From assembly GCF_017642925.1 (NCBI RefSeq), contig NZ_JAEPOL010000013.1, positions 1 to 64,000 on the forward strand: a stretch of 64,000 nt of DNA, given 5' to 3'. How positions within the stretch are numbered: the first letter of the stretch is position 1; the number at the start of each line of letters is the position of its first letter. Positions 1 through 64,000 of this stretch are shown piece after piece. The stretch is from Maricaulis sp. Lineage in GTDB: Bacteria > Pseudomonadota > Alphaproteobacteria > Caulobacterales > Maricaulaceae. The notes beneath the pieces are model-generated. The model saw only the letters and a program-made list of their open reading frames with translations. It was not told the DNA's origin and did not search any database. Position numbers and translations under genes: made by a program.

Positions 1-139
1 ACTTCTTCGCCGTGCCGCCGCCCTGCTCGGCCAGCACCATCGTGATCGCCGCCGTCAGCGTCGTCTTGCCGTGGTCAACGTGACCAATCGTGCCAATGTT
101 CGCGTGCGGCTTAGTGCGCTCAAACTTTTCCTTCGCCAT
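1..139 (-). CDS. tuf: Elongation factor Tu, N-terminal part (cut by window edge)
   Basis: The minus strand from position 139 reads [20 protein letters not shown] followed by [13 protein letters not shown], the EF-Tu N-terminus with its P-loop (GHVDHGKT). EF-Tu is the GTPase that delivers aminoacyl-tRNA to the ribosomal A site. Only about 46 codons lie inside the window. The gene follows tRNA-Tyr and tRNA-Gly on the same strand, matching the tRNA-tufB arrangement known from E. coli, although here the tRNAs are widely spaced. The ORF track missed it because it has no stop inside the window. Identification is certain; copy number of tuf in the genome is unknown. Confidence 0.97.
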
Positions 140-546
140 CGTGTTTTCCTCTTGGACGCCGACCTAATCGCGAAGATGGCCATCGACGTAGATGCAAGTG
201 AAACTGTTCGGATACGGCCGTACCCGAAGGACCGGGCGCGGGATAGCGCCGGTTTTACCCAAAGGCAAGAGGCAAGCGCGGGATGATGCGGCTGCGCACG
301 GCAGTCCCCGCACGCGGTCATGCCGGCATTTCGCGGACTGGCCGGAGATGCTTGCGTCGGGGCGGCGTTGGTGTTGCGGACAGTCCGCCTGCGCCCAGGC
401 GCGCTGCGGGGGGCCGGCACTCGATCACAAAGGAGAAACCGCGCGTGTCGCGAACGGTCCGCCTACGCCAAGGCTTCGGCGCGACAGCCTTCGCTCGGGA
501 AATGCGGGGGCTTGCCTAGCCGTAGCTTGCGCCAGCGAGCGAAGGC
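140..546. repeat. Intergenic stretch with one copy of the tRNA-flanking repeat
   Basis: No gene is supported here. Positions about 443-549 hold a single copy of the 114-bp repeat seen in tandem beside tRNA-Tyr: it shares cggtccgcctacgccaagg and the imperfect hairpin tagcttgcgccagcgagc, and ends at the CCA end of tRNA-Gly. A more diverged fragment (gcggacagtccgcctgcg) lies near 376-393. On the minus strand this is the spacer between tRNA-Gly and tuf, so it is probably transcribed as part of the tRNA-tuf precursor. ORFs called here in several frames are repeat translations. Confidence 0.75.
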
Positions 547-620
547 TGGAGCGGGTAGCGGGAATCGAACCCGCATCCTCAGCTTGGAAGGCTGCTGCAC
601 TACCATTGTGCTATACCCGC
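547..620 (-). tRNA. tRNA-Gly (anticodon TCC)
   Basis: The reverse complement starts GCGGGTATAGCACAATGG and ends CGCTACCCGCTCCA. The anticodon arm reads GCAGCCTTCCAAGCTG with anticodon TCC. The acceptor stem GCGGGTA/TACCCGC is fully paired, the T-loop is GGTTCGATTCC-like and CCA is encoded. Length is 74 nt including CCA. It lies upstream of tuf on the same strand. Confidence 0.95.
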
Positions 621-922
621 ATCAGGGCGCTGGTGTTTACCGGTAACCGCGCCAAAGGTCGAGAGAGCAATTGAACACCGCTGCAGTGGCTAAACTGGAA
701 GCGTGTGCCCAAACTTGGCCAGACGAACCGGTACGAACCCGCAAGGTTCGCAAACCCAACCGCGCGCGGGGCAACTTTGCGGTGAGATTGACGCCGCAAC
801 ACGGTCCCAAGAAATCAGCGCAGAACAAACCGCTACGAACCCAAAGGGTTCGCACGCGCGACCGCGCGTCGGGCGGTCAGCCCGCCCCATCGGAGGCGCG
901 AGCGAAGCGAGTTGCCGTGAGA
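621..922. other. Non-coding stretch with a diverged direct repeat
   Basis: No convincing gene. Two related segments start near 728 and 830, about 102 bp apart; each contains a small hairpin (cgaacc-cgcaa-ggttcg at 734-750 and cgaaccc-aaa-gggttcg at 836-852) followed by a cgcgcg-rich tail. The ORFs called in this interval have low-complexity composition and no family likeness. On the minus strand it lies between the GIY-YIG gene and tRNA-Gly. Confidence 0.6.
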
Positions 923-1159
923 TCAAAGCCGCTTGGTCGCGAACGCCCGTCCCGAGCCGGATTTCAGATACGACTCGAACGCCGCGGCACGCGAACGATC
1001 AGAGAAGGCGATGTAGCTTCGAAGAACCCAAGGGCGAAACTTGGATGTATGCCGGACCCGTCCTTCGTTATGAGCGGTGAGCCTCGCTCCGATATCGCTG
1101 GTCAAGCCGACATAAAAGTGCCGACCGCATTGCGACTGCAGGATGTAGACAAAGGTCAT
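923..1159 (-). CDS. Small stand-alone GIY-YIG domain protein (UPF0213-like)
   Basis: This 78-residue protein is a single GIY-YIG nuclease-fold domain. The two diagnostic strands are VYIL (residues 4-7) and FYVGLT (15-20), followed by the conserved Arg26 in the helix (ARLTAHN) and the catalytic-type Glu62 in AAFESYLKSG. Its length matches the usual 80-100 residues of this family. Stand-alone members are predicted DNases, but their cellular role is poorly known. It sits between tRNA-Tyr and tRNA-Gly, on their strand, surrounded by repeats, so it interrupts what is usually a compact tRNA-tuf operon. The family call is firm; substrate and function are unknown. Confidence 0.88.
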   Translation of the reverse strand: MTFVYILQSQCGRHFYVGLTSDIGARLTAHNEGRVRHTSKFRPWVLRSYIAFSDRSRAAAFESYLKSGSGRAFATKRL

Positions 1160-1275
1160 TCACGACCAATACCAATCGCCCGGTTCAACACGTGTGACCG
1201 CCGTCTCACCAAGAGTTCGGCGATCGTGTCTACCGTGATCATGAGTGCGCGCGAGGCTACCTGGAGACTTATCGG

Positions 1276-1758
1276 CCGAAGCTCGCGCCAGCGAGCCACA
1301 CAGGATATCGGAGCGTGTCGCGGACGGTCCGCCTACGCCAAGGCTTCGGCGTGACAGCCTTCGCTCGGGAAATGTGGTGGCTTGCCTAGCCGAAGCTCGC
1401 GCCAGCGAGCCGCATAGGATGTCGGAGTGTGTCGCGGACGGTCCGCCTACGCCAAGGCTTCGGCGTGACAGCCTTCGCTCGGGAAATGTGGTGGCTTGCC
1501 TATCCGAAGCTCGCGCCAGCGAGCCGCATAGGATGTCGGAGCGTGTCGCGGACGGTCCGCCTACGCCAAGGCTTCGGCGCGACAGCCTTCGCTCGGGAAA
1601 TGTGGTGGCTTGCCTAGCCGAAGCTCGCGCCAGCGAGCCGCATAGGATGTCGGAGCGTGTCGCGGACGGTCCGCCTACGCCAAGGCTTCGGCGCGACAGC
1701 CTTCGCTCGGGAAATGTGGTGGCTTGCCTAGCCGAAGCTCGCGCCAGCGAGCGAAGGC
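1276..1758. repeat. 114-bp tandem repeat array abutting tRNA-Tyr
   Basis: Unit starts (ccgaagctcgcgcc) fall at 1276, 1390, 1504, 1618 and 1732, a constant spacing of 114 bp. This gives four full units and a truncated fifth that runs into the CCA end of tRNA-Tyr. Units differ by only a few bases. Each carries the perfect hairpin gctcgc-gcca-gcgagc and the imperfect palindrome gccaaggcttcggc. Because 114 is a multiple of three, several frames stay open and produce periodic ORFs on both strands (183 aa plus, 232 aa minus) that resemble no known family. The array lies immediately downstream of tRNA-Tyr in its direction of transcription. Confidence 0.95.
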
Positions 1759-1843
1759 TGGTGGAGGGGGCTGGATTCGAACCAGCGTACGCATAGCGGG
1801 CAGATTTACAGTCTGCTGGATTTAACCACTCTCCCACCCCTCC
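1759..1843 (-). tRNA. tRNA-Tyr (anticodon GTA)
   Basis: The reverse complement begins GGAGGGGTGGGAGAGTGG and has anticodon arm CAGACTGTAAATCTG (GTA). It carries the long variable arm expected of a bacterial tRNA-Tyr and ends CCCCTCCACCA with encoded CCA. Length is 85 nt, the usual size for tRNA-Tyr. The 114-bp repeat array starts directly at its 3' end. Confidence 0.96.
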
Positions 1844-1971
1844 ACAGGGTGCCTTCATGTCCGGAAATAACCGGCGGAAGGATGTCCTGCAACGAAGTCT
1901 CTCAGCTTGGCTTCAGCCGTGCTATGGCAGGCCTCACCGGGCGGAGCCCCGAAACAGGAGCGCGGACTATA

Positions 1972-2772
1972 GTGACGAAGAACCCAAGGCGCAACAGCCC
2001 CAAACGGCCCGATTACAGCCGCGGCTCCAGGCCTGCTGGCACAGGCGATTCGGGGTGGATATGGGGGCGTCACGCAGTGCTGGCCGCTGTCGCGAATCCG
2101 CGCCGGAAAATCCTCGAGCTTCGTGTCACCCGGAATGCCGCGCGCGAACTGCCCGAAGGCACACAGGCCAACACGGTCGAACCGCGCGCACTGGACAATG
2201 ATTTGCCGCCCGGTGCGGTGCACCAGGGCTTCGCGGCCCGCGCGGCGGCTCTCGATGCCGAACCGGTGGCTGGCGTCACGGATCCGACCCATGGTGCCCT
2301 GCTCGTGCTGGACCAGATCACCGACCCGCACAATGTCGGCGCAATCCTGCGCTCGGCAGCGGCCTTCGGCGTCCGCGCCGTGGTGATGCAGGACCGCAAG
2401 GCCCCGCCGCTTTTCGGCACGGTCTGCAAGAGCGCCGTGGGCGCGGCCGAACGGGTCGCCCATGTGCGCGTCACCAATATCGCCGACACGCTGACCGAAT
2501 TCCGCAAGGCCGGCCGCTTCGTGCTGGGCCTGGCCGGCGAAGGCGAGACCGAGCTGGCAGCCGCGCTGGCCGGGCCGGACGGCAAGGGTCACGGTCCGGG
2601 TATCGTGCTGGTGATGGGGTCGGAAGAAAAAGGATTGCGGCCGCGTGTAGCCGCGTCCTGCGATCAGCTGGTGCGCATCCCGATGACGCAGGCGGTGGAA
2701 AGCCTGAACGTGTCGAACGCCGCCGCGATCGCCCTGTACGAAGCAGCAAAATGGCGCCCGGCCCGGCCGTGA
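1972..2772 (+). CDS. rlmB: 23S rRNA (guanosine-2'-O-)-methyltransferase RlmB-type (SpoU family)
   Basis: A SPOUT-class methyltransferase that by family methylates the 2'-OH of a guanosine in 23S rRNA using SAM. The N-terminal substrate-binding part begins at WIWGRHAVLAAVANP. The trefoil-knot domain carries all three SpoU motifs: DPHNVGAILRSA (motif 1), GSEEKGL (motif 2) and ESLNVSNAAA (motif 3). The ORF opens at 1849, but I prefer GTG at 1972, which has an AGGAG about 11 nt upstream and gives about 266 residues, normal for RlmB; ATG at 1924 is an alternative. Longer starts would read into the tRNA-Tyr promoter side. Convergent with the next gene. Confidence 0.9.
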   Translation: MTKNPRRNSPKRPDYSRGSRPAGTGDSGWIWGRHAVLAAVANPRRKILELRVTRNAARELPEGTQANTVEPRALDNDLPPGAVHQGFAARAAALDAEPVAGVTDPTHGALLVLDQITDPHNVGAILRSAAAFGVRAVVMQDRKAPPLFGTVCKSAVGAAERVAHVRVTNIADTLTEFRKAGRFVLGLAGEGETELAAALAGPDGKGHGPGIVLVMGSEEKGLRPRVAASCDQLVRIPMTQAVESLNVSNAAAIALYEAAKWRPARP

Positions 2773-2806
2773 GGCCGGACCGGACCGGGACGCCACTTGC
2801 TGGAGA

Positions 2807-3814
2807 CTATTTGCTGCCGCCGGAGCGCAGCACGGTGCGGCCATTGCGGCGCCAGTCGATCGAGCCTTCGATCTCGGCAATCTCGACATCGCCGCCACCG
2901 CCTTCACGGATGCGGACATCGGTCGCCGTGCCGCCGAAGCTGATATCGCCCGAGCCGTTGATGCTGGCCTCGAAAGGCTGGGCCTGACCGCGGCGCACCG
3001 CGATATCACCGGAACCGGCGATACCCGCGCTGAAAGCGCCGTCCATGCTGCCGGCCACCACATCACCCGAACCGGAAATATCGACATCGAGACCGGCAAC
3101 CCGGGCAAACTCGACATCGCCGGAGCCGTTGATATCGACATCGGCATCGCCGGCGACGTCATCGGTTTCCACATCGCCGGATCCGTTGATGCTGACCTGG
3201 ACCCGGCCGCCGATCGTACCGGTCACCACGTCACCCGAACCATTGATGCGGATCTCGGCATCGCCGCCGATATTGGCGACATCCACGTCGCCCGACCCGT
3301 TGATGCGGATCTCTGCTTCGCGGCTGATGGCGCCCGCTTCAAACCGGCCGCAGCTGTTCATCGACAGGTTCAGCGCGCCCAGATCGCCGGCCTGGCCGAC
3401 AAAGGCGCTGTCATCGAGCTCGAAGGTGATCGTGTCCGGCGCCGTGATGACCAGGGTCGGATACTCGTCGATGGAATGGCTCGCAAAGCGGCGGCCGATC
3501 CGGATTTCGTTGTTGCGGGTGCGGCAGTTCAGATTGCGCACACTCTGGCCGCCATTGATCGTCACACCGTCGCGGGAACCGCTTGCGACCGGATCTTCGG
3601 CGACATCGCCGGGATTGCGGATCTCGACGCGGATGTCCGATCCGCCCGTGCGGATTTCAACGCGGCCGATGAAGTTCTCGACGCGCACATGATCGCCGTC
3701 ATAGCTCTGCCCGCCGCCCGTCTGGGCATTGGCCGCCATCGACAGTGCACCGATACCGGCCATTGTTGCCACGGCACCGGCGACAATCTTTCCGGTCATG
3801 GTTCTGTCAGTCAT
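2807..3814 (-). CDS. Exported DUF2807-like beta-helical protein with INGSGDV repeats
   Basis: A 335-residue protein with an N-terminal signal peptide (cleavage near SMAANA-Q). Its second half is a run of short repeats built on INGSGDV/ISGSGDV (at least seven), which is typical of the DUF2807 'putative auto-transporter adhesin head' (GIN) domain, predicted to form a right-handed beta-structure. Function is unknown for the family; an extracytoplasmic location is inferred from the signal. GGAGG lies about 7 nt before the chosen ATG. It is monocistronic, convergent with rlmB, and downstream of the DUF819 gene on the same strand but over 100 bp away. Confidence 0.8.
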   Translation of the reverse strand: MTDRTMTGKIVAGAVATMAGIGALSMAANAQTGGGQSYDGDHVRVENFIGRVEIRTGGSDIRVEIRNPGDVAEDPVASGSRDGVTINGGQSVRNLNCRTRNNEIRIGRRFASHSIDEYPTLVITAPDTITFELDDSAFVGQAGDLGALNLSMNSCGRFEAGAISREAEIRINGSGDVDVANIGGDAEIRINGSGDVVTGTIGGRVQVSINGSGDVETDDVAGDADVDINGSGDVEFARVAGLDVDISGSGDVVAGSMDGAFSAGIAGSGDIAVRRGQAQPFEASINGSGDISFGGTATDVRIREGGGGDVEIAEIEGSIDWRRNGRTVLRSGGSK

Positions 3815-3945
3815 GGAACTCCCTCCAAATTCGCTTCTCCCCCCTTGGATGCACGGGAGGTCCCTATCGGATGCAGTCTATGACAGCCTGCATCCTTCGG
3901 GCAGCTGAAGGCGGTGTGAAGCTCGCGTAATGTCGTGCGGGCGCG

Positions 3946-5127
3946 TCAGCCCGGCCAGAACTCGAACACGAGCGTCGCGATGGGCGTGCCGATGGCATAA
4001 CCCAGCACACCGACCAGAACGCCGGGCGTGACCAGATCCTTCCATCCCTTCGCCGCCGCCAGGGCCGGCGCCGTCGTGGCGCCGAGAATGGCGGCGTTCG
4101 AGGCCGTGATCAGTTCCGGCAGGGACAGGCGCAGAAGGCTGCCCAGGCCGAACAGGACAATCGCGTGCACCACCAGAAGAATGCCGATCAGCAGCATCAG
4201 GATCGGTGCGAGCTGCAGCAGCGACACTACATCCGCGCCCGCCGCGATCATCGCGAAGAAGACAAAGCTGAGCGCGATCCCGATCTCGTAGCCGCCGCGC
4301 AGGCGCCCCATCGTCTTCGGGAATGCCGTGGCCGGGATCAGCGAGAGCACCGAGATGATGGCGAATTTCCATTTGCGGCCGGCATCGTCCCAGACCTGGT
4401 CGAGAAGGTCGGCCACCAGCGAGCCGAGCGCGACCACCACCAGGGCATAGGCCATGGACAGGGTCAGCGAGGCCGGCGAGATCGGATCCTCCTCGGCAAC
4501 CTCGATCTCGCCCTGGCTGTGATCGCGCTGGACGAAACGCGAGGCGATCCAGCTGACACCGGGGATAATGGCCAGCAGGGCCAGGAAGAAGCCGGAATAG
4601 AGATTGTCGACCGCCGTCATCGCCGAGGCAAAGCTGGGGTCTGCAGCGCCGAGCCCGGTGGAGCTCATCAGCGCGCCGTAATTCACCGAACCGCCGATAT
4701 AGGTCGCCGTGAAAGCACCGGCCGCGGCAGCCTGGCGGGATCCGTACTCCGCGGCCACAGCGCCGGCCTCGTAATCGCCGACATGGATCAGGGAAAAGGC
4801 GATGACCGCACCGATCACGGTCGCCGCCGAAGCGAGCATGAACGCTGCCGCCATGCGGGTGGTCTCGAAGAAGATCCGCTTGAGGTCCGCCTTCATCAGG
4901 AAGAGCGGGATCAGGACCGGGACGAAATAGGTCCAGACGAAATCATAGGCCGGGGCCGAGCTGGGGATGATGCGCAGATTGGCCGCCAGGATGGCAATGA
5001 AGATCGCCGAGACCGTGCCGGTGACCAGCGCGCCGATGCGGGTCTTCTCCAGAAGAAACGCCACCGCGGCGATCGTGAACAATGCGGCCATGACGGCCAG
5101 ATGATTGTCTGCCGGAATCAGCGACAT
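3946..5127 (-). CDS. DUF819 family integral membrane protein
   Basis: A 393-residue polytopic membrane protein with about ten hydrophobic segments, starting at AVMAALFTIAAVAFLLEK and ending in GVLVGVLGYAIGTPIATLVF. The glycine-rich stretch TATYIGGSVNYGAL and the overall pattern match DUF819 (YjcL-like) proteins, which resemble two-fold repeated transporter folds. Substrate is unknown. A strong Shine-Dalgarno (GGGGAGGG) precedes the ATG. The neighbours give no clear substrate clue. Confidence 0.85.
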   Translation of the reverse strand: MSLIPADNHLAVMAALFTIAAVAFLLEKTRIGALVTGTVSAIFIAILAANLRIIPSSAPAYDFVWTYFVPVLIPLFLMKADLKRIFFETTRMAAAFMLASAATVIGAVIAFSLIHVGDYEAGAVAAEYGSRQAAAAGAFTATYIGGSVNYGALMSSTGLGAADPSFASAMTAVDNLYSGFFLALLAIIPGVSWIASRFVQRDHSQGEIEVAEEDPISPASLTLSMAYALVVVALGSLVADLLDQVWDDAGRKWKFAIISVLSLIPATAFPKTMGRLRGGYEIGIALSFVFFAMIAAGADVVSLLQLAPILMLLIGILLVVHAIVLFGLGSLLRLSLPELITASNAAILGATTAPALAAAKGWKDLVTPGVLVGVLGYAIGTPIATLVFEFWPG

Positions 5128-5219
5128 GCCTCACCCTCCCCTTGGTAGGCCCCCAAACTAGTGAGCCGGCCCGGCAGCGGCAATTCGCCAGCTGCCGAAG
5201 CCGGACACCGGTCTTGTGC

Positions 5220-6569
5220 CTATTCGCCTTCGGCGGGCGAGAGGATGTCCAGGGCGACGCTGGTCATGGCTTCGGCCGCCTGGGTGATCGTGCCTTCCGG
5301 ATCGTCCGGCGCGAAGAAGGGCGAGTGATTGGACGGCGGCACCTGGCCATTGGCGGTGTATTCGTCCAGCCGCGCCTGGGTGGTGCCGCCGACCCAGAAC
5401 ATGAAGGTCGGGATATCGTGTTCGGTGCGGTGGTATTGCGAGAAGTCCTCGCCGCCCATCACCGGATCGGTCTCCACCACGGCCTCATTGCCGAAACGGG
5501 CCCGCAGCGCGCCGACGGCGCGGCTGGCCAGATCCGGATTATTGTAGAGTGCCGGCGTATAGGTCTCCTCGATCTCGATGCGCGGATACTCCGCCTCGGT
5601 CAGCCCGTAGGCCTCGGCCTGGGCATTGGCGATGCGCTGGATACCCGTGAGCAGGTGATTGCGGGTCTCGTCGGAATAGGAGCGCACGGTGAGCTGCAGG
5701 TGTGCCTCGTCGGAGATGATGTTGTGCTTGGCGCCGGCATTGAAGGCGCCGACCGTCACCACGCCCGGCTCGAGCGGCGACAGCTCGCGCGAGATCAGCG
5801 ATTGCAGGCCGACCACGATCATCGAGGCCAGATAGATCGGATCCTTGGTGGTGTGCGGATAGGCGCCGTGGCCGCCACGGCCGCGCACATAGATGTCCAC
5901 CGAATCGACATTCGCCATCGCATAGCCGGGCACATAGGTGATCGTGCCGGTCGGGATGGCCGAGAAGGTGTGGAAGGAGATGTTGAAGTCCGGCGTCGGG
6001 AAGCGTTCGAACAGACCGTCCTCGATCATGGCGATGGCGCCCTCGCCCAGCTCCTCGGCCGGCTGGCCGATCAGCACCAGCGTGCCCGACCAGTCGTCCG
6101 TGCGCTCGACCAGCTGCCGTGCCGCACCGACCAGCGCCGTCATGTGCGTGTCGTGGGCGCAGGCGTGCATGGTGGGGTTCTCGACGCCGCGATGATCGAC
6201 GCCGGTATCGGTGGAGGCATAGGACAGGCCGGTCTGCTCGCGCACCGGCAGCCCGTCCATGTCGGCCCGCATCATCAGCGTCGGCCCCTCGCCATTCTCC
6301 ATCACGGCGACAATGCCGGTGCCGCCGACCTGTTCAGTGACCTCGAAGCCCAGCGTCCGCAGCTCCTCGGCGAGGCGTGCCGCGGTCTCCACCTCCTGGT
6401 GGGACAGTTCCGGATGGGCGTGGAAATGCTGGTAGAGCGCTTCCAGGTGCGCATCATAGTCCGCCGCGATCGCACGGCTGAGCGCATCCTCGCTCTGGGC
6501 CAGCACGGCCGGCTGGGCAGCGAGCGACAGGCCGAGCACGGCCGTGGCGGCGAAAAGATGGCGTTTCAT
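5220..6569 (-). CDS. Exported M20 family amidohydrolase (aminoacylase/hippurate hydrolase type)
   Basis: A 449-residue metallopeptidase-family hydrolase. The mature protein follows a signal peptide (MKRHLFAATAVLGLSLAAQP, cleavage near VLAQ-S). M20 metal ligands are visible in MHACAHDTH and GQPAEE, with a C-terminal GGEDFSQY motif characteristic of amidohydrolases that cleave N-acyl amino acids. The ORF opens at 6794, but ATG at 6569 begins the signal peptide and is the likely start. By family it removes acyl groups from amino acids or small peptides, here in the periplasm. The precise substrate cannot be read from sequence. It is transcribed divergently from the ABC transporter. Confidence 0.9.
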   Translation of the reverse strand: MKRHLFAATAVLGLSLAAQPAVLAQSEDALSRAIAADYDAHLEALYQHFHAHPELSHQEVETAARLAEELRTLGFEVTEQVGGTGIVAVMENGEGPTLMMRADMDGLPVREQTGLSYASTDTGVDHRGVENPTMHACAHDTHMTALVGAARQLVERTDDWSGTLVLIGQPAEELGEGAIAMIEDGLFERFPTPDFNISFHTFSAIPTGTITYVPGYAMANVDSVDIYVRGRGGHGAYPHTTKDPIYLASMIVVGLQSLISRELSPLEPGVVTVGAFNAGAKHNIISDEAHLQLTVRSYSDETRNHLLTGIQRIANAQAEAYGLTEAEYPRIEIEETYTPALYNNPDLASRAVGALRARFGNEAVVETDPVMGGEDFSQYHRTEHDIPTFMFWVGGTTQARLDEYTANGQVPPSNHSPFFAPDDPEGTITQAAEAMTSVALDILSPAEGE

Positions 6570-6756
6570 GACAGGCTTCCCCTCTGAGTGATTTTCGCCA
6601 TTCGAACGGGGCCCAGCGCAAACGTCAATCGATGATCTTGCACGAGGACGGATAAGGCGCTTGCGCCGTCGTACGGGATGGAGGCGCGGATTTTCCCCCT
6701 GTGCCGCTGGACGGGCGCCGGACAGTCTGGCCGGACTGGACAGGAGTCTCTGCGAC

Positions 6757-7683
6757 ATGACCGACTTGCCCCTCGATGTCCGCGGGCTGGCCAAGCGCTA
6801 TGGCCGCGTCGATGCCGTGCGCCGTGTCGATCTCGCCGTGCCGCAAGGCGCGATCTACGGCTTCCTCGGCCCCAACGGGGCCGGCAAGACCACGACGATC
6901 CGCTGCCTTCTGGGCCTCATCCGGGCGAATGCCGGGACGGTGCGCGTTGACGGTCACGATATCCGGCGCAATCGCCGGGCCGCCCTGACGCGTGTCGGGG
7001 CCGTCGTCGAGACACCGGCGCTCTATCCCAACCTCACCGGATACGAGAACCTGCAACTGGCCTGCCGCTATCTCGACCTGCCCAAGGCGCGCATCGGCGC
7101 CGTGCTGGAGACGGTCGACATGACCCGCGATGCCGGGCGCAAGGTGGGTCAGTACTCGCTGGGCATGCGCCAGCGGCTGGGCCTGGCCCGCGCGCTGATC
7201 GGGGAACCCCGGCTGCTGATTCTCGACGAACCGACCAACGGGCTCGACCCGTCCGGCATGCGCGACATGCGCGCCCTGATCCGCGACCTGCCCGAACGCA
7301 CGGGCGCCACCGTCTTCATGTCCAGCCACCTCCTGTCCGAAGTCGAACAGATCGCCACCCATGTCGGGGTGATGCGCCAGGGCGAAACCGTGTTCGACGG
7401 CGCCATCGGCGCGCTCGCAGCCCGCACCGGCCAGCGTCTGGAAATCCGGTGCGACAAGCCTGACTCGGCCATCGCGCTGGCAGGCGCACATGGCTTTTCA
7501 GTGCTCAGCCGGGACGATGTGACCGGATCCATTGTCCTCACCGGCGATGGCGATCCGGCCCGGCTCAACGCCGCCCTCGTCGGCGCCGGAATTGCCGTCA
7601 GCGCCCTCGCCCCGCTTCGCGCGGATCTGGAGAGCCTTTTCCTCGACCTGACGTCCGCTCCCCGCAAGGAGGCCGCCGCATGA
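6757..7683 (+). CDS. ABC transporter ATP-binding protein
   Basis: A 308-residue ABC ATPase. Walker A is GPNGAGKT (about residues 42-49), the signature is YSLGMRQR, Walker B is LLILDEPTNGLDP and the switch histidine lies in MSSHLL. A long C-terminal extension follows the nucleotide-binding domain, as in ABC-2/multidrug or bacitracin-type exporters. ATG 6757 is chosen over the ORF opening at 6661 because CAGGAG lies about 10 nt upstream and the domain starts there (LDVRGLAKRYG). The stop overlaps the permease start, so the two form one unit. Substrate unknown. Confidence 0.93.
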   Translation: MTDLPLDVRGLAKRYGRVDAVRRVDLAVPQGAIYGFLGPNGAGKTTTIRCLLGLIRANAGTVRVDGHDIRRNRRAALTRVGAVVETPALYPNLTGYENLQLACRYLDLPKARIGAVLETVDMTRDAGRKVGQYSLGMRQRLGLARALIGEPRLLILDEPTNGLDPSGMRDMRALIRDLPERTGATVFMSSHLLSEVEQIATHVGVMRQGETVFDGAIGALAARTGQRLEIRCDKPDSAIALAGAHGFSVLSRDDVTGSIVLTGDGDPARLNAALVGAGIAVSALAPLRADLESLFLDLTSAPRKEAAA

Positions 7684-8405
7684 TCCGCGCCATCGGATGT
7701 GAAATCCTCAAACTGCGCCGCTCGCTCGTCCTGCTCGTCGCGGCGACACCGGCCGTCATGGTGTATCTGCTCGGCGTGCTGGCCATGACCAGCGGGCATG
7801 GCGCCGGCGAGTGGACCGTACTGGTCATGTCGGGCTCGGCGATCTGGGCCTATTTCCTTCTGCCCATGACCACGATCGGCCTGGCTGCATTGATGGCCCA
7901 GACCGAACACGGTCCGGGCACCTGGTCCTGGTCGCTCGCCCTGCCGGTGCCGCGCTGGCAGATCTTCACCGCCAAGATCCTGGTCCTGCTGGGCACGATG
8001 GCGCTCGTCTCGGCCAGTGTGGCGCTGGCCGCTTTCGCCGCGGCGTGGAGCGCGCTTCTGGTCGATCCGGAGCTTGTCATTGCAGGCGCGCCGGACTGGG
8101 CGCTGGCGTTTCGCCTGCACGGGCAGATGTGGGTCGCCGGGATCTGCGTCGCCGCCGTGCAATGGGGCATCGCCCACCGCTTCCGCAGCTTTGCCGCCCC
8201 GGTAGCAATCGGTATCGGCGGCACCTTCGTGGCCGTCGCGGCGACGAGTTCCGAATACGGGATATTCTTCCCCTGGCTGATGCCGGTGAACATGCTGGCG
8301 ACGGATCCGGAACGCGCGCAGATCGCGCTCGCCCTGGGCGGCGGCGGCGGCACGCTTCTCTTCGTCCTGCTGGTGATCTGGCTCAGCCGCCGCGACTGGG
8401 CCTGA
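7680..8405 (+). CDS. ABC-2 type transporter permease
   Basis: A 241-residue membrane protein with six hydrophobic segments, including LVLLVAATPAVMVYLLGVLAM near the N-terminus and GTLLFVLLVIWL near the C-terminus. It resembles the small ABC-2 permeases that pair with the preceding type of ATPase (lantibiotic-immunity or Nod-factor-like exporters). Its ATG overlaps the ATPase stop (ATGA), indicating translational coupling. It probably forms the membrane half of an exporter with the upstream ATPase. Substrate unknown. It ends 15 bp from the convergent QEGLA gene. Confidence 0.87.
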   Translation: MIRAIGCEILKLRRSLVLLVAATPAVMVYLLGVLAMTSGHGAGEWTVLVMSGSAIWAYFLLPMTTIGLAALMAQTEHGPGTWSWSLALPVPRWQIFTAKILVLLGTMALVSASVALAAFAAAWSALLVDPELVIAGAPDWALAFRLHGQMWVAGICVAAVQWGIAHRFRSFAAPVAIGIGGTFVAVAATSSEYGIFFPWLMPVNMLATDPERAQIALALGGGGGTLLFVLLVIWLSRRDWA

Positions 8406-8420
8406 CGCCCGCAGCTGCCA

Positions 8421-9692
8421 TCAACTGGTGAACAGCGGCTCGTAACGCGCCGCGACATGGCGCAGATCGATCTCGTTGAGGAAGGTCGAATAGGCGAGGT
8501 AGGACAGGAGATAGCGCAAATCCGTCGCCCAGGGCGGCATGAAGGCCGGCTCGACAATCAGCCCGCCCTCGCGCAGCTGTTTCATCGCTTCCAGATCCAT
8601 CAGGTCGATCTTGCCCACGAACAGGAGGCGGATCAGCGCGATATCGCCGGCCCGCACGGCCGTGCGCAGATAATTGTGCACTTCCAGAAGCCCGCCCAGA
8701 TAGATGGAATCCTTGGTGAAGGGCGCACCGCCGCCCGCCACGCCGCCGCGCACCACGCGCCGCGCGCTCTCGAAGGCCTCGATCGGCGCGTCGCGGTCAT
8801 TGCGCTCGCGGAAAAAGCGGTAGAGCTGGATGAAATCGGCGCCCCGGGCGGCCATGTCGATGGCAATCACCCGGTCGGCGAGACGCCGGAAGCGCCGCGG
8901 ATCGAGCGCGCCGGAGATGAATTCGGCGAAGACGGCCAGGCCTTCCTGGGTGCGTGCATTGCCGGGATGGCTTTCCGCCAGCACCGGGAAATGCGTCTGG
9001 CGCAGCCCGTTCTGGCTGGTGGCGATATGGATGAAGGCCTCGTGCTGCAGCAATTGCACCACGTCGAGATCCGAGAAAGCCGCATCCGCGCGCAGCTTGA
9101 TATAGTCGCGCCCGGCCGCGGCCTTGGCGGACACGTCCAGCGTTACCTCGACCCGCGGCGCCACCGCACCGAAAGCGGCCGGCAGTTCGGCATCCAGCCG
9201 CGCCTTGAGATCGTCGGCCGTCAGCACCTCCGGCGGTTCGAGCCGCACCGCCGCGCCGTCGAAATCGGCGAGCACATCGTCCAACCGCCGCGCCAGATCC
9301 AGCGCCGTCCGCTTGCCGTCGGCAATCGGGCTGGCCGGCCCGCCATAGAGCCGGCTGGAATAGCGGTGAAAATCTGCCGTCCCGACCGCCTCGAGCATGT
9401 GGGCGGTATCGGCGACCGTCTCGCTGAGACGCAGCAGCCAGTCATGCACCGGGCTCGACCCGTCGATCAGGCGGCGCGCCTCGGCGACACGCTCCAGCGA
9501 GGGCTCGGGATCGATGTGCGGATAGACCGGACGCGGCAGTTCACGCTCGCCGCTCTCGAAGAAAGCGTCGGCCAGGGAGCGGTTCCAGGCAATGGTCTTG
9601 AGGACGGGCAGCCGGTCTTCGGCTTCCAGCAACAGCGCTGCCGCCCGTTCCAGACGATCCAGTTCTGCCGCTGAAATATCCGGCTGCCCCAT
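8421..9692 (-). CDS. DUF1704 / flavohemoglobin expression-modulating QEGLA motif protein
   Basis: A 423-residue protein carrying the name-giving QEGLA motif (NARTQEGLAVFAEF) and an upstream QHEAFIH segment; the two together look like a metallopeptidase-type HEXXH/E arrangement, which is an inference. The family (TIGR02421) is annotated as modulating flavohemoglobin expression, but its biochemistry is unresolved. ATG 9692 was chosen because it overlaps the stop of the upstream 97-residue ORF (TAATG) and gives a normal family length; the ORF track's 9992 start runs into the other gene's frame. It is last in a three-gene operon with a cyclophilin lipoprotein. Confidence 0.88.
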   Translation of the reverse strand: MGQPDISAAELDRLERAAALLLEAEDRLPVLKTIAWNRSLADAFFESGERELPRPVYPHIDPEPSLERVAEARRLIDGSSPVHDWLLRLSETVADTAHMLEAVGTADFHRYSSRLYGGPASPIADGKRTALDLARRLDDVLADFDGAAVRLEPPEVLTADDLKARLDAELPAAFGAVAPRVEVTLDVSAKAAAGRDYIKLRADAAFSDLDVVQLLQHEAFIHIATSQNGLRQTHFPVLAESHPGNARTQEGLAVFAEFISGALDPRRFRRLADRVIAIDMAARGADFIQLYRFFRERNDRDAPIEAFESARRVVRGGVAGGGAPFTKDSIYLGGLLEVHNYLRTAVRAGDIALIRLLFVGKIDLMDLEAMKQLREGGLIVEPAFMPPWATDLRYLLSYLAYSTFLNEIDLRHVAARYEPLFTS

Positions 9693-9985
9693 TACACAGC
9701 CTCGGCCTTGAATGTCGCGATATCGCTTTCCGCATCCCCCAGCGTTCCCGCCAGCACATCGGCGTGGGAACTCGTCCGTGCGGCAAGCCAGACGCGGGCC
9801 TTCAGATCGGCCGGATAGGTCTTGAAGCGGCGCGCCATGTGACCGATCGACAGGATGCAGGCATTGAGCACCCAGCGGTCGTCCGACCCCAGCGCGGCCT
9901 CGATCTCGGCAATGATATCGCCCGGTGCATCGGCGTGCAGCGCCGCGCCGATCATCGACTGCACCGTGTCTTCGGTAGCGCTCAT
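9692..9985 (-). CDS. Small helical protein of unknown function, between cyclophilin and QEGLA genes
   Basis: A 97-residue acidic, probably all-helical protein (MSATEDTVQSMIGAALHADA...). No signal peptide, membrane segment or recognised motif. Its start overlaps the stop of the cyclophilin gene (ATGA) and its stop overlaps the start of the QEGLA gene (TAATG), so it is almost certainly translated and co-regulated with both. I do not recognise the family. The tight coupling suggests a partner or accessory role for the QEGLA protein, which is inference only. Confidence 0.75.
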   Translation of the reverse strand: MSATEDTVQSMIGAALHADAPGDIIAEIEAALGSDDRWVLNACILSIGHMARRFKTYPADLKARVWLAARTSSHADVLAGTLGDAESDIATFKAEAV

Positions 9986-10917
9986 CCGGCACGCCTCACA
10001 GCCGCCGGCATATGGCAGGCCTCGATCACGGCCGGCGGCGTCTCGAAGAAGAAGGGATGCGTGCGGTTGCGGCGGGCGGCCTTGGCGTCGTGGAAGGCCT
10101 GGCTGTCCGTGCGCATGATCTCGTAGGCGGGACGCTCGGCTTCGGGCAGGTCGGCCGCCACCTGCACCGACAGGATCGTGTCCCGGGCCGCCGGATCGGC
10201 GATCACGCCCGAATTGACGGCCGGATCTCCCCGGCGCAGCGCCTGCACATGCTCCATGCCGTCAATGACACGGCCGAAGACCGACATGATCCGGTCGAGA
10301 TGGCGCGGCCCGTGCCCGATGACGATGTAGAATTCCACATCGCCGCTGTCCGGCTCATTGCCGCGCGCCATGGCGACCGTGCCGGGACAATGGATCGGCC
10401 AGACCTCATCGCCCGCCGCGTTCATGGCCGCCGGGAAGCCCGCGACATGGCCGACGGTGGGCGCATAGAGGTCGGCATCGATCATCGGCGTGAAGGTGAC
10501 GCTTCCGGCCGGCACGGTGAATTCGCCCGCCAGCGCCGGATATTGCGGCAGCTCGATCGAGTCGGCGTCCTCGCCGCGCCCCGCCTGGGCCACGAAACCG
10601 TCGATCACGCGATAGAAGTCCCGCCCGTCGAAAAAGCCGTCACGGGCTGCCTGCCGCATGCGCGCGGCATGGTTCGGCGCAATCCAGTCGGCCAGTTCGA
10701 TAGCGATCGTGCCGTCGTCGACCTCGATCAGGAGCAGGTCTTCCGGGTCGACCGCACGCCAGTCGGGAATGCCGGTGAAATCCGGTCGGGCAGCCGGGGC
10801 GCTTGTCTCGTCGAAATAGTCAATCACGCCCTGGCGCTGTTCCGGCCCCGTGCGGTCGCACGCGCCCAGCATCAAGACCGTCAACACAATACCGCTGCGC
10901 CACATACCTGCCCTCAT
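9982..10917 (-). CDS. Peptidyl-prolyl isomerase (cyclophilin), lipoprotein
   Basis: A 311-residue cyclophilin-type protein with a lipoprotein signal (VLTVLMLGAC, Cys20), so it is expected to be anchored in the periplasm. Cyclophilin landmarks are DGRDFYRVIDGFVAQAG, the TVAMARGN segment and SVFGRVIDGMEHV. The usual SSQFFI motif reads DVEFYIV, so the conserved Gln is Glu, and there is an insertion between the two halves; catalytic competence is therefore uncertain. It is clearly related to the partial cyclophilin at the window's right edge. First gene of an operon with the 97-residue ORF and the QEGLA gene, and 15 bp downstream of metG. Confidence 0.88.
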   Translation of the reverse strand: MRAGMWRSGIVLTVLMLGACDRTGPEQRQGVIDYFDETSAPAARPDFTGIPDWRAVDPEDLLLIEVDDGTIAIELADWIAPNHAARMRQAARDGFFDGRDFYRVIDGFVAQAGRGEDADSIELPQYPALAGEFTVPAGSVTFTPMIDADLYAPTVGHVAGFPAAMNAAGDEVWPIHCPGTVAMARGNEPDSGDVEFYIVIGHGPRHLDRIMSVFGRVIDGMEHVQALRRGDPAVNSGVIADPAARDTILSVQVAADLPEAERPAYEIMRTDSQAFHDAKAARRNRTHPFFFETPPAVIEACHMPAAVRRAG

Positions 10918-10932
10918 TTTTCGCGATACTAC

Positions 10933-12642
10933 TCAGCCCGCCCCGCCGAAACGTTCGGACCATTCCGCCACGTCCGTATCCTCGATCTTCTTGAACAGGA
11001 CTTCAGGCGGCTCGACGGACTGACCGACCGGCAGCGCGGTGAGCATGGACTTTGCCTCGCCCTTCGGCCAGACGCGATCGCTATCGGCGATCCCCAGCGC
11101 ATCGAGAATGGTGGCGGCCGCATTCGGGATGACCGGCAGGGCTACCCTGGCCATCACCGTCATGTAGTTGAGCGCCGTGCGCACGCCGATGGCGGCGGCG
11201 TCCGGGTCGGTCTTGAACTTGGTCCAGGGCTCGGCCTTCGTGAGGTATTCATTGCCCAGCGCCCAGATCGCGCGGATCTCGCTGGCGGCCTTGCGGAATT
11301 CCATTGCCTCGAAATGCGCTTCCGCGGCCTTCAGGCGTTCCGTCATCTCGCCGGCCAGCCAGTCCTCGTTCTCGCCCCACGTGCCGCCTTCCGGAACGAC
11401 GCCGTCGAAGCGCGACTTGTTGAAGCGCAGGATGCGGTTGACGTAATTTCCCAGCACATTGGCCAGGTCGGTGTTGATCAGGCTCTGGAAATGCTCCCAG
11501 GTGAAAGCCGCGTCCGAGCCTTCCGGCGCGTTGGCGGTGAGATACCAGCGCCAGTAATCGCCCGGCAGAAGATCGAGCGCCTGGTCCATGAAGACGCCGC
11601 GCTTTTCCGAGGTCGAGAACTTGCCGCCATACCAGGTCAGCCAGTTGAACGCCTTCAGCTTGTCGACCGTCTTCCAGGGCTCTTCGGACCCCAGAATGGT
11701 CGCCGGGAAGGACACGGTGTGGAAGGCGACATTGTCCTTGCCCATGAACTGGACATAGGTGACGTCATCCGCGCCCTTGTCGGTGCGCCACCAGCTTTCC
11801 CAGTCCCCGCCATTGGCCTCGGCCCATTCCACCGTCGCGCCGATATAGCCGATGGGCGCATCGAACCAGACATAGAAGACCTTGTTCTCGAAGCCCTCGC
11901 GCGGCGCGCCGTCCTTGGTGACCGGCACGCCCCATTTCAGGTCGCGCGTGATGGAACGGTCACGCAGCCCCTCGTCCAGCCATTTATAGGCGATCGACTT
12001 GGCCAGGCTGGGCCATTCGGTGGAGGCGTCCACCCAGTCGCGGATCCTGGCTTCCATCTTCGTCTGCAGGAGATGGAGATGCTTGGTCTCGCGCACTTCC
12101 AGATTCTTCGAGCCGGAAATCTTGGAGTACGGCTCTTTAAGGTCCGTCGGCTCCAGCAGGCGGCCGCAATTATCGCACTGGTCGCCGCGCGCGCGCTCGA
12201 AACCGCAATGCGGACAGGTGCCCTCGACATAGCGATCCGGCAGGAAGCGGTCGTCATCGATCGAGAAGACCTGGTGTTCGAGACGCTCCTCGATCAGCCC
12301 CCTGGCCTCCAGCACTTCGGCGAAATGCTGCGTCAGGGTGATATTGGGCTGGCTGGAGGTGCGGCCGAACACATCATAGCTCAAAGAGAAACCGTCGCCG
12401 GCGCGCTTCTGGATATCGTGCTGCTCGTCGCAATATTCGCGCACGCTCTGACCGGCCGTTGCTGCTGCCAGCTCGGCCGGCGTGCCATGCTCGTCGGTGG
12501 CGCAGACATAGAGCACGTCATGACCCATCACCCGCTGGAAGCGCGCATAGACATCGGCGGGCAACATCGAGCCCGCGAGATTGCCCAAATGCTTGACGCC
12601 ATTGATGTAGGGCAGAGCGCTGGTGATCAGTATCCGGGCCAT
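10933..12642 (-). CDS. metG: Methionyl-tRNA synthetase
   Basis: A 569-residue class I aminoacyl-tRNA synthetase that charges tRNA-Met. The HIGH-equivalent is HLGN in [16 protein letters not shown]; the zinc knuckle is [18 protein letters not shown]; the KMSKS-equivalent is FSTSEKRG. Length fits the bacterial MetG type without the C-terminal dimerisation/tRNA-binding extension. ATG at 12642 precedes [14 protein letters not shown], the expected N-terminus. A cyclophilin operon follows 15 bp downstream on the same strand. Confidence 0.97.
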
Positions 12643-12761
12643 TTCGACTTTCTTCTCTTGCGCGGCGATTGGAGTAGAGTGTTCGCGTCAGGGGCGAGCC
12701 AAAGGGGACTCGTCCCGGGGCCGTGAGACATACAGGCCCTTCAATGGGGAGGAAACACCAA

Positions 12762-13196
12762 ATGCCGCGAATTCTCGGGCTGAACATTGTGGCGCTCATC
12801 GTCGCCACACTCGCCTTCTACGCTGTGGGCGCCGTCTGGTACGGCGCGCTGTTCGCCGAGCTCTGGACAGGGCTGTGGGGCTTCACCGACGCCCAGATGG
12901 CCGCCGCCGAAGCGTCCGCCGGGCCGGCCATGGCGATGGGCTTTGCCATCACGCTGGTCACCACGGCCTTTCTGGGTCTGGCCCTGAAAGCGCTGAAAGC
13001 CGACGGCCTTGCCAGTGCCGTGAAATGGGCCGTCTTCCTGTGGGCCGGTTTCGTGGTGACAACCATGGCCTATGACATCGCCTACGCCATGCAGCCCATG
13101 ATGCTGCTGGTGCTCGACGGAGCGCATACGCTGATCGGCTTCGTGATCGCCGCCGCCATCCTCACCGCGATGGACGGCGTCGCCGTCAAGGACTGA
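12762..13196 (+). CDS. DUF1761 family small membrane protein
   Basis: A 144-residue protein with four hydrophobic segments (IVALIVATLAFYAVGAVWYG, MAMGFAITLVTTAFLGLAL, AVKWAVFLWAGFVVTTMAYD, LIGFVIAAAILTAM). The spacing and the FYAVGAVWYG N-terminal segment fit DUF1761. The start at 12762 has GGGGAGG about 9 nt upstream; the ORF track's 12723 is upstream of that Shine-Dalgarno. Function unknown. It lies divergent from metG and just upstream of tRNA-Thr. Confidence 0.8.
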   Translation: MPRILGLNIVALIVATLAFYAVGAVWYGALFAELWTGLWGFTDAQMAAAEASAGPAMAMGFAITLVTTAFLGLALKALKADGLASAVKWAVFLWAGFVVTTMAYDIAYAMQPMMLLVLDGAHTLIGFVIAAAILTAMDGVAVKD

Positions 13197-13285
13197 TCCG
13201 CGACACGGCCGGCGGACCGGGCAGTTCCGATTGCATCAGGGACTTGTCCCGCTCCCCGGCCCCGCGTATCAGGTCGCCCTTGGTT

Positions 13286-13361
13286 GCCGGCTTAGCTCAG
13301 CTGGTAGAGCACCTGATTTGTAATCAGGGGGTCGGGGGTTCGAGTCCCTCAGCCGGCACCA
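13286..13361 (+). tRNA. tRNA-Thr (anticodon TGT)
   Basis: Begins GCCGGCTTAGCTCAGCTGG, anticodon arm CCTGATTTGTAATCAGG with anticodon TGT, T-arm GGGGGTTCGAGTCCCTC and ends AGCCGGCACCA with encoded CCA. Length 76 nt. The last part of the gene is duplicated about 122 bp downstream. Confidence 0.96.
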
Positions 13362-13588
13362 TTTTTCCTTTGTTCCCGCTCCGCTCGACCCGAGCCTGTC
13401 ACCGCGGTCGGTGTCGGGGTCGATGCTCGCATGGAACGCGCTCAGGGCTGCGGGGAGCGAGCCCGATCCCTCAGCCGGCACCATTTCTCGATTGCTTCCG
13501 CTCCGCTCGAACCCGTACCCGGTCAAACTGCCGGTGGTGGGGTTCGTGCTCACATGAAGCACGCTCAAGGCTGCGGGGAGCGAGCTTG
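13345..13588 (+). repeat. Diverged ~122-bp duplication that includes the tRNA-Thr 3' end
   Basis: The 20-bp string tccctcagccggcaccattt occurs at the tRNA-Thr 3' end (13345-13364) and again at 13467-13486, an offset of 122 bp. The sequence after each copy is related: cgctccgctcga, a ggtcgg/gccggtggtgggg stretch, atg(g)aa-cgc-gctca and gctgcggggagcgagc. The two units are more diverged than the 114-bp array beside tRNA-Tyr. No gene is supported between 13362 and 13779; called ORFs here are repeat translations. Confidence 0.85.
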
Positions 13589-13779
13589 GTCTGGCGCTCT
13601 GTACGCCTCTCACATCCACCGCAACGATTACGCCACGCTCCATTCGTCGCACCGGATTGTGCCCTAACGGCACCACAAACGCCGTGAACGCCGCATATCT
13701 GCGACAAACGCCCTGATAAACCCGACGAACGACGCGCGCGCCGATTTGGGTGGCGCAGGGGCGCGACTAGGCTGGACGC

Positions 13780-15474
13780 ATGTTCAGTGCACCGCCTCTC
13801 TCGCCGGCCCCGGACGCGTTCAGAAGCGACCGTCTCGCCGCCCGCCACCTCGCCATCGCCCTCGTCCTGTTCTGGTGCGTGGTCGCCTTTTTCAACCTCG
13901 TGGCCGACTGGAACGAATTCGTCGCCCGGCCGGGGCTGCTGCCGCGGCTGGTGCCGGTTTCCACAGCAGGAGGATTGCTGTCCTTCATGCTGACGGACCT
14001 GATCCGCCGGACGCGCGAGCTGCCGGCTGTGCGCCGGTTCACCACCCTCATCATCGCCATCGCCGCGACCGCGCTTGTCTTCTCCGTCGTCAACCTGCTG
14101 TTCACGGCGCGCGAGGGGGCCGGCGGGATCGAACGGGACATGCTGACCCGGGTCGGCCATCGCTGGATGACGGATGTCTGGGTGTTTGCCGGCTGGTGTG
14201 CGCTGACCTGGCGCCTCGACCAGAGCCGGCGGCCGGACCCGGCGCGCCAGCGCGGCCTGCAATCGCGGCTCAACCGGACGCTGGGATCGGCGAACCGGCT
14301 GCCCACGACGACGATCGACCGCGCCAATGACGGCATGCGGGCGGCGGTATTCTGGCGGATGCAGATCGTCTTCTGGACCTGCAATCTGCTGTTCACCGTC
14401 CTCACCAGCATCGCGATGATCGAGGACGTCTACAATCTGTGGCGCAATGTCGTCATCGAGGCGAGCGGGCTCGCCGCCACCACGCTGATCCACTATGCGG
14501 TGCTGCGCCCCACGCGGCAGCTCGACCTGTCGACACGCTTTGCCCTGATCATGGGCAGCTCGATGCTGGCGACCTGCTTCTACATCGTGATGATGTGGCT
14601 GATGTGGTACGAGGTCTTCCCGACCGAGTTCACCAACAGCCGCATGACGACGCGAGGCTGGGAAGGCCTGACCCACATCGCGCCGCGCTGGTTCGTCTTC
14701 AACATGCCCGCCTTCATTGCCTGGTCGGCGATCTATCTGGTGATCGAGGCTTTCGGCCGCATCCGTGCCCAGGAATGGCAGATATATGATTCCGCCGTTC
14801 TGGCCCAGGAAGCCCAGCTGAAAATGCTGCGCTTCCAGCTCAATCCGCATTTCCTGTTCAACACGATCAACGCCATCTCCTCGCTGGTGATCGACCGGCA
14901 TAATGACGAGGCCGAGACCATGCTGGGCCGGCTCAGCGATTTCCTGCGCTTTGCGCTGCAGACCTCGCCGGACGAGCGTGTGCCGCTGGACGAGGAACTG
15001 GCCGCGCAGGATCTCTATCTGGGGATCGAGAAGGCCCGTTTCGACAGCCGACTCGACGTCGAGCGCGATATCGACCCGGCTGTCCGCAAGGCGCTCGTGC
15101 CCTCGCTGATCCTGCAGCCTGTGCTGGAGAATTCGGTGAAATACGCCGTCTCCAGGTCGCGGGTGCAGGTGCATATCGCCATCCGGGCCCGGCGCGAGGG
15201 CGAGATGCTGGTGCTGGATATCACCGACAGCGGCGGCCCGGTCCCCGCCACGCCGCCGGAAGGCACGGGCGTCGGGCTGAACAATATCCGCGCCCGGCTG
15301 GAAGTCCTTTACGGCAAGCACGCCGATCTGGCGGCCGGCCCGGTCAAGGGCGGCGGCTTTGCCGTCCGTATCCGCCTGCCGCTTGAGGTCGGCGAACCGG
15401 TGACGGCCGCGGCGACCGAAACAGACACAGGACAGACCCAGGGAGGGAAGAAGGATGCGCATCCTGATCGTTGA
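13780..15474 (+). CDS. LytS/YehU-type sensor histidine kinase
   Basis: A 564-residue membrane histidine kinase of the His_kinase (PF06580) family. The first ~325 residues contain about eight hydrophobic segments in what look like two similar modules (around residues 22-145 and 190-325). The phospho-acceptor motif is QLNPHFLFNTINAISS with His357, followed by the N-box region LQPVLENSVKYAV and a glycine-rich GTGVGLNNIRARL ATP lid. It overlaps the downstream LytTR regulator by 20 nt, so the two form a cognate pair. The stimulus is unknown. The two TonB receptor genes lie convergently downstream; a regulatory link is possible but not shown. Confidence 0.92.
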   Translation: MFSAPPLSPAPDAFRSDRLAARHLAIALVLFWCVVAFFNLVADWNEFVARPGLLPRLVPVSTAGGLLSFMLTDLIRRTRELPAVRRFTTLIIAIAATALVFSVVNLLFTAREGAGGIERDMLTRVGHRWMTDVWVFAGWCALTWRLDQSRRPDPARQRGLQSRLNRTLGSANRLPTTTIDRANDGMRAAVFWRMQIVFWTCNLLFTVLTSIAMIEDVYNLWRNVVIEASGLAATTLIHYAVLRPTRQLDLSTRFALIMGSSMLATCFYIVMMWLMWYEVFPTEFTNSRMTTRGWEGLTHIAPRWFVFNMPAFIAWSAIYLVIEAFGRIRAQEWQIYDSAVLAQEAQLKMLRFQLNPHFLFNTINAISSLVIDRHNDEAETMLGRLSDFLRFALQTSPDERVPLDEELAAQDLYLGIEKARFDSRLDVERDIDPAVRKALVPSLILQPVLENSVKYAVSRSRVQVHIAIRARREGEMLVLDITDSGGPVPATPPEGTGVGLNNIRARLEVLYGKHADLAAGPVKGGGFAVRIRLPLEVGEPVTAAATETDTGQTQGGKKDAHPDR

Positions 15475-16222
15475 TGACGAGCGGCTGGCCTCGCGCCGGC
15501 TGGAAGTCCTGCTGGCCCGCCGGCCGCAATACGAAATCGTCGGTGTGGCCCGGGATGGCGACGAGGCGATGGAGATGATCTCGGCCCTGCGCCCGGACGT
15601 CGTGCTGCTCGACATTCACATGCCCGGCACGGACGGTCTGCTGGTCTCGCGCCAGCTCAACGGGCCCGATGCCCCGGCCGTGATCTTCGTCACCGCCTAC
15701 AGCCATCACGCCGCCGAGGCCTTCGAGGAAGCCGCCGTCGACTACCTGCTCAAACCAGTGAAGCCGGAACGGCTGGACACTGCCCTCGCCCGCGCGCGCA
15801 GCCTGTTGCGCCTGCAGGACGCCCAGTCGCGCATCGGCGAGCTGGAAACGGTGATCGATGCCCTGCGCGGCAATGGCACCGGGGCCGACGATGCGCTCTG
15901 GGTGAAGGGCCGTGAAGGCATGGTGCGCGTACCCAAGCGCACGATCGACTGGGTGGAGGCTGAGGGCGACTATGTCCGCCTGCACTGCCGCGACCGGTCC
16001 TGGCTGCACCGCGACACGCTGACGGCGATGGAAGGCCTGCTGGACGAGCGCATGTTCATGCGCGTGCACCGCTCGGCGATCGTCAACAAGCAGCGCATCA
16101 CCATGTCCTCCACGACCGAGCATGGCGGCCGTCTCGTGCATCTGGACAATGGCCAGATCGTGCGTGTCGGCCGGTCCTATGAAGGCGCCCTGCGCACCGC
16201 GCTCAGCCAGATCGCCGACTGA
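15455..16222 (+). CDS. LytTR family DNA-binding response regulator
   Basis: A 255-residue regulator. The receiver domain (residues 1-120) has the acidic pair DDE at 7-9, phospho-acceptor Asp53 in VVLLDIHMPG, Thr in VTAYS and Lys in LLKPVKPE. A LytTR domain (about 150-250) follows, with the hallmark DWVEAEGDYVRLH and FMRVHRSAIVNK. It binds DNA as an output of the overlapping LytS-type kinase. Start at ATG 15455 has GGGAGGGAAG upstream inside the kinase gene. Confidence 0.93.
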   Translation: MRILIVDDERLASRRLEVLLARRPQYEIVGVARDGDEAMEMISALRPDVVLLDIHMPGTDGLLVSRQLNGPDAPAVIFVTAYSHHAAEAFEEAAVDYLLKPVKPERLDTALARARSLLRLQDAQSRIGELETVIDALRGNGTGADDALWVKGREGMVRVPKRTIDWVEAEGDYVRLHCRDRSWLHRDTLTAMEGLLDERMFMRVHRSAIVNKQRITMSSTTEHGGRLVHLDNGQIVRVGRSYEGALRTALSQIAD

Positions 16223-16250
16223 CCCCCACCTCCCGCAATCACGCATGAAA

Positions 16251-16282
16251 AAGGGCGGCGAACCCATCGGTTCGCCGCCCTT
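16251..16282 (-). terminator. Rho-independent terminator of the first TonB receptor gene
   Basis: Perfect 14-bp stem aagggcggcgaacc/ggttcgccgccctt with a 4-nt loop. On the minus strand it is followed by a run of T (from gaaaaa on the plus strand). It lies just beyond the TonB receptor stop and may also act for the LytTR gene. Confidence 0.85.
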
Positions 16283-16336
16283 CCCCTGTCACGCAGCCCT
16301 GCCCGGCCAGAGACCGGGCAGGTGCGTCTCCCCTCA

Positions 16337-19300
16337 CTAGTAACGCAGGGCGATCTGACCGAACACGCGGCGTCCGACGACGTCGTACAGCGACGGGTCG
16401 GTGCCCGACTGCACGTTCGGTGCGTATTCCGGCGGCTGTTCGTCGAACAGGTTGTTCACGCCCAGACGGATCGAGGCGTTGTCGGTGATGTTCCAGGTTC
16501 CGGCCACATCCCAGTACCAGACAGCGTCGGTACCGGTGAAGCTGGTCTCGACCGGGAAGATCACGCTGGCGCGGTTGTCCATCGACGCGATGTATTGTGC
16601 GCGCACATCGAAGTCGAAGTCCGCCACGCTCCAGCGCGTGTTCCAGACAGCCTTCCATTCCGGGAAGGAGGTGCCCAGGCCTTCGCCGAAGAAGGACACG
16701 GTTCCGGCGTAGTCGAGATCCGGCAGGCTGTTGAGATCCTGCTGCTTCCACTCCAGCAGGTGCGTCAGCATAACGCTGGTGGTGACACTGCCGGCCCAGG
16801 ACGGCGCACCGAGCCATTCCGGATCGAAGCCCCAGCCGAAGGCGAAGTCGATACCCGAGGCCTGTTGCGAACCGCCGTTGACGCCCGGGAAGTTGCCGTT
16901 CGGATCGTCCACGAAGTTGATACCGAAGATGTCACCACCGCCCCGCACGATACCGGCGCAGGAATAGCGGTTCACATCATAGGTCGGATTGGTGCCGTAA
17001 TAATTGTAGCAATCGGCGATCAGCTGGTTCACCCCCGGCGCCAGGATCGGCGAGGAGATGTCGATACGCCAGTAGTCGACCGTGCCCTGGAAACGGTCCA
17101 GCCAGCGATTGGAGACCGGCGACTGGAACACCGCACCGATGGTGAAGGTGTCAGCCGATTCCGGATCGAGGTCCGTATTGCCGGTCGTGGTCACAGAGGC
17201 CTGGGTACCCGGCGTCTGGACATAGGCATCCGGAGAGGCCACGCCCGTTGCCGCGCACAAGGCCCGCATCTGGACCGAGTCGGGTCCGGAACGCTGGACA
17301 CCGGTGATCGAGCACGGATCGAAGTATTGCGGCGCAGAACCGCCACCGCCGAACAGCTCGCCGAAGTTCGGCGCGCGCACGGAGTGCTGATAGGACGCCC
17401 GGAAGCGGGCATAGTCCAGCGGCTCCCAGCTCAGCTCGGCCTTGTAGGCCGGGTCGTTCGAGCCGCCGGTATCACCGGTTATACCGTCGCGGAACTCGCT
17501 GCGCGAGACGCGATAGCCCAGGCTAAGATCGATCGCACCGAAGGGCGCATCGTCGCCGGCCAGCGGGATCAGCGCCTCGCCGAACAGGTCTTCGAACGAG
17601 TTGGTGCCCGAGTTCGGATTCTGTGCGTTGAAGCCGGAGATCGGACCGGCACCCGAACCCGGATCGAAGTCGAACTCGAAGCCGCGATATTCGGCGCCGA
17701 GCACCATCGACACCGGACCGGCCGGCATGTTGAAGGCGTCGCCGGCAACATAGAGCTGACCCACCGTCTGGGAGAATTCCGTCGACGCGGTCGAGGAGAC
17801 TTCCAGGTAGGACACACATTCCGCCGAGAGCGGCTGGCGGCCGAACGGATTGAAGCCGCCGGCGCAGGTGCTGTCGCCGCCATCGGCGGCTTCCAGCAGT
17901 ATCTGCAGACGATCGGTATCGATATTGCCTTCCTGGCGGCGGTCGATTTCGGTGTCACCGCGCGAGACATAGGCATGCCACGTCCAGCCGCTGGAACCGA
18001 TCGGGCCTTCGGCGCCGAAAGTGTAGCTGGTCACGGTGTTCTCGAAGTTCGACTGACGCAGACCGGCGGACAGGGTCCGCTGACGCATCAGGAAGGGTTC
18101 CAGGGCGCCTGAGCCGACCAGGTTCGGATCGTCGCCGGTCCGGCTTGCCAGAATGGCGGCGAGATCGGTCGGGATGAACGGGTTGGTGACCGGAATGATC
18201 AGCTGGTTGGACACGGTGCGGCCCGGCTCGACCAGAGCCGAAACAGCCTGAATCGCCGTGTTCTCGCCCGGCGCGCGGGTCTGAACAGTCGGGATCGGGG
18301 TCGGTGCCAGCGCCGAAGCCGACGTGTAGTGCGCCCAGGCGATATTGCCGAAGATGTTGACGCCATTGTCGAGATCATAGTCTGCCCGGGCCATGAAGCT
18401 GTCGCGCTCCATCGGCAGGGTGAGCAGGTTCACGAAATCGAAATTGTAGGAATAGGCATCCGGGAAGATGTTCTGGTTGACGTTGCCGTCGATGTCATAC
18501 CGGAAGTTCTCGACGTCCGACGGGTGGTTGAAGATACCCGCCGAGAACAGCGTGCCATCCAGGTTGAAACCGAAGCGGTTACCGACGCTGACATTGGCCG
18601 GGTCGACGCCATAGGAAGCGAAGACCGCGTCAATAGAGGCTTCGGTCGGACGGTTGGCTGCACCGAAGAGCAGCGAACCGGCCGGGAAGAAGCTGGTCGT
18701 CGCCGTCGCCTGCTCGGCGAAGGGACGCTGGCTCTTGATCATGCCCTCGCGCACGGAGCGGTCGAATGCGATCACGGCATTGCCGCGACCGTCATCGACA
18801 TTGCCGCCGATCACCAGTGACACGCCGTACTCCTGGGCATCCCAGTATTCGGTGGAGTTTTCGTAGGTCGCGCGGAAATCGACGCCCTCGAAATCATCCT
18901 GCAGGATGACGTTGACCGCACCGGCCACGGCGTCGGCACCGTACACGGCACCGGCACCGCCGGTTGCAACCTCGATCCGGTCGATCAGGGCGGCCGGAAT
19001 CGTGTTGAGGTCGACCGTGAGCCCCGCGCTGGACGGCATCGCACGGCGGCCGTCGATCAGAACGATGTTCCGGTTGGCGCCGAAACCGCGCAGGTCGACA
19101 TTCGCCTGACCGCCATTGCCCGGATTGTTGGACGTGGTGGTGCCGGCCGGGTTCACCTGCGGCAGCGTGTTGAGATAGGTGTCGATCGTGATGTCCGCAT
19201 TGGCGACGACCTGGTCGCCGGTCACGGAGACCAGCGGGCTGTCGGCGACATAGTCCTGGCGCGCGATCCGCGAGCCGGTGATCACGATCACCTCGTCGTC

Positions 19301-19426
19301 CCCGGCCGTATCCTCTTGCGCGAAGGCCGGTGCCGACACGGCCGCAAGGCCTGCCAGCATGGTCGCGCCCAGCAAAGCGGATCGTCCCAGACCGCTGCCG
19401 AATGACCTGAATGCTTGATTTTTCAT
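16337..19426 (-). CDS. TonB-dependent outer-membrane receptor
   Basis: A 1029-residue TonB-dependent transporter. A signal peptide (GLAAVSAPAFA-Q) is followed by a short TonB-box-like region (DEVIVITGSR), the plug domain (LPQVNPAG..., VDLRGFGANRNIVLIDGRR, RIEVATGGAGAVYGADAVAG) and a long 22-strand barrel ending in LFDEQPPEYAPNV...RRVFGQIALRY with a terminal aromatic residue. Such receptors import siderophores, oligosaccharides or peptides; the substrate cannot be read here. Followed by a strong terminator. A related receptor lies directly upstream on the same strand. Confidence 0.94.
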   Translation of the reverse strand: MKNQAFRSFGSGLGRSALLGATMLAGLAAVSAPAFAQEDTAGDDEVIVITGSRIARQDYVADSPLVSVTGDQVVANADITIDTYLNTLPQVNPAGTTTSNNPGNGGQANVDLRGFGANRNIVLIDGRRAMPSSAGLTVDLNTIPAALIDRIEVATGGAGAVYGADAVAGAVNVILQDDFEGVDFRATYENSTEYWDAQEYGVSLVIGGNVDDGRGNAVIAFDRSVREGMIKSQRPFAEQATATTSFFPAGSLLFGAANRPTEASIDAVFASYGVDPANVSVGNRFGFNLDGTLFSAGIFNHPSDVENFRYDIDGNVNQNIFPDAYSYNFDFVNLLTLPMERDSFMARADYDLDNGVNIFGNIAWAHYTSASALAPTPIPTVQTRAPGENTAIQAVSALVEPGRTVSNQLIIPVTNPFIPTDLAAILASRTGDDPNLVGSGALEPFLMRQRTLSAGLRQSNFENTVTSYTFGAEGPIGSSGWTWHAYVSRGDTEIDRRQEGNIDTDRLQILLEAADGGDSTCAGGFNPFGRQPLSAECVSYLEVSSTASTEFSQTVGQLYVAGDAFNMPAGPVSMVLGAEYRGFEFDFDPGSGAGPISGFNAQNPNSGTNSFEDLFGEALIPLAGDDAPFGAIDLSLGYRVSRSEFRDGITGDTGGSNDPAYKAELSWEPLDYARFRASYQHSVRAPNFGELFGGGGSAPQYFDPCSITGVQRSGPDSVQMRALCAATGVASPDAYVQTPGTQASVTTTGNTDLDPESADTFTIGAVFQSPVSNRWLDRFQGTVDYWRIDISSPILAPGVNQLIADCYNYYGTNPTYDVNRYSCAGIVRGGGDIFGINFVDDPNGNFPGVNGGSQQASGIDFAFGWGFDPEWLGAPSWAGSVTTSVMLTHLLEWKQQDLNSLPDLDYAGTVSFFGEGLGTSFPEWKAVWNTRWSVADFDFDVRAQYIASMDNRASVIFPVETSFTGTDAVWYWDVAGTWNITDNASIRLGVNNLFDEQPPEYAPNVQSGTDPSLYDVVGRRVFGQIALRY

Positions 19427-19634
19427 GCCGATTTACTCCCCGGCTTGGATATCCCCTCACATGCGGCAAGCCGCATGCACGTTTGAATGCGCACGAGCGC
19501 ATCGAATGGGGTTACGGGGAGGCCGGACCGGCCGACAGCGGAATTCGGCCTGCGCCAAGCCGGGTCGGCGAACAACAAAATGCCGTTGAATGACGGGTTT
19601 TCCGGGGCGGATGACAAAAGGCGCCCGAACGCAA

Positions 19635-19660
19635 AAGGCCCGCTCTGACGAGCGGGCCTT
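19635..19660 (-). terminator. Rho-independent terminator of the second TonB receptor gene
   Basis: Perfect 10-bp stem aaggcccgct/agcgggcctt with a 6-nt loop; the minus strand continues with TTTTG. It lies 24 bp beyond the stop of the receptor gene at 19684, separating the two receptor genes. Confidence 0.82.
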
Positions 19661-19683
19661 CGCAGTCTGCATTTCCAGCAAGG

Positions 19684-22600
19684 CTAGAAGCGCTTGGTGA
19701 CGTTCATGAACAGCGTGCGGCCGTTCAGATCGTAACCCACACCCCGGATGACATAGCCGTGATTGCTCTGCGGCTCCGGTGCATCGTTGAACACATTGTT
19801 CACACCGGCACGAACCACCAGATCGTCATTGCGCCACGTCACTGAGGCATCGTGGACGAAGTACTCCGGAGAGTTCTCGTACACGTTACACGGCGTATCG
19901 CCGGCCGCGACACAGGCGTAGAGGCCCGAACCGAGCGGATCGAACGGGTCGTCATTCGCCTCGATCATCTCGCCGACATAGCGGGTCTGCCACAATGCAC
20001 TCCAGTCACCGATGGAGAACACGTTGGTCAGGCTGAACCGGTTCTGCGGATAGCCGTACTCACCCAGATCGTCATTGATCGTGACGCCATCGGCGCCCGT
20101 TTCTTCCTCGAACTGCGTCAGCGTGTGCGTGGCCCGGAAGATGGCATCATAGCGCATCGGACGGTTGATGACCGGTGCGGTGAAGTCCATCCCGAACTCG
20201 ATATTGACGTCGATACCTTCGGTCACCCGCTCGCCCAGATTCTGGTTGAGCGCTTCCACGAAGCTGATCTCGCCGTCACCACCACGCGTGATGTACTGGC
20301 ACTGATTGTTCGTGAGGTTCGGCGAGTCATAGCACAGGGCCACGATCGCCAGCGATGACAGCGACTCCACCTGACCGTCGACGGAAATGTCATAATAGGT
20401 CGCCGACAGACGCAGATCGAATGCGTCGAACCAGGGCTGATCGATCACGAAACCGGCCGAAATGGCTTCGGACGTTTCCGCATCCAGGTCCGGGTTGGAC
20501 CCCGTGGCGACCAGAGTGCTGGCCCCCAGGAAGGTCACGTTGGACGTGCCCAGGCCAGTGGTACCCAGCGAGAACGGGTCAACGCCCGGCAGGTTGTAGG
20601 GGCCGCCACCATTCTGGCAGTTCTGGACGACCGTCGGGCTGCGGGTTTCCAGCGTCGGATCGTACTGCCGGATATTCGGCGTCGACGGATCATTGTCGTG
20701 ATCGACCTCGACGATGGCGAGACCCGGCACACGACACGGATCCTGCGGGTTGCCGAAGAACTGCACGCGCCCGCCGAATTGTTCGCCGAGGTTCGGCGCG
20801 CGGAAGGAGGTGCCGTAGGTGGCCCGGAAACGCAGCCATTCGTTCGGCGCATAAAGCGACTGGATCCGGTAGGTCCAGCTGGCGCCATAGTTGGACTCTT
20901 CGGTCCAGCGGGCGGCGACGTTCACCGACAGTTCCTCGGCGAACGGACGATCCATCAGGATCGGCGCTTCCATCTCGATGAAGGCTTCCATCAGGGAGCG
21001 GTCACCGGTCGAACCCGGATCCGAGAAGAAGCCCGCAAATTCGCCGCCGGATGCACCCGCGTCGGTATCGGTGACGATGGCGTCCTTGCGGTATTCACCG
21101 CCCAGCACCAGGCCGACCGGACCGTCAGGCAGATCGAACAGCGTACCGGTGGCATAGCCGCTGAGGACAGACTGTTCGACGACCGTCCGCGTCAGGCGGT
21201 TCGGGAAGAAGTAGTCATTATCCTCGGGATCGGCAAAACGGCCCGTCGTCAGGAAGGTGCCATCGAAAAAGTCCAGCGGACGGCATTCGATCACCTGCGT
21301 CGAGTTCGGGGCGAAGTTCGGCGCGCACGAGGCGTTGCCGCTGCCATCCACAGTCGTATTGCTCAACACCTGGAGATAGCGGGAATAGTCATACAGCCCC
21401 TGCACCCGGTCAAAACCGTCGGACCGGCTGAAGCTGGCATAGGCATCATAGCTCCAGCCGTGCATCGGACCGAAGCTGTCCATGAAGGGCAGATCGCCGC
21501 GCAGGCCGCCGATCAGGCGCATCTGGGACACGTCCGTCTCGGTCGTATAGCGCTCGAGGAAATAGATGTCGCCAGCCTGGCCGAACGGGTTCAGCGCATA
21601 GTTGGCCGGCATTGCCAGGCCGCCCTGGGAGATCGTGGTGGATTCGCTTTCCCGCTGCGTATAGGACGCCTCGAAATAGGCCGTCATCCCGCCATAGAAG
21701 CCCAGATCGAACTCGCCGATCGAGTACAGCGAGGTCCGGTTGAAGTCCGGCATCTGGCTGCCGTTCAGCTCCTCCGGCCACAGCAGCAGCGCGGCACCGT
21801 TCGCACTGCCGGACTGCAGCAGGTCGAGCGTGAAGGGGATCGGGAAGAAGCCGTCGGGGAAGCCCGGATGCTGGCGGCCCGCCTCATAACCGACATAGCC
21901 GAGCGCCGGGAAAACACCGACACCGGCACCGAAGGACGCGCCGCAATCCTCGTATATCTCGCCGCTGGCGCCATAGCTGTAGTTCGTGATGCAGTTACCG
22001 GCGTAGGGCTCGTAGAAGCTGCCGAACTCGCGGCCGGTGAAGCCTTCCGTCTTGGTGTACTCGGCAGCGAACCCGATGAAGCCGCGATCACCGCTGACAC
22101 CCAGCGTGCCGGTGTAGACCTGCTGACGGCCGCCATCGCCGGCCATTTCCGGGTCGGTGAGATAGGCATCCAGCTGCAGCCCGTCGAAATCGTCGCGCAG
22201 GATGTAGTTCACAACGCCGGCCACAGCGTCGGAACCATAAACCGACGACGCACCGTCGAGCAGGATTTCCACGCGATCGACCAGCGTGCCCGGGATCATG
22301 TTGAGGTCCGGCGCGCTCGGCACGCCGCGCACACCGGCCGGCGCCAGGCGGCGGCCATTGACCAGAACCAGGGTCCGTCCGGCGTCCAGGCCGCGCAGAC
22401 CGGCCGTTGCGGAACCCGGACCGCTGTCCGTGATCAGACCGGCCGAGGTGGACAGGCCGGTCGTCGTCTGCTGGCCCTGCACAACCGTGGTCTGGGAAAG
22501 CAGGTCAGCCGCGTCGACCAGACCCAGATCGCGCGACAGTTCCCCGTCGATCACCTGGATCGGTGCCGCCGTGGAGAACTCGTTGCGCACGATCCGCGAA

Positions 22601-22791
22601 CCGGTGATCGTGATTGAGTCTTCGGAATCGTCTGCCGTATCCTCTTCCGCCCCCGCGGAAGTCCGGACCGGCTGATCGTCCGGCGTCTCGGTCTGGTTCT
22701 GCGACCAGGCCGGGGCAGCCAGCAGGCTGACACCCATCATCCCGGCCAGAACGGTCGATCCGAGCCATTGCATTTTTTCTGAGGTTTTCAA
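19684..22791 (-). CDS. TonB-dependent outer-membrane receptor
   Basis: A 1035-residue TonB-dependent transporter. Signal peptide (GVSLLAAPAWSQ), TonB-box-like DSITITGSRIVR, plug motifs (AGLRGLDAGRTLVLVNGRR, RVEILLDGASSVYGSDAVAG) and a barrel ending NGRTLFMNVTKRF with a terminal Phe. The start is a TTG at 22791, 8 nt after GGGGG; the first in-frame ATG (22773) has no Shine-Dalgarno. It resembles the downstream receptor in plan but has a different extracellular loop set, so it is a distant paralogue rather than a recent duplicate. Substrate unknown. Confidence 0.93.
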   Translation of the reverse strand: MKTSEKMQWLGSTVLAGMMGVSLLAAPAWSQNQTETPDDQPVRTSAGAEEDTADDSEDSITITGSRIVRNEFSTAAPIQVIDGELSRDLGLVDAADLLSQTTVVQGQQTTTGLSTSAGLITDSGPGSATAGLRGLDAGRTLVLVNGRRLAPAGVRGVPSAPDLNMIPGTLVDRVEILLDGASSVYGSDAVAGVVNYILRDDFDGLQLDAYLTDPEMAGDGGRQQVYTGTLGVSGDRGFIGFAAEYTKTEGFTGREFGSFYEPYAGNCITNYSYGASGEIYEDCGASFGAGVGVFPALGYVGYEAGRQHPGFPDGFFPIPFTLDLLQSGSANGAALLLWPEELNGSQMPDFNRTSLYSIGEFDLGFYGGMTAYFEASYTQRESESTTISQGGLAMPANYALNPFGQAGDIYFLERYTTETDVSQMRLIGGLRGDLPFMDSFGPMHGWSYDAYASFSRSDGFDRVQGLYDYSRYLQVLSNTTVDGSGNASCAPNFAPNSTQVIECRPLDFFDGTFLTTGRFADPEDNDYFFPNRLTRTVVEQSVLSGYATGTLFDLPDGPVGLVLGGEYRKDAIVTDTDAGASGGEFAGFFSDPGSTGDRSLMEAFIEMEAPILMDRPFAEELSVNVAARWTEESNYGASWTYRIQSLYAPNEWLRFRATYGTSFRAPNLGEQFGGRVQFFGNPQDPCRVPGLAIVEVDHDNDPSTPNIRQYDPTLETRSPTVVQNCQNGGGPYNLPGVDPFSLGTTGLGTSNVTFLGASTLVATGSNPDLDAETSEAISAGFVIDQPWFDAFDLRLSATYYDISVDGQVESLSSLAIVALCYDSPNLTNNQCQYITRGGDGEISFVEALNQNLGERVTEGIDVNIEFGMDFTAPVINRPMRYDAIFRATHTLTQFEEETGADGVTINDDLGEYGYPQNRFSLTNVFSIGDWSALWQTRYVGEMIEANDDPFDPLGSGLYACVAAGDTPCNVYENSPEYFVHDASVTWRNDDLVVRAGVNNVFNDAPEPQSNHGYVIRGVGYDLNGRTLFMNVTKRF

Positions 22792-23101
22792 AACCTATCC
22801 CCCTGGAAAGTCGGCCCCTTCGGGGCGTTGTCCGAAGCACCGGGCGGACCCGGCGGCGTGTCGGATTCGTGACGCGCAGGCGAACAGGGCTTGAAAAACC
22901 GGACACAGGAAAATTCCAATGAGGCTGACGCCGGGCAGGCGTTCCCGATTGAGAGATGATGCACCGAACGGCCCGGATTCTGCTGCAAACGCCCCCGCCG
23001 GGCTGCAAAGGTGTGACGCCGGTGGCAGTCTGTCGCACCCCGCAGCGGACGGATTGCGCTATATGGGGTTCCAGCGTTTTGAAGAACTGGAGGATTCCGG
23101 C
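22792..23101. other. Intergenic region between divergent receptor and cytochrome genes
   Basis: No ORF or RNA gene that I can support. It must hold the promoters of the TonB receptor (minus) and the cytochrome c gene (plus). A short hairpin ccccttcggggc lies close to the receptor start. GGAGG at about 23089 is the cytochrome ribosome-binding site. Confidence 0.5.
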
Positions 23102-23644
23102 ATGCTGCGCAGTCTCGTTCCACTTGCAGGCGCCCTGATCATCGCAGCCTGCGGCGGTGAAACCGGCGATACCGCCGATGCGGCTCCGGCCGCGCACAAC
23201 GAAGCCGCGGCGCCCGCCGCCGAACCGTCTGCGACTGCATCGTCGACGGCCACGGCAATGGCCCACAGTGACGATGACGATGACGACGATGCCGAGGCGA
23301 TCCTGGCAGCCCTGGGCGGCGACTACGCCAATGCCGACCTGACCAATGGTGCGCGCCAGTTCCGGCGCTGTCAGTCCTGTCACACCCTCAATGAAGGCGG
23401 CCGCCACACGGTCGGTCCCAATCTGCATGGCGTCATCGGGCGCGCCGCGGCCTCGGCCGAGGGCTTCAACTATTCCCCCCAGCTGACCGGGGCCGGCCTG
23501 ACCTGGGATGTCGAGACCCTGGACGCCTGGATCGAGAATCCGCGCGCCATGGTGCCCGGCAACCGCATGAGCTTTGTCGGCCTGCGCGAGGCCCACGATC
23601 GGCGCGACGTGATCGGCTACCTCGCTGTCGAGACGGCTGACTAG
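23102..23644 (+). CDS. Class I cytochrome c, lipoprotein
   Basis: A 180-residue c-type cytochrome. A lipoprotein signal ends at LIIAAC (Cys17), followed by an Ala/Pro-rich linker with a run of eight Asp. The heme site is CQSCH (residues 90-94) and the likely axial Met is Met156 in GNRMSF, as in cytochrome c2/c552-like proteins. It would be a membrane-tethered periplasmic electron carrier. ATG 23102 follows GGAGG; the ORF track's start at 22919 lacks a signal sequence. Downstream lies a short repeat array. Confidence 0.9.
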   Translation: MLRSLVPLAGALIIAACGGETGDTADAAPAAHNEAAAPAAEPSATASSTATAMAHSDDDDDDDAEAILAALGGDYANADLTNGARQFRRCQSCHTLNEGGRHTVGPNLHGVIGRAAASAEGFNYSPQLTGAGLTWDVETLDAWIENPRAMVPGNRMSFVGLREAHDRRDVIGYLAVETAD

Positions 23645-23645
23645 A

Positions 23646-23807
23646 GCATTTTCAGCAAAAGTGGGGACCGGTTTTGCGGTTCGAAAATGCGGTCGCCAAG
23701 GACCCAGCATTTTCAGCACAAGTGGGCACCGGTTTTGCGGTTCGAAAATGCGGTCGCCAAGGACCCGGCGTTTTCAGCAAAATCGGCACCGGTTTTGCCG
23801 AAAGCGC
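23646..23807. repeat. Three tandem copies of a 45-bp palindromic repeat, 61-bp period
   Basis: Copies start at 23646, 23707 and 23768. The first two are nearly identical 45-mers bounded by gcattttc and gaaaatgc, which pair with each other, with an inner gcaaaa/ttttgc stem; a 16-bp spacer (ggtcgccaaggaccca) repeats between them. The third copy is shorter and degenerate. A fourth copy, differing from the first by one base, lies inverted at 42940-42984. This is a dispersed intergenic repeat family, located here between convergent genes. Confidence 0.92.
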
Positions 23808-23814
23808 TCGGGCC

Positions 23815-24627
23815 CTAGAAGCGCCGCCAGACGGACAGGAAGATTGCCCGCTCGTCCAGCGTATTGCGGCCGGCGGGCGTGAAGTAGACGCCGGCATGGT
23901 ATTCCATGCCGGCGATTTCACGGCCGAGCGAGAGCTGCAGCTTGTGCTGGCTGAAGGCCGGACGGGCCGGGCTCGCCGCTTCCGCATTCCAGACCGACAG
24001 CGACTGGACGATGACCTGCCAGCGGGGCGCCGGGCGCCAGCCGGCGCTGATATCGAGCCTCACCTCGTCCAGATCCGGCTCCGCCCGCCAGCGATGCGCC
24101 AGCTGGATATCGGCAAAGCGGTCGTTTCCGAACGACTGGCCCCAAAGCGCGCGCACTTCCCAAGCCTCGCCACCGGCGCCAAGCGGCTGGTTTGACACAT
24201 TCTCGCCGGCGCCGGGCAGGAGCGCCGTCACCTGCAGGGTGGCGATCCGGCCCGCGTCCTGCCAGATACCTGCGCGCAGCCCGAACTCGCTCGCAGAAAG
24301 CCCCTGGGCCGCGTCATGGATCGCGCCCTGACGGCGCTCGACGGACTGCCAGGCGAGCCGCGCCACTGCCGTCAGCCGTGCCGTGATCCCGTATTCGGCA
24401 TAGAGCGCCGTCTCGTCCTTGTAGAAATAGCCGTCATCGACCCGGTCGCCGCCGGCATCGAAACGCTGGTCGGCCCGGTCGGCCAGCGTCGTGACGATAG
24501 CCAGCCCCTCGCCCTTCCGCTGCAGCCAGGCACCCGCCTCGGCCGGTCCAGGCGCGGCCGCGATCGACACGATGGCCAACAAGCTTGCGGCGCACGGCCG
24601 GTGGCAAGACTGTTTTCGCCATCCCAT
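23815..24627 (-). CDS. Putative outer-membrane beta-barrel protein
   Basis: A 270-residue exported protein with a signal peptide (LLAIVSIAAAPGPAEA-G). The rest alternates polar and hydrophobic residues as in transmembrane beta-strands and ends SVWRRF, a terminal Phe typical of BAM substrates. I do not recognise a specific family; it resembles small porin-like or phenol-degradation-pathway-type barrels only in general design. The class call is moderate and the function unknown. It converges on the cytochrome gene across the 61-bp repeat array. Confidence 0.65.
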   Translation of the reverse strand: MGWRKQSCHRPCAASLLAIVSIAAAPGPAEAGAWLQRKGEGLAIVTTLADRADQRFDAGGDRVDDGYFYKDETALYAEYGITARLTAVARLAWQSVERRQGAIHDAAQGLSASEFGLRAGIWQDAGRIATLQVTALLPGAGENVSNQPLGAGGEAWEVRALWGQSFGNDRFADIQLAHRWRAEPDLDEVRLDISAGWRPAPRWQVIVQSLSVWNAEAASPARPAFSQHKLQLSLGREIAGMEYHAGVYFTPAGRNTLDERAIFLSVWRRF

Positions 24628-24799
24628 CGGGCATCCTTCCCGATTGCGGCCGCGGCTGCACAGAGGCCCCGGCGGTCAGGGACAGCGAGCATGCCCGTAA
24701 AACGGGTTATTGCAAATTTATGCCACCAATAATTGCTTTCTCTGAGGAGAACAGAAAACGCCCGGCAGACAATCATCCGCCGGGCGCAACCTTGTTCGC

Positions 24800-25567
24800 T
24801 CAGCTGTCGAAGCCGGGGCTTTCGCGACGGACCCGGTCCAGAACCGCCGCCCAGGCGATTTCCTTGAACAGATCGTTCGAGGCGATCTCGGAAGACTGGC
24901 CGAAGACGCGATCCTGCATCTTCTCGTCCCACTCGATCAGCTCCCCGCCGGCCTGCGCCTTGATCTGGATGCGGCAGGCCTTCTCCAGCAGGTAGATCCG
25001 CACATAGGCCGAGAACGGGTGATCCCCGACCGACAGCGTGCCGTGATTGCGCAGGATCATCAGGTTCTTTTCGCCCAGATCGGCGACGAGGCGTTCCCGC
25101 TCGTCATGATCGAGCGCGATGCCCTCGTATTCGTGATAGCTCACATCATTGTAGACATTCATCGCCAGCTGCGAGATCGGCAGCAGGCCACGCTTCTGGG
25201 CGGCCACCGCAACACCGTCGTCGGAATGCAGGTGCAGGGCGACTTTCACATCCGGCCGCGCCGCGTGAATGGCGGAGTGGATCGTGAAGCCGGCCGGATT
25301 GATGCCATAGCGCGAGGGCGGCAGCACATTGCCGTCCAGGTCGACCTTGACCATGTTCGACGCCGTGACGTCCTCATAAAGCAGGCCGAACGGGTTGAGC
25401 AGGAAATGCTCGTCCGGCCCGGGCACACGCATCGAAATGTGAGTGAAGAAGAGATCGTCCCAGCCGTGCATGCGCACCAGCCGGTACAGCGCCGCCAGAT
25501 CGCAGCGCGCCTTCCATTCTTCCTCGGAGACCTGGTCCTTGACCGACAGGTTTGCTTGATCGTCCAT
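24800..25567 (-). CDS. Class II aldolase/adducin family protein
   Basis: A 255-residue single-domain class II aldolase/adducin protein. The zinc-site motifs are visible as ALHLHSDDG (HxH) and YHEYEGIALDHDER with a later NHGTLSVGD. FTHISMRVPG is the conserved N-terminal phosphate-binding-like segment. Members include fuculose-phosphate aldolase and ribulose-5-phosphate epimerase, but this group is usually of unknown substrate. It is monocistronic; nothing in the neighbourhood suggests a sugar pathway. Confidence 0.88.
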   Translation of the reverse strand: MDDQANLSVKDQVSEEEWKARCDLAALYRLVRMHGWDDLFFTHISMRVPGPDEHFLLNPFGLLYEDVTASNMVKVDLDGNVLPPSRYGINPAGFTIHSAIHAARPDVKVALHLHSDDGVAVAAQKRGLLPISQLAMNVYNDVSYHEYEGIALDHDERERLVADLGEKNLMILRNHGTLSVGDHPFSAYVRIYLLEKACRIQIKAQAGGELIEWDEKMQDRVFGQSSEIASNDLFKEIAWAAVLDRVRRESPGFDS

Positions 25568-25851
25568 TTTGAACTCCCCGGGGTTTTCTTTATCGCCAAC
25601 CCTGTAAGTATTGGCCGATGTTCCATCGCCGTCAAACCCTTCCGTGGCACGCGATGAGGGCCGAAAAACGCCACACGGGGCAACACATCCTGTGCTTGCT
25701 TTTTACTCTGCATCTACCAGTAGAGAGCACCCAATACAGGGTTAATCAAGTCTTTGAAATCACGCACAAATTGTTGTCAGTGCCGATTAACAAGTTTTCA
25801 AGGCGTTTCTGACTTAATGGCAGGCAACGACAATCAAGAAGCTGCGTCTCC

Positions 25852-26910
25852 ATGCCTGCCAATACCGCGGAAACTCTCAATGTCCTGGCCCAGATGAAAG
25901 ATCCCGGCAAGCGCCGGGAGCTGGCCATGGGTGTCGTGGATCTGTGCCTGGCACAGCCCCTCAGCCCGACCGCCGATCCGGTCGCCGGGGAGCTGCTCGT
26001 TACCCTTTCGGCCAAAAGCGACACCGCGACCAAGGCGGAAATCGCCGCCAGGCTCGCCCCGTGCGACTGGGCCCCTCACGATATCATCCGTTTCCTCGCC
26101 TTCGAGCCGATCGAAGTCTCGGCGGTGATCATCGAGAAAAGCTCGAAACTGACCCAGAAAGACATGATCGAGCTGGCGGAGAGCGGCACGACCGAGCACC
26201 GCAAAGTGCTCGCCATGCGGGCCAATCTCTGCCTCGCCGTCAGCGACACGCTCGCCCGCCCCGGCGAAGCCATCGTGCTGCGCGCCCTGGCCAATAATTC
26301 GACGGCCGAGATATCCGAGAACACGCTGGATATCTGCCTGACGGTTGCGCGCGACAATCCCAAACTGCGCGAGGCTCTCGCCCGCCGCCACGATCTGACG
26401 ACCGATTTCGCGACACAGCTGTGCATCATGCTGCCGGAGAACTGGCGCGAGGAACTCTATCGCCGCTTCGGTCTGGACAAGGACAAGGTCGAGGCGCTTG
26501 CTGTCGAGACCGCCCTCTCCGCGACCCCGGAAGATGTCGACAAGGACGCCGCCCGGCGCGTCAATGACGCGGCCAAGGACGGCAAGCTGGACGGCAAGTA
26601 TGCGCTGGATGCGCTGGTGCGCGGCGAGGAAGCCGTGTTCGATCATGCCATCGCCCATCTCTGCGGCATCAAGGTGTCCCAGTGGCGGATTGCCCTGGCC
26701 ATGGGCGGTGTCCGCGCCGCGGCGATGGCCTGCCAGGCCGCCAATCTGGAACGCACCGCCTATCCGGTGATCCACAAGGCGCTGCAGCGGTCCGGGCGCA
26801 TGCACCAGGCGCTCGAAGGCGATGCCATGTCGGCCGCAGCCAACGTGTTCCGCATGTACGGCCCGGAGAAAGCGGCCAAGGTCTTGCGTCAGATGGGTTC
26901 CAGGGGTTGA
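25852..26910 (+). CDS. DUF2336 domain protein (first of two)
   Basis: A 352-residue, almost wholly helical cytoplasmic protein with HEAT-like repeats and the DUF2336 C-terminal region (EEAVFDHAIAHLCGIKVSQWRIALAMGG, paralleled in the second protein by VEHAFAELAGISHAKAWLLVHDAG). DUF2336 proteins occur mainly in Alphaproteobacteria; function unknown. The 284-bp region upstream is AT-richer than its surroundings and contains TTAAT/TTAAC motifs. A terminator-like hairpin directly follows the stop. The second DUF2336 gene lies about 2 kb away in opposite orientation, with a receiver gene and an Hpt gene between them. Confidence 0.85.
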   Translation: MPANTAETLNVLAQMKDPGKRRELAMGVVDLCLAQPLSPTADPVAGELLVTLSAKSDTATKAEIAARLAPCDWAPHDIIRFLAFEPIEVSAVIIEKSSKLTQKDMIELAESGTTEHRKVLAMRANLCLAVSDTLARPGEAIVLRALANNSTAEISENTLDICLTVARDNPKLREALARRHDLTTDFATQLCIMLPENWREELYRRFGLDKDKVEALAVETALSATPEDVDKDAARRVNDAAKDGKLDGKYALDALVRGEEAVFDHAIAHLCGIKVSQWRIALAMGGVRAAAMACQAANLERTAYPVIHKALQRSGRMHQALEGDAMSAAANVFRMYGPEKAAKVLRQMGSRG

Positions 26911-26912
26911 AT

Positions 26913-26938
26913 AAAGACGTGTTCGGTAACGTCTTTTT
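26913..26938 (+). terminator. Terminator-like hairpin between DUF2336 gene and nadK
   Basis: Perfect 8-bp stem aaagacgt/acgtcttt with an 8-nt loop, followed by two further T residues. It starts three bases after the DUF2336 stop and ends about 14 bases before the region where NAD kinase homology begins. It therefore occupies the place where a nadK ribosome-binding site would be expected. Confidence 0.6.
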
Positions 26939-26952
26939 CCCAGAGCCCCGCG

Positions 26953-27717
26953 ATCTCCGATTCATTTGCCTTCCTGGCCAGTCCCAGGCCTGAAGCCAAG
27001 GCTGCCAAAGCACGCCTTGAAGAGCTGTATGGCTGCGTCCCGCTGGACGAGGCCGACACGATCATTGCCCTGGGCGGCGACGGTCTCATGCTCGACGCAC
27101 TACACACCTCGATCAAGACCGGCGCCCGTGTCTACGGCATGAATTTCGGCTCGGTCGGTTTTCTGATGAACGAGTTCCGGCCGGACGGTCTGCGCGAACG
27201 TATCGCGACGGCCGAACATGTGCGGATCCACCCGCTGCGTGCCTGGGGCGAGGATGTGAACTGCCAGCCCTTCGAGGCGCTGGCGATCAATGAAGTCTCG
27301 CTGCTGCGCGAAACCCGGCAGACCGCCAAGATCAAGATCACGATCGACGGCCGCGACCGGATGGGCGAACTGCAGGCCGATGGCGTCCTGGTCGCCACGC
27401 CGGCCGGATCCACCGCCTACAACCTGTCGGCCCATGGCCCGATCCTGCCGCTCAATTCCAAGGTACTCGCCCTCACCCCGATCAGCGCCTTCCGCCCGCG
27501 CCGCTGGCGCGGGGCCCTGCTGCCGCACACCGTGCGGGTGGGGTTCGAGATCGTCGAGCCGCGCCTGCGCCCCGTCTCGGCCGTGGCCGACAATCGCGAA
27601 TTCCGCGAGGTCGCGCGCGTGGACATCGTCGAGGCGAATGACGTCACCCTCACCCTGCTGTACGATAAGGGGCGTGACCTGGCCGAACGCATCCTGATCG
27701 AGCAGTTCGAAAGCTGA
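26953..27717 (+). CDS. nadK: NAD kinase, with no canonical start codon visible
   Basis: ATP-NAD kinase makes NADP. Read in frame from the DUF2336 stop, the sequence gives FAFLASPRPEAKAAK..., then ALGGDGLML (GGDG catalytic motif), YGMNFGSVGFLMN (NxGxxGFL) and ATPAGSTAYNLSAHGPIL (the third conserved block). The ORF track's 27088 start falls inside the GGDG block and cannot be the true start. No in-frame ATG, GTG or TTG exists between the previous stop (26908-26910) and 27088. I give ATC 26953 as a nominal boundary; family length (about 254 aa) fits. ATA 26911, with AGGGG upstream, is another candidate. Confidence 0.85.
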   Translation: MSDSFAFLASPRPEAKAAKARLEELYGCVPLDEADTIIALGGDGLMLDALHTSIKTGARVYGMNFGSVGFLMNEFRPDGLRERIATAEHVRIHPLRAWGEDVNCQPFEALAINEVSLLRETRQTAKIKITIDGRDRMGELQADGVLVATPAGSTAYNLSAHGPILPLNSKVLALTPISAFRPRRWRGALLPHTVRVGFEIVEPRLRPVSAVADNREFREVARVDIVEANDVTLTLLYDKGRDLAERILIEQFES

Positions 27718-27791
27718 CCGGTTTAGGCTGACGTTAAGCAAGGCCGGCTAGTATTCGAGTCGAATTGACCCGAACCGGATTCGCCGACGCC

Positions 27792-28247
27792 ATGACTGCA
27801 CCCGAACTGCCCACCGATCTGAGCCGCCTGCGCGTGCTGCTGGTCGACGACAACGCGGCCCTGCGCGGCGCGCTGCGGGTGTCCCTGAATGCGTTCGGCT
27901 GCGCCCAGGTCATCGAGGCCGACACGGTGGACCGCGCCCTCGATGTGCTCGCCAGCCGTCCGGTCGATCTCGTCATTACCGACTGGAAGATGCAGCCGCG
28001 CGACGGTCTGGACTTCGTGCGCACCCTGCGCCGCGGGCCGACCAGTCCGACCGCCTTCATCCCGGTCATCATGCTGAGCGGTTATTCCGATCGCCAGCGC
28101 ATCGCCGAGGCCACCGCCGCCGGCGTCGACACCTTCCTGGTCAAGCCCTTCACCGCGGCCTCCCTGGCCGGCGCGCTGAGCGAGACCCTGAGCCGTTTTT
28201 CCGGGCATGCCGATGCTGGCCATGCCGCCCATTCCCCCGCGAACTGA
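27792..28247 (+). CDS. Single-domain response regulator (CheY-like)
   Basis: A 151-residue receiver protein without an output domain. Acidic pair DD at 19-20, phospho-acceptor Asp64 in VITDWKMQPRDG, Ser in MLSGYS and Lys in FLVKPF. ATG 27792 gives MTAPELPTDLSRLRVLLVDD; a TTG at 27765 is possible. The gene directly precedes an Hpt-domain gene (13-bp gap), so the two probably exchange phosphate. A CtrA-box-like element (ttag-N7-ttaa, 27723-27737) lies upstream; significance uncertain. Confidence 0.9.
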   Translation: MTAPELPTDLSRLRVLLVDDNAALRGALRVSLNAFGCAQVIEADTVDRALDVLASRPVDLVITDWKMQPRDGLDFVRTLRRGPTSPTAFIPVIMLSGYSDRQRIAEATAAGVDTFLVKPFTAASLAGALSETLSRFSGHADAGHAAHSPAN

Positions 28248-28260
28248 GAGGGATAAGACC

Positions 28261-28755
28261 ATGGCCAAACCCAATGATGCTGAAGTGATTTCGGTGCCCA
28301 ACCTGCTGCAGGCCAAGGTTGGCGGCCCGATCAGCCAGGCCGACATGCACATGATCGAGAAGGCCGAAGAGGCCCTGAAGGACCTGCGCGCCGATTTCGG
28401 CCAGTGGCTGGAAGAGGAAGTCGGCAAGCTGGAAGCCGCTGCCAAGGTGGTCAAGACGGCCGGCCTGGCCGGTCCGGAAGGCGAAGAACTCTTCGTGCGG
28501 GCCCACGACCTGCGCGGTCTGGGTTCGACTTATGAATTCCCGATCGTCACACGCCTGGCCGGCTCACTGACCAAGATGATCGACATGCAGGAGAAGCGCG
28601 ACAAGGCCCCGCTGGCTCTCGCCCTCGCCCATGTCGGTGCGATCCGGGCTGCCCTGTCGCAGAATATCCGCAATGACGAGGATGCCGTGGCCTCCGAACT
28701 CGCCGGCGAGCTGGAGAAACAATCCGCCGCCTTTGCCGAGCCCTGGAAGGACTGA
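28261..28755 (+). CDS. Histidine phosphotransfer (Hpt) domain protein
   Basis: A 164-residue helical protein. The segment VRAHDLRGLGSTYEFP matches the Hpt signature around the phospho-acceptor (H-D-L-R-G-x-G), with His82 as the likely phosphorylated residue, and the following helix RLAGSLTKMID completes the four-helix bundle pattern. It probably relays phosphate to or from the receiver encoded just upstream. The start at ATG 28261 has GAGAGGGATAAG upstream. A terminator follows, shared with the convergent second DUF2336 gene. Confidence 0.82.
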   Translation: MAKPNDAEVISVPNLLQAKVGGPISQADMHMIEKAEEALKDLRADFGQWLEEEVGKLEAAAKVVKTAGLAGPEGEELFVRAHDLRGLGSTYEFPIVTRLAGSLTKMIDMQEKRDKAPLALALAHVGAIRAALSQNIRNDEDAVASELAGELEKQSAAFAEPWKD

Positions 28756-28780
28756 TCCTTTCCGCATCGCCAGACACAAG

Positions 28781-28806
28781 AAAGGCCGCCTCTCCGGGCG
28801 GCCTTT
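28781..28806. terminator. Bidirectional rho-independent terminator
   Basis: Stem aaaggccgcc/ggcggccttt with a 6-nt loop, then TT and a ctttt run on the plus strand. It lies between the convergent Hpt and DUF2336 genes. Confidence 0.85.
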
Positions 28807-28836
28807 TTCTTTTCACGTCCGCAAGGACAGGAAAAA

Positions 28837-29973
28837 CTAGCCGGCCCGGGCCAGCTGTTCGTCGTCATCCTCGAAGCGCGACAGGATGTAGTCGAGATCG
28901 TCTTCGGGGATGCCCTGGAAACGGGTGATCGCCCGCTCGGCAAGCGCACGGCGGAAACGTTCGCGGCTGGCCGTGTCGTGCGGGACTTCCATCGCGTGCA
29001 GCACGTCGAAACAGGCCCGGATCGCCGGATAGAGACGCGAGGGCATGCCGGTGCGGTCATAGACCGCGCGCAGGCCCAGCGGCCCGGCATCGTGCACCAG
29101 GAGCCATGCCTTGGCGTGCGAGATGCCGGCCAGTTCGGCGAAGGCGTGCTCGACAAAGGCGACATGTCCGCGCAGCAGGGCGCGCAGGATCAGCGACGGC
29201 GTCAGGCGCGCATTGAGGCGCAATTGCTGGACGAAATGCTTGGGGTCGTGCGCCAGGCCGGCCTGGTCGACCAGGTCCAGCGTGGCCCGCTCGCGCGCGC
29301 CCTCGGCAATCTCCACGGCGACTTGCGGCGGCAGGGCGTGGTGCGAGACCAGACGCTGCAGCGCGGTGTCGGAAATGTGCGAGATCAGGCGTTCGGTGAC
29401 ATCCAGCGGCAATTGCGAGCGGGCGACGAAACTGTCCATCACCTGCGGGTTCTCGCAGAACTCGGCGAAGGCGCGCTGATAGGCTGCGTCGTCGAACCGG
29501 GCCCCGTCATTGGCGGCGGCGATCGACACGGCCCGCTCGTCGCGGCTGTCGAGCAGTTCGTGCACGATGATCGGCGCGACATGCGGCCGGCCGGCAATGG
29601 CGCAGCGCTTGTCGCTGCCGGCATGCTCGAGCACGCGCAGCAGGTCCTCGTCTTCCAGGACCGGGGAATTTTCCAGCACCGGCAGGGCCACCGCATCGAC
29701 ATCCATCGCCAGTTTCACGGCGATGTCGCGCGGCAGGTTGCGGGATTGCTTGAGGGTGACGGCCATGGCCCGGCGCACCAGTTCGGCGGCGTCGCGGGCG
29801 ATCAGGTCGAGAATGTCACGCGCGGCACCGCGCTCGGCATCGGTCAGACTGGCCGCATCCATGCGGCGGCAGATCTTCTGCGCGGCCGAGGCACGGACTT
29901 CCTCGTTCTCGCCCTTTACCAGACGGCGGATATCGTCCTGGGTCAGTCGATTGCGCAGCGCGACGACGCTCAT
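28837..29973 (-). CDS. DUF2336 domain protein (second of two)
   Basis: A 378-residue helical protein with repeated HEAT-like pairs (e.g. LVKGENEEVRASAAQKICRRM, AMAVTLKQSRNLPRDIAVKLAMD) and the DUF2336 region HVAFVEHAFAELAGISHAKAWLL. It ends with an acidic tail. Function is unknown. Two DUF2336 paralogues so close, flanking a receiver/Hpt pair, suggest a shared signalling role, which is an inference. The upstream region contains cgttaagc, also found ahead of the receiver gene. Confidence 0.85.
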   Translation of the reverse strand: MSVVALRNRLTQDDIRRLVKGENEEVRASAAQKICRRMDAASLTDAERGAARDILDLIARDAAELVRRAMAVTLKQSRNLPRDIAVKLAMDVDAVALPVLENSPVLEDEDLLRVLEHAGSDKRCAIAGRPHVAPIIVHELLDSRDERAVSIAAANDGARFDDAAYQRAFAEFCENPQVMDSFVARSQLPLDVTERLISHISDTALQRLVSHHALPPQVAVEIAEGARERATLDLVDQAGLAHDPKHFVQQLRLNARLTPSLILRALLRGHVAFVEHAFAELAGISHAKAWLLVHDAGPLGLRAVYDRTGMPSRLYPAIRACFDVLHAMEVPHDTASRERFRRALAERAITRFQGIPEDDLDYILSRFEDDDEQLARAG

Positions 29974-30055
29974 GGCAGGTCCATCATGTTGAATGTATCG
30001 GCCCTATTTCTAGGCCCGGTATGCTTAACGAAAGCTTGCAACCCGTTTCGCGGGT

Positions 30056-30934
30056 TTACGAATTGCGCGCTCGGCCGGCCGAGCGCGGGGCGTCCAGCGA
30101 GGCCAGGATTTCCACCAGTGCCGGCGACAGCTCGCCATTGCCGACCCGGTGACTGCCCGGCGCGACAGGCGAGGTATTGCGGGCCGGAGTGTAGCTGCCG
30201 GCAAGGCGGATATTGCCGCTGTCATTGAGGTCGGGCGCCGCAGCGCGGTTTGCGGATGCCGGGATCTGCGGTGCCGGGCGGTCGCCGGTCAGCGAGGCCA
30301 GGACTTCACTTGTCGAGCGGGCGCGGCCTTGCTCGTAGAAGATGGCACGGTTGGCGCGGGCAGCGGCCGGGAAGAGCTGGTCGGCGCGGCCCTGCGGATT
30401 GTTCTCGGCGGCCTCGATCAGGCTGGCAGCCCCCTGGGCGCCCAGGAAGTGGGCGGCATAGAGCTCGCCGCCGGAGGCCGGCCGGCCGATCCGCGTCTGG
30501 ATCACGGCGGCATTCTCTGCGGCCAGTTCGCCGGCCATGCGGGCGGACGCCTCGGCGTCGAAGCGCAGATCGAGAATACGCTGGCGCTGCACCGGATCCT
30601 CGACGACATAGCGGCCGTTGGCATCGCGGCTGATCGCGGCGGCGGCGTCTTCATAGCCGTGCTCGGCGCCGCGGCGCTGCATCACGCCCAGCCAGGTCTG
30701 CTCGATGAACTGGAAGAGACCGGTCGCCGAAGACGTCGAGGCCTCGGCCCGCACATCGAAATTGCTTTCCCGCGCAGCGGTGCGCAGCAGGAAGTTGAAA
30801 TCCGTGCCGGTCTCCTGCGCGGCCTGGCGCAGGGTGCGGGTCATGAAGTCCTGGTTGTTGGCGTCGACGGGGCTGACCAAGGCGGGCTCCGGAGAATCGG
30901 TTGCTGCGAATCGACGTCCAGACTCGCGCCTCAT
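30056..30934 (-). CDS. Lytic transglycosylase (SLT domain) protein
   Basis: A 292-residue protein with an SLT-type goose-lysozyme-like domain: catalytic Glu in TAARESNFDVRAEASTSS, ATGLFQFIEQTW and the later GELYAAHFLGAQGA. By family it cleaves peptidoglycan between MurNAc and GlcNAc. No clear signal peptide is seen; the N-terminus is Arg-rich. Some such proteins act in flagellar assembly or secretion. ATG 30934 is the most sensible start inside a much longer open frame that overlaps the divergent DUF6491-like gene. The C-terminal ~110 residues are Pro/Ala-rich and probably disordered. Confidence 0.85.
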   Translation of the reverse strand: MRRESGRRFAATDSPEPALVSPVDANNQDFMTRTLRQAAQETGTDFNFLLRTAARESNFDVRAEASTSSATGLFQFIEQTWLGVMQRRGAEHGYEDAAAAISRDANGRYVVEDPVQRQRILDLRFDAEASARMAGELAAENAAVIQTRIGRPASGGELYAAHFLGAQGAASLIEAAENNPQGRADQLFPAAARANRAIFYEQGRARSTSEVLASLTGDRPAPQIPASANRAAAPDLNDSGNIRLAGSYTPARNTSPVAPGSHRVGNGELSPALVEILASLDAPRSAGRARNS

Positions 30935-31057
30935 GGCTAATCCGGCGTTAACGATGCGGCGCCGTGCCGCCGGGAGAACGGTTGACGGCACCCCGCAGAG
31001 CGCCGATATCCTTGTGGGAGCGAGGGATCCTTTGAACGGATGCATAAAGGATACGCC

Positions 31058-31555
31058 ATGACACGCCTGACATTCGCACGCCTGACATTCGCCGGGACCG
31101 CCGCGCCGCTTCTGGCCGCGGCCGGAGCGGTGGCCCTGATGGCGGCGCCGGCCGCCACCGCCCAGGATATCGATCCGGAGGCCGTTGCGGCCGCCGAAGC
31201 CTATCCGCTGGAACCGGCCACCGACCGGATCCGCGTGGTCAATATCAACGGCTATTCGGTGATCGACCGCGAGCACCTCGTGCTCAATGGCGGAGCCCGC
31301 CGCCACTATCTCGTGACCCTGCGTCACCCCTGCCCGGAGCTGCGCACGGGCATCCAGATCGGCACCAGTTTCGGCGACACGGCCACGCTCTACCCGCCGC
31401 TGGTGGAATACATCCATGTCGGCGAGCCTGAAATGCGCTGCTCGATCCACACCGTCGAGGAAATCGACAGTGTCGAGACGGCCCGCGCCCTCGTCCAGCG
31501 CCGCAATGCGGCGGAAGAGGCGGCGGACGGGGACGACACGCCCAGCCAGCGCTGA
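31058..31555 (+). CDS. Exported DUF6491-like protein
   Basis: A 165-residue secreted protein with a signal peptide (AAAGAVALMAAPAATA-Q). The mature part contains INGYSVIDREHLVLNG and LVTLRHPCPELRTGIQIGTS and a later RCSIHTVEEID; two cysteines probably form a disulfide. This layout resembles DUF6491 proteins, a small family of unknown function. ATG 31058 has AAGGA seven bases upstream and begins the signal peptide; 31040 is an alternative. Convergent with the hydrolase gene. Confidence 0.68.
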   Translation: MTRLTFARLTFAGTAAPLLAAAGAVALMAAPAATAQDIDPEAVAAAEAYPLEPATDRIRVVNINGYSVIDREHLVLNGGARRHYLVTLRHPCPELRTGIQIGTSFGDTATLYPPLVEYIHVGEPEMRCSIHTVEEIDSVETARALVQRRNAAEEAADGDDTPSQR

Positions 31556-31565
31556 CCGCCGCGCC

Positions 31566-32474
31566 TCAGTCATCGCCCCGCAGGGCACCGGACAGCCAGG
31601 CGGCAACCCGGTCCGGTGCCTGCATCGGGGCGAGATGGCCCAGATCGTCCATGCGCGTCAGCCTGGCTCCGTAGCGGGTCAGCGCGCGCGGACGCATCAG
31701 GGTCGAGCCATGTCCCGCCTGCAGCACGTGTGCGTGCCCAGCGACCAGCCGGGCGGCAGCGTCGGGATTGTGGGCCTGGGCTTCATAGTTCGCCGCCTCC
31801 CAGGCGGGATCGCAGGCGAGGATAAGTTTTTTGTCCCCGTCCCCAACCGCGGCCCCGGCCGCCTTCAGGCCGCCCTCCAGATAATCTTCCAGAACGCCCG
31901 GCGCCCAGCGGGCAAAACCGGGGTGTTTGGCATAGCGCTGCCGGGCCGCCTCGCGGTCCGGCCAGCCATTGCGGCGGCGGCGCGCCTGGCGGGCGATCGG
32001 CATGCGATTGCGGTTGAGCGCGAAGAAGGGCGAGCGGGCAAGCCAGTAGACCGGACGGGGCAGGATCACCGGTTCGATCAGGGCCAGAGCGGGGATAGTC
32101 CGGCCCTCGCGGGCCAGGCGGGCTGCGGTCATCAGGGCCGTGGTGGCGCCCATGGAATGGCCCGCCATGGCATCCGGAACGAAGCCCAACTGCCCCCACA
32201 AAGCCATCATATCGGTAACATAAATGCCCCATGAGCGGTGCATACCGGCATCGGCCGGCAGCGTTGTGGCGCCGTGACCGCGCAGATCCGGGGCGTAGAT
32301 CTCGTAGTCTCCGGCCAGTTTTTCGAACACCTGGCGATAGGCCGAGGCACAGAAACCATTGGCGTGCAGGAAAGCGAGGCGCGGCTTGCCGGGATTGGAC
32401 CAGACGCGCAGCGACACCGTCCCGCCCGGCAGGGATACCGTCTGCACCGTCCAATCCGGACCCGTTCCGTCCAT
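31566..32474 (-). CDS. Alpha/beta hydrolase
   Basis: A 302-residue alpha/beta-hydrolase fold protein. Oxyanion region LAFLHANGFCAS, DLRGHGAT, nucleophile elbow AGHSMGATTA, and a C-terminal catalytic His in MDDLGHLAPMQAP. No signal peptide. Substrate unknown; resembles esterase/lipase-like members acting on small acyl esters. Monocistronic. Confidence 0.88.
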   Translation of the reverse strand: MDGTGPDWTVQTVSLPGGTVSLRVWSNPGKPRLAFLHANGFCASAYRQVFEKLAGDYEIYAPDLRGHGATTLPADAGMHRSWGIYVTDMMALWGQLGFVPDAMAGHSMGATTALMTAARLAREGRTIPALALIEPVILPRPVYWLARSPFFALNRNRMPIARQARRRRNGWPDREAARQRYAKHPGFARWAPGVLEDYLEGGLKAAGAAVGDGDKKLILACDPAWEAANYEAQAHNPDAAARLVAGHAHVLQAGHGSTLMRPRALTRYGARLTRMDDLGHLAPMQAPDRVAAWLSGALRGDD

Positions 32475-32625
32475 TGCATCCGCCTCCTGCCGGCTCTGCT
32501 GCCAGCTCTGCCAACCGGCGCCAGCCTAACCCGATCCCCCATTATCGCACGGGCTGCAGGGCAGTGGATAAGTTGATGGCGGAAATACGCGGCCGGAGGG
32601 GGAAGCGGGCCCTCCTGATCGACTC

Positions 32626-32646
32626 GTGTAACGCTTCTCGTTACAC
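32626..32646. promoter_or_regulatory. Inverted repeat, likely HigA-type operator
   Basis: Perfect 8-bp inverted repeat gtgtaacg-cttct-cgttacac, 63 bp upstream of the antitoxin start. Operators with TAACG/CGTTA half-sites are known for HigA/GraA-type antitoxins. It probably mediates autorepression. Confidence 0.7.
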
Positions 32647-32709
32647 AATGCTCTGGCAAACCCCGACCGCCCGCAAGACTTAGGGCGACGGCCCGGGATG
32701 GAGGCAAGA

Positions 32710-33009
32710 ATGAGCGATCGCGACATCGCGCCGGCCAGCGTCGGAGATCATCTGCGCGAAGACTATCTGCCCGACTACAACATGAAGGCGCCGACCTTCG
32801 CCAAACGGCTGGGCATCGGCCGGCAGCGCGCCGTGCGCCTGCTCAACGGCGCGCGTTGCGACGGCGACATGGCGCTGCGCCTTGCCCGCCTGTTCGGCAC
32901 GACACCGCAATTCTGGCTGAACCTGCAGGCCGAGTACGACCTGGCCATGGCCCGCATCGAGGCCGGTGACGAGATCGAGACCAGTATCGAACCCCTGGCG
33001 GCCGCATAG
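32710..33009 (+). CDS. higA: HigA-family antitoxin (XRE-type HTH), apparently without toxin
   Basis: A 99-residue protein of the HigA/VapI addiction-module antidote family: GDHLREDYLPDYNMKAPTFA, the helix-turn-helix RLGIGRQRAVRLLNGAR and the family hallmark LFGTTPQFWLNLQAEYDL. ATG 32710 has GGAGG five bases upstream and is preferred over 32698. By family it would neutralise a HigB RNase and repress its own promoter. No higB is found upstream or downstream; only a hicB remnant follows. The inverted repeat at 32626 is the likely operator. Confidence 0.88.
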   Translation: MSDRDIAPASVGDHLREDYLPDYNMKAPTFAKRLGIGRQRAVRLLNGARCDGDMALRLARLFGTTPQFWLNLQAEYDLAMARIEAGDEIETSIEPLAAA

Positions 33010-33236
33010 AGCCGGAGTTTCTGGAGGACCGGCGGGACGCCGTCCTCACCCCGCTGATCGCGCCCGCCATCACCAGCGGCCGCACCACCCGCATCAACCT
33101 CTCCATCGACACCGGCCAGCTCGCCCTGATCGACCAGGCCGCCACCCGCGCCGGCATGAGCCGGTCGGCGTTCATGGTGTCCGCGGCTGTGGGACGGGCG
33201 GGGGCCGCCGCCATCAATCAATCGGACTACGACTAG
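33009..33236 (+). pseudogene. hicB: Remnant of a HicB-type antitoxin (C-terminal part)
   Basis: In a frame missed by the ORF track the sequence reads EDRRDAVLTPLIAPAITSG, then RINLSIDTGQLALIDQAATR and AGMSRSAFMVSAAVGRAG, ending at TAG 33234-33236. This matches the C-terminal ribbon-helix-helix part of long HicB antitoxins. The N-terminal HicB domain is absent and no start codon exists before an internal ATG at 33154. The reading runs out of the higA stop, suggesting deletion fused the two loci. No hicA is seen. Confidence 0.65.
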
Positions 33237-33380
33237 ATTAGACTTTCGGTCAGCTTTCCGACCATGTTCTACGCTAGGCTTGATACACAACCTAAGCAGA
33301 TGCTAACCATTTGATACACTCATTTGATTCTGTCCGAATTATTAGATGGATCATACTTAAAGTAACGAGTTCTGTCTTAG

Positions 33381-34238
33381 ATGGTAGCTACCCCTCGACC
33401 GCCCAAGAAATTCCTTAAAATCCTTCATGTTGAGGATGACGAGCAGGTCGGGTTGACTGCTTGCGCCGGATTTGAGTTCAAGAAGTGGCGCGCTCGGAAG
33501 CTTGCCGAGCATCTAGTAAATTGGCTGCCTCACTTTGCACTAAGGCGACAAGAAATAGAATCTATTGGGTCCGAAAACCCGTGGCTTTTGTTGCGCGATG
33601 CCGCTACCAGAGTCTTCCAGTCATCAAGCGGAAAAAGCCGGGGTGAGATAGGCGAACTACTTCTGCACATAATTTCAGTCACGGAATACAAGGCTCACGC
33701 TTTCGTTTCCCGACTTTTTTACAAAATGCGCTCTAACGACCAAGTAACTGGCTTTGATTCTGCACTTGTTACCTACGATGAAAACACTGAAGAAATAGAA
33801 CTATGGCTCGGCGAAGCGAAGTTCTACAGTGACACCAAAGACGCAGTTTCCGCTGCACTGGCGAGTCTAAAAACACACCTGAAGGAGGGGTTTCTAAAAG
33901 AGACCAAAATCCTTGTTGGGCCAAAGATCGAAGCCGACACACCTGGGTACGCCAAACTTCAATGGCTCTTCGACGATGCCAGCACCTTGGATGAGATCAT
34001 CGATCGCATTGTCGTCCCCGTTCTTATCGCCTCAGAAAGTGAGGCAGCACAGAATTTCGATGGGAACGTCGAGACCTACCGTGAGTTGGTTCTCGAAGAG
34101 TATGAGTATGTGAGCGGGCGATTGGCAAGCTCACCAATCGCCGCACAGGTGCGTGTAGTCGCGATCTACATCCCGCTGGCATCCAAGGCTGCACTCGAGA
34201 CCGAGTTCATCAATTTGATAAAGGGCTTCGAAGAATGA
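33381..34238 (+). CDS. hamA: Hachiman anti-phage system nuclease subunit HamA (DUF1837)
   Basis: A 285-residue DUF1837 protein. The PD-(D/E)XK nuclease residues are visible: RGEIGELLLH (Glu89/Glu92), GFDSALV (Asp126) and LWLGEAKFY (Glu145, Lys147). In Hachiman, HamA is held inactive by HamB and degrades DNA when released, stopping phage spread. It overlaps hamB by four bases (ATGA), so the two are translationally coupled. Its AT-rich composition differs sharply from flanking genes, indicating horizontal gain. The ATG at 33381 lacks a strong Shine-Dalgarno. Confidence 0.93.
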   Translation: MVATPRPPKKFLKILHVEDDEQVGLTACAGFEFKKWRARKLAEHLVNWLPHFALRRQEIESIGSENPWLLLRDAATRVFQSSSGKSRGEIGELLLHIISVTEYKAHAFVSRLFYKMRSNDQVTGFDSALVTYDENTEEIELWLGEAKFYSDTKDAVSAALASLKTHLKEGFLKETKILVGPKIEADTPGYAKLQWLFDDASTLDEIIDRIVVPVLIASESEAAQNFDGNVETYRELVLEEYEYVSGRLASSPIAAQVRVVAIYIPLASKAALETEFINLIKGFEE

Positions 34239-36328
34239 AATCGACCCTGATTGAGGCCCTTGGTGGAGAGATTCCTGACGCCGCGGCAGCTCTTAAACTA
34301 CTCAACTCTGCTTCTACCCATTGGCTTAGTGGCGAGCGGGCTATCGAAGACGACGCGGAGATCGCGGTTCGTTTGTTTGCGCGAGCAGACGATCTAGAAG
34401 AAGTACTACCAGGCGCAAAGACAATCATTCAAGCAATTGGGCGAGAAGCAGGCCTGTTTCCGTACTTGGACGAGGTATCGATTACGCGAGACGAAATAGC
34501 ACTAGAAACGCATCGAGTTCCGGGCCTCGACGACACCGTATTTCATTCTGAACAGCTACGAGTATTCAGAAAGCTGGCGTCAGGAAAAAATGTCATCCTG
34601 TCCGCCCCAACCAGTTTTGGCAAAACGCTACTTGTTGACGCCCTGATCGCACACCGCCAACCGAAACTGGCCGTGATAGTCGTTCCCACTATCGCACTTC
34701 TGGAGGAGCGAAGACGGACCATCGTAGACCGCTTCACCGACTACGATGTCATCTCACAGAATTTTCAAGCCATAACGGACCAAAAAACTATCGTTATAGG
34801 AACCCAAGAACGCATCTTCGACCGCACCGACTTGCACAAACCAGATTTGTTTGTCATCGACGAGTTCTACAAGCTCGACCTCACAAGAGGCGATACTCGC
34901 GCAAATACGCTGCATGCGCTGTTAGCGAGGTACATTGATCAGTCGAGACAGGTTTATCTCCTCGGCCCCTCCCTACCTGACAACCCAGTCAATACGAAAG
35001 AGCGACCCGACTTCGAGTTTGTGAAGACCAAGTACTCGCCAGTGGCAGCCGACGTCATCAGCGTTGAGCCTCAGGGAACAGATCCAGATGTTCTTGCAAA
35101 ATACCTGCACGAGGAGGCCGAAGCATCCCGTTTGATATACTGCCAGTCGCCTCGGTCAGCGCGAGATCTCTCGCGAGAGCTCATACAGCGCAAAGTCGGA
35201 CGGCCCACCAAAACAGTAAAGCGAATTGCCGATTGGTTGCGCCAAAACTACCATGATGGCTGGTACGTCGCGGACGCGCTTGAACAAGGGATAGGCATTC
35301 ACCATGGCCGCGTACCTCGCGCGATTGCCCACCTAATGGTCAGCCTTTTCAATCAGCGAAAGATTGGCATCTTAATCTGCACATCCTCACTGATCGAAGG
35401 AGTCAACACGACTGCTGAAGTGGTATTTATATACGACAAGAAAATCAGCACAAGAAAATTAGACCGATTTACTTTTGACAACATCAAAGGTCGGGCTGGA
35501 CGCATGTTCCGCCACTTCATCGGGCGCATATATCTATTCAACGAAGCGCCTCATGAAATTTGGGACCCATTAGACATCCCTTTGCTGCAGGACAGAAGTA
35601 GGATTTCTGACAGAGACTTGTTTCAAGTTCCCGAGGAGCACCTCACCGATACGAATCTTCGTCGTAAAGCTGAGTTTATCGAAAACTCTCCATTGCCAAC
35701 CAAATTATTGGAAAAGTACGCGCGATACGGCGTAGGTGATATTGAACTCTGCTATAACGAACTCGAAGAAATGCTTTCTACCGGAAGCCGGAAAATCCTT
35801 TGGACGGGCCTGAAAGGCTACAAGGAAATTCTAGCGAGCATGGAAATAATTTGGGGACGAATTCAGTTTGACAAGCACGGAGTTCACTCAGCGAGACAAT
35901 TTGCATTTTTCGCAAATAAACTTCAATACTCAAAAAGCATTAGATCATTTTTAGAAAAAATCGTCTCAGAAGATAATACTGATGAAGATATCGATTTGGC
36001 GTTTAACTTTCTTAGGGGGGTGGAGTACTCCTTTGTTCAGCCGCTTGAGTTTGTTCAAGATATCGCCGAAGAAATATTAGGAAAAGCCGGAGAAATTGAT
36101 TACTCTGTATTTTTGGCGCGAATTTCCAGCTGGGGGCTTCAAGGGCATTCAAAAGCACTTGAGGAGGTAGGAATTCCCGAGCCCATAATCAGGAAGCTTG
36201 AAGGCTTTATCGACACTTTCGACATTGATGCGGCCGTAGCGGAGACCCGTCGACTAATGGAATCAGGAACCATACTGTCCGACAATGACGTCCTTGTTCT
36301 GGACTTCACGCTAGGCTCGAGGCGCTGA
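34235..36328 (+). CDS. hamB: Hachiman anti-phage system helicase subunit HamB
   Basis: A 697-residue superfamily 2 helicase. Walker A SAPTSFGKT (about residues 123-131), motif Ia VVPTIALLEE, DEAH-box variant VIDEFYK (208-213), motif IV/V GIGIHHGRVPR and motif VI KGRAGR (418-423). Length and pairing with a DUF1837 gene define Hachiman. HamB is known to sense abnormal DNA during infection and to free HamA. The C-terminal ~260 residues are helical and follow the helicase core. No other gene lies between its stop and tRNA-His, 70 bp away. Confidence 0.93.
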   Translation: MKSTLIEALGGEIPDAAAALKLLNSASTHWLSGERAIEDDAEIAVRLFARADDLEEVLPGAKTIIQAIGREAGLFPYLDEVSITRDEIALETHRVPGLDDTVFHSEQLRVFRKLASGKNVILSAPTSFGKTLLVDALIAHRQPKLAVIVVPTIALLEERRRTIVDRFTDYDVISQNFQAITDQKTIVIGTQERIFDRTDLHKPDLFVIDEFYKLDLTRGDTRANTLHALLARYIDQSRQVYLLGPSLPDNPVNTKERPDFEFVKTKYSPVAADVISVEPQGTDPDVLAKYLHEEAEASRLIYCQSPRSARDLSRELIQRKVGRPTKTVKRIADWLRQNYHDGWYVADALEQGIGIHHGRVPRAIAHLMVSLFNQRKIGILICTSSLIEGVNTTAEVVFIYDKKISTRKLDRFTFDNIKGRAGRMFRHFIGRIYLFNEAPHEIWDPLDIPLLQDRSRISDRDLFQVPEEHLTDTNLRRKAEFIENSPLPTKLLEKYARYGVGDIELCYNELEEMLSTGSRKILWTGLKGYKEILASMEIIWGRIQFDKHGVHSARQFAFFANKLQYSKSIRSFLEKIVSEDNTDEDIDLAFNFLRGVEYSFVQPLEFVQDIAEEILGKAGEIDYSVFLARISSWGLQGHSKALEEVGIPEPIIRKLEGFIDTFDIDAAVAETRRLMESGTILSDNDVLVLDFTLGSRR

Positions 36329-36398
36329 CCTCAAACCGGCAGACGCCCAGCACGCACAAGGCATACTGAAGTTCGCTTTCACTCAACTTGAAGAAAAA

Positions 36399-36475
36399 TG
36401 GTACCGCCTTCCCGGTTCGAACGGGAGACCTCTAGATCCACAATCTAGCGCTCTAACCAACTGAGCTAAGGCGGC
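36399..36475 (-). tRNA. tRNA-His (anticodon GTG), A73, no encoded G-1
   Basis: The reverse complement begins GCCGCCTTAGCTCAGTTGG, with anticodon arm CTAGATTGTGGATCTAG (GTG) and end AGGCGGTACCA. The base before G1 is T and the discriminator is A, so the usual G-1:C73 pair is absent. This matches the documented tRNA-His exception in part of the Alphaproteobacteria. Length 77 nt with CCA. Confidence 0.95.
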
Positions 36476-36795
36476 ACTCGGGTGTCACGGTCCGCAAAGG
36501 GGGCGTGAGGCGCGGGAAACTAGCGTCCCTCCCGCGCGCTGGCAACTGCTTCGTCAGGCGATTTGCAGGCCGCCGTGCGGGCGGACTGCGACGGGCGGGA
36601 AACGGCTGATCCCGAGCGCTTGTCGGTCCTTCCCCTTGATGGGGAAGGTGTCCCGAAGGGACGGAAGGGGTGAAACGCGGAGCGTGTCCATTCAGACACC
36701 TCGCTCCCACCCACTCCACCACGCCTGCGGCGTGGTCCCCCTCGCCCATCGAGGGCGAGGACCTGGAGCCCGCGACGCCGTCCTGGAACCGCTCC
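36476..36795. repeat. Intergenic hairpin cluster (REP-like element) at about 36628-36760
   Basis: No gene. Three perfect hairpins lie close together: ccttcccc-ttgat-ggggaagg (36628-36648), ccacgcc-tgc-ggcgtgg (36719-36735) and cctcgccc-atcga-gggcgagg (36740-36760), with a further imperfect one between. The first and last are similar in design and may be the ends of a small dispersed palindromic element. It may also end transcription of the M48 gene. Confidence 0.7.
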
Positions 36796-37611
36796 CTAAG
36801 CGCCATACCCCCGCGCCCGCATGTGCTCGCGCATGGCGGCGATGCGGTTGGCGTCGGAGGGGTGGGTGGAGGCGAATTCGGCGGTCTGGCGCTGGTTCAT
36901 GGCGGCCATGCCCATCCAGAAGTCGAGCGCGTCCTGGGGATTGTATCCGGCGCGCACCATGTAATCGACGCCGATCCGGTCGGCCTCGTATTCGTGCTCG
37001 CGCGAATAGGGCAGGATGATGCCATAGGTGGCGCCCATGCCCAGCGCGGCGCCGATCTCCTGGCTGTACTGGCTGTATTCGCTGTTGCCCAGCGCGCCGG
37101 TGACCAGGGAGATGCCGACCTGGGAGGCGAGCTGCTGGCTGGCCCGCTCGGCCGAGTGGCGGCCGGCGATATGGGCGATCTCGTGGCCCAGCACGGTGGC
37201 GATATGCCCGTCGCCTTCCATCAGATCCATGATGCCCTTGTAGAAGGCCACCTTGCCATTGGGCAGGACCCAGGCATTGCGCTCCTCGCTGTCGAAGACG
37301 GTGAATTCCCATTGATAGCCGGTGAGGCCGGAGGCCGGGACGATGCGCTGGCCGACGCGTTCCAGGCGGCGCTGATAGCTGGGATCGCGCAGCACGCGTT
37401 CCTCGCGCAGCGTGTCCTGCCAGGCCTGGTTGGACATTTGCGCCAGCTGGCCGTCGGAGACCAGCATCAGCTGGGAGCGGCCCAGCGCGGCATTGTCGGC
37501 ACAGCCCGCGGCCAGCGGCAGCACGGTGCCGGCGGCCAGTCCGATGATGAGTTCGCGGCGGCGCACAAGGCCGCTGGCGGATGCGGTGCGGTTGCAGCAG
37601 GTGTCCGGCAT
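36796..37611 (-). CDS. M48 family metalloprotease, lipoprotein
   Basis: A 271-residue zinc protease of the BepA/YcaL/LoiP type. Lipobox LAAGC near residue 36 after a twin-basic/Arg-rich start (RRRELIIGLAAG), so it is probably periplasmic and membrane-anchored. HEIAH (VLGHEIAHIAGRH) is the zinc motif, with the third ligand in EYEADRIG, and a conserved THPSDANRI C-terminal segment. Such proteins act in outer-membrane quality control. ATG 37611 chosen because it starts just before the signal; the ORF track's 37692 adds an unlikely extension. Confidence 0.9.
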   Translation of the reverse strand: MPDTCCNRTASASGLVRRRELIIGLAAGTVLPLAAGCADNAALGRSQLMLVSDGQLAQMSNQAWQDTLREERVLRDPSYQRRLERVGQRIVPASGLTGYQWEFTVFDSEERNAWVLPNGKVAFYKGIMDLMEGDGHIATVLGHEIAHIAGRHSAERASQQLASQVGISLVTGALGNSEYSQYSQEIGAALGMGATYGIILPYSREHEYEADRIGVDYMVRAGYNPQDALDFWMGMAAMNQRQTAEFASTHPSDANRIAAMREHMRARGYGA

Positions 37612-37738
37612 ACCCTTCCCCTTTGGTTTTCCGACACATTCTCCTTTACAATAACGCACAGCCGCCTGCCCGTCTTGCCAAGAAAGCGACAATTGCAGGT
37701 GCTAGTGTGCGTCCGAATCCCTTTGGAGCCTGTCCCCC

Positions 37739-39871
37739 ATGAAACGCCTCGGCCTCATTCTTCTCGTCCTCGTCGTCCTCGTGATCGGCGCCGCCTTCAT
37801 CCTGCCCGCCGTGATCCCGGCCTCGGCCTATCGCGACCGCGTGGAAGCCGCCGCCGGCGACGCGCTGAACCGGCCGGTTCAGCTGGCCGGCGATGTCAGC
37901 CTGACCATCCTGCCGCGGGTGCAGGTGGTGGCGCGCGATGTCACCATCGCCAATGCCGAGGGCTTCTCGGACGAACCCTTCGCGCAGATGGGCGAGATGC
38001 GGGTGGGTGTGGAGCTGATCCCGCTGCTGTCGCGCCGGGTGGAGATCACCGAGTTCGTGCTGGTCGATCCGGTGATCCGGCTGGAACAGCGCGCCGGCGG
38101 CAATAACTGGACCTTTGCCGATCCCGAGGCGGCGCCCGCCCCGGCCGCACCGGCGGGCGACGGTTTCGTGCGCCAGCCCGGCGCCCTGCCGATCGATGCC
38201 AGTTTCGGCGATGTGCGCATCGAGAACGCCTCGATCTTCTATAGCGATGGCAGCCAGAGCCGCGAGATCACCGGTCTGGACCTGGCCATCGCCCTGCCCT
38301 CGCTGGACGCACCGACCGCGATCGACGGCTCGCTCTCGGCCGACGGCGAGGCGATGACATTCGATGCCGAGCTGGGCTCGATCCGCGACTTCTTCGAGGG
38401 CCGCGCCACACCGCTCACCCTGTCGCTGGGCGGCAATCTGGTCGATGTCAGCTTTGACGGGGAAATCCCGGCTTCCGAGGATATCGAGTTTGCCGGCGAC
38501 TTTTCCGCCGACATCCCCTCCATCCGCGCGCTGGCCGCCTTTGCCGGCAGCCCGCTCCCGCCGGGCGAGAACCTGCAGCGCTTTGCCGCGCAGGGCCGGA
38601 TCGAGGGCACGACCTCGCGCCTGGGCCTGACGGCCCGCTCGATCCGCTTCGACGAAATCCGCGGTTCGGGCAATCTGGCCGCCGATCTGTCGGGCAGCCG
38701 GCCGCGCCTGACCGGCCGTCTGGATCTGGACGAGCTGAATGTGAACCCCTATCTGCCCGCCCCCGCCGAGGATGCCGCCCCGGCGGCCGGCGGCGGTATC
38801 CCGCCCTGGAGCGAGGAGGCGATCGATTTTGCCGGCCTGGGTATTGCCGATGCCGATCTGTCGCTGAATGTCGGCCGGCTGCAGGTGCGCGATATCGAGG
38901 TGACCGATGCGGCCCTGCGGGCCGTGGTCGAGAATCGCCGCCTGCAGGCCGTGCTGGAGCGGATCTCGCTCTATGAAGGCCAGGGCAATGTCACCATCGT
39001 GGCCAATGCCCGCACGGCGACGCCCTCCTTCTCGCTGGATGCCAGCCTGGCCGGTCTGGACGCCCTGCCCTTCCTGGACGCAGCAGCCGGGTTCGACCGG
39101 CTGGCCGGGACCGGCGCCATGACGCTGTCGCTGGCCACCTCCGGCAACAGCCAGGCGGCGATGATGCGCAATCTGGGCGGTAATGGCGAGTTCAACTTCG
39201 CCGACGGCGCCATTGTCGGCATCAATATCGCCCAGACGATCCGCAATGTGTCCGGCTTCCTGGACCGCGCGGGCGGCGCCCAGGCGGCGCAGACCAGCGA
39301 GGAAGACAGCGAACAGGCCAGTGTCGGCGAGCGCCAGGAGACCGACTTCTCCAGCCTCGGCGGCACATTTGCCATCGCCAATGGCCGGCTGACGAATAAC
39401 GACCTCCTGATGCTCTCCCCGCTCCTGCGCGTGGAAGGCCAGGGCTGGGTCGATCTGCCCAGCCAGACGCTGGACTATCGCCTGCGTCCGCGGGCTGTCG
39501 CCTCGATCGAGGGCCAGGGCGGTTCGACCGACCTGCAGGGCATTGTCGTGCCGATCCGCTTCCGCGGCGATTTCAACACTGTCAGCTATGGCGTCGATAC
39601 CGAGGCCGTGACGCGCGCCCTGCTGCAGGGCGCGCTGAGCAATGCCATCGGCGGCAATCGCAACCAGTCGCCCGAAGATGCCGCCCGCGACGCGCTGCGC
39701 AATGCGCTGGGCCTGGGCAATCAGGACAGCGAGGACGCGGCCGGCGAAGAGGGTCAGACCGATGAGGAAGAGGTCGATCCGGCCGAGCAATTGCTGCGCG
39801 GCCTGTTCAACCAGCGCCGCGACCGCTCGCAGTCCGACGAGACGGACGACAATTCCGGCGATCCGAACTAG
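37739..39871 (+). CDS. AsmA family protein
   Basis: A 710-residue AsmA-like protein: an N-terminal membrane anchor (LILLVLVVLVIGAAFILPA), the AsmA N-terminal domain (VQLAGDVSLTILPRVQVVARDVTIAN) and the C-terminal AsmA_2 region (AGTGAMTLSLATSGNSQAAMMRNLGG... and INIAQTIRNVSGFL). AsmA-like proteins are inner-membrane anchored with a large periplasmic beta-groove and are linked to lipid transport between membranes. The C-terminal ~60 residues are acidic and low complexity (DSEDAAGEEGQTDEEEVD). Divergent from the M48 gene. Confidence 0.92.
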   Translation: MKRLGLILLVLVVLVIGAAFILPAVIPASAYRDRVEAAAGDALNRPVQLAGDVSLTILPRVQVVARDVTIANAEGFSDEPFAQMGEMRVGVELIPLLSRRVEITEFVLVDPVIRLEQRAGGNNWTFADPEAAPAPAAPAGDGFVRQPGALPIDASFGDVRIENASIFYSDGSQSREITGLDLAIALPSLDAPTAIDGSLSADGEAMTFDAELGSIRDFFEGRATPLTLSLGGNLVDVSFDGEIPASEDIEFAGDFSADIPSIRALAAFAGSPLPPGENLQRFAAQGRIEGTTSRLGLTARSIRFDEIRGSGNLAADLSGSRPRLTGRLDLDELNVNPYLPAPAEDAAPAAGGGIPPWSEEAIDFAGLGIADADLSLNVGRLQVRDIEVTDAALRAVVENRRLQAVLERISLYEGQGNVTIVANARTATPSFSLDASLAGLDALPFLDAAAGFDRLAGTGAMTLSLATSGNSQAAMMRNLGGNGEFNFADGAIVGINIAQTIRNVSGFLDRAGGAQAAQTSEEDSEQASVGERQETDFSSLGGTFAIANGRLTNNDLLMLSPLLRVEGQGWVDLPSQTLDYRLRPRAVASIEGQGGSTDLQGIVVPIRFRGDFNTVSYGVDTEAVTRALLQGALSNAIGGNRNQSPEDAARDALRNALGLGNQDSEDAAGEEGQTDEEEVDPAEQLLRGLFNQRRDRSQSDETDDNSGDPN

Positions 39872-40034
39872 GCTCGCCATCGACACCGGCACCACCCGGC
39901 GGTGCCGGCAAGGGGGATGCGGCTGCGGGCCGCGCCCGGGCCATGAACCGCGCATGAACTGTCCGCTCGAATGCGGTTCAGGCAGGCTCTGGCAGGGTGA
40001 TGCTCGCACCGCATTGGCAAGAGGGAGAGAACCC

Positions 40035-41273
40035 ATGTCCATCCGCACCGCCACACTCGGCGCAGCCCTGCTCGCCGCAGCCTGGCTGCCCGCCGCCGCA
40101 CCGGCCCAGGCCCAGGAAATCATCCTGTATGACGGTCCGAACTATACCGGCCAGGAAGTCCGCGTGACCGGCGCCGACCGCAATCTGTCGAGCCGCCGTT
40201 TCAACGACCGCACCTCCTCCTTCCGGATCGTCTCCGGCGAGTGGGAAGTGTGCCAGCACGACGATTACAACGGCACCTGCGAAACCCATCGCAACGACCA
40301 GCCCTCGCTGGGCCGGATGGACAACCAGATCACCTCCGTGCGCCCCGCCTATCTGGGCCGCCCCGATCCGGGCTATCCGGACCGTCCGGGCCGTCCGGGA
40401 CGCCCCGGCGAAAGCTCGATCACGCTCTATTCGGGCTATAATTATACCGGCCGCTCGGTGACGATCACCGATACGGTGAGCAATCTCCAGCAGCTCGGCT
40501 TCAACGACCAGGCGCGCTCGATCCGCCATTCCGGCCGTTCGTCCTGGCGCGTCTGCCAGCACGCCAATTTCGACGGCGCCTGCATGGAAGTGGATCGCGA
40601 CATCCCCTCCATCGGCGGCGGCATGGCCGCGCAGATCTCTTCGGTCGAGCCGGATTACGGCAGCCGTCCGGGCCGCCCCGGCCGTCCGGGACGTCCGGGC
40701 AGCGACAACCGCCCGCGCAGCGGCGTCTTCCTCTATGACGGCCCCAATTTCACCGGCCAGCGTGTCGATGTGAGCTGGGATGTCGCCAACCTGTCCAGCC
40801 TGGGCTTCAACGACCGGGTCGACAGCCTCGTCATCGCCCGCGGCGAGACCTGGCTGATCTGCCAGCACGATGATTTCGGCGGCCGCTGTGAACGCGTGCA
40901 GGGCGAGGTCAACGATCTGGGCCGCTACGGCCTGCGCAATGAGATCACCTCCCTGCGCCGCATCGACAATGGCTATGGCAATGGCGGTGGCGGCTATCCC
41001 GGCGGCGGCTGGGACCGCGGCGGCGAGATCATCCTGTACGACCAGTTCAGCCAGCGCGGCCGTTCGGTGCGTATCGAGCACGAGATCGACAATCTGGAAC
41101 GCCTCGGCTTCAACGACCGGGCCCTGAGCCTGGACGTGCGCGGCTATGACCGCTGGCTGGTGTGCGAGGATGCCGGCTTCCGCGGCCGCTGCGAGGAAGT
41201 CTCCGGCGAGGTGGACAATCTCCACCTGCTCAACCGGGAAATCTCCTCGGTGCGCCGGCTGGACCGCTACTGA
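40035..41273 (+). CDS. Secreted beta/gamma-crystallin family protein with four domains
   Basis: A 412-residue exported protein (signal peptide AAAWLPAAAPAQA-Q) made of four beta/gamma-crystallin-like domains, starting near residues 31, 133, 232 and 329. Each has the Greek-key lead IxLYDGPNYTG or similar. Linkers between domains 1-2 and 2-3 are Pro/Gly/Arg-rich (GRPGRPGRPG). Domain 1 has two canonical calcium motifs, NDRTSS and DNQITS; the others deviate at key positions. Each domain holds a cysteine pair (e.g. CQHDDYNGTC). Bacterial crystallins bind calcium, but roles are mostly unknown. GAGGGAG precedes ATG 40035, and a terminator follows. Confidence 0.9.
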   Translation: MSIRTATLGAALLAAAWLPAAAPAQAQEIILYDGPNYTGQEVRVTGADRNLSSRRFNDRTSSFRIVSGEWEVCQHDDYNGTCETHRNDQPSLGRMDNQITSVRPAYLGRPDPGYPDRPGRPGRPGESSITLYSGYNYTGRSVTITDTVSNLQQLGFNDQARSIRHSGRSSWRVCQHANFDGACMEVDRDIPSIGGGMAAQISSVEPDYGSRPGRPGRPGRPGSDNRPRSGVFLYDGPNFTGQRVDVSWDVANLSSLGFNDRVDSLVIARGETWLICQHDDFGGRCERVQGEVNDLGRYGLRNEITSLRRIDNGYGNGGGGYPGGGWDRGGEIILYDQFSQRGRSVRIEHEIDNLERLGFNDRALSLDVRGYDRWLVCEDAGFRGRCEEVSGEVDNLHLLNREISSVRRLDRY

Positions 41274-41300
41274 GCGGATCGCCGCAGCCAGACCGAGAAC

Positions 41301-41332
41301 GGGCCGTCCGGACATGCCGGGCGGCCCTTTTT
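41301..41332 (+). terminator. Rho-independent terminator of the crystallin gene
   Basis: Stem gggccgtccgg/ccgggcggccc (one wobble pair) with a 5-nt loop, followed by TTTTT. Confidence 0.85.
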
Positions 41333-41404
41333 CATGGGCGCTGGCGGCGTGCATAACAAAGTCTGCGCGGCCCTCTTGGGTGGCGCGCCAATCAGGCGTA
41401 TATT

Positions 41405-41428
41405 TAGTTACAAATGAAACTAGTTACA
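41405..41428 (+). promoter_or_regulatory. Possible operator upstream of phhA
   Basis: A direct repeat tagttaca-N8-tagttaca lies 16 bp before the phhA start; within it gttac-aaat-gaaac is an imperfect inverted repeat. An AT-rich block so close to the ATG suggests a promoter/operator. The cognate regulator is not evident. Confidence 0.4.
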
Positions 41429-41444
41429 CGCCGGATGACCCGTC

Positions 41445-42326
41445 ATGCCTGTCAATGACCCGATCGTGGCGGAACAGACCCCCGCCGCCGACTTTACCAT
41501 CGACCAGAAGTGGGACCGCTATACGTCCGAGGAACACGCCATCTGGACGACGCTCTACGAGCGCCAGATGTCTGTGCTCAAGGGCCGCGCCGCGCCGGAA
41601 CACTTCAAGGGTCTCGAACTGCTCAATCTCAATGAGGGCGGCATTCCCGACTTCCGGCGCGTCAACGAGAAGCTGGAAAAGCTGACCGGCTGGACCGTGG
41701 TCACCGTGCCCGGCCTGATCCCGGAGCGGGAGTTCTACGACCATCTGGCCAATCGCCGCTTCGTCTCCGGCCGCTTCATCCGCGATGGCGAAAAGCTGGA
41801 CTACCTGCCCGAACCGGACATCTTCCACGATGTGTTCGGCCATGTGCCGCTGCTCACCCAGCCGGTGTTTGCCGACTATATGCAGGCCTATGGCCGCGGC
41901 GGGCTGCGCTCGCTGGAATTCGACGCCATCAAGCACATGGCGCGGCTGTACTGGTACACGGTGGAATTCGGCCTGATCAACACGCCGGAAGGCCGCCGCA
42001 TCTACGGCGCCGGCATCGTCTCCTCGAAGGCCGAGTCGATCTTCTCGCTGGAAGCGCGCTCGCCCAACCGGATCCATTTCGATCTGGAACGCATCATGCG
42101 CACCGATTACCGCTATGACGATTTCCAGCAGAGCTATTTCGTGATCGACAGCTATGACGAGCTGATGGAAGCGACCTATGAGGACTTCGCGCCGATCTAT
42201 GCCCGCCTGCCCGGCCTGGACGAGCTGAAACCCTCCGACACGGTCGAGGGCGACAGGATCTACACCAGGGGTACGCAGGAATATGCGAAAGCCGGCGGCC
42301 TGCCGGCGAAGGCGGAAGCGGTCTAG
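41445..42326 (+). CDS. phhA: Phenylalanine 4-monooxygenase
   Basis: A 293-residue monomeric bacterial phenylalanine hydroxylase, converting Phe to Tyr with a pterin cofactor, O2 and iron. The iron ligands are in PDIFHDVFGHVPLL (two His) and the later YWYTVEFGL (Glu). GAGIVSSKAES is the conserved substrate/pterin segment. Length is normal for the bacterial enzyme without the regulatory domain. A repeat-containing AT-rich block precedes it. No pterin dehydratase gene is next to it. It converges on a receiver gene. Confidence 0.95.
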   Translation: MPVNDPIVAEQTPAADFTIDQKWDRYTSEEHAIWTTLYERQMSVLKGRAAPEHFKGLELLNLNEGGIPDFRRVNEKLEKLTGWTVVTVPGLIPEREFYDHLANRRFVSGRFIRDGEKLDYLPEPDIFHDVFGHVPLLTQPVFADYMQAYGRGGLRSLEFDAIKHMARLYWYTVEFGLINTPEGRRIYGAGIVSSKAESIFSLEARSPNRIHFDLERIMRTDYRYDDFQQSYFVIDSYDELMEATYEDFAPIYARLPGLDELKPSDTVEGDRIYTRGTQEYAKAGGLPAKAEAV

Positions 42327-42336
42327 CTCAGGCGGT

Positions 42337-42825
42337 TCAGGCCGCGGCGCTGCCTGCGGGGCGCAGGTGCAGATCGCCGGTCTCGCGGTCCTCTTCCAGG
42401 CACACCGCACCCAGCCCGGCGATCATGCGGGAGAAGTTCTCGCGGGTGACCGGTTTGACGATGTAGAAGCTGGATCCGGCATCCCGGCATTTCGCTTCCA
42501 TCTCCGGATTACGCGCACCGGAATAGACACCGACGGCCCCGCCGCCCAGCAGCGGCTGGACCGAGACAATGAAATCGAGCGCATTTGCGCCGGCCAGGGA
42601 AAGATCGGTGAAGACGACAGCCGGACCGTCGCCATGGTCGCGCAGGTGAACGAGTGCGTCTTCGGGGCGGGTGAACGCCGCAAAGCGGAACCGCACGCCG
42701 GCATCTTCCAGATCCGCCTGGAACAGGAAATGCTCGTCCGGGTCATCGTCAACCAGAATGACGGAAACGCTCTGGTTCTCGCTCAATATCTGCTCCCCAC
42801 AGTCAGACGGCGCGCAACCTATCAT
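42337..42825 (-). CDS. Single-domain response regulator
   Basis: A 162-residue receiver protein without output domain. Acidic triplet DDD (residues 26-28), phospho-acceptor Asp74 in VVFTDLSLAG, Ser in VYSGAR and Lys in YIVKPV. The start is uncertain: 42825 gives an N-terminal tail of about 20 residues; a TTG about 14 codons in would also begin sensibly. No kinase gene adjoins. Converges on phhA. Confidence 0.85.
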   Translation of the reverse strand: MIGCAPSDCGEQILSENQSVSVILVDDDPDEHFLFQADLEDAGVRFRFAAFTRPEDALVHLRDHGDGPAVVFTDLSLAGANALDFIVSVQPLLGGGAVGVYSGARNPEMEAKCRDAGSSFYIVKPVTRENFSRMIAGLGAVCLEEDRETGDLHLRPAGSAAA

Positions 42826-42939
42826 GATTTGCCGGTTTGAATAGTGCGAAGCGAACGTCTCGCAAGAACGCGGTTAAGCAAGCCCGGAGCCATCTCATCG
42901 CCATTGCGGCCGATGAAATGACTCCGGTTTTGAGTGTTC

Positions 42940-42984
42940 GCATTTTCGAACCGCAAAACCGGTTCCCACTTTTGCTGAAAATGC
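42940..42984 (-). repeat. Single copy of the 45-bp palindromic repeat
   Basis: The reverse complement matches the first repeat copy at 23646 except for one base. Outer arms gcattttc/gaaaatgc pair. It directly abuts the astB stop codon. Confidence 0.92.
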
Positions 42985-42985
42985 T

Positions 42986-44329
42986 TCAGGCGCGTTGAAA
43001 CGGATAATAGTCCCCGCCCAGGCCGAGAATTCCGGTGAGCGCGTCCAGCGCCTCGCGGCTCTCGCGCAGCAGGGCCGGATCGGCCAGATCATTCGGTTCC
43101 AGCCGGTCGCGGTAGTGCTTGCCCGCCCAGGCCACGAGCGTGTCATAGAGCGTGTCCGACATCAGCGCCTGCGGCGCCACGGCGGCCCGCTCTTCCGCGG
43201 TCAGCACGACGCGCAGTCGCAGGCAGGCCGGTCCGCCGCCATTGCGCATGGACTGGCGCACCTCGACAAACTCCACCCGCCCGATCGGACCATTACCTGC
43301 CGTCATCGCCGCACAGTAAGCGCGCGTCGTTGCGGTTTCCTCGGTCTCCTTCGGCGCGATCAGCACCAGGCGGTCCTCGCCGGGCCATTCCAGCAATTGC
43401 GAATTGAACAGATAGCTGGTGATGGCGTCGCCGACCGGCACCTCGGCCTCGGGCACCTCGACGAAATCCGGCTCGAACAGGCCCTCGGCCGCCTTGCGGA
43501 TTTCGGCGAGGGCGGCCTCGCGGTCGGCAAAGGCGAGTTCATGGAAGAAGAGCGTGGTGCGCGTACCGACGCAGACGACGTCATTGTGGAAGGCGCCGGC
43601 GGCAATCGCCTCGGACGACTGGCGGATGAAGACAGTGCGCTTCGGGTCGAGCCCGTGCGAACGGGCGACCGCCTGGCAGGCTTCCAGCGTCTGGCGTGCC
43701 GGGAATTTGCCGCTCCACGCCTCGCCGGCCTCGCGGCCATAGACGAAGATCTCGACACCCGGACCGCCCTGCTCGGCACACAGGCGCACATGATTGGCCG
43801 CGCCCTCATCGGCGAAGTCCGGCTGCATGGGCAGGACGTCGTGCACGGCGAAACGGGCCGTGTCCGGGAAAGCCCATTGCAGGGCCCGGCGGGTCTGCTC
43901 GCCCTCGATGGAGCGGTGCAGCGTGGTCAGCAGATTGGCCGGCGTGAGATGCAGGCGGCTGTCGGCCGTATCGGCCGACGGCGACACGGTCGCAGCATTG
44001 GCGGCCCACATGGGCGAGGCCGAGCAAGCCTTGCGCAGCAGGCCCGGCGCCGTCTTCCAGGCCGCCTCGATCACCGCTTCGTCGGAGCCGGTAAAACCGG
44101 CCCGGCGCAGCAGCGGCAGATAGGGGCGTTCATGCGGCGGCAGCAGACCCTGCACCAGGCCGCTATCGGCCAGGCGTTTCATCTTGGCGAGGCCTTCCAG
44201 CACGCCCTGGCGCGGCGAGGACACCAGGCCCTCATTCTTCGCGCTGGCCAGATTGCCCTCGGACAGACCGCCATAATTATGCGTCGGGCCGACCAGCCCG
44301 TCGAAATTCGCCTCGACCGCGCGCGCCAT
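42986..44329 (-). CDS. astB: N-succinylarginine dihydrolase
   Basis: A 447-residue AstB, which hydrolyses N2-succinylarginine to succinylornithine, CO2 and ammonia (second step of the ast arginine-degradation pathway). N-terminus ANFDGLVGPTHNYGGLSEGN is the AstB signature; later blocks are QSMRNGGGPACLRLRVVLT (catalytic Cys) and AGAFHNDVVCVGT (catalytic His). ATG 44329 overlaps the astD stop (TGATG), giving coupling; the TTG one codon earlier is less likely. Last gene of the ast operon. Confidence 0.96.
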   Translation of the reverse strand: MARAVEANFDGLVGPTHNYGGLSEGNLASAKNEGLVSSPRQGVLEGLAKMKRLADSGLVQGLLPPHERPYLPLLRRAGFTGSDEAVIEAAWKTAPGLLRKACSASPMWAANAATVSPSADTADSRLHLTPANLLTTLHRSIEGEQTRRALQWAFPDTARFAVHDVLPMQPDFADEGAANHVRLCAEQGGPGVEIFVYGREAGEAWSGKFPARQTLEACQAVARSHGLDPKRTVFIRQSSEAIAAGAFHNDVVCVGTRTTLFFHELAFADREAALAEIRKAAEGLFEPDFVEVPEAEVPVGDAITSYLFNSQLLEWPGEDRLVLIAPKETEETATTRAYCAAMTAGNGPIGRVEFVEVRQSMRNGGGPACLRLRVVLTAEERAAVAPQALMSDTLYDTLVAWAGKHYRDRLEPNDLADPALLRESREALDALTGILGLGGDYYPFQRA

Positions 44330-45777
44330 CAATCCACTCCCTTGACCGGCATGCGCTCGGGCTTCGACTGGGCTTGCGTGGCGACCGGATAGGCGCAGTA
44401 ATCGGCGGCATAAAAGGCGCTGGGCCGCAGATTGCCCGACTGGCCCGGCCCGCCGAACGGCATGTTCGAGGCCGCACCGCAGGTCGGCCGGTTCCAGTTG
44501 ACGATACCGGCGCGCGCTTCCACCCAGAACCGCTCCCAGAGCGCTTCATCGTCCGAGACCAGCCCGGCCGAGAGGCCATAGGCGGTGTCGTTCGCAGCCG
44601 CGATGGCGTCGTCGAAGGAGGCAACGCGCACGATCTGAATCAGCGGGCCGAAGACTTCCTCGTCCGGCACATCCACACCGGTGACGTCGATCAGGCCGGG
44701 ACGCAGAAAGGCCTCGCCCAGTTCCGCGACCGTCTCGGCCTTGCGGATCGCTTTGGCACCACGCGACAGGAGGTCGTCCTGGGCAGCCAGCACGCCGCGC
44801 GCGGCCTGGGCCGAGACCAGCGGGCCGATAAAGGGCTCCGGGTCGGCATCCCAGCGGCCAATGCTCAGCTGGCCTGCGATGCGGTCGATCGCCTCGACCA
44901 CGGCATCGCCGGCTGCGCCCTCGGGCAGGATCAGGCGGCGCGCGCAGGAACAGCGCTGACCGGCCGTGATATAGGCGGAATGCACCGCCACACGTGCCGC
45001 GGCTTCGGCATCTTCGGCATCCCAGACGACGAGCGGGTTATTGCCGCCCATTTCCAGCGCCAGCTGGATCCCGGTGCGGCCCGCGAATTTCTCGTGGATG
45101 AACTTGCCCGTGCCCCAGGACCCGGTGAACAGCACACCGTCCAGATCGGCATGATCCAGCGCGGCGGCGCCGGTCTCGCGCGCGCCCTGGACCAGGTTCA
45201 GCACGCCCTTGGGCAAGCCGGCGGCCTCCCAGGCCTTCGCCATGAACTCGCCCACGGCCGGGGTCATCTCGGACGGTTTGAAGACGATCGTATTGCCCGC
45301 CAGCAGGGCCGGCACGATATGGCCGTTCGGCAGATGGCCGGGGAAATTGTACGGGCCCAGCACGAACATCACGCCCAGCGGCTTGTGCGCCAGGGCGGCA
45401 TAGCCGAAAGCCGTGTCCGACGACTGCTCGCCCGTGCGTTCGGTATAGGCGGTCTTCGATATGGCGATCTTGCCGATCATGGCACCGGCTTCGGCCAGGC
45501 CTTCCCAGCGCGGCTTGCCGGTCTCGCGCGAGATCAGCTCGGCGAGCGCGGCCTTGTGCGCCTCGAGATAGGCCTGGTAGGCCTCGACGATGGCAACACG
45601 CTCGGGATAGAGGCTGCGCCCCCAGGCCGGGAAAGCCGCCCGCGCGGCCTTGAAGGCGGCGTCGACATCGTCCGCCGTGGCGGCCTGGCCGCTCCACACG
45701 CGGCTGCCATCGGCCGGGTTTTCCGAGTGCATGTCAGCGCCATTGCCCGCGCGCCATTGGCCATCGATCAGCAGCAT
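44329..45777 (-). CDS. astD: Succinylglutamate-semialdehyde dehydrogenase
   Basis: A 482-residue aldehyde dehydrogenase that oxidises N-succinylglutamate semialdehyde with NAD(P). Features: YNFPGHLPNGHI near the cofactor pocket, LALEMGGNNPLVV (catalytic Glu) and AGQRCSCARR (catalytic Cys). The context between astA and astB secures the specific assignment. Starts 4 bp after the astA stop; its stop overlaps the astB start. Confidence 0.96.
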   Translation of the reverse strand: MLLIDGQWRAGNGADMHSENPADGSRVWSGQAATADDVDAAFKAARAAFPAWGRSLYPERVAIVEAYQAYLEAHKAALAELISRETGKPRWEGLAEAGAMIGKIAISKTAYTERTGEQSSDTAFGYAALAHKPLGVMFVLGPYNFPGHLPNGHIVPALLAGNTIVFKPSEMTPAVGEFMAKAWEAAGLPKGVLNLVQGARETGAAALDHADLDGVLFTGSWGTGKFIHEKFAGRTGIQLALEMGGNNPLVVWDAEDAEAAARVAVHSAYITAGQRCSCARRLILPEGAAGDAVVEAIDRIAGQLSIGRWDADPEPFIGPLVSAQAARGVLAAQDDLLSRGAKAIRKAETVAELGEAFLRPGLIDVTGVDVPDEEVFGPLIQIVRVASFDDAIAAANDTAYGLSAGLVSDDEALWERFWVEARAGIVNWNRPTCGAASNMPFGGPGQSGNLRPSAFYAADYCAYPVATQAQSKPERMPVKGVD

Positions 45778-45781
45778 GAAA

Positions 45782-46798
45782 TCACCTCATTCGTCGCCAG
45801 AAGCGGGCGCGATCGCCTTCGGCCAGATCGAGCGCCTGCATGGTTTCGTAGGAAATACCCAGAATGTCGCCATCATCGACGACCTGGGCGTGACAGGTCC
45901 GGAAATCCGGGAAGCGGTCGGTCGACAGGATGCTGTCGACACCGCCCGTCGTCGTCGCCGCCCGCACGGTCACCTCGCGGCTCTCGCGCAGGGTGCGGAT
46001 ATTCTCGGTCCAGGTGGAGACCAGCGGACCGCCGTCGAAAATGTCGACATAGCGGTCATAGTGGAACCCCTCCCAGAGCAGGAGGTTGTACGCCCCCTCT
46101 CCGTGCGGATGCGGCTTGCCGATCACCTCGCGCACCTCGGGCGGCAGCAGGTCGAGATAGATCAGGTGCTGCGGGCCCAGATCGAGGATGAACTGGTTGT
46201 CGGTCGATGCCGACAGCCGGTCGGCATCGTCGAAATCCATCCGGAAGAAGGGCCGCGACACCGCATCGAAGAAGGGCGAGGATCCGTCGTCATGGACCAC
46301 ACCGCGCAGCTCGGCCAGCACACGCTCGCCAAAGCGCGACCGGTCGGCGGCCATCATCAGATAGCGCGACTGGGCGACGAGCCGTCCGGCGCCGGTGCCG
46401 CGCCCGGCTTCCGACACGAAGAGCGTGCCCACTTCCGAGGCGCCGGCAAAGTCATTGACCAGCAGCATGGCATCCATGTCGAAGCGGCGGTCGGCTTCCT
46501 GGGAATGCTGGGCCAGGGTGATGATCTTGAAATCCCAATAGGGTTTCGACACACCCACCATCGCCTTGATGGCCGAACAGCCGACGATACGGCCGGTCCC
46601 GGTGTCTTCCAGCATCAGCTGGTAGGCATCCTCGGTCTGGCCCGGCTCCGGCGTCGAAAAGATCGCCTCGGACTTTTCCAGGCGCGCCGCCAGCACATCC
46701 GCCGGCACGGCCAGGGATGTGAAACCGGTTCCCGCTTCCTGCGCCAGACGCACAAGGGCGTCTGTGTCGGTGCGTTTGGCCGCACGTACAATCAGCAT
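45782..46798 (-). CDS. astA: Arginine N-succinyltransferase
   Basis: A 338-residue AstA, transferring succinyl from succinyl-CoA to arginine, first step of the ast pathway. Blocks FVSEAGRGTGAGRLVAQSRYL, FDAVSRPFFRMDFDDAD, YNLLLWEGFHYDRYVDIFDGGP are typical. ATG 46798, with GGGGGAAGAG upstream, is chosen over the ORF track's 46879, which overlaps the preceding M20 gene. 25 bp downstream of the M20 hydrolase gene. Confidence 0.96.
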   Translation of the reverse strand: MLIVRAAKRTDTDALVRLAQEAGTGFTSLAVPADVLAARLEKSEAIFSTPEPGQTEDAYQLMLEDTGTGRIVGCSAIKAMVGVSKPYWDFKIITLAQHSQEADRRFDMDAMLLVNDFAGASEVGTLFVSEAGRGTGAGRLVAQSRYLMMAADRSRFGERVLAELRGVVHDDGSSPFFDAVSRPFFRMDFDDADRLSASTDNQFILDLGPQHLIYLDLLPPEVREVIGKPHPHGEGAYNLLLWEGFHYDRYVDIFDGGPLVSTWTENIRTLRESREVTVRAATTTGGVDSILSTDRFPDFRTCHAQVVDDGDILGISYETMQALDLAEGDRARFWRRMR

Positions 46799-46823
46799 GC
46801 TCTTCCCCCGATCATGCCTGTGT

Positions 46824-48086
46824 TTACTGGGTTCTTGCCAGGGCGCGCGCTTCCTTGGCGTTGAATTCGCCCCGGGCAAATTTCATCAGCATTACCGCCG
46901 ACAGCTTGGCCCGTTCGGCAAAGCTCGACAGTTTCACGATCTCGCGATCGGAATGGATATCGGCGCCGCGCACGCCCAGCGTATCGACATTGGGACAGCC
47001 GGCCGCCCACAGATTATTGCCTTCGCACACGCCGCCCGTGTCCTGCCAGCGAATGTCCAGGCCCAGCGCACCGCCCGCCGCCTTCGTCCATTCGAACATG
47101 CGCGCATTGGCCGGGCTCATGGGTTTGGGCGGGCGGGTAAAGCCGCCATGCAGCTCGGCCGCGATACCGTCACGCACGCGGATCTCGTCGACCAGGCGTT
47201 CCAGCTCGGCCTCCACCCAGGTGCGGTCATTCTCGGTCTTCACGCGCACATTGAAACGCGCCACCGCATTGTCCGGCACGACATTCGGCGGACCGCCGCC
47301 ATCGATGCGGGCAAGGTTGAAGGTGACGCCATCGCGCCGGCCGTTGAGCTCGTCCAGTCCCAGCCCGAACTGGCAGGCTGCGGCCAGGGCATTGCGGCCC
47401 AGATGATGCTCGCGACCGGCATGAGCCGCCCGGCCGGAGACTTTCAGCGACCAGTTACCCGATCCCTTGCGCGCGCCGGCCAGGGAGCCGTCGGCCAGGG
47501 CGGGCTCGTAGGTCATGCCGATATCGGCGCCGGCGCCCAGATCGGCAAGGACCGGGCCGGAGCCCAGCGAGCCGATTTCCTCGTCCGGACTGATCAGAAC
47601 ATCGACGCCGATCTCGTCCTTCCAGGGCGAGCGTTCCAGCCCCAGCAGCCCGTGCAGCATCACGAGGATGCCGCCCTTCATGTCGGCGACGCCGGGACCG
47701 TTCAGCGTGTCGGCATCCCACAGCTCGGTCGACTGGAAATGACTGTCCGCCGGGAAGACCGTGTCGTGGTGACCGGTCATGACGATGCGGATCGGCGCCT
47801 GCGGCCGCAGCCGGCAATGGAAGGAAGGTGTGAATGCCTGCTCGCGCACCGTTCCGTCCGGATCGACGATCGTCGTCGGCGGCAGGTCGATGGCGGATAT
47901 CTCGCCGCCCAGCTCGCCGAAAGCGGTTTCCAGACAGGCGCGCATGCGCTCCAGACCGTCCGCATTGCGGCTGCCGGAATTGATCGCCGACCACGCCTTC
48001 ACCGTGTCGATCATGTGATCGGCGCGGCTGTCGATCCAGTCGAGCACGGCGCGCTCGTCGGGGTTGAGATCGAGTTTGTCCTGCAT
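46824..48086 (-). CDS. M20 family metallo-hydrolase heading the ast operon
   Basis: A 420-residue M20/ArgE-DapE-CPG2-type hydrolase. Metal-binding motifs: MTGHHDTVF (His, Asp), PGVADMKGG (bridging Asp), SPDEEIGS (catalytic Glu pair) and a C-terminal ADIHSDREI. No signal peptide, so cytoplasmic. It is the first gene of the astA-astD-astB unit. The pathway's final step, cleavage of succinylglutamate, is normally done by AstE (M14 family), which is absent here; this enzyme could take that role. That is an inference from context. Confidence 0.88.
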   Translation of the reverse strand: MQDKLDLNPDERAVLDWIDSRADHMIDTVKAWSAINSGSRNADGLERMRACLETAFGELGGEISAIDLPPTTIVDPDGTVREQAFTPSFHCRLRPQAPIRIVMTGHHDTVFPADSHFQSTELWDADTLNGPGVADMKGGILVMLHGLLGLERSPWKDEIGVDVLISPDEEIGSLGSGPVLADLGAGADIGMTYEPALADGSLAGARKGSGNWSLKVSGRAAHAGREHHLGRNALAAACQFGLGLDELNGRRDGVTFNLARIDGGGPPNVVPDNAVARFNVRVKTENDRTWVEAELERLVDEIRVRDGIAAELHGGFTRPPKPMSPANARMFEWTKAAGGALGLDIRWQDTGGVCEGNNLWAAGCPNVDTLGVRGADIHSDREIVKLSSFAERAKLSAVMLMKFARGEFNAKEARALARTQ

Positions 48087-48120
48087 GTCCCAGTGATAGC
48101 CGTTTAAACGGACGGGTCTA

Positions 48121-48148
48121 CCCCCGCGCGGCAGAGACCGCGCGGGGG
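48121..48148. terminator. GC-rich hairpin between the CGS-family gene and the ast operon
   Basis: Perfect 11-bp stem cccccgcgcgg/ccgcgcggggg with a 6-nt loop, 20 bp past the stop at 48169. No T-run follows on either strand, so termination by the hairpin alone is uncertain. Confidence 0.5.
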
Positions 48149-48168
48149 CAGTGCGAGAGGGATCAGGA

Positions 48169-49455
48169 TCAGGCGTGTTCGAGCGCCTGTTTCAGGTCGG
48201 CGATCAGATCGTCGGGGTTCTCGATACCGACCGAGATGCGCACCAGACCGTCCGAGAAGCCCTGGCGCTTGCGCAGTCCCGGATCGACGCCGCGGTGGGT
48301 GGTGGAACCCGGGTGGCAGATCAGCGTCTCGGTACCGCCGAGGCTGACCGCCAGCTTCATCACCTGCAGCGCGTTGAGCATGCGGAAGGCTGCCGCCTCG
48401 CTCTCCAGATCGAAAGCAAAGGTGGAGCCGGCCGAGGAGGACTGGGCCTTGAAGACGTCGCCGTCGCGCGTGCCCTCTTCCAGGAAGCCCAGATAGCGCA
48501 CGCGATTGACCTTGGGATGATCGCGCAGGAACTCGGCGACCTTGCGGGTACCCAGGGCGGCCGCTTCCATGCGCAGCTTCACCGTTTCCAGCGAGCGCAG
48601 CAGCATCCAGCAGGTGTGCGGGTCGAGATTCGTCCCCAGATAGCCGCGCAGGCCGCGGATCTGTGCCATGGCTTCCGTCGTTCCGGACGCAGACCCGGCG
48701 ATCAGGTCGGAATGGCCGCCGATATATTTGGTCAGCGAGTAGACGACGACATCGGCACCCAGCTCCATCGGCTTCTGGCCGACCGGACCGAGGAAAGTGT
48801 TGTCGACGACGAGATAGGGGCGCTTGCCCTGCTTCTTCTCGATCAGGTCGACGAGGCGGCGGCAGACATTCAGATCGACCTGGTCATTGGTCGGATTGGT
48901 CGGCGTCTCGGTGTAGATGACCGAGACCTCGCCCTTGGCCAGCGCCTCGTCGGCGGCGGCGTGGATCTCGTCCTCATGGGCGCCGGCAAAGAAGTCGACC
49001 GACTGGATGCCGTAATTCGGCAGGAATTTGCGGATCAGGCTTTCCGTGCCGCCATAGAGCGGCGTCGACTGGAGAATCACCGAGCCGGAATGCGCCAGGC
49101 CCATCAGCGTGGTGGAGATGGCCGCCATGCCGGAGGAGAAGACGCAGCATTCCTCGGCGCCGTCATAGAGGGCCAGACGGTCTTCGAGCACTTCCATATT
49201 GGGATTGTTGAAGCGCGAATACATCAGGCCGGCGGCTTCCGGATCGCCCTCCTCGGCCTGGCCGAGCGTGACGCGGAAGAAGGCGGCGCCGTGCTCGGCG
49301 CTTTCGAAAGCGAAGGTCGAGGTCAGGAAGATCGGCGGCTTGATCGACATTTCCGAGAGCTTCGGGTCATAGCCGTAGCTCATCATCTGGGTTTCCGGGC
49401 TCAGCATGTGTCCGGCGATCTCGCGTTTGCGATACGGCTTGTCCGGCTTGCTCAT
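48169..49455 (-). CDS. Cystathionine gamma-synthase family PLP enzyme
   Basis: A 428-residue Cys/Met-metabolism PLP enzyme. Features: LMYSRFNNPNMEVLEDRLA, SSGMAAIST, QSTPLYGGTE, the Asp-binding VVDNTFLGP and the PLP lysine in YSLTKYIGGHSD. The family covers cystathionine gamma-synthase, methionine gamma-lyase and related enzymes, so the exact reaction is open; NCBI-type naming is 'cystathionine gamma-synthase family protein'. ATG 49455 follows AAGGGAG. It lies upstream of the ast operon on the same strand; the link is unclear. Confidence 0.88.
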   Translation of the reverse strand: MSKPDKPYRKREIAGHMLSPETQMMSYGYDPKLSEMSIKPPIFLTSTFAFESAEHGAAFFRVTLGQAEEGDPEAAGLMYSRFNNPNMEVLEDRLALYDGAEECCVFSSGMAAISTTLMGLAHSGSVILQSTPLYGGTESLIRKFLPNYGIQSVDFFAGAHEDEIHAAADEALAKGEVSVIYTETPTNPTNDQVDLNVCRRLVDLIEKKQGKRPYLVVDNTFLGPVGQKPMELGADVVVYSLTKYIGGHSDLIAGSASGTTEAMAQIRGLRGYLGTNLDPHTCWMLLRSLETVKLRMEAAALGTRKVAEFLRDHPKVNRVRYLGFLEEGTRDGDVFKAQSSSAGSTFAFDLESEAAAFRMLNALQVMKLAVSLGGTETLICHPGSTTHRGVDPGLRKRQGFSDGLVRISVGIENPDDLIADLKQALEHA

Positions 49456-49656
49456 GGAAGTTCTCCCTTGTCTGCAGGTGCGGCCAGGCCCCTGCCGCCG
49501 CGTTGCACCCGGTGTGAACCGGCGCTTCGAACGGGTCAAGCGCAGCCTCAGCAGGACGGAAAAAGCGACCAGATCGACCCCGTGAAGGGGCGTTTCGTGC
49601 ACTATTTTGCCAAAACGGCGCCAGACCGGCGGCACCGGCCTTCACGCAAAAGAAAA

Positions 49657-49680
49657 GCGGCCCGGCAGATGCCGGGCCGC
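49657..49680 (-). terminator. Rho-independent terminator of the OmpA-like gene
   Basis: Perfect 10-bp stem gcggcccggc/gccgggccgc with loop agat; the minus strand continues CTTTTCTTTTGCG. Confidence 0.88.
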
Positions 49681-49706
49681 AATCCTTCGATCATTCGGAT
49701 CCGGAC

Positions 49707-50780
<1,074 letters not shown>

Positions 50781-51072
50781 CATTCCCCCTCCAGAGGCTC
50801 GCGCCTCCTTGGTGTGACTGACCATGCCCGGCACTGTGCCGGGCGCGAAGAATCGTCCTGACGGACGCTCCTAGTACGTCCCCTACTACAATTACCTCGC
50901 GAGCGCCATAGGTCAGACAGGTAAAGCCCCGATAAGACCGGAAAATTTTGTCGCGTTGCAGCAAGGATACAGTGTGTCCCGGGACCGGGCCACACATCCC
51001 CGTACAACCGGACAACGCAGAAGCCTCACGATCGGTTCCCGCTTTTTTTTCGGAGAATGCCGAAACCCGTAA

Positions 51073-52656
51073 TCAGCGCAGGGCTGCAATCGTGTCGAAC
51101 ACCCCTGTGCGGCCAGCTTCACCCGCTGCGGTTGCCGTCGCGAACGCCTGTGCGTACGCAGCAACCAGGCGGCCGTCGCGACGGTAGAGGTCGTGCAGGT
51201 AGCGCACCGAACCGTCCGCCTCCCCCACAACCGTCCAGTAGGCAATATGGACCGGGATGCGCCGGTCCAGCCAGACGACGGTGGGCGTATTGCCCGACAC
51301 GACCTGGTCGATCCGCGCCCGCGACCAGTCCGCCTGGCCCGCCAGCACCCATTCGGCCAGGGCGAGCGGGTCCTGCACGCGGATGCAGCCGGCCGAAAAA
51401 TCCCGGCGCGTGCGCACGAAACGGTCGCGCTCGGTCGTGTCGTGAATGTAGATATTGTGCCGGTTGGGGAAGATGAACTTCACCTCGCCCATCGGATTGG
51501 TCGGCCCGGGCGGCTGCGACAGCCGGTAGGGCCAGCGGTCGTTCCAGCGGCTCCAGTCGACCTCGTAGACCGAAACCGGCTCGCCGGCCGAATTGTAGAT
51601 GCGGAAACCGTGCGAATTGACAATGCCCGGATTGCGCCGGATCGAGGCGAAGCGTGCGCGCGCCGAGCTGGATGGCAGCCCCCACCAGGGATTGAGGACG
51701 ATGTATTGCATCTCCTCGGAGAATTCCGGCGTCGAGGAGGTCTGGCCGCCGATCATCACCTCATGCTCGCGCGCCAGCTGCCCGTTCTCCCAGGCCTCCA
51801 GATGGAAATCGGCGAGATTGACCCAGATATGCCGCTCGCCCAGCTGCCGGGTGCGCCAGCGCCGCTGCTCGAGATTGGCGCGCAATTGCGCGATCCGCTC
51901 CTGCGGCGTGATGTTCAGCTGGCGCAGGGTCGGCCGGTCCAGACGCCCGGTCGGCGAAAGGTTCACCCGCCCCTGATAGCGCCGCAGGGCGGTGTCCAGC
52001 CGCATGTCGAACGCATCGCCGCTCGACCAGCCGGGCGCCAGGAGCCCCTCGGCCGCCAGCCGCGCGCGCAGCTGGTCGACCCGGGCGCCGGTATCGCCAA
52101 GCGTCAGCGCATCACCGCCCTCGATCTGCGGCCAGATCGGGCGCAGCATCATCAGGCGCAACATCTCCCGGCGCAGAATGTCGTAGTCGCGCACAGCCGG
52201 CAGGCTTTCGGCAATCGCCTGTTCGACATGCCCCGCGTCCAGCGCGGCCACGAGGCGCGCAACCAGCCGGGACGCCTCATTGTCCGTCAGCAGGCGCAGC
52301 GTCAGCGTGTCCTGGTCGATCAGCCCGTATTCCAGCCAGGCGGTGTATTGCAGCGCCGCCCGCGACGCCGCTGCGGCCCGCGGCTCGAATGCCTCATCCG
52401 GATTGAGCAGATAGTCGGCAACAGCATCCAGCGCCGGCAGTCCGTGTCCCGGTGCCTCGTAGAGAAAGCCGGCCAGTTCGGCGACCGTGTCCGGCGTCCA
52501 TCCGGTGACCTGCAGCGCCCAGCGGTCGAGATCGGCCGTCCGCACCGGCTGCGGCATTTCGGGAATTTCCGAGGCGATCACAGGCTCGTCGTCAGACGCA
52601 GCGGTCACCGCGCCTGGCAGCATGGCCAGAAAAATTGCCAAGAGGAAACGTCCCAA
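51073..52656 (-). CDS. L,D-transpeptidase (YcbB/LdtD-like)
   Basis: A 527-residue cell-wall enzyme: signal peptide (LLAIFLAMLPGAVTAA), a scaffold domain, a peptidoglycan-binding segment (LTLGDTGARVDQLRARLAAEGLL) and a YkuD catalytic domain with IHDTTERDRFVR...FSAGCIRVQDP (His and Cys). By family it makes 3-3 peptide cross-links or attaches proteins to peptidoglycan. Length and domain order match YcbB. Nearby OmpA-like gene fits an envelope theme. No Shine-Dalgarno problem seen. Confidence 0.93.
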   Translation of the reverse strand: MGRFLLAIFLAMLPGAVTAASDDEPVIASEIPEMPQPVRTADLDRWALQVTGWTPDTVAELAGFLYEAPGHGLPALDAVADYLLNPDEAFEPRAAAASRAALQYTAWLEYGLIDQDTLTLRLLTDNEASRLVARLVAALDAGHVEQAIAESLPAVRDYDILRREMLRLMMLRPIWPQIEGGDALTLGDTGARVDQLRARLAAEGLLAPGWSSGDAFDMRLDTALRRYQGRVNLSPTGRLDRPTLRQLNITPQERIAQLRANLEQRRWRTRQLGERHIWVNLADFHLEAWENGQLAREHEVMIGGQTSSTPEFSEEMQYIVLNPWWGLPSSSARARFASIRRNPGIVNSHGFRIYNSAGEPVSVYEVDWSRWNDRWPYRLSQPPGPTNPMGEVKFIFPNRHNIYIHDTTERDRFVRTRRDFSAGCIRVQDPLALAEWVLAGQADWSRARIDQVVSGNTPTVVWLDRRIPVHIAYWTVVGEADGSVRYLHDLYRRDGRLVAAYAQAFATATAAGEAGRTGVFDTIAALR

Positions 52657-52737
52657 GCTTGTCCCCGAGTCGAAAGCGGGCCGACATTAACCATTAAGGA
52701 TGCGGGACGAAACCGTGTTTCGGCCGGCCGGCGGCGC

Positions 52738-54609
52738 TCAGGACAGCGGGTCGCGCTCGTCTTCGGGATCGGGTTCGCCGACATCCTCGGCCATCAGTTC
52801 GGCCAGGGAGACGACGCGCGACCGGGCCCGCTCGATATAGGCCTCATTGTCGAAGACATCGATCTCGGCATCCCAGACCTCGAACAATTGCCGCAGGCTT
52901 TCCTCGTCATGATGGGCAAAGGCTTTCGCCTTCTTCTCGGCCCGCTCACGCGTTTCGCCCAGCACTTCGAGCGACTGGGTCGCGGCCTCGAGGGAGGAGC
53001 CGAACATCTCGCGCACGGCGCTGTCCGCGCCTGCCGCGCGTAGCTGGTAGACATGCTCGCGGCTGGCGGCGCGGGCGATGACATGCACATGCGGGTAGCG
53101 CTGTTTGACATGCTGGACGAGTTCGACGGCGCGTTCGCGATTATCGGTGCACACGACGAGAAGCTTGGCGCGGGCGATGCCGGCTGCCTCCAGCAGGCCG
53201 GGCCGCAGGGCGTTGCCGTAATAGACCTGGATGCCGAATTTGCGCAGCCCGTCGATATGCTCGGCCGAATTGTCCAGGACGATCGGCTTGTAGCCATCCA
53301 TCACCAGCAGGCGGTGCACGATCTGGCCGAAACGGCCCATGCCGGCAATGATGACGGGCGCCTCCTCCTCGATCGTGTCCTCGGCGCGCTCATGCCCGGT
53401 CCTGCGGGCCACACGCGGCGACACGAAACGTTCGAAGGCGATCATCAGCAGCGGCGTCGCCATCATCGACAGGGCGACCACCAGCGAGGCGATGGCGGCG
53501 ATCTCGTCGGGGATGACGTGCAGGCTGGTCGAGAAGGCCAGCAGCACGAAGCCGAACTCGCCGCTCTGGGCGAGGGCGAAGGTGAACAGCCAGCGGGCCC
53601 GCCCCTTCATGCGGAACAGGATCGCCAGCGCCAGCAGGATCGCCCCCTTCACCAGGATCAGGCTGAGCGTGAGGCCGATGATGAGGCCGAATTCCTCGCC
53701 CAGGAGGGCAAACTCCATGCCCGCACCGACCGTGATGAAGAAGACGCCGAGCAACAGGCCCTTGAAGGGCTCGAGATCGGAGACCAGTTCGTGGCGGTAT
53801 TCGCTTTCCGCCAGCAGCACCCCGGCCAGGAAGGTCCCCAGCGCCGGCGACAGTCCGACCATGCTCATCAGTACGGCAATGCCGACAATCAGGACGAGGG
53901 CCGCAGTAAAAAAGAGCTCGTGCAGCCCCGTGCGCGCGATAATGCGGAAGGCCGGGCGTGTGAGATAGCGTCCGCCCAGAACCACGCCGACGACCACGGC
54001 GAGCGTGATCAGTCCCTGGGCCCAGGCCGGCCAGGCTGCGAACGGCGCCGGCCCGCCATGAGCTCCGCCGCCATGCGCCGCACCGGCGTCCACGCCGGCC
54101 GTTGCCAGGAAGGGCAGAAGGGCGAGCATGGGAATGACGGCGATGTCCTGGAACAGGAGGACCGAGAAGGCCGATTGCCCGCCCTCGGTGCGCAGCCAGC
54201 CCTTCTCGCCCAGCGTCTGCAGGACGATGGCCGTCGAGGACAGCGCCATGATCAGGCCGAGTGCCAGCGCCAGCCGCCAGTCCAGCCCGAAGCCCAGGCA
54301 CGCGACCGCGACGACCAGCGCCGTCACCGCCACCTGCAGGCCGCCCAGCCCGAACAGGCGCATGCGCATGTCCCACAACAGGCGCGGCTGCAGTTCCAGG
54401 CCGATCAGGAAGAGCATCATCACCACGCCGAACTCGGCGAAAGTCTGGACGTTTTCCGGATCCGACCCCATCCAGTCGAGCAAAGGTGCGATGGCCACGC
54501 CGGCCAGCAGATAGCCCAGCACAGATCCCAGCCCGAGGCGGTGGGCGATCGGTACCGCAATCACGCCGGCACCGAGATAGATCACCGCCTGCAGGAGAAG
54601 CTCGTTCAT
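52738..54609 (-). CDS. CPA2 family monovalent cation:proton antiporter (KefB/KefC-like)
   Basis: A 623-residue antiporter. The first ~380 residues form about 12-13 membrane segments of the Na+/H+ exchanger fold (LGSVLGYLLAGVAIAP, GVVMMLFLIGLEL, LSPALGTFLAGVLLAESEYRHEL). A TrkA-N nucleotide-binding domain follows (VIIAGMGRFGQIVHRLL ... VVCTDNRERAVELVQHVK). It is probably a K+/H+ antiporter gated by a bound ligand; glutathione gating as in KefC is not established here. Monocistronic. The start ATG 54609 gives the expected N-terminus. Confidence 0.93.
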   Translation of the reverse strand: MNELLLQAVIYLGAGVIAVPIAHRLGLGSVLGYLLAGVAIAPLLDWMGSDPENVQTFAEFGVVMMLFLIGLELQPRLLWDMRMRLFGLGGLQVAVTALVVAVACLGFGLDWRLALALGLIMALSSTAIVLQTLGEKGWLRTEGGQSAFSVLLFQDIAVIPMLALLPFLATAGVDAGAAHGGGAHGGPAPFAAWPAWAQGLITLAVVVGVVLGGRYLTRPAFRIIARTGLHELFFTAALVLIVGIAVLMSMVGLSPALGTFLAGVLLAESEYRHELVSDLEPFKGLLLGVFFITVGAGMEFALLGEEFGLIIGLTLSLILVKGAILLALAILFRMKGRARWLFTFALAQSGEFGFVLLAFSTSLHVIPDEIAAIASLVVALSMMATPLLMIAFERFVSPRVARRTGHERAEDTIEEEAPVIIAGMGRFGQIVHRLLVMDGYKPIVLDNSAEHIDGLRKFGIQVYYGNALRPGLLEAAGIARAKLLVVCTDNRERAVELVQHVKQRYPHVHVIARAASREHVYQLRAAGADSAVREMFGSSLEAATQSLEVLGETRERAEKKAKAFAHHDEESLRQLFEVWDAEIDVFDNEAYIERARSRVVSLAELMAEDVGEPDPEDERDPLS

Positions 54610-54723
54610 GGTCGGGCCGCCGAATCAAAGACGTGTTGAAGGGATGGTCGGCGCCAGAATAGCGCGCAGCGCCCGCGGCGCCATGCCCCGCGCGCGTTTT
54701 CCCTCAGACGGCTTCGCCCCGCC

Positions 54724-56442
54724 TCAACAATCCATCCCGCTTTCGAAAGCCTGCGCGATGGCGGGCTGACGGCGCATGATCCCGGCCGCCACGGCGCAAC
54801 GCCCGGACGGCTGCAGGCGGGTGTCGGCGGCAAGATCGGCGGCGATTGCGGCCGGGGTGTCCCGCCCGGTCATGACTTCCGGACCGCCATCCGCCGGCGT
54901 GTCGAACCGCATCAGCCGGGCCGTCTCGCCCCAGCGCGGCCAGTCCGGACCGGCACCACCGCCCGTGCCGGGCTCGCCCGTATGGGCAAACTGCCCCCAG
55001 TAGCCGCCCATTGCATCGGCCAGTGCCGCACGGCCTTGCGCATTACGGTCATTGAACAGGACGCGATCGAACGGGCCGAACAGCTCGAAATGGTTGAAGA
55101 CGAACGGGATCTCCATGGCGTGCGAGGCCCCGAGCAGAATGCCGGTATCGGTCAGCAGAACCTTGCCGCCCTCGTCCCAGTCGAACCGGTAGGCCCACAA
55201 ATCCTCATGGCCGGCCGACCGCAGACGGTCGAGCAGACCATCGACAGCCCCCACCCGCCAGCTGCGGCTGGGATATTCGACCGCCGCCTGGTAGCGCGCC
55301 ACGTCCCGCGGCCAGACGAGCGGCCCCAGACGCCGCGTCAATTGCGGATCGAAGGCGGTGTAGAGCTTCATCTCGTCCCGATTGGCACCGGTGATCAGGG
55401 GCACGGGCGCGAAACCGCCCGGCCGCGCCGCAGCGCCCAGTATGCCGTCCTCGGGCAGGCTCACCCCGTCCTCGATCATGCGCGGCAGCGAGGTGAAGGC
55501 GCCGTTTTCGTCACGATAGACCGCGTAGACATCCTCCAGCGGCACCGCCCGCATCGCCGCCCCGTCCGCATCCGGTCCGGCAAAGGCGGCCACGGCTTCC
55601 AGGGCGGGATGAAGGTCGTTTCCGCCGCCGTTTTCGGCGACCTCACGGCTGTTCGTTCCCGTTCCGCCGCTCTGCATGATGGCCGCATCGAAGCGGCCGC
55701 GCGCCGGTTCGGACGCCATCAGGGCGGCAATATTGAAGGCGCCCGCGCTTTCTCCGAAGATCGTGATCCGGTCGGCATCGCCGCCGAAAGCGGTGATGTT
55801 GGCGTCCACCCAGTCCAGCGCGGCGACCAGGTCGAGCAGCGCGAAATTGGCCGCCTCGTCCAGCGGGTGTTCGGCACTTTCGCGCAAGGCCGGATGCGAC
55901 AGGAAGCCCAGCGGGCCCAGGCGGTATTGCACGGCAACGACCACGACATCGCGCTCGGCCGCCAGCTGCGAGCCGTCATAGGCCGAGGACGAGCCCCAGA
56001 CATTCGCCCCGCCATGGATCCACACCATGACCGGCAACCCGGCCTCGGGCGCGGCATCGCGCGGGGCGTAGATATCGAGTGTGAGACAGTCTTCCTCGCC
56101 GATCAGCACGCCGGCCTCGACACCGGCTGCCCGGGCGGAAAGTTCATTGGTTACCTGGGGACAGACGGCGCCGTGTTCGATCGCCTCGAGCCGGCCCCCG
56201 TCAAAAGCCAGGGCCGGACGCGGCGCGCGCCAGCGCAGATCGCCTTCAGGCGGGGCCGCATAGGGTATGGCCAGCCAGGCGGAGGCCGCCTCTCCGGAAT
56301 GGAAACCGACAATCTCGCCCTGGGCGAGCGTGCGCTGCGTCTCCGGCGCCGGTTCGGTCCGGACCTGAGTCTCCTCCGCCCCGTTACACCCCGCCAGCGT
56401 CAGCAGCGCTGCAACGGCTGCCAAGCACACACATCTCTTCAT
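54724..56442 (-). CDS. Carboxylesterase/lipase family protein, lipoprotein
   Basis: A 572-residue type-B carboxylesterase. Lipoprotein signal LAAVAALLTLAGC (Cys19). EDCLTLDIYAP and the nucleophile elbow FGESAGAFN (Ser) are the two family signatures; MVWIHGGANVWG forms the oxyanion hole, and GASHAMEIPFVF has the catalytic His. Secreted and membrane-anchored esterase of unknown substrate. No neighbours in the same operon. The tRNA-Lys insert lies upstream, at its 5' side. Confidence 0.92.
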   Translation of the reverse strand: MKRCVCLAAVAALLTLAGCNGAEETQVRTEPAPETQRTLAQGEIVGFHSGEAASAWLAIPYAAPPEGDLRWRAPRPALAFDGGRLEAIEHGAVCPQVTNELSARAAGVEAGVLIGEEDCLTLDIYAPRDAAPEAGLPVMVWIHGGANVWGSSSAYDGSQLAAERDVVVVAVQYRLGPLGFLSHPALRESAEHPLDEAANFALLDLVAALDWVDANITAFGGDADRITIFGESAGAFNIAALMASEPARGRFDAAIMQSGGTGTNSREVAENGGGNDLHPALEAVAAFAGPDADGAAMRAVPLEDVYAVYRDENGAFTSLPRMIEDGVSLPEDGILGAAARPGGFAPVPLITGANRDEMKLYTAFDPQLTRRLGPLVWPRDVARYQAAVEYPSRSWRVGAVDGLLDRLRSAGHEDLWAYRFDWDEGGKVLLTDTGILLGASHAMEIPFVFNHFELFGPFDRVLFNDRNAQGRAALADAMGGYWGQFAHTGEPGTGGGAGPDWPRWGETARLMRFDTPADGGPEVMTGRDTPAAIAADLAADTRLQPSGRCAVAAGIMRRQPAIAQAFESGMDC

Positions 56443-56564
56443 CGGCCCCTCCCGTTTGAGCGGGAAGGTTTGGCCGGGGCGGCGGCAGCGTCAAGCTGTA
56501 GATCGCGGCAAGGTCGGGAAAATCGCCCGCGGTCGCGAATGGCGTAACAAAAATGCTGGGGGCG

Positions 56565-56583
56565 AAATGGTGAGCCGACAGGG
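56565..56583. repeat. Left 19-bp direct repeat (attachment-site-like) of the tRNA-Lys insert
   Basis: aaatggtgagccgacaggg is identical to 57754-57772, which covers the CCA end and last part of tRNA-Lys. It marks the distal end of the insert. Confidence 0.88.
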
Positions 56584-56622
56584 GGGTGCACGATGTGGGA
56601 TTTCAATGGGCTAACATGAGCT

Positions 56623-56639
56623 AAACTGACTAACCGCCC
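56623..56639 (+). promoter_or_regulatory. Left arm-type repeat of the mini-island
   Basis: aaactgactaaccgccc, matching two copies near the right end (57683 and 57702). Position just inside the left direct repeat suggests a recombinase-binding arm site. Confidence 0.5.
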
Positions 56640-56817
56640 AATGCGTTTCAATGCGTTGTTTTGGGAATCTCCAACCCGCGAGTGGCCGGCAGACGCCAAG
56701 AGCCCGCCCCGAAACCAATACGAGTATTATCGCAAATAGTTCTCGCCAATACTGCCGCATTCGTTAAGTCCGGCAACGCAGCTAGAGTCGCGCGATATAC
56801 ACGGGTAAGCTGTCGCC

Positions 56818-57561
56818 GTGACGTACCCTGTGACCTCAACTCCGATCGCGCGGAAGATAATTCGGATATTCAATCCGTGGCTGATGCTGGTGTTCTTCGG
56901 AGCGCTGGCCTTATTGGCAGCGACCGCACAAGATCCATTCGCCCGAAGCGCATTGTGTTCCTTTGGCGTCTGTTTTTATTCGCCAAAGCCAGAATTCTGG
57001 AATTCGCTAGTTCACACGCTTTCGGCCGGCTCGGCAGTCAGCGTGTTGTTCTACTGGGTTCTAGTTCAGCTGCCTCACCACCAGAAACGCGAACGCTTAA
57101 AACGGATATTCGCCAAGCAATATCGGTCCTTCAAACTGGAGTGCATCGACATTTTTCTAGTGCTATCGGCTTCCCCACAAGACAATGACACTGCCAAACG
57201 ATTGCTTGACCTGGGAGAGTTTCGCGCCTTCTTCAAGCAAACAAATTCGAACGAAAAAGAACGATGGGACTGTTTTCTAAACGGCTTGAACGGGTACTAC
57301 CTTGATGCATTGGCGCGAAAGATGGAGCACCTGCGAGACGAGTTCAGGATTTTCCTCCTCGCTGTGGAGTCGGATGATGAAGAACTCTTGGAACTCCTCA
57401 AGCGTTTCACCCAATACACGCACTACAACGTTACCCGAAGCGAAGACTATGACGAAATCAAATCGCTGAGCGGCTATTTCTGGCAGCTCTTCGCAGGCTG
57501 GTCTGTCATCGACGGTTACAGCGACGATGACGCCGTCCTGAAAGCCATCCAACGGATTTGA
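56818..57561 (+). CDS. Unrecognised two-TM protein with cytoplasmic helical domain, cargo of the mini-island
   Basis: A 247-residue protein with two predicted membrane helices (WLMLVFFGALALLAATA about 21-37; about 64-84, ending VLFYWVLVQLP), a short extracytoplasmic loop with two Cys (CSFGVC) and a ~160-residue soluble, charged, helical C-terminal part. I recognise no family. Starts at GTG 56818; the first ATG (56884) would cut into TM1. Codon use is AT-richer than the flanks. As sole cargo of a tRNA-integrated element it may be an accessory, possibly defence-related, gene, but that is speculation. Confidence 0.75.
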   Translation: MTYPVTSTPIARKIIRIFNPWLMLVFFGALALLAATAQDPFARSALCSFGVCFYSPKPEFWNSLVHTLSAGSAVSVLFYWVLVQLPHHQKRERLKRIFAKQYRSFKLECIDIFLVLSASPQDNDTAKRLLDLGEFRAFFKQTNSNEKERWDCFLNGLNGYYLDALARKMEHLRDEFRIFLLAVESDDEELLELLKRFTQYTHYNVTRSEDYDEIKSLSGYFWQLFAGWSVIDGYSDDDAVLKAIQRI

Positions 57562-57670
57562 ACCAAGCAGGCGAGATTCGCACCTCGCAGTCTGCCAGCT
57601 GCCCGACTCATTCTCAGAACATGAAGTGTTGAGCCACCGCGGATTGGCAGGTCCACGCGGATTCAACGCC

Positions 57671-57718
57671 TTAGCCAGATCAAAACTGGCTAACCGACCC
57701 GAAAGTGACTAACCTTGA
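57671..57718 (+). promoter_or_regulatory. Right arm-type repeats and inverted repeat of the mini-island
   Basis: aaactggctaaccgacc (57683-57699) and aaagtgactaaccttga (57702-57718) are 19 bp apart and match the left-end motif. Overlapping them is a perfect inverted repeat ttagccag-atcaaaa-ctggctaa (57671-57693). The arrangement resembles arm sites of tyrosine-recombinase attachment regions. Confidence 0.5.
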
Positions 57719-57753
57719 ACAATTTCACCTAACTATTTCAACTGTTTAGGCAA

Positions 57754-57772
57754 AAATGGTGAGCCGACAGGG
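57754..57772. repeat. Right 19-bp direct repeat within tRNA-Lys
   Basis: Identical to 56565-56583; overlaps the tRNA-Lys 3' end including the encoded CCA. Confidence 0.88.
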
Positions 57773-57832
57773 ATTCGAACCCTGGACCTACTGATTAAAA
57801 GTCAGTTGCTCTACCAGCTGAGCTATCGGCTC
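57757..57832 (-). tRNA. tRNA-Lys (anticodon TTT)
   Basis: The reverse complement begins GAGCCGATAGCTCAGCTGG, anticodon arm CTGACTTTTAATCAG (TTT) and ends TCGGCTCACCA with encoded CCA. Length 76 nt. Its 3' end is the integration site of the mini-island and remains intact. Confidence 0.96.
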
Positions 57833-57948
57833 CCCTCACGAGGAGCGCGGAACCTATACGGGCGATTCCGGAGGGTCAATGCGGCTTTACCGGCGGATAT
57901 CAGCATTTCGGCCAAGATTTTTCCGCAATCGCCGGTAAACTCGCCGGC

Positions 57949-58578
57949 ATGACGAACAGGGTCCTGATTCCAGCCATGGTTTGCTTCGCGGTGGCGCTGT
58001 CTGCCGGAGCATGCTCGTCCACCCGTCCGGATGCCGGCGAAACCGCCAGCATGGCCCGGGTCGAAACCACCGACGCACTGGAAGACGCGGTCGGCCTGCC
58101 GCGCGAACGGCCGGGCCCGATCATGGTCGACGAGGGCGACGACACCGTTCCGACCCCCTATGGCGGCGAAGGCTCGCGCCGGCGCTGTTCGACCGTGGCA
58201 CGCGATGTCGCGCGGCTGACCGTGGTCCTGGGCCCCGATATCGAGGAAGAGGAACGCCAGGCCGAGGAAGAGGCCCGGGAAGAGCGCAGCTGGTTCGACC
58301 GGGGTAGCGGACTGGCCGCCCAGGCGCCCGATGCGGCGGCCGACGGCGCGCGCAGCCTGTATCACTCCACGATTGTAGGCCTGAACCCGGTACGTCCGGT
58401 GATCCGCTTCATCGGCGGCGCCGGCCGGATCGAGGACGAGGCCCGCGAGCGCCGCGAGATGGCTCAGCGCCGCCGCGCCTATCTGCGTGGTCTGTATGAC
58501 GGTTTCGGCTGTCCGGCGCACCAGATGCGGCGCGCTTTCGAGGCCTATGGCCTGGTCGAAACCGCGGCCGAAGACTGA
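57949..58578 (+). CDS. Lipoprotein of unknown function
   Basis: A 209-residue protein with a lipoprotein signal (FAVALSAGAC, Cys22). The segment RCSTVARDVARLTVVLGPD is followed by an acidic helix (IEEEERQAEEEAREER) and a C-terminal helix-rich part ending YDGFGCPAHQMRRAFEAYGL. I do not recognise a named family. No partner genes adjoin. It starts beyond tRNA-Lys, divergent from it. Confidence 0.75.
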   Translation: MTNRVLIPAMVCFAVALSAGACSSTRPDAGETASMARVETTDALEDAVGLPRERPGPIMVDEGDDTVPTPYGGEGSRRRCSTVARDVARLTVVLGPDIEEEERQAEEEAREERSWFDRGSGLAAQAPDAAADGARSLYHSTIVGLNPVRPVIRFIGGAGRIEDEARERREMAQRRRAYLRGLYDGFGCPAHQMRRAFEAYGLVETAAED

Positions 58579-58705
58579 GCCTCACTGCATTACATTCCTG
58601 TAATCTTCGCAACTTTTCGTGGCGGCTGTCCGTTTCGGGTCCGGATGGCAGGCACAGAGCTGTCCCCGGCTGAAGCCGGCAGATGGAGCAAGACAGGAGG
58701 TAGAC

Positions 58706-59311
58706 ATGAAACGCCTTACTACCCTGACGACTGCAACCGCTGCTTCGGCGTTTGCCTGCGCAACGACCGCGCTGGCCGGCGCTGCGGCCCTGGCCCAGGA
58801 CGATCTTCACCAGGACGAAAAGCCCGTGGTGGACGAGCAGATGACCGTTGAAGGCCAGGCTCACGCCCCGGCGCCGAACGAGACGATCCAGGACAATGAC
58901 CTGCTGCGCGAGACCGCAGAGGCCTGGGACAATTCGGACCTCGACCGCGCGCCCTACACCGATGACCACCACTGGATCGACCTGCGGGTTGAATCCGAGG
59001 ATGGCGGCGAGCTCGGCGAGATCGAGCGTGTCCGTCTGGGCGCGGAAGGCGATGTCGAAGCCATCGTCGTCGAGAGCGGCGGTACGCTGGACATCGGTGG
59101 CCGCGAGGTGCTGGTCGATGCCGACGAAGTGAGCTTTGCACCCGAGGGTGAACGCCCGGTCGCCGTGATCGAGCACACCCGTGCGGAATTCGAGGCCATG
59201 CCGGACTTCAATGAGGATGCGGCAACCGAGTATCCGCTGTCGGATGACGACTACGGTGACAATGAAAACGATATGGAGCTCGATGACGGCCCGGCTGATC
59301 CCAGCCAGTAA
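58706..59311 (+). CDS. Exported PRC-barrel domain protein
   Basis: A 201-residue secreted acidic protein. Signal peptide (CATTALAGAAALAQ), a linker, then a PRC-barrel-like region (DHHWIDLRVESEDGGELGEIERVRLGAEGDVEAIVVE ... REVLVDADEVSFAP) and an acidic tail. PRC-barrels are small beta-barrels of varied binding roles. AGGAGG lies five bases before ATG 58706. A strong terminator follows. Confidence 0.82.
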   Translation: MKRLTTLTTATAASAFACATTALAGAAALAQDDLHQDEKPVVDEQMTVEGQAHAPAPNETIQDNDLLRETAEAWDNSDLDRAPYTDDHHWIDLRVESEDGGELGEIERVRLGAEGDVEAIVVESGGTLDIGGREVLVDADEVSFAPEGERPVAVIEHTRAEFEAMPDFNEDAATEYPLSDDDYGDNENDMELDDGPADPSQ

Positions 59312-59364
59312 GCCGGACATCCAAAGGCCCTGCTTCAGGTCCCTCCCCGCACCTGAAGCCCCTG

Positions 59365-59395
59365 AGCGGCGCTTCCGCCTCCCGGAAGCGCCGCT
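59365..59395 (+). terminator. Hairpin terminator of the PRC-barrel gene
   Basis: Perfect 13-bp stem agcggcgcttccg/cggaagcgccgct with a 5-nt loop; only a weak T-rich tail (tctgtatct). It lies between convergent genes. Confidence 0.7.
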
Positions 59396-59409
59396 TCTGT
59401 ATCTGCAGC

Positions 59410-60561
59410 TCAGCCGGGGAAGTTCTCGCCGCTCTCGATGGCGGCGCGGCCCTCGTCCCATTTCGCGCGGAATTCCTGGCGGAAGGCGTCGAATGTGCCT
59501 GCGGCAATCGCCGCCCGCATCCGCGCCGTCAGGTCCTCGAAATAGGCGATATTGTGCCAGGACAGCAGCATGGCCGAGAGGTATTCGCTCGAACGGAAGA
59601 GGTGGTTGAGGTAAGCCCGGGAGTAGTCGCGGCTGGCCGGGCAGTCGATCGCCGGGTTGAGCGGACGGTCATCCTCGATGAATTCGGCGCGCTTGATATT
59701 GATCGGGCCATAATCCGACCAGGCCTGGCCGTGGCGTCCGGACCGCGTCGGCAGGACACAGTCGAACATGTCGACACCGCGCGCCACGGATTCCACCAGA
59801 TCGATCGGCTTGCCCACACCCATCAGATAGCGCGGGCGGTCCGCGGGCAGGTGCGGCGTGGTGAAGTCGAGCACCTCGCACATCGTCTCGAAGCCCTCGC
59901 CCACAGCCAGCCCGCCGATCGCATAGCCGTCATAGCCGGTCTCGATCAGGCGCTCCGCGCTTTCCCGGCGCAGATCCTCGAACACCGAACCCTGCACGAT
60001 GCCGAACAGGTTCTGCGCCTCGCGCTCGCCGAACGCCGTCTTCGAGCGCTCGCCCCAGCGCACGGACAAATCCATGGAGGCCTTCGCCTCGGCCTTCGAG
60101 CACCCGAAGGCGGTGCACTCGTCCAGCTGCATCGAGATGTCGGCGCCCAGGAGGTCGGCCTGGATCTCGATCGAGCGTTCCGGCGAGAGCTTGTGCTCCG
60201 ATCCGTCGATGTGGGAGCGGAAGGTCACGCCCTCCTCGGTCATCTTGCGCAGCTTGGACAGCGACCAGACCTGGAAGCCGCCGCTGTCGGTGAGGATCGG
60301 GCCCTGCCAGGTGGAGAATGTGTGCAGCCCGCCCAGCCGTTTTACGCGCTCTGCGCCCGGGCGCAGCATCAGGTGATAGGTATTGCCCAGGATGATGTCC
60401 GCCCCGGTCTCCTTCACCTGATCCATGTAGAGCGCTTTCACCGTGCCGGCCGTGCCGACCGGCATGAAGGCCGGTGTGCGGATCTCGCCACGCGTCGTCT
60501 TCAGGACGCCCGTGCGGGCCGCGCCGTCGGTGGCATGGATGTCGAAGGGGAAACCGGTCAT
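59410..60561 (-). CDS. tgt: tRNA-guanine transglycosylase
   Basis: A 383-residue Tgt, exchanging G34 for preQ1 in tRNAs with GUN anticodons, on the queuosine pathway. [13 protein letters not shown] holds the active-site Asp; the catalytic Asp region is [15 protein letters not shown]. The zinc-site region reads [18 protein letters not shown], lacking the usual CxCxxC spacing, while the later His (SWHN) is kept. ATG 60561 overlaps the queA stop, so the two are coupled. Confidence 0.95.
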
Positions 60562-61619
60562 GCGCTCCGCTCGATCAGGCTGGCATCGCCGTAGGAATAG
60601 AAACGGTAGCCCGAGCGGATGGCGTGCGCATAGGCCCGCTTCATCACGTCCAGTCCCGCCAGCGCGCTGACCAGCATGAACAGGGTGGAGCGCGGCAGGT
60701 GGAAATTCGTCATCAGCGCGTCGGTGATGCGGAATTCATAGCCCGGCGTGATGAAGATATCGGTGTCGCGGCTGCCCGCCTCGATCACGCCGGGCCGGGA
60801 GGCCAGGCTCTCGATCGTGCGCAGCGCCGTCGTGCCGACCGGGATCACCCGGCGGCCCTCGGCCTTGGCCGCGTTGATCGCATCGGCTGCCGCGGCGGAC
60901 ACGGTGCACCATTCGGCATGCATGCGGTGATCGGCGAGATCGTCGGCTTTGACCGGCAGGAACGTGCCCGCCCCCACATGCAGCGTCACATGCGTGTGCT
61001 GGACGCCGCGATCGGCCAGCGCCGTCAGCAGGCGTTCGGTGAAGTGCAGGCCGGCTGTGGGCGCGGCTACCGACCCGTCCTGCTTGGCGAACAGGGTCTG
61101 GTAGTCCTCGACATCCTGCGCGTCGACCTCGCGTTTGCGGGCGATATAGGGCGGCAAAGGCGGCACGCCGGTCGCGGCAATGGCCTCGTCCAGCGCCGCA
61201 CCGGTGCGGTTGAAGACCAGCCGCGTATCGCCGCCCTCGGACTTGCCGGTCACTTCGGCCGACAGATCCTGCGAGAAGGCGATCACATCGCCCACGCGCA
61301 GACGCTTGGCCGGACGCACAAAGGCGCGCCAGCCGCTGGCATCAAGACGCTTGTGCAGATTGACCTCGACATCGACCGGTCCGCCACCGCCCACACTGCG
61401 TGCCGGACGCACACCGTTCAGCGCGGCGGGAATGACTCGGGTGTCGTTGAACACCATCAGATCGCCCTCGCGCAGGAGTTCGGGCAGGTCGGACACGCCG
61501 CGATCGGCGAACACACCATTGCCGGCGACGTGCAGCAGCCGCGCCGCATCGCGCGGACGCGCGGGACGCAGGGCGATACGCTCCTCGGGGAGCTCGAAGT
61601 CGAAATCGGATACGCGCAT
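60558..61619 (-). CDS. queA: S-adenosylmethionine:tRNA ribosyltransferase-isomerase
   Basis: A 353-residue QueA, adding the ribosyl of SAM to preQ1-tRNA to give epoxyqueuosine. N-terminus [27 protein letters not shown] and later [24 protein letters not shown] and [14 protein letters not shown] are the QueA blocks. ATG 61619 chosen because it begins the conserved N-terminus; the ORF track's 61778 is too long. Operon with tgt (overlap of stop and start). Confidence 0.96.
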
Positions 61620-61705
61620 GGCGCTGGGGTCTATCCGGCAGCTTGCAGCTGCGCAATCTCTGCTGTGTAGTGGCCGCACACCCATCGCACCCGGACCATC
61701 CTGCC

Positions 61706-62662
61706 TTGCGTCTTTCCAGTCTCGTGTTTCTTCCGCTTGCTGGCCTCGCCGGGGTCGCCGCCGCAGTGTGGCTGGCACCTCTCTGGCGCGGCTTCGATGC
61801 CTTCCGCCAGCTCTGGCCGCTCTGGGCGGTGCTCGCCCTGATCGCGCTGGCCGCGATTGTCCTGATGCGCCACCGCACTGCCCGCTGGCCGATGGCCATT
61901 ATCGCCCTGCTGATCTGGCTGCCCGGTCTGGGCGAGCCGGTGCGCCGGCTGACAGCCGACCGGGCCGCGCCCTCGGACACCGCCATCGCCCTGCGCGTCG
62001 CAACGCAGAATATGTGGGTCAGGAACACTGCGCCGGACGCCACCGCCGATACGCTGCTGGCCCTCAATGCCGACATTCTGGCGCTGCAGGAGGCGTTCGC
62101 GAATGCGCAGCCCGCCCGGGACCGGCTGGAACAGGCCTATCCTTTTGTGGCCCGCTGCCGCTCGACCCGGATACTCAGCCGGCTGCAAATCCTAGAGAGC
62201 GGCTGTGTGCATCCGCCGGATCCGGCCGTGTTCCGGAGCACCATTCCCTGCGACCGGGAAGTGCCGCCCGCCACCTGGGCCCGCATCCGCCTGCCCGACG
62301 GTTCGGACACGATTGTCGCATCGGTCCACCTGACCTGGCCCTTCCCCGGCGCGACACAGGACTGCCAGCGCGGCGGCCTGGCGCGTTTCCTGGGCGCGCT
62401 GCCGGCAGAGCGGATGATCGTGATGGGGGATTTCAATGCGGCGGCCCCGTCCTATGCGCTGTCACGCCTGGAGCGCGATCTCGGCCTCGACCGGCGCACG
62501 CTCGCCCTGCCGAGCTTTCCCTCCGGCCGGCTGGTCCCGGAACCCGTGCTGGGGATCGACCACATCTTCGCCGGCGAGGCCTGGCAGACCGTCTCGGTGG
62601 AAACCGGCCCGCAGACCGGCTCCGATCACCGTCCGGTCGCGGCAACATTGCAGCTGCGCTGA
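61706..62662 (+). CDS. Endonuclease/exonuclease/phosphatase family membrane protein
   Basis: An EEP-superfamily protein: two to three N-terminal membrane segments ([47 protein letters not shown]), then the catalytic domain with QNMWVRN, LQEAF (metal-binding Glu), MGDFNAA and GSDHRPV (catalytic Asp-His). Similar to membrane-anchored YafD-type proteins; substrate unknown. Start is ambiguous: the open frame begins at TTG 61643; TTG 61706 is offered because it directly precedes the first hydrophobic segment. No ATG is well placed. Confidence 0.85.
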
Positions 62663-62680
62663 CCGGCCGCCCAAATGAAA

Positions 62681-62707
62681 AAGGGCCGCCCCCTGAGGAC
62701 AGCCCTT
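62681..62707 (-). terminator. Terminator of the cyclophilin gene pair
   Basis: Short stem aagggc/gccctt with a 15-nt loop; the minus strand continues with TTT after gccctt. It lies just past the cyclophilin stop at 62736. Confidence 0.6.
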
Positions 62708-62735
62708 CTCTTGTCACTGCAGCGGTTCGCCGGGC

Positions 62736-63188
62736 TTACGCCTCGACGACGCTCGCCTTGACGATCTTGCCCGGCTTGGCCGGCGGCTCGCCCTTGGGCA
62801 GCGCGTCGACATGTTCCATGCCGGACACAACTTCGCCCCAGACGGTGTACTGATTGTCCAGATAGGGTACGGCGTCCAGGCAGATGAAGAACTGGCTGGA
62901 AGCCGAATCCGGATCGGCCGCACGGGCCATCGACATCGTGCCGCGCTGGTGCGGCTCGGCGGAGAATTCGGCCGGGATATTGGTGCCGGAACCGCCCATG
63001 CCATTGCCATTCGGACAGCCGCCCTGGGCAACGAAACCGTCGATGACGCGGTGGAAGGTCAGCCCGTCATAAAAGCCGTCCCTGGCCAGCTTGGTGATCT
63101 GTTCGACGTGTTTGGGCGCCAGGTCCGGGCGCAACTTGATGACGACATCGCCGCCTTCGAGCGTGAATACGAGTTGTTCTTCAGCCAT
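62736..63188 (-). CDS. Cytoplasmic peptidyl-prolyl cis-trans isomerase (cyclophilin)
   Basis: A 150-residue single-domain cyclophilin. FHRVIDGFVAQGGCP (active-site Arg and Phe/Gln), MSMARAADPDSASSQFFICLD and YTVWGEVVSGMEHVD are all canonical. No signal peptide, so cytoplasmic. It starts 5 bp after the stop of a larger, partial cyclophilin and forms an operon with it. Confidence 0.95.
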   Translation of the reverse strand: MAEEQLVFTLEGGDVVIKLRPDLAPKHVEQITKLARDGFYDGLTFHRVIDGFVAQGGCPNGNGMGGSGTNIPAEFSAEPHQRGTMSMARAADPDSASSQFFICLDAVPYLDNQYTVWGEVVSGMEHVDALPKGEPPAKPGKIVKASVVEA

Positions 63189-63193
63189 TTATC

Positions 63194-64000
63194 TTACTCC
63201 GCAATTCGGGACGGCACGGTGATTTCGCAGATGTCGGGCAGATTGCCCTGGGCATTGCGCAGCGTGTCGAGATAGCCCGCAAAGGCCTCGCTGTCCGTGT
63301 CGACGACTTCAATCTCGATCTGGTCTTCGGCCGGCAGCTCGCTGCCGATACGCATGGAGCGGATCACGTCCGGACGGAAATCCGGGTCTTCCGCTGCCGA
63401 GCCGACCGCGATCTGGTCGACGGCGTCCATGCCATGGCGCACCCGGCCCCAGACCGTGTAGGTCGCATTGAGGTGATCGGGGCTGCCGGTGGTGATGTAG
63501 AACTGGCTGCGGGCCGAGTTCGGGTCGCTGGTGCGCGCCATGGCGGCGGCGCCGCGGCAATGCAGCAGCCAGGACTGGACCATGCCGTCGCCGGTGATTC
63601 CGGCCAGCGCGGCGGTCTGGGTGCCGGCATGGAAGCCGTTCCAGAAACCGGCCTTCGCCATCTGCGGGATCTGGCCCGGATTGACGACGCGGTCCTGCAG
63701 CTCGCTGACAGCCGGCTCGCCGGCGCGGCGGATGGTGAATTCGGCTTCCATCGGCGGCTTGTCGGCGGCATGGCCCGGATTGGCGCGTGCACCACCGCCC
63801 TGCGCCATGAAGCCGTCGATCACGCGGTGCCAGACCAGGAAATCATAGAAGCGCTCACTAACCAGTTCGCGCAGGCGTGCGACGTGGTTCGGCGCAAATT
63901 CCGGCGCCAGCTCGACCACCACCATGCCGTGATCGGTATCGATATAGAGCAGGCGGTCCTGATCGACCGTGCGCCAGGCGTCAGCAGGGAAATCATAGGC
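63194..64000 (-). CDS. Cyclophilin-type peptidyl-prolyl isomerase, N-terminus beyond window
   Basis: The reading frame runs open to the window edge: before the ORF track's ATG (63925) it continues upstream as AYDFPADAWRTVDQDRLLYI. So the real start is outside the window. Cyclophilin motifs: WHRVIDGFMAQGGG, AAMARTSDPNSARSQFYITTG and YTVWGRVRHGMDAVD. It has the same extended C-terminal part (SDSEAFAGYL-like) as the lipoprotein cyclophilin at 9982-10917, so the two are paralogues; this one keeps the SQFYI Gln. Probably exported. Confidence 0.9.
   Translation of the reverse strand, partial: AYDFPADAWRTVDQDRLLYIDTDHGMVVVELAPEFAPNHVARLRELVSERFYDFLVWHRVIDGFMAQGGGARANPGHAADKPPMEAEFTIRRAGEPAVSELQDRVVNPGQIPQMAKAGFWNGFHAGTQTAALAGITGDGMVQSWLLHCRGAAAMARTSDPNSARSQFYITTGSPDHLNATYTVWGRVRHGMDAVDQIAVGSAAEDPDFRPDVIRSMRIGSELPAEDQIEIEVVDTDSEAFAGYLDTLRNAQGNLPDICEITVPSRIAE

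Follow-up and report, generated by a model that had tools for sequence, protein, structure and literature searches.

A one-gene, integrase-free insert at a tRNA-Lys gene of Maricaulis resembles a complete attP

In the genome of the alphaproteobacterium Maricaulis sp. (assembly GCF_017642925.1), a 1.2-kb segment lies at the 3' end of a tRNA-Lys gene between two identical repeats and encodes no recombinase. How did it come to be there, and what enzyme could have placed it? We address this question starting from the first 64,000 nucleotides of contig NZ_JAEPOL010000013.1 (the window), which sit on a 135-kb contig. A sequence-only reading of this stretch had described identical 19-bp direct repeats, one of them the tRNA-Lys 3' end, around an AT-richer segment with a single gene and no recombinase, and had proposed a minimal satellite or cassette moved by an integrase supplied in trans.

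The description of the locus held up throughout. The 19-mer AAATGGTGAGCCGACAGGG is present in two exact copies, the second of which ends the tRNA gene; allowing up to three mismatches recovered no further copy in the window (0.05 expected), and the 17-bp core of the repeat is found at these two sites alone in the whole genome, which disposes of the concern that it might be a common genomic repeat. GC content falls from about 65–70% outside to 49–55% inside the insert, averaging 51.5% within it and 65% in the rest of the window. The features of the locus, with the evidence for each, are as follows.

56565..56583, forward strand: displaced original 3' end of tRNA-Lys, the att copy on the chromosomal side (19/19 identical to the tRNA copy; upstream flank like the empty site of genome G008)
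56584..57753, no strand: insert body of 1170 bp, missing in G008 (GC content, empty-site comparison); the unit is 1189 bp with one repeat copy included
56602..56639, forward strand: left arm-type repeat cluster (GGCTAACATGAGCTAAACTGACTAACCGCCC; matches 57662-57699 as a 38-nt direct repeat at 71% identity)
56818..57561, forward strand: single cargo gene, 247 aa, predicted inner-membrane protein (ORF, structural model, four homologues)
57662..57714, forward strand: right arm-type repeat cluster (CTTAGCC...AACTGGCTAACCGACCC...AAGTGACTAACC; direct-repeat comparison, CTAAC count)
57754..57772, forward strand: att copy now at the 3' end of the tRNA, brought in by the insert (repeat search, flank comparison)
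57757..57832, reverse strand: intact tRNA-Lys(TTT) (ARAGORN; Rfam tRNA, 78.3 bits)

The cargo ORF, which begins with GTG, takes up most of the insert and is its sole plausible gene. Neither the ORF list nor Pfam revealed a recombinase, an integrase or a transfer gene within the 1.2 kb, the single ORF having no Pfam match, and Rfam identified no noncoding RNA in the region beyond the tRNA.

Comparison with relatives revealed the site in its unoccupied form. In the closest genus member (G008, 96% identical beside the tRNA), the esterase gene (start at 56442 in the window) and the downstream tRNA-Lys are separated by 124 bp, the 19-bp sequence is present once, and the insert is missing. When the flanks of the window are joined at the repeat, they align with G008 through the tRNA with no break at the join, and compact tRNA-Lys sites also occur in G001, G007, G010, G012 and G013. 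An empty-site variant therefore exists among relatives, as the sequence-only reading had suggested looking for, and its claim of a site-specific insertion at tRNA-Lys without an integrase is borne out by the exact repeat together with the empty site. The flanks of the two copies further reveal the polarity of the event: the sequence beside the left copy matches the G008 flank at 15 of 25 ungapped positions (65% over 60 bp), and that beside the tRNA copy at 7 of 25 (44%). The left copy is thus the original end of the tRNA, and the present end came with the insert, which is what integrase-mediated insertion would produce. We take site-specific integration at this tRNA-Lys gene as established at the level of sequence. 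The cargo gene was detected in one of 19 genus genomes and is missing from the other 18.

The two noncoding ends of the insert (234 and 192 bp) have in common a 38-nt direct repeat of 71% identity, with a third partial copy. The best ungapped match between the left and right ends scores 16, a value reached by none of 400 dinucleotide shuffles (mean 8.7, maximum 14). The pentamer CTAAC appears five times in these 426 noncoding bases against 0.6 expected, and when the ends are joined into an attP, exact TGRCTAACC sites fall at −58, −39 and +43 from the core. A core with repeated arm sites on both sides is the layout of a lambda-type tyrosine-integrase attP, and as judged from its letters the insert looks like a complete attP that lacks the integrase.

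As a control for arm layout we used a 51-kb prophage at tRNA-Lys(TTT) in G021 (L083, L118, L117; G021:C8:41166-92561), in which a 405-aa ORF, probably the integrase, occupies the integrase position beside the tRNA, and a 46-bp core carries GTTGGAAG repeats on both sides. This prophage and the Maricaulis insert have the same target and two-sided arm repeats, but the prophage has a probable integrase beside the tRNA, a core that reaches into the anticodon loop (46 versus 19 bp) and an arm 9-mer of its own, GTTGGAAGG. The argument from G021 is one of same layout and not of same motif, each element having its own arms.

To place the insert in the context of its genome, we surveyed 43 tRNA genes for repeats of the tRNA 3'-end 14-mer (at most one mismatch), mostly over about 9 kb on each side and less at contig ends. 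Four repeats were found on the expected side and in the expected orientation, none on the wrong side, none of the 5' end, and two inverted. The four lie at Lys-TTT (1189 bp), Lys-CTT (3198 bp), Gly-GCC (9.66 kb) and Thr (122 bp). The 9.66-kb element at tRNA-Gly(GCC) has a repeat of 50 bp and contains a PF00589 gene. Downstream of tRNA-Thr, a unit of about 120 bp is present twice in tandem at 13345-13585 of the window; the two copies have diverged, and each begins with the last 17–20 bp of the tRNA. Elsewhere in the window, an AT-rich Hachiman pair (33381-36328; HamA at 33381-34238 and HamB at 34235-36328) lies directly at the 3' end of tRNA-His (36399-36475), with no integrase and no repeat of 11 bp or more, and the stretch at about 36624-36772 belongs to a repeat of roughly 140 bp that is dispersed in very many copies over the genomes of the genus.

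The arrangement recurs in the genus. At least five more small integrase-free inserts bounded by direct repeats (1.45–3.2 kb, one to four genes) occupy tRNA-Lys or tRNA-His genes, and no integrase match was found among their scanned cargo proteins. One of them is a second insert in the Maricaulis genome itself, at tRNA-Lys(CTT) (G000:C34:42875-46148, L186): 3198 bp bounded by a 16-bp repeat of the tRNA 3' end, with a GC fraction of 0.51 versus 0.67, several small genes without assigned function and no integrase. At tRNA-Lys(TTT), G014 carries a 1915-bp insert with a repeat of about 45 bp, encoding a 217-aa membrane protein and a DUF4238 protein, and G011 one of 1778 bp with a repeat of about 48 bp and three small ORFs, one of them DUF6864; both lack an integrase. 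The sequence-only reading had suggested looking for the same 19-bp-bounded insert with different cargo: these two carry different cargo at the same tRNA site, and no insert combining the ends of the Maricaulis one with another cargo turned up.

Two further inserts lie at tRNA-His, one of 2052 bp with a single 552-aa gene in G005 (L179, G005:C3) and one of 1451 bp with a single 355-aa gene in G002 (L180, G002:C27). In each case the T-stem is the usual one in the displaced copy and carries a paired change in the tRNA itself, so that a foreign 3' half of the tRNA came in with the insert; this indicates that these tRNA ends derive from another host. An ECKA motif in the 552-aa gene of G005 may point to a nuclease fold. 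Under the same shuffle test, arm repeats are strong in G005 (AGGGGGCACAA, 0/400), weaker in G002 (6/400) and weak in G014 (21/400) and G011 (56/400). In G004 (L075), about 2.4 kb between the esterase gene and tRNA-Lys hold a HigB-like toxin gene with a HigA-like neighbour; a tRNA repeat could not be detected there, and the segment may be an older insert. The integrase-free inserts look like a recurrent type of passenger DNA in the genus, and their size of 1.2–3.2 kb, their lack of an integrase and their differing arm motifs agree with a picture in which many integrases each move small passengers that carry an attP.

The reading we favor, at a probability of roughly 0.58, is that the insert is a non-autonomous integrative cassette, of the CIME or additive-island-cassette type, whose attP with arms would be acted on by a tyrosine integrase from a helper in trans. 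The cassette would have existed as circular DNA with an attP made up of a 19-bp core equal to the tRNA-Lys 3' end and TGRCTAACC-type arm sites on both sides. This attP would recombine with the attB at the 3' end of tRNA-Lys(TTT); the target site and the arms suggest a tyrosine integrase as the catalyst, one not encoded by the cassette and presumably supplied by a helper element. Insertion would preserve an intact tRNA whose 3' end now comes from the cassette, move the original 19 bp 1.19 kb away and deliver a passenger of one AT-rich membrane-protein gene. Action in trans most simply accounts for an insert that has a complete att structure but no integrase, and for the occurrence of six inserts of this sort; the cassette may still be mobile.

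A search for the helper came up empty, so that the integrase in trans proposed from the sequence, and the expected helper with the 19-bp core in its attP, have no candidate among the genomes covered. None of the six PF00589 genes of the Maricaulis genome, two of them XerC/XerD-like, has the core or the arm motif nearby. Comparing the island ends with plasmids and phages at the DNA level returned no helper, and a single core match in IMG/VR lies inside a phage structural gene and was rejected as chance. The paired arm motif led to no helper in 137 family genomes, matches elsewhere having no nearby integrase (blastp, short loci), and the core combined with CTAAC was found in 398 order genomes only in the Maricaulis genome itself. 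We found neither an excised form nor a second genomic copy of the insert.

An alternative that deserves to be taken seriously, though we doubt it, is that the insert is a decayed remnant, a CIME in the strict sense: an integrase-bearing prophage, IME or ICE at tRNA-Lys would have lost all but one gene and kept its att sites and arms. CIMEs have been described as arising in this way (PMC5704250), and full elements do exist, namely the 9.66-kb element at tRNA-Gly(GCC) and the 51-kb prophage of G021 at tRNA-Lys. No intact parent of this insert was found in the genus, family and order samples. Decay is harder to reconcile with arms kept on both sides, with short end regions in which no integrase fragment was recognised by eye, and with six inserts of similar size (1.2–3.2 kb) at three tRNA genes, which would need repeated deletions to a like end state. 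Homologous or illegitimate recombination without any integrase, the 19-bp and CTAAC repeats being coincidental, could draw on the cargo relatives that lie away from tRNA sites without repeats, but is very improbable given the exact tRNA 3'-end repeat, the one-copy empty site, the correct polarity and the control counts of the survey.

The non-autonomous cassette that we favor is not of an undescribed kind, although the sequence-only reading had picked it as the best candidate in the window for something undescribed, since integrase-less att-bounded CIMEs and tRNA-bounded cassettes down to one gene have been published (PMC3146451, PMC5704250, PMC10872708, PMC7771536). CIMEs are defined by the loss of integration and transfer genes with retention of the att sites (PMC5704250), and 15 Dehalococcoides ssrA islands without an integration module were interpreted as such (PMC3146451). 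Like these, the Maricaulis insert has attL and attR at a tRNA or tmRNA 3' end, no integration or transfer genes, and both occupied and empty sites among relatives; unlike them, it is much smaller, holds one gene and has no tandem integrase-bearing neighbour at tRNA-Lys, and unlike a strict CIME its derivation from a larger element is a possibility only.

Direct repeats of a tRNA 3' end also bound the cassettes of Ca. Actinomarinales (PMC7771536) and the additive islands of Methylophilaceae, where 20-bp tRNA-Lys repeats enclose from 330 bp with one CDS up to 42 kb (PMC10872708). Cargo in these two groups is variable and mostly of unknown function; the Maricaulis insert, by contrast, stands alone as one cassette, has arm-type repeats at its two ends, and can be compared with an exact empty site in a close relative. 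With MITEs and CALINs (PMC11389934) it has in common recombination sites, a passenger and an enzyme expected in trans, but its sites are tRNA-type tyrosine-integrase att sites and not transposon ends or attC. It differs from autonomous IMEs and phage satellites (PICI, tycheposon) in having no integrase of its own. The kind is thus known in other bacteria, and what is new here is the cargo family; the size is unusually small.

The cargo protein has predicted N-terminal helices at residues 20–36 and about 57–85, both long enough to span a membrane, and an alpha-helical C-terminal part (AlphaFold pLDDT 70.6, pTM 0.61). Profile searches gave no Pfam or NCBIfam match, and Foldseek against PDB and viral models gave no E-value below 0.001. 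Homologues of 35–38% identity occur at three other loci: L084, in an alphaproteobacterial MAG of the same order (probably the same genome as G571), L085, in a Novosphingobium MAG, and G640. At all three, a lone AT-rich gene stands amid housekeeping genes, and neither a tRNA nor an integrase nor clear repeats accompany it, from which we infer that the cargo gene can spread without the cassette. A distant relative lies among metabolic genes on a Neorhizobium replicon, a weak match in G413 contains a stop codon, and viral contigs and phages yielded no relative. Among the four homologues, changes are most frequent at third codon positions, the pattern of a real gene. The cargo is a new family, a patchily distributed two-helix membrane protein.

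From this occurrence pattern we would guess that the protein is possibly protective against phages or other stress. That it is an anti-phage defence gene, with the cassette kept as a one-gene defence module however it moved, strikes us as somewhat unlikely. A patchy, AT-rich two-helix membrane protein is in keeping with it, as is the integrase-free Hachiman pair at the tRNA-His 3' end of the same window, but the best PADLOC match has an E-value of 0.01 and is not confident, three homologues of the protein gave none at a meaningful E-value either, there is no fold match, and the homologues do not stand beside defence genes.

Searches that start from an integrase easily miss islands that lack the enzyme, and the six small inserts that 19 genomes of one genus carry at tRNA-Lys and tRNA-His genes suggest that passengers of this sort are common. 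More speculatively, and on balance we think it improbable, integrase-less circles of one to four genes with a full attP might form a standing class of tRNA-targeted passengers in the genus, MITE-like with respect to tyrosine integrases, each arm-matched to a different helper and together a route for single accessory genes. The added interest of the Maricaulis insert lies in the recurrence of its type within one genus and in arm sites as a route to the helpers: these sites could pair each passenger with its helper, which would make the movement of orphan accessory genes directly testable.
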